Shown in pieces: positions 1-12,996 of a DNA stretch of 12,996 nucleotides. The notes under the pieces were generated by a model. It ran no database searches and was not told the DNA's origin. It was given only the letters and a program-made list of their open reading frames with translations. The position numbers and the translations under genes are program-made. Each line of letters opens with the position of its first letter. Position 1 is the first letter of the stretch. This DNA is from Thermoplasmata archaeon (GTDB taxonomy: Archaea > Thermoplasmatota > Thermoplasmata > Thermoplasmatales > Thermoplasmataceae), in assembly GCA_021797955.1 (NCBI GenBank), contig JAJZYV010000015.1, positions 1-12,996 on the forward strand. Reading direction: 5' to 3'.

Positions 1-357
1 GAAAATAGCAATAAACTTGCAAAGTTTCTAACTGAATCTGATATACCAAGAAGTGTAGCTTTCACATTGGTTTATATAAGAAACAAAGGGGAAATTACAA
101 GTGTTGAAATTGAGCGGGAAACAGGTTTAAGACAACCTGAAGTTTCAATTGCAATGCAATGGCTCAGGAGAAAGGGCTGGATCAACAAACGTAACATGAA
201 AAAAGAAGGAAAGGGAAGACCAGTTCATGGATACAGACTTTCAAAAGAATTTGATGAAATTCTTGAGGAAATTATACAGGATCTTTCCGAAAAGATAGAT
301 TCAATCCAGAATATAATTCAAGAGCTGAAATCATATAAGGGAGAAAAAAAGAAATAA
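1..357 (+). CDS. Predicted winged-helix transcriptional regulator, 5' end cut by the window
   Basis: The frame is open from base 1 without a stop, so the gene begins before the window; the TTG at 67 is internal and not the start. About 118 codons are visible. The middle reads as a winged helix-turn-helix: helices around REIE-like 'TSVEIERETGLRQPEVS', then 'WLRRKGWI' and a basic wing 'KKEGKGRPVHGYRLS'. The last 40 residues (EEIIQDLSEKIDSIQNII) form a probable coiled coil, usual for dimerising regulators. The 'GLRQPEVSIAM' and 'KGRPVHGYRL' signatures match my memory of a family of archaeal predicted transcriptional regulators (ArsR/TrmB-like fold). Target genes are unknown. It converges on rpiA with a 70-base gap. 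Confidence 0.8.
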   Translation, partial: ENSNKLAKFLTESDIPRSVAFTLVYIRNKGEITSVEIERETGLRQPEVSIAMQWLRRKGWINKRNMKKEGKGRPVHGYRLSKEFDEILEEIIQDLSEKIDSIQNIIQELKSYKGEKKK

Positions 358-387
358 ACACAATTAACCAATAATCAAAAATCTTTT

Positions 388-394
388 AAAAAAA
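388..394 (-). terminator. Oligo-T terminator of rpiA
   Basis: Seven A residues on the plus strand give a T7 run on the minus strand, about 35 bases after the rpiA stop. Archaeal transcription often ends at such T-runs without a hairpin. The plus strand also has TTTT at 384-387, which may serve the regulator gene coming from the other side. Confidence 0.45.
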
Positions 395-427
395 TGTCAA
401 ATTTCTATAAATTTTGATGAGTTTGGA

Positions 428-1123
428 TCATAGACCATTCAATTCCTTATATCTGTGAATAATTGCTCCTCCTTCTCTTCCCTCAATGGATAAATTAGCC
501 ATTCCCACAAAAAGACCCACTTCTACAACTCCGGGAATCATCTTAATGGTGTTCTCAATTTTTACCGGGTCCCTGATGGTATGGAATTTACAATCAACTA
601 TAAAATTTCCATTTTCAGTTGTGAAAGCTCCATTATCTCTCATTTTGCACTCAGAACCCATTGCTTCAATCTTTTTTACGGTCCCTGCAGAGAATAATTT
701 GAATATTTCAACCGGGAGGCTATATCTGCCCAGAGTTTCCACATACTTACTGGAATCTGCAATAATTATGAGATTTCGTGAATTGGCCGCAACTATTTTT
801 TCTCTGGTCAAAGCACCTCCGCCACCTTTGATCAAATTACCATTGGGATCAATTTCATCTGCACCGTCTATTGAAACGTCAAGTTCGCCTTTGTATTCCT
901 GATTAACATTCAGACCTATCTTCAAAGCCTTCTCCGTTGTTCTGTCAGATGTTGAGACAAATGTGCTTTTCTTAAATGTCAGATTCATTTCATCGATTGT
1001 TTCAAGTAAAACGTTCACAGTTGAACCGGTTCCAAGTCCGATGTTCATGCCATCCTTCATATAACGGGTTGCAACCTCACACGCGATTTTCTTTTCCATG
1101 GTGTGTTCTTGAGAGGAATTCAC
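428..1123 (-). CDS. rpiA: Ribose-5-phosphate isomerase A
   Basis: Interconverts ribose 5-phosphate and ribulose 5-phosphate in the cytoplasm. This supplies PRPP for nucleotides and links to the archaeal ribulose monophosphate or non-oxidative pentose routes. The 231 residues have the usual family length. Visible signatures are GLGTGSTV near residue 30, the active-site loop DGADEID near residue 86, KGGGGAL followed by REK near residue 100, and IADSSK near residue 120. The start is uncertain: GTG at 1123 lies about 25 bases after a TATA-like TAATATAAAA and could be leaderless, whereas ATG at 1099 (sequence MEKKIACEVA) matches where the family usually begins. The gene is divergent from the thioesterase gene at 1168. 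Confidence 0.96.
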   Translation of the reverse strand: MNSSQEHTMEKKIACEVATRYMKDGMNIGLGTGSTVNVLLETIDEMNLTFKKSTFVSTSDRTTEKALKIGLNVNQEYKGELDVSIDGADEIDPNGNLIKGGGGALTREKIVAANSRNLIIIADSSKYVETLGRYSLPVEIFKLFSAGTVKKIEAMGSECKMRDNGAFTTENGNFIVDCKFHTIRDPVKIENTIKMIPGVVEVGLFVGMANLSIEGREGGAIIHRYKELNGL

Positions 1124-1140
1124 CTTTCCACAATTTATTG

Positions 1141-1150
1141 TTTTATATTA
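1141..1150. promoter_or_regulatory. Shared TATA-like core of the divergent rpiA / thioesterase promoter
   Basis: TTTTATATTA on the plus strand reads TAATATAAAA on the minus strand. Its centre is about 22 bases before the plus-strand ATG at 1168 and about 23 bases before the minus-strand GTG at 1123. A single near-symmetrical AT core therefore sits at roughly TATA distance from both gene starts, suggesting nearly leaderless transcripts in both directions. This is inferred from spacing only. Confidence 0.45.
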
Positions 1151-1167
1151 CCTTTACATTACTTCTT

Positions 1168-1677
1168 ATGGCAAGTGAAGATCAAAAATCATGGAAAGAT
1201 TCCTATACTGCAATAGAAAGGCTCGTACTTCCCCCAGATACGAATATTTTCAATGCTTTATATGGTGGAAGACTGGTGGAGTGGATTGATAACGTCGCTT
1301 CAATAGTTTCTTTCAAACACTCCAGAAGGAGAACTGTAACAGGAAGCATGGACAGTATATTCTTCCTTTCGCAAATCCGAATGGGAGATATAGTAACAAT
1401 GAAAGGAAGAATAAATTATGTTGGAAAAACTACAATGGAAATAGAAGTTGACGTGTTCTCTGAAGAATCCCTTACGGGAGAAAGGAAATTTGCCACAAAG
1501 GCATACCTGACCTATGTTGCCATTGATCAAAACGGTAAAGCTACCTTAGTTCCGAGATTAAAACTGGAAACGGAAGATGATCAAAGACGGTTTAAGGAAG
1601 GAGAGGAAAGGAGCAGGATTAGAACAGAAAGGCTAAATGTAGTCAAGGAAGAGGCAAAAGTCTACGACCTTTCTTAA
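1168..1677 (+). CDS. Acyl-CoA thioesterase, hotdog fold
   Basis: Predicted to hydrolyse acyl-CoA thioesters to free acid and CoA. The 169-residue protein fits the single-hotdog acyl-CoA hydrolase family (YciA/ACOT type). 'PPDTNIFNALYGGRLVEWID' covers the hotdog helix with its conserved N-x-x-G-x-G-like core and acidic residue. 'GSMDSIFFLSQIRMGDIV' is the following strand pair, and the charged C-terminal tail (residues 135-160) is helical. The reading frame is open back to 976, but that stretch is antisense to rpiA and lacks family similarity. ATG at 1168 is chosen because the family begins there and the TATA-like core at 1141-1150 fits a leaderless start. The physiological substrate cannot be told from sequence. 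Confidence 0.9.
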   Translation: MASEDQKSWKDSYTAIERLVLPPDTNIFNALYGGRLVEWIDNVASIVSFKHSRRRTVTGSMDSIFFLSQIRMGDIVTMKGRINYVGKTTMEIEVDVFSEESLTGERKFATKAYLTYVAIDQNGKATLVPRLKLETEDDQRRFKEGEERSRIRTERLNVVKEEAKVYDLS

Positions 1678-1701
1678 GTATTTGTCAACAAGTAAAATAA
1701 C

Positions 1702-1742
1702 CTTATAAATTTTTAATTGTACGATTAAATAGACTATATTAA
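1702..1742 (+). promoter_or_regulatory. Candidate promoter of the secretion-like cluster
   Basis: The 115-base gap before the cluster holds two TATA-like boxes: CTTATAAAT at 1702-1710 and TATATTAA at 1735-1742. With usual archaeal spacing they would give starts near 1732 or 1764, leaving a 30-60 base leader before the ATG at 1793. TTTTT at 1710-1714 could end the thioesterase transcript. The choice between the two boxes is not decidable here. Confidence 0.4.
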
Positions 1743-1792
1743 TTTTCTTTGATAATACCACATAATTAATAATATGATTAAATCAGGGACAG

Positions 1793-2074
1793 ATGAATTT
1801 AGAAATATTTGTCTCTGTGAAAACTATGGCAAGCTCAAACACTACGATACAGGATATTTTTCAAAGAGGGTTTGAGGTTGTAATATCTGTATCTGCAATA
1901 ATTATAGCACTTCTCTGGATACCTATTGCGCTGGGTTTTTTCAGTTCTGATGAACAGAAAAGATACGACTCAAAAAACAGGGTCAAATATGCAGCACTTG
2001 GAACCATAATTTATATTTTGGCAATTAGTGGTTTCATTTACGGAATATTCAATTTTATTGCTACTGGTGCATGA
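1793..2074 (+). CDS. Two-helix membrane protein, candidate VirB2/CedA1-like pilin
   Basis: 93 residues with exactly two hydrophobic segments (about 28-50 and 68-90) joined by a short polar loop, SSDEQKRYDSKNRVK, and ending almost at once after helix 2. This is the plan of VirB2/TrbC pilins and of the archaeal CedA1/TedC pilins: small, two helices, basic cytoplasmic loop, placed immediately before a VirB6/CedA-like gene. No catalytic motif is present. ATG at 1793 has AGGGA just upstream at short spacing (3 bases); ATG at 1826 (MASSNTT) is an alternative that drops 11 residues. The next gene follows after 3 bases in the same frame. The pilin call rests on size, topology and context and not on a recognised motif. 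Confidence 0.6.
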   Translation: MNLEIFVSVKTMASSNTTIQDIFQRGFEVVISVSAIIIALLWIPIALGFFSSDEQKRYDSKNRVKYAALGTIIYILAISGFIYGIFNFIATGA

Positions 2075-2077
2075 TTT

Positions 2078-3064
2078 TTGTCTTTCAACATAATATCCTT
2101 CCTATCCCCACTTGGAAGTTTTTTACTGTCAGCAGAAATAGCATCCTCGGCAGGATTATGGCAGCTCATTATTACATATGGACTTGGGCAACCGTACGCA
2201 TTTCCATACTCATCATCGGATCTTACAATTATCACACCGCTTTTTAAGCATATTACAAATGAATTGGCGATTCCCATAGCACTTTCTGCTATTTTCCTAA
2301 GTTCCATAAAAATCATGATGACACGAAAAGGCGAAGATCTGAATAGAATATTCTGGAGAATGAGTTTGGGTATTCTTCTGTTCTTTTTATCCCTGGACAT
2401 AAGTAAGTATATCCTCGAATTCTCATATCTTGTATTTAATAGTGTCTGGGCATATGGGTCAATAAACTGGATGTCCGTAATGACATCCAGTGAAATTATG
2501 TCCTATTTGAGCAATATGGCATCTGGTGGTAATACACTTTCAGCGCTTCTTCTCTCTTCAGGATATTTCGCTGCAACCTTTATACTCCTCAGTTTTCTAA
2601 TGTTAAGAGATGCACTAATCATAGTTTTCATCATTCTATTGCCGATCGTTTCATTACTTATGGTGGTTACTGAGTTATATGAGAGAATGTTACAACTATG
2701 GGTTATGTTTATCGAATTATCACTTATCCCATTCCCTATTGCTATTGCCCTATACCTTAGCTCCATTTATTCAGACGTCTTCTTTATGCATCTTGCGTTT
2801 CTTTGGGCTGCTTGTCTTATCCCTTCCATATTTATGACTAAAGGTGGTCTGTTCAGAAATCTCATGAGTTTGGATATACTATCTGGTGTTAGTCTCCTTG
2901 GAAACAGAATGCAAGTTGTCACTGATAGAATACCAAATGTACACTTGGGAAATTTTTCCGTAGGCGGAGAGCAATCTGGGAATATTGGTGGAAATAATCC
3001 CTACCATTTCAATATTAATGATCTCATGAAAAAAGATGTGGAATATAGAAGGACGATGGAATAG
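2078..3064 (+). CDS. Polytopic membrane protein, candidate VirB6/TrbL/CedA-like channel
   Basis: 328 residues. Hydrophobic segments are visible at about 4-22, 61-80, 93-123, 155-176, 178-200, 206-230 and 233-254, followed by a soluble, Gly/Asn-rich, charged tail of about 70 residues. Five to seven membrane helices plus a soluble tail, lying between a two-helix pilin and VirB4, is the layout of VirB6/TrbL in bacterial conjugation machines and CedA in crenarchaeal DNA import. There it forms the inner-membrane passage. The TTG start is supported by GGTG at 2066-2069, eight bases upstream, and no ATG occurs in frame before residue 80. The preceding TGA stop (2072-2074) is in the same frame with one codon between. 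Function is inferred from topology and neighbours. Confidence 0.6.
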   Translation: MSFNIISFLSPLGSFLLSAEIASSAGLWQLIITYGLGQPYAFPYSSSDLTIITPLFKHITNELAIPIALSAIFLSSIKIMMTRKGEDLNRIFWRMSLGILLFFLSLDISKYILEFSYLVFNSVWAYGSINWMSVMTSSEIMSYLSNMASGGNTLSALLLSSGYFAATFILLSFLMLRDALIIVFIILLPIVSLLMVVTELYERMLQLWVMFIELSLIPFPIAIALYLSSIYSDVFFMHLAFLWAACLIPSIFMTKGGLFRNLMSLDILSGVSLLGNRMQVVTDRIPNVHLGNFSVGGEQSGNIGGNNPYHFNINDLMKKDVEYRRTME

Positions 3065-3285
3065 GAGCCCCTCGATCAATACTGAGGAGAATGGTGCTAA
3101 ACGACATGTTTGATGATGATAGGACTGCTTAATGGATTTAATGATTTAAAGAAAAATGTGAAAAATTTGAGAGGTTAGATTGGTAACTATATACACAGCT
3201 TCTAAGGCTCCACAAAGATTAGCGAATTTCATTTGAGATCGTGTATTGAGGAGAGCTGGTCAATATTAAAATAGGTGAAACGAAA
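3065..3285 (+). other. Intergenic stretch inside the secretion-like cluster, no gene seen
   Basis: Only very short reading frames occur here (for example 13 codons from ATG 3091 and 18 codons from TTG 3180), none with both a good ribosome site and length. Two similar purine-rich elements, GATCAATACTGAGGAGA (3074-3090) and GATCGTGTATTGAGGAGA (3237-3254), lie 163 bases apart. A weak hairpin, CCCCTC (3068-3073) with GAGGAG (3084-3089), has one mismatch. No T-run terminator follows it. The stretch could be a leader for the downstream genes or a small RNA, but nothing here proves either. Confidence 0.4.
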
Positions 3286-3399
3286 ATGAATATTGATATT
3301 AAAAATGTTAAAATGTTAAGATACGAAAAAGGGATCTTCTTTAACCATAGATTCAACCGTACAATTATGAAGGGAGTTAGGCACGGTGGAATCGTATGA
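3286..3399 (+). CDS. Small 37-residue basic protein within the secretion-like cluster, unrecognised
   Basis: ATG at 3286 is preceded by AGGTGA (3273-3278) at seven bases, one of the best ribosome sites in the window. The frame runs 37 codons to a TGA at 3397-3399 that overlaps the next gene's ATG as ATGA. This is the standard sign of translational coupling. The product is basic: it starts MNIDIKNVKMLRYEKG and ends KGVRHGGIV, with no membrane helix, signal or known motif. I cannot name a function. It may be a real accessory component or a leader peptide that couples ribosomes into the anchor gene. The strong site and exact stop/start overlap argue that it is translated; length alone would not. 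Confidence 0.6.
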   Translation: MNIDIKNVKMLRYEKGIFFNHRFNRTIMKGVRHGGIV

Positions 3400-4085
3400 A
3401 TAATAGTGGTGATATTGGGAATTTACCCCCAAATCTAAATCACAGAGAGCGTAATGCCCGGAACCCTAATCTGGAGGTGTACGTGATTGCTATTGCCCTA
3501 ACAGCAATATTGCTAAATTTCAGCGACGATTTCATGCCTTATGTTTTAAGGATTCCGACAATAATCATAGTTGTTGCCATAATTGCTGCGGTTTCCTGTT
3601 CTGTTCTAATATCCAGGTATTTCAGAACTCGAGCAATTATTTTGGTTAAGGATAGTCATGAGACAAAGTTCAATACACTGAAAATAAACAAAGATACAGA
3701 AATTGTGGGGATAGAGGTCCTTCCACATGCAATAGGAAATATGACACTTAGGGAGCAGACCCTTTTCAAAAGTTCTTTTTCAAAAATATGGATGCGAATG
3801 CCTGATAATTTAATACTTATATCAATGAACTTCAACAATGCCGATATCCCTGTAAATGAACAAAACACCGCTATGGAATCATATTCGACCATGATAAAGA
3901 ACATTATGGGGAACACATTCTATTTTAGACACTTTATCCTTTTAAAAAGAGAGACCGGCGTTGATAAGAAAGGAAAAACCCATTCAGATATAGTTACAAT
4001 TGAAGAACAGTTAGCATCCATAGGTATGGAATTTAAGAGAATGCCCCCTTCACTTCTGGAAAAATTATGGAGGGAATTTCCTTGA
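3396..4085 (+). CDS. Membrane-anchored VirB3/PrgI-like protein with a probable VirB4 N-terminal domain
   Basis: 229 residues: a charged N-terminus (1-25), a pair of membrane helices (about 26-42 and 46-72), then a soluble domain (78-229). A short two-helix hairpin is the plan of VirB3/PrgI, which tether the ATPase. The soluble part, with 'LREQTLFKSSFSKIW', a strand 'NLILISMNF', then 'TFYFRHFILLKRE' and a closing helix 'EEQLASIGMEFKRMPPSLLE', has the pattern of the VirB4 N-terminal domain. That domain is otherwise missing from the shortened ATPase encoded next. So VirB3/PrgI plus VirB4-N appears split from the motor. ATG at 3396 has GGTGG at 3385-3389. The gene overlaps the small gene upstream by ATGA and the ATPase gene downstream by TTGA. 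The domain match is from memory of the family pattern. Confidence 0.6.
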   Translation: MNNSGDIGNLPPNLNHRERNARNPNLEVYVIAIALTAILLNFSDDFMPYVLRIPTIIIVVAIIAAVSCSVLISRYFRTRAIILVKDSHETKFNTLKINKDTEIVGIEVLPHAIGNMTLREQTLFKSSFSKIWMRMPDNLILISMNFNNADIPVNEQNTAMESYSTMIKNIMGNTFYFRHFILLKRETGVDKKGKTHSDIVTIEEQLASIGMEFKRMPPSLLEKLWREFP

Positions 4086-5452
4086 AGAAACGCTCAATAA
4101 ATCCGATCAAGGTTCGTATCTATAAATCATATTTTCACTCAAATAGATACAAATCACACATTCGAATTTCAGATTCCAAACCCGCCAATACTTTGGATAT
4201 TTCGCAGTTCATCAATGCCTTATCCGTTCCTCTAGATGTAGTATATTCACTTGATAAATTAAAAAAAGACAGTAAGATTTTTGGAAGGATAAGGGCAGCT
4301 AAAAGGGCAAACCTTATGTCTGAAAAAAAGAAGCATCCTCAGAATCCATCGCAACGCCTTGTTGCTGAAGAAAAATATGCCAGCAAAATTTATGAAATAA
4401 ATTCCAGTGAAACTGGTTCAATATATCAAGGTATATTCACAATATCACCTGAAAGTACTAATCCGGTAAAACTTAGAGAATATACCTTTAGGGTAAGGAA
4501 TTCCTTGGAGCTTATGGGTGCATCACTAAATTTGAAAAAGAGATTTCCCAGATCCTATTTGGGAAAACTAAATTCTTTTAATTTTGTAAACGCCGATACA
4601 TATCTGATTGACAGCCAATCACTGGTTTGTCTCATACCATGGTTCACTGATTCAGTTCCTGATACGTCTGGGATCTTAATCGGACTCGATTCATATTCAG
4701 GAAAACCCATCTTTCTAAACCTATGGGCAAGGTCTTCATTTAATTCCATAATCCTTGGTGAAATAGGATCGGGAAAAAGCTATTTTACAAAAACTATCCT
4801 TCTGAGAAATTTGTTATTGGATCTTGCTGACGAAATATATATTTTTGATCCAATGAATGAATATTTTTTAGGTAAAAGTCTATCGCCATATTCAGATGTG
4901 GAAATAATCTCCTTTAGTGAAGATACTGCGAACAAAATTTTATTGACATCTAACGCAAATAAAAATAAAATTATTAGAATATTTCGATTCATGGAGAATG
5001 CCAAAACCGAAAGTAATTTCCTCTTGTGTCTTTCAGAGATGTTCGATTCAATCAAAAAATCTGAATCAAAGAGAAAACTGATGATTATTGATGAGGCACA
5101 TCTTCTATTAAGATACGATAAAACCATGAAGTTGTTTGGAGAAATTGTAAGATCGTCAAGGCATTATCTTACTTCAGTTTTTTCCATATCACAGGGAATT
5201 GGTGAGTTTTTATCCAGTCAGGGTGGACAATCCATATTTGAGAATTCAATCAATGTTTTCATATTTAGAAATAAATTCTGGGAAAATCTTAAGGATGCTG
5301 GGATAGACCCCGCAGAATACGGTTATTTGGATTTTAAGAACCTCTCGGGAGGAAAAGGCGAGTCTTATTCTGAATTCTTCTATTATACAAATGGAAATTT
5401 GAGAAAACTGGCTTACATTTCAACTGACTTTGAAAAAAAATTCATAGATTAA
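4082..5452 (+). CDS. VirB4-type secretion/conjugation ATPase
   Basis: Hexameric RecA-fold motor that powers pilus assembly or DNA/protein passage in type IV secretion. In the 456-residue form, Walker A GEIGSGKS is at 226-233 and Walker B KLMIIDEAH at 332-340. A conserved Arg/Ser stretch VRSSRHY follows at 356-362, then the SQ sensor (S-I-S-Q) near 371. The stretch before Walker A (FTDSVPDTSGILIGLDSYSG) and the IFDPMNEY after it are typical of VirB4. The N-terminal membrane or VirB4-N region is absent and appears to be in the preceding gene. TTG at 4082 is preferred because GGAGGG (4069-4074) is seven bases upstream and TTGA overlaps the previous stop. ATG at 4067 would add five residues but has only a weak site. 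HerA is the nearest alternative, but the flanking motifs favour VirB4. Confidence 0.85.
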   Translation: MKKRSINPIKVRIYKSYFHSNRYKSHIRISDSKPANTLDISQFINALSVPLDVVYSLDKLKKDSKIFGRIRAAKRANLMSEKKKHPQNPSQRLVAEEKYASKIYEINSSETGSIYQGIFTISPESTNPVKLREYTFRVRNSLELMGASLNLKKRFPRSYLGKLNSFNFVNADTYLIDSQSLVCLIPWFTDSVPDTSGILIGLDSYSGKPIFLNLWARSSFNSIILGEIGSGKSYFTKTILLRNLLLDLADEIYIFDPMNEYFLGKSLSPYSDVEIISFSEDTANKILLTSNANKNKIIRIFRFMENAKTESNFLLCLSEMFDSIKKSESKRKLMIIDEAHLLLRYDKTMKLFGEIVRSSRHYLTSVFSISQGIGEFLSSQGGQSIFENSINVFIFRNKFWENLKDAGIDPAEYGYLDFKNLSGGKGESYSEFFYYTNGNLRKLAYISTDFEKKFID

Positions 5453-5455
5453 CAA

Positions 5456-5707
5456 TTATCTCTTTTCTGGAGAGATTCTCTTCTTTGTTTCTCCAAGTAT
5501 AACGGCCATTATACCGAAAGCTACAAGAACAACAACAAGAGAATAAAGACCCGGGTCTGTCCATGCATCAAAATATTCCGCCCAAGCAAAATAGTATGCA
5601 AGACCAGAAATAACGAAGAAAAGCCCTATGGCTATTGTTGCATTGTTGTAAGTGAATTTTTTCAGTATTCTGTTTAATTTTCCATTGGGTGATTTTTCTA
5701 CTTCCAT
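5456..5707 (-). CDS. Small two-helix membrane protein of unknown function
   Basis: 83 residues. A basic N-terminus (MEVEKSPNGKLNRILKKF) is followed by hydrophobic segments at about 22-42 and 55-72 and a basic tail GETKKRISPEKR. This predicts two membrane helices with both ends inside the cell. The family is not recognised. ATG at 5707 has no Shine-Dalgarno site but a TATA-like TTTAAATATG on the minus strand (5734-5743) at the distance for an almost leaderless transcript. Its stop lies three bases from the stop of the VirB4 gene on the other strand, so the two transcripts must run into each other. It may be unrelated to the secretion-like cluster. Confidence 0.65.
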   Translation of the reverse strand: MEVEKSPNGKLNRILKKFTYNNATIAIGLFFVISGLAYYFAWAEYFDAWTDPGLYSLVVVLVAFGIMAVILGETKKRISPEKR

Positions 5708-5733
5708 TTTGATTATCCCATAATAAGAAATAC

Positions 5734-5743
5734 ATATTTAAAT
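5734..5743 (-). promoter_or_regulatory. TATA-like box of the small membrane protein gene
   Basis: TTTAAATATG on the minus strand, centred about 31 bases before the ATG at 5707. This would place transcription start within roughly ten bases of the start codon. Called by sequence and spacing only. Confidence 0.4.
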
Positions 5744-5972
5744 TACAGCGTTTTGTTCCACTTACTATTTTCGAAAGCCTTTCTATTAGTAATGAGACAT
5801 GCTATTTCTACCTTACAGATGATGCTATTGCATTAATTTTTCATACTTGAACAATAAAAGATTTGGATCAAACGGTATACTCATTGCTGAAAAAACCCCA
5901 CAAAGTACTAATCCTGCTTTTATTATTTCACGTACAATAAACTTATTAGCGGATTTGAAATTCAGGTGGAAT

Positions 5973-6335
5973 ATGCCCGACATTGCAGAACAGTTTTTTA
6001 ACTGCTCAAACAGAGAAAGAGCCATATTCGAAGCTGGAATTAAACTGGGAACAATTTACCACCAATATGTTGGGGCACCAGTGAGTTTATCGAATTTAGA
6101 ATCGCTTGAGGAGGCCATAAAGCAGAGTGTTCTTGTTCAGCCCTTCGTTGCGAACGCATCTGTGAAGATAAACCCTGAAAATATTCATAGGCACAAGGGA
6201 ACATACAAATACATCACACTTACTGGAGATATGCTTGATGTAAGTTTAGATATTCAATACAAGGATTCCAGCGTTAGGGCCAGATTGCGTTACATCAAAG
6301 AAATGGATTACCCATTGATGTATCTGGAGGATTAA
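5973..6335 (+). CDS. mptD: Archaeal dihydroneopterin aldolase (MptD type)
   Basis: Predicted to cleave 7,8-dihydroneopterin to 6-hydroxymethyl-7,8-dihydropterin and glycolaldehyde, a step toward methanopterin or folate-type pterins. The 120-residue protein has the family length. Signatures are RERAIFEAGIKLGTIYHQYVG (residues 14-34, with conserved Glu20 and His30), GAPVS, SLEEAIK, VQPFV, LTGDMLDV (83-90) and the closing YPLMYLED. The frame is open back to TTG 5847, which would add 42 residues, but no ribosome site precedes that codon. AGGTGG (5964-5969) stands just before ATG 5973, giving the usual protein length, so 5973 is chosen. It begins a tight operon with the THEP1 and trm1 genes. Confidence 0.85.
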   Translation: MPDIAEQFFNCSNRERAIFEAGIKLGTIYHQYVGAPVSLSNLESLEEAIKQSVLVQPFVANASVKINPENIHRHKGTYKYITLTGDMLDVSLDIQYKDSSVRARLRYIKEMDYPLMYLED

Positions 6336-6338
6336 ATA

Positions 6339-6881
6339 ATGGCAGTTAAAATAGGAATAACAGGACCAGTAGGAAGCATAAAAGCAGAAGCGCTAACAAA
6401 GATTATGGACATTCTTGTTCACGACGGTAAGATAGTCCAAGGAGTTCTGGTAAGTGAGATTACGGACCAGGGAAAATTAAAGGGCTATTCAATCCTTGAT
6501 ATATATTCCAAGAGGAAAGTTGTATTCGCTGAACAGGGCCTTGTTTCCAGAGTTAAAATTGACAAACTTGGGGTAGATACGCGTCTCCTTGAAGAAATCC
6601 TAATACCTAGTCTTCAGAAGGCAAGAGAAGTGGCGGATATAATAGTCATAGATGAAATAGGAAAACTGGAAAATACCACAAAGAACATACAAAAAGAAAT
6701 CCTTGAAACTTTAAATTACACTAAACCCCTGATTGTAACATTACATAAAAAATCAAGGAACCCGGTACTGCAGGAAATCAGAAGCTTAGAGGGAGTCAGA
6801 GTTTTCGATATAACACCAATAAACAGAAATATACTCCCGTTTAAAGTACTCAGAGTACTAAATGGAGAGGAGAACCCATAA
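6339..6881 (+). CDS. THEP1-family nucleoside triphosphatase with a degenerate Walker A
   Basis: 180 residues, the normal size of THEP1 P-loop NTPases, which hydrolyse nucleoside triphosphates in vitro and have an unsettled role. Walker B IIVIDEIGKLE (101-111) is the family hallmark. LVTLH-like strands (LIVTLHKKSRNP, 131-142) and FDITPINR near 157 fit the C-terminal half. The expected Walker A G-x-P-G-x-G-K-T reads GPVGSIKA at 9-16. The lysine is kept, but the second glycine is Ile14 and the Mg-binding Thr/Ser is Ala16. Catalysis may be altered, or this may be the normal form in its lineage. ATG 6339 has GGAGG at 6326-6330, eight bases upstream. The stop overlaps the presumed ATA start of trm1. 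Confidence 0.82.
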   Translation: MAVKIGITGPVGSIKAEALTKIMDILVHDGKIVQGVLVSEITDQGKLKGYSILDIYSKRKVVFAEQGLVSRVKIDKLGVDTRLLEEILIPSLQKAREVADIIVIDEIGKLENTTKNIQKEILETLNYTKPLIVTLHKKSRNPVLQEIRSLEGVRVFDITPINRNILPFKVLRVLNGEENP

Positions 6882-7933
6882 CGAAAGTTGATGAAGGTTC
6901 AGCTACTGTAGAGACAGAGAATACATTTAATGAAACTGGTCCCGGAAAAATACAGTCCGGGTTTTACAATCCGGAACAGGTATTGAATCGTGACCTGACC
7001 ATTATAATGTTAAATATACTTAAACCCAGACTTTTTCTTGACGGATTTGGTGCGACCGGTATTAGGGGTATAAGGGTGAGCAAAGAAACGTCTACCCATG
7101 CAGTTATATCAGAAAGATCTGAAAAGAGTTTTAAGCTTCTCTCTAGAAATGTTATCTCAAATAGCTCAGATGCGGAGGTGCACTGGTCCTCGTTTGAACA
7201 AATGGTTACGCGCTATGACTTTGATTTTATTGATGTTGATCCATATGGTTCCATAATTCCTTATCTGGATCTTTCCTTGAACAATATAAAAAACCGTGGT
7301 TACATAGGCTTTACGGCCACCGACCTTTCAGCGCTCTCCGGTGCAATCCCTGAGAAGACTCTTAGGCGCTACGGTTCAATAATCCCAAAGTCACTCATGA
7401 GACACGAGCTTGGCATTCGAAACCTCATTGGAACCATAGCCAGGAGAGCAGCTGCACTTGACTGTGGAATAGAACCATTACTTTCTTTCTGGAACAAACA
7501 TTATTACAGGATTTTTGTGAAAGTCCTCAGAGGGGCTACGAAGGCAGATGAAACATTGAAATCCTTAGGTATTATAAACCTTCAGGATTTGATAGGTAAA
7601 GCATATACCGGTGAAATATCGGGGCCCATATGGTTAGGCAACATAGAAAATATTTTCAATTCAAATTTCGGAAACCATCAAAATCCCTTTGTACTTGAAA
7701 AATCTACGAATTTCTTTAATGCGCTGAAGAATGAGGATATATCATTACTCTTCTGCGATGTTGGTGAGATATTTTCAAGATATCACATGGATATTCCAAG
7801 TATGAAAAAAGCTAATGATATGGCTTTACAGAATGGAGCTTCGGTTACTAAAAGAACCCATTTTTCACCTACAGGATTAAAAACAGATTACTTAAACGCA
7901 TTTGAAAACATTCCAATTAACGAAAGAATATGA
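6878..7933 (+). CDS. trm1: tRNA (guanine-26-N2,N2)-dimethyltransferase Trm1, probable ATA start
   Basis: Uses S-adenosylmethionine to dimethylate G26 of tRNA. Conserved stretches in the 351-residue form are the N-terminal EGSATV (6-11), GFYNPEQVLNRDL (about 28-40), DGFGATGIRGIR of the SAM site (55-66), DVDPYGS (119-125), TATDLSALSG, and the C-terminal RTHFSPTGLKTD (326-337). The conserved part before residue 36 lies upstream of the first TTG (6983). The frame holds no ATG, GTG or TTG between a stop at 6842 and 6983. ATA at 6878 overlaps the THEP1 stop as ATAA and stands five bases after GGAGAGGAG (6864-6872), so it is the best start. ACG at 6881 is the alternative. The family call is firm; the start is inference. 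Confidence 0.92.
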   Translation: MTKVDEGSATVETENTFNETGPGKIQSGFYNPEQVLNRDLTIIMLNILKPRLFLDGFGATGIRGIRVSKETSTHAVISERSEKSFKLLSRNVISNSSDAEVHWSSFEQMVTRYDFDFIDVDPYGSIIPYLDLSLNNIKNRGYIGFTATDLSALSGAIPEKTLRRYGSIIPKSLMRHELGIRNLIGTIARRAAALDCGIEPLLSFWNKHYYRIFVKVLRGATKADETLKSLGIINLQDLIGKAYTGEISGPIWLGNIENIFNSNFGNHQNPFVLEKSTNFFNALKNEDISLLFCDVGEIFSRYHMDIPSMKKANDMALQNGASVTKRTHFSPTGLKTDYLNAFENIPINERI

Positions 7934-7938
7934 TTAGA

Positions 7939-7944
7939 TTTTTT
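7939..7944 (+). terminator. Short oligo-T terminator after trm1
   Basis: TTTTTT six bases after the trm1 stop codon, immediately before the next promoter. It fits a short archaeal T-run terminator; no hairpin is seen. Confidence 0.35.
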
Positions 7945-7952
7945 GCTAAGGA

Positions 7953-7960
7953 TTATATGA
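7953..7960 (+). promoter_or_regulatory. TATA-like box of the ether-lipid gene pair
   Basis: TTATATGA centred about 27 bases before ATG 7983. The downstream start has no Shine-Dalgarno site, so a leaderless transcript beginning at or next to the ATG fits. Confidence 0.5.
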
Positions 7961-7982
7961 GCCTTAGAATTCAAGTTTGACT

Positions 7983-8801
7983 ATGAATCCATGGGTTAAA
8001 CTCCTAAGGCCGGAAAATGCCTTAATGGCCATAATTGCCACATTCATTTCGGGACTTATCTCCCTTGGTACCGGTGTACTCTCCATGTGGTTTATATTAT
8101 CTCTTGCTTCCCTTTCCGTAATTCTTGTAATGTTGGGAGGAAATGCCATGAATGATCTGTTCGATATTGAGAATGATAAGATCAATCACCCTAATCGCCC
8201 ACTTGTTACAGGAAAAATATCAATAAATAGCGCTAAGACAGCTATTATAATATCCTTCATTGCTTCAACTCTAGTTGCGCTTATATTTATCTCTTACATA
8301 TCCGGCTTGATTGTAATTTTGGCTGAATTACTTTTATTTTCGTATGAATACACTCTAAAAAGGAGTGGATTGCCCGGAAATATTGTCATAAGCGTTCTTG
8401 TAGGTTTAATATTTATCTTTGGTGGGATCGCTGTAGACCATTTCTATAGAATGATAATCCTTTTCTTCCTTGCAACATTTTCAAACATCTCAAGAGAGTT
8501 GATAAAAGACGTTGAGGATATGAATGGTGATTTTGACAGACTTACCTTTCCAAAAAGATATGGGCGTAAATCAACACTAATGCTCTCCAGTGTTTTCATA
8601 GTAACTGCTGTGATCCTTTCATTTGTACCATATTTTATCGGACTTTTTTCCATATATTATCTAATTCCATTGACATTCTGTGACATATTATTTATTGTAA
8701 CTGCTGTTATACAGTTCAAGAGTGTCACCATGGCCCAGAAATCATCCAAAATCTCAATGATTTTGGGTCTTGTATCATTTGCTGTGGGTGGTTTGACTTG
8801 A
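7983..8801 (+). CDS. Digeranylgeranylglyceryl phosphate synthase (UbiA family)
   Basis: Membrane prenyltransferase adding the second geranylgeranyl chain to GGGP to form the archaeal diether lipid core. The 272-residue protein is strongly hydrophobic with about eight or nine membrane helices. The first Asp-rich motif NDLFDIENDKINHPNRPL (57-74) and the second, DVEDMNGDFD (176-185), bind the Mg-diphosphate. The EYTLKRSGLPGNIVIS loop between them is typical of the archaeal branch. ATG 7983 is favoured over TTG 7977 because of the TATA-like box at 7953-7960 and the absence of a ribosome site. The downstream gene makes its substrate GGGP, and the stop/start overlap TTGA couples the two enzymes. 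Confidence 0.92.
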   Translation: MNPWVKLLRPENALMAIIATFISGLISLGTGVLSMWFILSLASLSVILVMLGGNAMNDLFDIENDKINHPNRPLVTGKISINSAKTAIIISFIASTLVALIFISYISGLIVILAELLLFSYEYTLKRSGLPGNIVISVLVGLIFIFGGIAVDHFYRMIILFFLATFSNISRELIKDVEDMNGDFDRLTFPKRYGRKSTLMLSSVFIVTAVILSFVPYFIGLFSIYYLIPLTFCDILFIVTAVIQFKSVTMAQKSSKISMILGLVSFAVGGLT

Positions 8802-9544
8802 GTGTTTATGAAAATATTTTGAAGGCTCTTAAGAAAGGTAAGATACATATGACATTGATTGACCCTGCTACTTCAGGTCCGGAAGGTAGTGCAGATATTG
8901 CATTTGAGGCGTATAGAGCAGGAACTGATTTCATAATGCTGGGTGGTTCCACTGAAATCTCTCCTGAAATCCTTGATAGAACAACAGATTTGATTAAAGA
9001 GAAGATGGGTCTGGAGATAATTCTTTTCCCCGGATCGTCAAGTATGATAACAAAAAAGGCCGATGCCATATACTTTATGTCACTTCTCAACTCCTCCGAC
9101 ATAGAATATATAGTGGGGCACCAACGAAAGGCTGCAATTTATCTATCTGAAACAAAAATTGAAAAAATTCCCATGGGATACATAATATTTAAACCTGGTA
9201 TGACTGCTGGTCGGGTTGGAAAGGCAATGCTCATTGAAAGAGATGATACTAAATCAGCCATTCAATATGCATTAACGGCAGAGTATTTTGGCATGAAGAT
9301 GGTATATTTTGAAGCAGGAAGTGGTGCAGACAAGCCTGTGTCAGAGGAGATTATTTCAAAGACGAAGGTCAAATTGAATATACCGTTAATAGTTGGCGGA
9401 GGCATCAGGGATTCAGCTACTGCTGAGGCTATTGCAAGAGCAGGCGCTGATATTATAGTTACCGGTACAGTTGCAGAAAAAACATCCAATGTTTATGATA
9501 CCTTAAGACCAATAATTAATATTATTCATTCAACAACTAAGTAA
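8798..9544 (+). CDS. Geranylgeranylglyceryl phosphate synthase (PcrB/GGGPS family)
   Basis: Joins sn-glycerol-1-phosphate and geranylgeranyl diphosphate, the committing step of archaeal ether-lipid synthesis. This TIM-barrel protein has 248 residues. Visible signatures are HMTLIDPATS (17-26), MLGGST (47-52), ILFPGSS (75-81), the YFEAGSGA phosphate loop (170-177), IVGGGIR (198-204) and TGTVAE near the end. TTG 8798 overlaps the previous gene's TGA as TTGA, and GGTGG at 8787-8791 is six bases upstream, so the TTG start is well supported. A seven-T run at 9555-9561 follows. Confidence 0.96.
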   Translation: MSVYENILKALKKGKIHMTLIDPATSGPEGSADIAFEAYRAGTDFIMLGGSTEISPEILDRTTDLIKEKMGLEIILFPGSSSMITKKADAIYFMSLLNSSDIEYIVGHQRKAAIYLSETKIEKIPMGYIIFKPGMTAGRVGKAMLIERDDTKSAIQYALTAEYFGMKMVYFEAGSGADKPVSEEIISKTKVKLNIPLIVGGGIRDSATAEAIARAGADIIVTGTVAEKTSNVYDTLRPIINIIHSTTK

Positions 9545-9554
9545 CAACAGCTAA

Positions 9555-9561
9555 TTTTTTT
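9555..9561 (+). terminator. Oligo-T terminator after the ether-lipid pair
   Basis: TTTTTTT 11 bases after the GGGP synthase stop, before the promoter region of the purine genes. Confidence 0.45.
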
Positions 9562-9602
9562 ATCAGACGATTAAAAATGTGGACTATCAATATGAATAGG
9601 TA

Positions 9603-9610
9603 TTTATATT
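9603..9610 (+). promoter_or_regulatory. TATA-like box for purS-purL
   Basis: TTTATATT centred about 27 bases before TTG 9634. A start near 9633 would make either a leaderless TTG reading frame or a leader of about 58 bases before ATG 9691. A weaker box, CTTTAATT (9663-9670), lies about 25 bases before ATG 9691 and could serve that start directly. Confidence 0.45.
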
Positions 9611-9690
9611 ATAGCGTATAATTAGATAAATTATTGAATAGTAATACTCACCAACCTGAAAGCTTTAATTCTGATATTGCATCGCATTCT

Positions 9691-9942
9691 ATGGTTAAGA
9701 TTCGCATTGAGATTGGTTACCTTGAGGGGGTCGAAGACCCCGAAGCAGCAACACTTTTTCACAACTTGGGCATTCTTGGCTATGATTCTGTTGAAAAAAT
9801 GAATATTTATAAAATCTATCAACTGGATATAGCTTCCGATAATGAGCATGCACTGGAAGTAGCCAGAGATATTGCCTCAAAAATTCTCATTAACCCTGTA
9901 ATTAATAGCTACACTGTAAAAGTAGTAGAAGAAATTTCTTAA
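9691..9942 (+). CDS. purS: Phosphoribosylformylglycinamidine synthase subunit PurS
   Basis: Small subunit that bridges PurL and PurQ in the FGAM synthase complex of purine synthesis. It has 83 residues from ATG 9691, the usual PurS size. Seen are an N-terminal strand (MVKIRIEIGY), the conserved DPEAATLFHNLGILGYDSVEKMNIYKIYQLDI (positions 15-46), and a closing helix and strand (ASKILINPVINSYTVKVVE). The frame is open back to TTG 9634 (19 extra residues), a codon at leaderless distance from the better TATA-like box, so an extended form is possible. It lies ten bases before purL. Confidence 0.9.
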   Translation: MVKIRIEIGYLEGVEDPEAATLFHNLGILGYDSVEKMNIYKIYQLDIASDNEHALEVARDIASKILINPVINSYTVKVVEEIS

Positions 9943-9952
9943 TCTTCAGCGA

Positions 9953-12250
9953 ATGGTAAAAATGAAGGATACTATTTTAATTACTAATCTTAACAATGAA
10001 AGTTTACTTGATTTGAATCGTTCCATGGGTCTTTCTCTCAATATGGAAGAAATGATAAGACTCAGAAACTACTTTAAATTTTTAGGCAGAGAACCTACGG
10101 AAGTTGAATTGCAGGCAATGGGACAAGCGTGGAGCGAACATTGCTGTTACAAATCGTCAAAATTGTATCTTAAAAAATATTTCGAGAGCCTAAAAACCGA
10201 GAACACCATTCTTCAAATGGAGGATGATGCAGGAGTAATGGGTTTGAATGAAAATTATGCATATGTTCTTAAAATGGAGACTCACAACCATCCGAGCGCA
10301 GTGGAGCCCTACGGTGGTGCAGCCACTGGTGTCGGAGGTATTCTTAGAGATATTTTATGCATGGGCGCACAACCTGTGGCTGTATTAGATTCGCTTTATT
10401 TTGGAACAGATTTTCAGGAAAAACCTGAAGACAGACTAACTACTAGATTCATAATAGAAAATGTGGTTGGTGGAATCAGAGATTATGGAAACAGAGTGGG
10501 AATTCCCACTGTTTCTGGATCTGTAAACTTTCATGAAGGTTTTACGGGCTCACCTCTGGTGAATGCCGGTTGTCTGGGAATAGCAAAGAGGGGGGAAATT
10601 TGCAGAAGCAGGGTCGGCGGGGTTAACGAAATTCTTGTTCTTGCAGGAGGAAGAACAGGCAGAGATGGAATACATGGAGTGAATTTTGCGTCTCGTGTTC
10701 AGGAATCTGGTGATAAGGACAGAAACAGAGCGGTGCAGCTTGGAAATCCCATAATTAAGGAACCGTTGATTCATGCTGTTCTTGAAGCAAATCAGAAAAA
10801 GCTCATATCTGGAATGAAAGATCTTGGAGGTGGAGGTCTTTCTTCATCTGCAGGTGAGATGTGTCTGGCCGGAAACTGTGGCGGTGAAATTCATCTCGAC
10901 AGAATAATAACCAAGGAGAAAGGAATGAAACCTTGGGAAATATGGATTAGCGAAAGTCAGGAAAGGATGCTACTTTCAGTTAAGGAGGAGAATTTAAAAG
11001 AAATACAGGACATTTTTGCTTCATGGGATGTTGAAACATCTGTTATTGGAAATAGTGTTTCTGGAAAAAATATGAAACTTTTGTACGAGGATGAGGTTGT
11101 TATGGACCTACCACTCCAATTCCTTACCTCTGGTCCAATATATGCTAGACCTTTCAGGACGAGAAGAGAGGGGGTAAAGGTGTATCCTTTCCCTGTTGAA
11201 AGAGAAGATTACCTCAAAGCAATTAAGGAGGTTATTTCCAATGCAAATGTGTGTGCAAGATTCAATATTGTAAGGCAATATGATCACACAGTTAGAGGAA
11301 ATACAATTGTAAAACCATTCACGGGGAACCCTAATTCTGAGACCCATTCCGATGGTAATGTGGTTAGAGCCATAAACGAAACAAGGATTGGTCTTGTAAT
11401 GACGACAGGGTGCAATGTAAATGCAACCTCCATTGATGCTTTTCATGGAACCATTAATACTCTTTCAGAAGCCATAAGGAATGTAATCTGCAGTGGTGGA
11501 ATACCTGACAGCGTAGTGGATTCCCTCAATTTCGGAAACCCGGAAAACCCGTCTGTTCTGGGTCAATTTGTAGATTCCGTAAGGGCTATCAGTGAATTCT
11601 GTAAAGAGATGCATTTACCTGTTGTTGCAGGAAATGTTAGTTTTTACAATAATTATAAAGGATCGGACATACCTCCAGTTCCAAACATAATGATGGTAGG
11701 AATTATTGATGATGTAAAAAACTCCATAACTTCAGAATTTAAAACGCCGGGAAATTTAATAGTTCTCATAGGGTCAAGTAATTATGATCTGAGCGGCAGT
11801 GTCTACCTCAAAAGTATTGGGTATCCATCTCACGGTTTTGAGAGAACAAACCTTCAGGAATTGCGCTTGTTAAAAGAAAATGTTCTAAAATGCATTACCA
11901 ATAAATTGATACTTTCGGCCCACGATGTCTCCTCGGGAGGCTTAATTTCCACAGTTCTTGAAATGTGCTTTGGCTATGAATTAGGGGCAAGTATAGATTT
12001 GAGCTATATTTCAAATTCCAGAACCTACAACAAGCTCTTTGCTGAAGGGGGCAACCGCATAGTTGCAGAAGTGGCCCCAGAGAATATCCAGAAACTCACT
12101 AAGATGCTTGGAGATGTGCGTGTGGAGATTATGGGAAAAGTTTTAGAATCTAAGATTATTGAAGTTTCAGACTCAGGAAGACTTTTGATTAATGAGAATA
12201 TACTCACATTCAAGACGGCATGGGAAAAGGGTCTTGACAATATAATTTAG
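9953..12250 (+). CDS. purL: Phosphoribosylformylglycinamidine synthase subunit PurL
   Basis: ATP-dependent amidation of FGAR to FGAM, fourth step of purine synthesis. The 765 residues match the small (bacterial/archaeal) PurL that works with PurS and PurQ. Signatures are AWSEHCCYKSSK (59-70), ETHNHPSAVEPYGGAATGVGG (109-129), VSGSVNFHEGFTG near 185, GRTGRDGIHG near 233, DLGGGGLSSSAGE near 290, and the second-half repeat with SAHDVSSGGL (about 650) and FAEGGNR near 690. The start could be ATG 9953 or ATG 9962, since neither has a clear ribosome site. purQ, the glutaminase partner, is not in this window. Confidence 0.97.
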   Translation: MVKMKDTILITNLNNESLLDLNRSMGLSLNMEEMIRLRNYFKFLGREPTEVELQAMGQAWSEHCCYKSSKLYLKKYFESLKTENTILQMEDDAGVMGLNENYAYVLKMETHNHPSAVEPYGGAATGVGGILRDILCMGAQPVAVLDSLYFGTDFQEKPEDRLTTRFIIENVVGGIRDYGNRVGIPTVSGSVNFHEGFTGSPLVNAGCLGIAKRGEICRSRVGGVNEILVLAGGRTGRDGIHGVNFASRVQESGDKDRNRAVQLGNPIIKEPLIHAVLEANQKKLISGMKDLGGGGLSSSAGEMCLAGNCGGEIHLDRIITKEKGMKPWEIWISESQERMLLSVKEENLKEIQDIFASWDVETSVIGNSVSGKNMKLLYEDEVVMDLPLQFLTSGPIYARPFRTRREGVKVYPFPVEREDYLKAIKEVISNANVCARFNIVRQYDHTVRGNTIVKPFTGNPNSETHSDGNVVRAINETRIGLVMTTGCNVNATSIDAFHGTINTLSEAIRNVICSGGIPDSVVDSLNFGNPENPSVLGQFVDSVRAISEFCKEMHLPVVAGNVSFYNNYKGSDIPPVPNIMMVGIIDDVKNSITSEFKTPGNLIVLIGSSNYDLSGSVYLKSIGYPSHGFERTNLQELRLLKENVLKCITNKLILSAHDVSSGGLISTVLEMCFGYELGASIDLSYISNSRTYNKLFAEGGNRIVAEVAPENIQKLTKMLGDVRVEIMGKVLESKIIEVSDSGRLLINENILTFKTAWEKGLDNII

Positions 12251-12258
12251 GTGGATAG

Positions 12259-12516
12259 ATGAGCGATTTATACAAAATGAATAAATTCATAGAAAAAGCA
12301 AACGTTACAATTAGTGCGAACTACAGACTAAACTTCGATGCTGAGAGGCATTGCGGATATGTTAAAATTTATCAGGGTTCTAAAGTGAATTTTGAGGAAG
12401 ATTTTGAACTATATCTTGAACTTCTTGATTGCGGATTGAACCAAACTCAGGTTGAAGAAAAAATTAACAAATTGATTCATGATATTGAATCTGGAAAGAT
12501 TGATGTATCAATTTGA
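12259..12516 (+). CDS. Conserved-looking 85-residue protein of unknown function, coupled to purL
   Basis: ATG 12259 has AGGTGG (12249-12254) four bases upstream, overlapping the end of the purL stop codon, so it is probably co-translated with purL. The product is acidic and soluble, predicted alpha/beta: a strand-rich N-terminal half (ANVTISANYRLNF, CGYVKIYQGSKVNF) followed by helical 'EDFELYLELLDCGLNQTQVEEKINKLIHDIESG'. Cys32 and Cys58 are present but not paired in a metal-binding pattern. I do not recognise the family. It is not PurQ: too short and with no glutaminase Cys-His-Glu triad. The last nine bases overlap the riboflavin kinase gene on the other strand. Confidence 0.75.
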   Translation: MSDLYKMNKFIEKANVTISANYRLNFDAERHCGYVKIYQGSKVNFEEDFELYLELLDCGLNQTQVEEKINKLIHDIESGKIDVSI

Positions 12517-12996
12517 AACATCAACATATATTTGCAATCTGTTTCCATCCTGCAGTTGAAGTTTTTCTCTGAGAAATTCTTCAGAAATTACCTCTATGAC
12601 ATCCCTGTATACAGATCTTTCAGGGAAAATAACTGCACATTTTATTCCGGAAATTGTTCCCATGAAGGCTTTAACAGGCCCAAAACTTCTGTCATCTGTT
12701 ACGAAACCTTCAATCTTAATACCTGAGTAACCTCTGATTCTTCTTAGGGATACCTCTTCAGACGAGTCTATTTTAATGTTGAGAGTACCCATATATGGAA
12801 TAAAACCAAGTTTTTCCTGGAACTGAATCACATATGGCTTCCTTGAAACATAATAACGGCCCTCACCCATGCCGCTCTGCACTGTTCCTGCTACAACAAT
12901 TTTATCCTTGACCCCAAGAATTCCCGATAACAGTGAATACTCCTCAAAAAGAAGATCTCTGCCTGCCTCTGAAATCTCTATTGACTGAACCTTACC
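12508..12996 (-). CDS. ribK: CTP-dependent riboflavin kinase with N-terminal HTH region, 5' end cut by the window
   Basis: Phosphorylates riboflavin to FMN using CTP, the archaeal route. The frame is open from the window edge (12996), so the GTG at 12882 is internal; 162 codons are visible. Before the kinase part, residues ending in QSIEISEAGRDLLFEEYSLL look like the end of a winged-helix domain, as in bifunctional archaeal regulator/riboflavin kinases. The kinase domain shows GTVQSGMGEGRYYVS, the substrate loop LGFIPYMGTLNIKID, RRIRGYSGIKIEGF and AVIFPERSVY, then the conserved C-terminal LREKLQLQDGNRLQI. The HTH part may regulate riboflavin genes, but that is inference. The gene converges on the 85-residue gene and overlaps its last nine bases. 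Confidence 0.92.
   Translation of the reverse strand, partial: GKVQSIEISEAGRDLLFEEYSLLSGILGVKDKIVVAGTVQSGMGEGRYYVSRKPYVIQFQEKLGFIPYMGTLNIKIDSSEEVSLRRIRGYSGIKIEGFVTDDRSFGPVKAFMGTISGIKCAVIFPERSVYRDVIEVISEEFLREKLQLQDGNRLQIYVDVSN

What the first reader, a model, noticed from the sequence alone, without database searches (positions are those of the whole stretch)
1793..5452. Compact type IV secretion-like / DNA-transfer module in a thermoplasmatal-type archaeon
Seen: two-helix small protein, polytopic protein with soluble tail, small basic protein, two-helix anchor with soluble domain, and an ATPase with VirB4 Walker motifs, all on one strand with overlaps. Known: the same order and topologies (pilin VirB2, channel VirB6, VirB3/PrgI, VirB4) build bacterial conjugation machines, and the crenarchaeal Ced and Ted DNA-import systems use CedA1/TedC pilins, CedA and CedB. 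Inferred: this is a chromosomal DNA-exchange or secretion system of a euryarchaeal acidophile, since no relaxase, coupling protein or integrase is seen and housekeeping genes flank it.
Basis: partly seen in the sequence, partly recalled or inferred. Interest (0 to 1): 0.85.

Follow-up and report, generated by a model that had tools for sequence, protein, structure and literature searches.

The report
Split type IV secretion-like archaeal machine
Acid-loving archaea related to Thermoplasma carry in their chromosomes a small relative of the machine that bacteria use to pass DNA to one another, here with its motor protein divided between two genes, which makes it a testable candidate for how these cells exchange genes.

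Summary
The four larger genes are real, collinear and under purifying selection. Together they look like the core of a type IV secretion-like (T4SS-like) machine. (1) The 93-aa protein is a T4SS-pilin relative: 31 of 31 members match PF18895, the window's own below the curated cut-off. (2) The 328-aa polytopic protein ranks R388 VirB6/TrwI entries first among solved structures, but weakly. (3) The 229-aa 'anchor' and 461-aa ATPase are two halves of one protein. They are fused in 16 of 47 labelled tree rows, and a predicted fusion matches whole VirB4 behind two membrane helices. The window's VirB4 is thus split inside its N-terminal domain, a VirB3-like anchor sitting on the first half. The 'small basic protein' is not supported. 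Pilin-channel-ATPase order holds in 35 of 40 loci. Channel and ATPase are present or absent together in 60 of 61 genomes. Channel matches in a phylum sample all fell within the class. A VirD4/TraG- or HerA-like ATPase lies elsewhere in most relatives, not in Ferroplasma. DNA exchange is the likeliest function, but inferred. One 2016 paper already lists T4SS components in Cuniculiplasma; my literature searches found no account of the pilin, channel fold, split VirB4 or class-wide range. New variant of a known kind.

The parts
1793..2074 (+). VirB2/T4SS-pilin-like protein, 93 aa, two hydrophobic helices
   Evidence: PF18895 E 1.9e-4 (below cut-off); 31 of 31 family members match at E<=0.01, best 9.9e-8; NCBIfam Mbov_0395 pilin-like 27.7 bits, cut-off 40
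2078..3064 (+). VirB6-like channel protein, 328 aa, about six membrane helices, TTG start
3396..4085 (+). 229 aa: two membrane helices (VirB3-like position) plus first half of the VirB4 N-terminal domain
   Evidence: Matches positions 7-215 of a 661-position profile of 13 natural fusions, E 8.4e-9 in a set of 32 sequences
4067..5452 (+). 461 aa: second half of the VirB4 N-terminal domain plus ATPase domain, Walker A and B intact
   Evidence: Positions 222-660 of the fusion profile, E 1.8e-94; NCBIfam VirB4_plasma E 1e-23; AAA_10 over cut-off; motifs

Best explanation
The four genes encode the core of a chromosomal, lineage-kept type IV secretion-like machine that most likely moves DNA between neighbouring cells. 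The 93-aa protein would polymerise into a thin hollow pilus or a short stalk. The 328-aa protein would form the membrane pore at its base. The 229-aa and 461-aa proteins would assemble 1:1 into one VirB4 ring: the first supplies two membrane helices (the VirB3 role) and the first half of the VirB4 N-terminal domain, the second the rest and the ATPase that powers pilin extraction or DNA movement. In most relatives a soluble VirD4/TraG- or HerA-like ATPase encoded elsewhere may hand over DNA. Its absence from the Ferroplasma genomes searched suggests that the core can work without it. Shown here: family or fold of the parts, conserved order, co-occurrence, purifying selection. Inferred: assembly, a pilus, DNA as cargo, direction of transport.
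Against: No function of any member is known. The channel match is weak (no Foldseek row at E<=0.001; helical proteins reach such Z by chance, as the tool warns). The window's pilin is below Pfam's and NCBIfam's cut-offs. The VirD4-like protein scores better against a HerA model (1.5e-9) than against a VirD4 one (2.7e-7) and shows no membrane helix. No relaxase in 37 same-family genomes (PF03432 only). The ATPase domain alone also resembles HerA and FtsK.
Confidence: 0.62

Rival explanations
1. A T4SS-like machine that exports proteins (effectors, toxins against neighbours, surface proteins) and not DNA.
For: Some bacterial T4SSs move proteins (PMC6536674 and PMC12857230, abstracts in listings). 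No relaxase in the 37 same-family genomes. In family f15 two of two large proteins scanned that sit upstream of the pilin are PKD-domain surface proteins.
Against: No effector or toxin gene is linked to the module in the loci read (by eye); tested archaeal relatives handle DNA.
Confidence: 0.17
2. An adhesive or structural pilus only: pilin, base and assembly ATPase, with nothing transported.
For: The core in the window is what would be needed to assemble a VirB2-type filament; Ferroplasma lacks the VirD4-like ATPase.
Against: The VirD4-like family is kept in 45 of 61 relatives and lies next to virB4 in f3, which a mere adhesin would not need.
Confidence: 0.12
3. Part of a mobile element (conjugative plasmid or ICE), active or decayed.
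For: Mollicute ICE families are the best curated matches for ATPase and pilin; distant partial ATPase matches on 28 plasmid records, Sulfolobus pNOB8 among them.
Against: Shared housekeeping neighbours in most of 32 same-family loci; no plasmid record covers 80% of the ATPase and none matches the channel; all four genes under constraint; relaxase in 2 of 61 genomes, none in the family.
Confidence: 0.05
4. Not a T4SS at all: a HerA/FtsK-type ATPase with unrelated membrane proteins.
For: The ATPase domain alone matches HerA and FtsK structures well; the channel match is weak.
Against: The fusion aligns to VirB4 over its N-terminal domain too (about 557 residues against about 250 for HerA rows); a T4SS-pilin gene lies upstream in 35 of 40 loci.
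Confidence: 0.04

Closest known systems
Ced (Sulfolobales) and Ted (Thermoproteales) DNA-import systems
   Same: Chromosomal, no relaxase; VirB2-like pilin, VirB6-like channel and VirB4-like ATPase; two proteins (CedD, CedB) supply parts of one VirB4 N-terminal domain (PMC11868833 section 9).
   Different: CedB model scores 21 bits against a cut-off of 700 in the window, and CedD does not match it. CedB and CedD each have their own ATPase domain, whereas here one chain is simply cut or fused. The CedA2 gene, Ups pili and DNA-damage induction were not looked for.
VirB3-VirB4 fusions and the PrgH-PrgI-PrgJ (VirB6-VirB3-VirB4) order of Gram-positive conjugation
   Same: Channel, then a two-helix protein, then VirB4, the last two partly overlapping (PMC12857230 passages); VirB3-VirB4 fusions are known in some conjugative systems (PMC12102498 passage).
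   Different: PrgI ends after its short tail; here the two-helix protein also carries half of the VirB4 N-terminal domain.
Mollicute ICE conjugation module (Mbov_0395 pilin-like, Mbov_0397 VirB4)
   Same: Best curated matches of the window's pilin (27.7 bits) and ATPase (83 bits); wall-less hosts; ICE linked to chromosomal transfers (PMC6030558 passages).
   Different: Below both equivalog cut-offs (40 and 590 bits); a mobile ICE with transposase there, a fixed chromosomal module here.
Patescibacteria T4SS
   Same: PF18895-type pilins, VirB4 and VirB6, mostly relaxase-less; pilin arrays, as in locus L101 (PMC12102498 passages).
   Different: VirB3 and VirB4 separate; those authors found no VirB3-VirB4 fusion in their set.
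T4SS components listed for Cuniculiplasma divulgatum
   Same: VirB4, multipass and membrane proteins in one gene cluster, with a VirD4-family ATPase elsewhere: very likely the same module (PMC5155288 passages).
   Different: That paper gives arCOG labels only; no pilin, channel fold, split or wider range in the passages seen.

Membership tests
Type IV secretion system (minimal VirB type) | VirB4 ATPase | tested here: met
   Fusion model matches R388 TrwK entries end to end; window halves map onto the fusion profile
Type IV secretion system (minimal VirB type) | VirB6-type channel | tested here: inconclusive
Type IV secretion system (minimal VirB type) | VirB2-type pilin | tested here: met
   31 of 31 members match PF18895 at E<=0.01; 10 of 61 genomes over the cut-off, the window's relatives not
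Type IV secretion system (minimal VirB type) | VirB3 next to VirB4 | tested here: inconclusive
   Two helices in the right place on the same chain; no sequence match to a VirB3 or PrgI family was found for the 229-aa protein
Type IV secretion system (minimal VirB type) | VirD4 coupling protein | tested here: inconclusive
   A candidate in 45 of 61 relatives, TraG-D and TrwB domains over cut-off in E-plasma, but HerA and Ced models score as well or better
Type IV secretion system (minimal VirB type) | VirB8 and other translocon parts | not tested
   No search made
Ced/Ted DNA-import system | CedB or CedD equivalog | tested here: not met
   CedB 21 bits against cut-off 700; no CedD match in the window
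Ced/Ted DNA-import system | CedA/TedA and CedA1/TedC homology | tested here: inconclusive
   No PDB sequence match of the pilin or channel profile at E<=1; profile-profile comparison with CedA or TedA sequences not run
Ced/Ted DNA-import system | Imports DNA, induced by DNA damage | not testable with these tools
   Needs the laboratory
Mollicute ICE conjugation module | Mbov_0395 pilin and Mbov_0397 VirB4 equivalogs | tested here: not met
   27.7 bits of 40 and 83 bits of 590
ICE or conjugative plasmid | Relaxase | tested here: not met
   PF03432 in 2 of 61 genomes, none of 37 in the family; other relaxase families not searched
ICE or conjugative plasmid | Mobile location | tested here: not met
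   Shared neighbours in most same-family loci; no near plasmid record

The most novel reading that the evidence does not exclude
A DNA-exchange machine spread through the class Thermoplasmata, working without type IV pili, whose VirB4 motor is built from two separately translated halves, the first carrying the membrane anchor, so that anchoring and ATPase activity can be regulated apart. It would be the missing agent of the frequent recombination seen in Ferroplasma and its acid-mine relatives.
Probability: 0.33. Interest if true: 0.85.

Novelty: new variant of a known kind. Interest (0 to 1): 0.6.

Why it matters
Ferroplasma populations in acid mine drainage are mosaics made by frequent recombination (PMC2704941, passages). 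In another study the two Ferroplasma genomes were the only ones without any of the type II secretion/type IV pilus genes seen in the other acid-mine archaea (PMC3750248, passages). The Ferroplasma genomes searched here carry the pilin, channel and fused motor. If the module moves DNA, an old question becomes a gene-deletion test in culturable, harmless archaea. It would also add a euryarchaeal class to the Ced/Ted kind of domesticated T4SS, and natural fusions and splits show one place where VirB4 can be cut: a linker inside its N-terminal domain, with VirB3-like helices on the first piece.

Tried and rejected
Small basic protein at 3286-3399 as VirB3/PrgI: rejected; no counterpart in the L035 and L036 gaps, and no room in L037.

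Programmed frameshift joining the 229-aa and 461-aa frames: the overlap is 19 nt in the window, L035 and L036 but 4 nt in L037, and from -89 to +48 nt in the other same-family split loci; not pursued.

A weak VirD4-profile hit in L105 (5521-7470) is a LonB protease.

Single origin of the fusion: the motor tree (48 rows; 31 split including the window, 16 fused, 1 unlabelled) needs five changes against 13.4 on average when shuffled, but starred branches force only one, and deep forks are open. All 15 outgroup rows (f3, f4, f5, f15) were labelled split, which favours fusion as derived; in f15 and f5 the first half was identified by position and topology only, its profile match not being significant. 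L059 was left out (contig edge); L057 was unlabelled, because its protein matches profile positions 6-99 and 222-653 only.

Exceptions to the pilin-channel-ATPase order, 5 of 40 loci: L049 (parts on another contig, G031:C23), L059 (contig end), L065 (channel on another contig, G040:C24), L071 and L072 (pilin-like genes further upstream; L101 shows five copies).

Literature: open-licence library, with capped lists in 66, 67 and 95 (20 of 39, 20 of 648, 15 of 578 shown). Only PMC5155288 was found to describe the module, by arCOG numbers (it alone holds the arCOG terms).
Full report
WHAT IS THERE. The window comes from a Thermoplasmatales archaeon close to the acid-mine 'E-plasma'. A public contig (isolate LSA5.bin89) carries the same ATPase at 98% identity, the E-plasma scaffold at 76%; the nearest held genome, G001, shares 67% of the window's sampled words, and E-plasma (G004) is in G001's genus. 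Four + strand genes stand in a row: 93 aa (1793-2074), 328 aa (2078-3064), 229 aa (3396-4085), 461 aa (4067-5452). Against E-plasma (L035) their dN/dS is 0.034, 0.050, 0.183 and 0.127, against L036 0.060, 0.046, 0.209 and 0.121; against L037 synonymous sites are saturated.

PILIN. The 93-aa family has two hydrophobic helices and 13 invariant residues in 31 sequences. All 31 match Pfam's T4SS_pilin at E 0.01 or better, best 9.9e-8; the window's own E is 1.9e-4, below the curated cut-off. In genomes, 42 of 61 relatives match at E<=0.001 and 10 pass the cut-off; of 14 control genomes one rings, Haloferax volcanii. A search of about 5.8 billion proteins gave 180 relatives at E<=0.001, of which I saw 120; names, where given, are 'hypothetical protein' or stray labels, with Thermoplasma, Ferroplasma and uncultured Thermoplasmata as sources. 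By eye, many members of the window's family (f1) have short N-termini, while f3 members L070 and L073 and the f15 members carry signal-peptide-like extensions. This recalls unprocessed CedA1 against processed TedC (PMC9905601, passage).

SPREAD AND LINKAGE. Of 61 relatives, 52 have the ATPase and 51 the channel (the channel profile was trained on some of these genomes). Nine lack both; the one disagreement, G025, has its ATPase at a contig end (L059). Of 40 loci read, 35 show pilin, channel, ATPase in order on one strand. In 32 same-family loci the window's neighbours recur: thioesterase 24, ribose-5-phosphate isomerase 20, a small two-helix protein 28, dihydroneopterin aldolase, NTPase and Trm1 21 each, UbiA 16. 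Four loci (L057, L064, L066, L067) share none of the seven and keep the order intact. Of 300 class genomes 103 have the pilin, in 26 of 90 genera, including family f15 outside the order. Of 12 f15 loci read, 10 show channel then VirB4-like ATPase, and the other two (L094, L098) end too early. Of 292 phylum genomes 45 have the channel, all within the class.

PARTNERS ELSEWHERE. A soluble ATPase of about 650 aa occurs in 45 of 61 relatives (E<=1e-10). In E-plasma it matches TrwB and TraG-D domains over their cut-offs, but a HerA model (1.5e-9) and CedB (2e-8) score better than a VirD4 model (2.7e-7). It lies about 28 kb from virB4 in E-plasma; in four f3 loci a member of the family follows virB4 directly. 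No match at that threshold in the Ferroplasma genomes G012 and G028, nor in G021, G022, G025, G037, G038, G042 and eight f5 genomes, although f5 genomes G041 and G058 have TraG-D matches. Relaxase PF03432: 2 of 61 genomes, both f5.

WHAT IT IS LIKE. Among curated families the window's ATPase scores best against the VirB4 of Mollicute ICEs (83 bits, E 1e-23), and the pilin against their pilin-like protein (27.7 bits, E 1.6e-6); CedB scores 21 bits. All are below cut-offs. Plasmid records: 28 match the ATPase, none over 80% of it; 61 match the fusion, likewise; none match the channel. It works like a minimal T4SS; it is not a member of Ced by the one equivalog test possible.

MECHANISM. See best explanation. 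The case for DNA rests on Ced/Ted, on a VirD4-like candidate and on the recombination seen in these archaea (PMC2704941, passages). The case against certainty is that no member has been tested.

NOVELTY. PMC5155288 (passages) lists VirB4, multipass and membrane proteins of a T4SS in Cuniculiplasma, with a VirD4-family ATPase elsewhere, so T4SS genes in the order are in print. Seven literature searches (open-licence library, some lists capped) showed me no account of the pilin, the channel's VirB6 likeness, the split or fused VirB4, or the class-wide range. A 2025 review's archaeal passages treat conjugative plasmids (PMC12857230).

Noticed in passing
window 5456-5707, - strand: An 83-aa two-helix protein of unknown function on the opposite strand just downstream of virB4 recurs in 28 of 32 same-family loci; Pfam gives only sub-threshold matches.
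   Followed up: partly
L095:7402-12612, L090:7372-8976: In family f15 a large PKD-domain surface protein sits directly upstream of the pilin (both proteins scanned), a possible adhesin; other f15 loci have large frames there that were not scanned.
   Followed up: partly
   Followed up: no
virB4-like genes, e.g. window 4067-5452 and L054:7986-9608: The stretch between Walker A and Walker B varies from about 67 to 172 residues among relatives (window 99); the all-alpha subdomain may be reduced in the window's clade (subdomain name recalled).
   Followed up: no
L057:7995-9605: A 536-aa fused protein matches fusion-profile positions 6-99 and 222-653, so most of the first half of the VirB4 N-terminal domain seems to be missing.
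   Followed up: no
window 3065-3395: The gap between channel and anchor is about 200 nt longer than in E-plasma and unlike it in sequence; origin unknown.
   Followed up: no
L069, L070, L073, L074: A 677-700-aa VirD4-like gene follows virB4 directly in four f3 loci, and f3 and f4 genomes often hold a second member elsewhere.
   Followed up: partly
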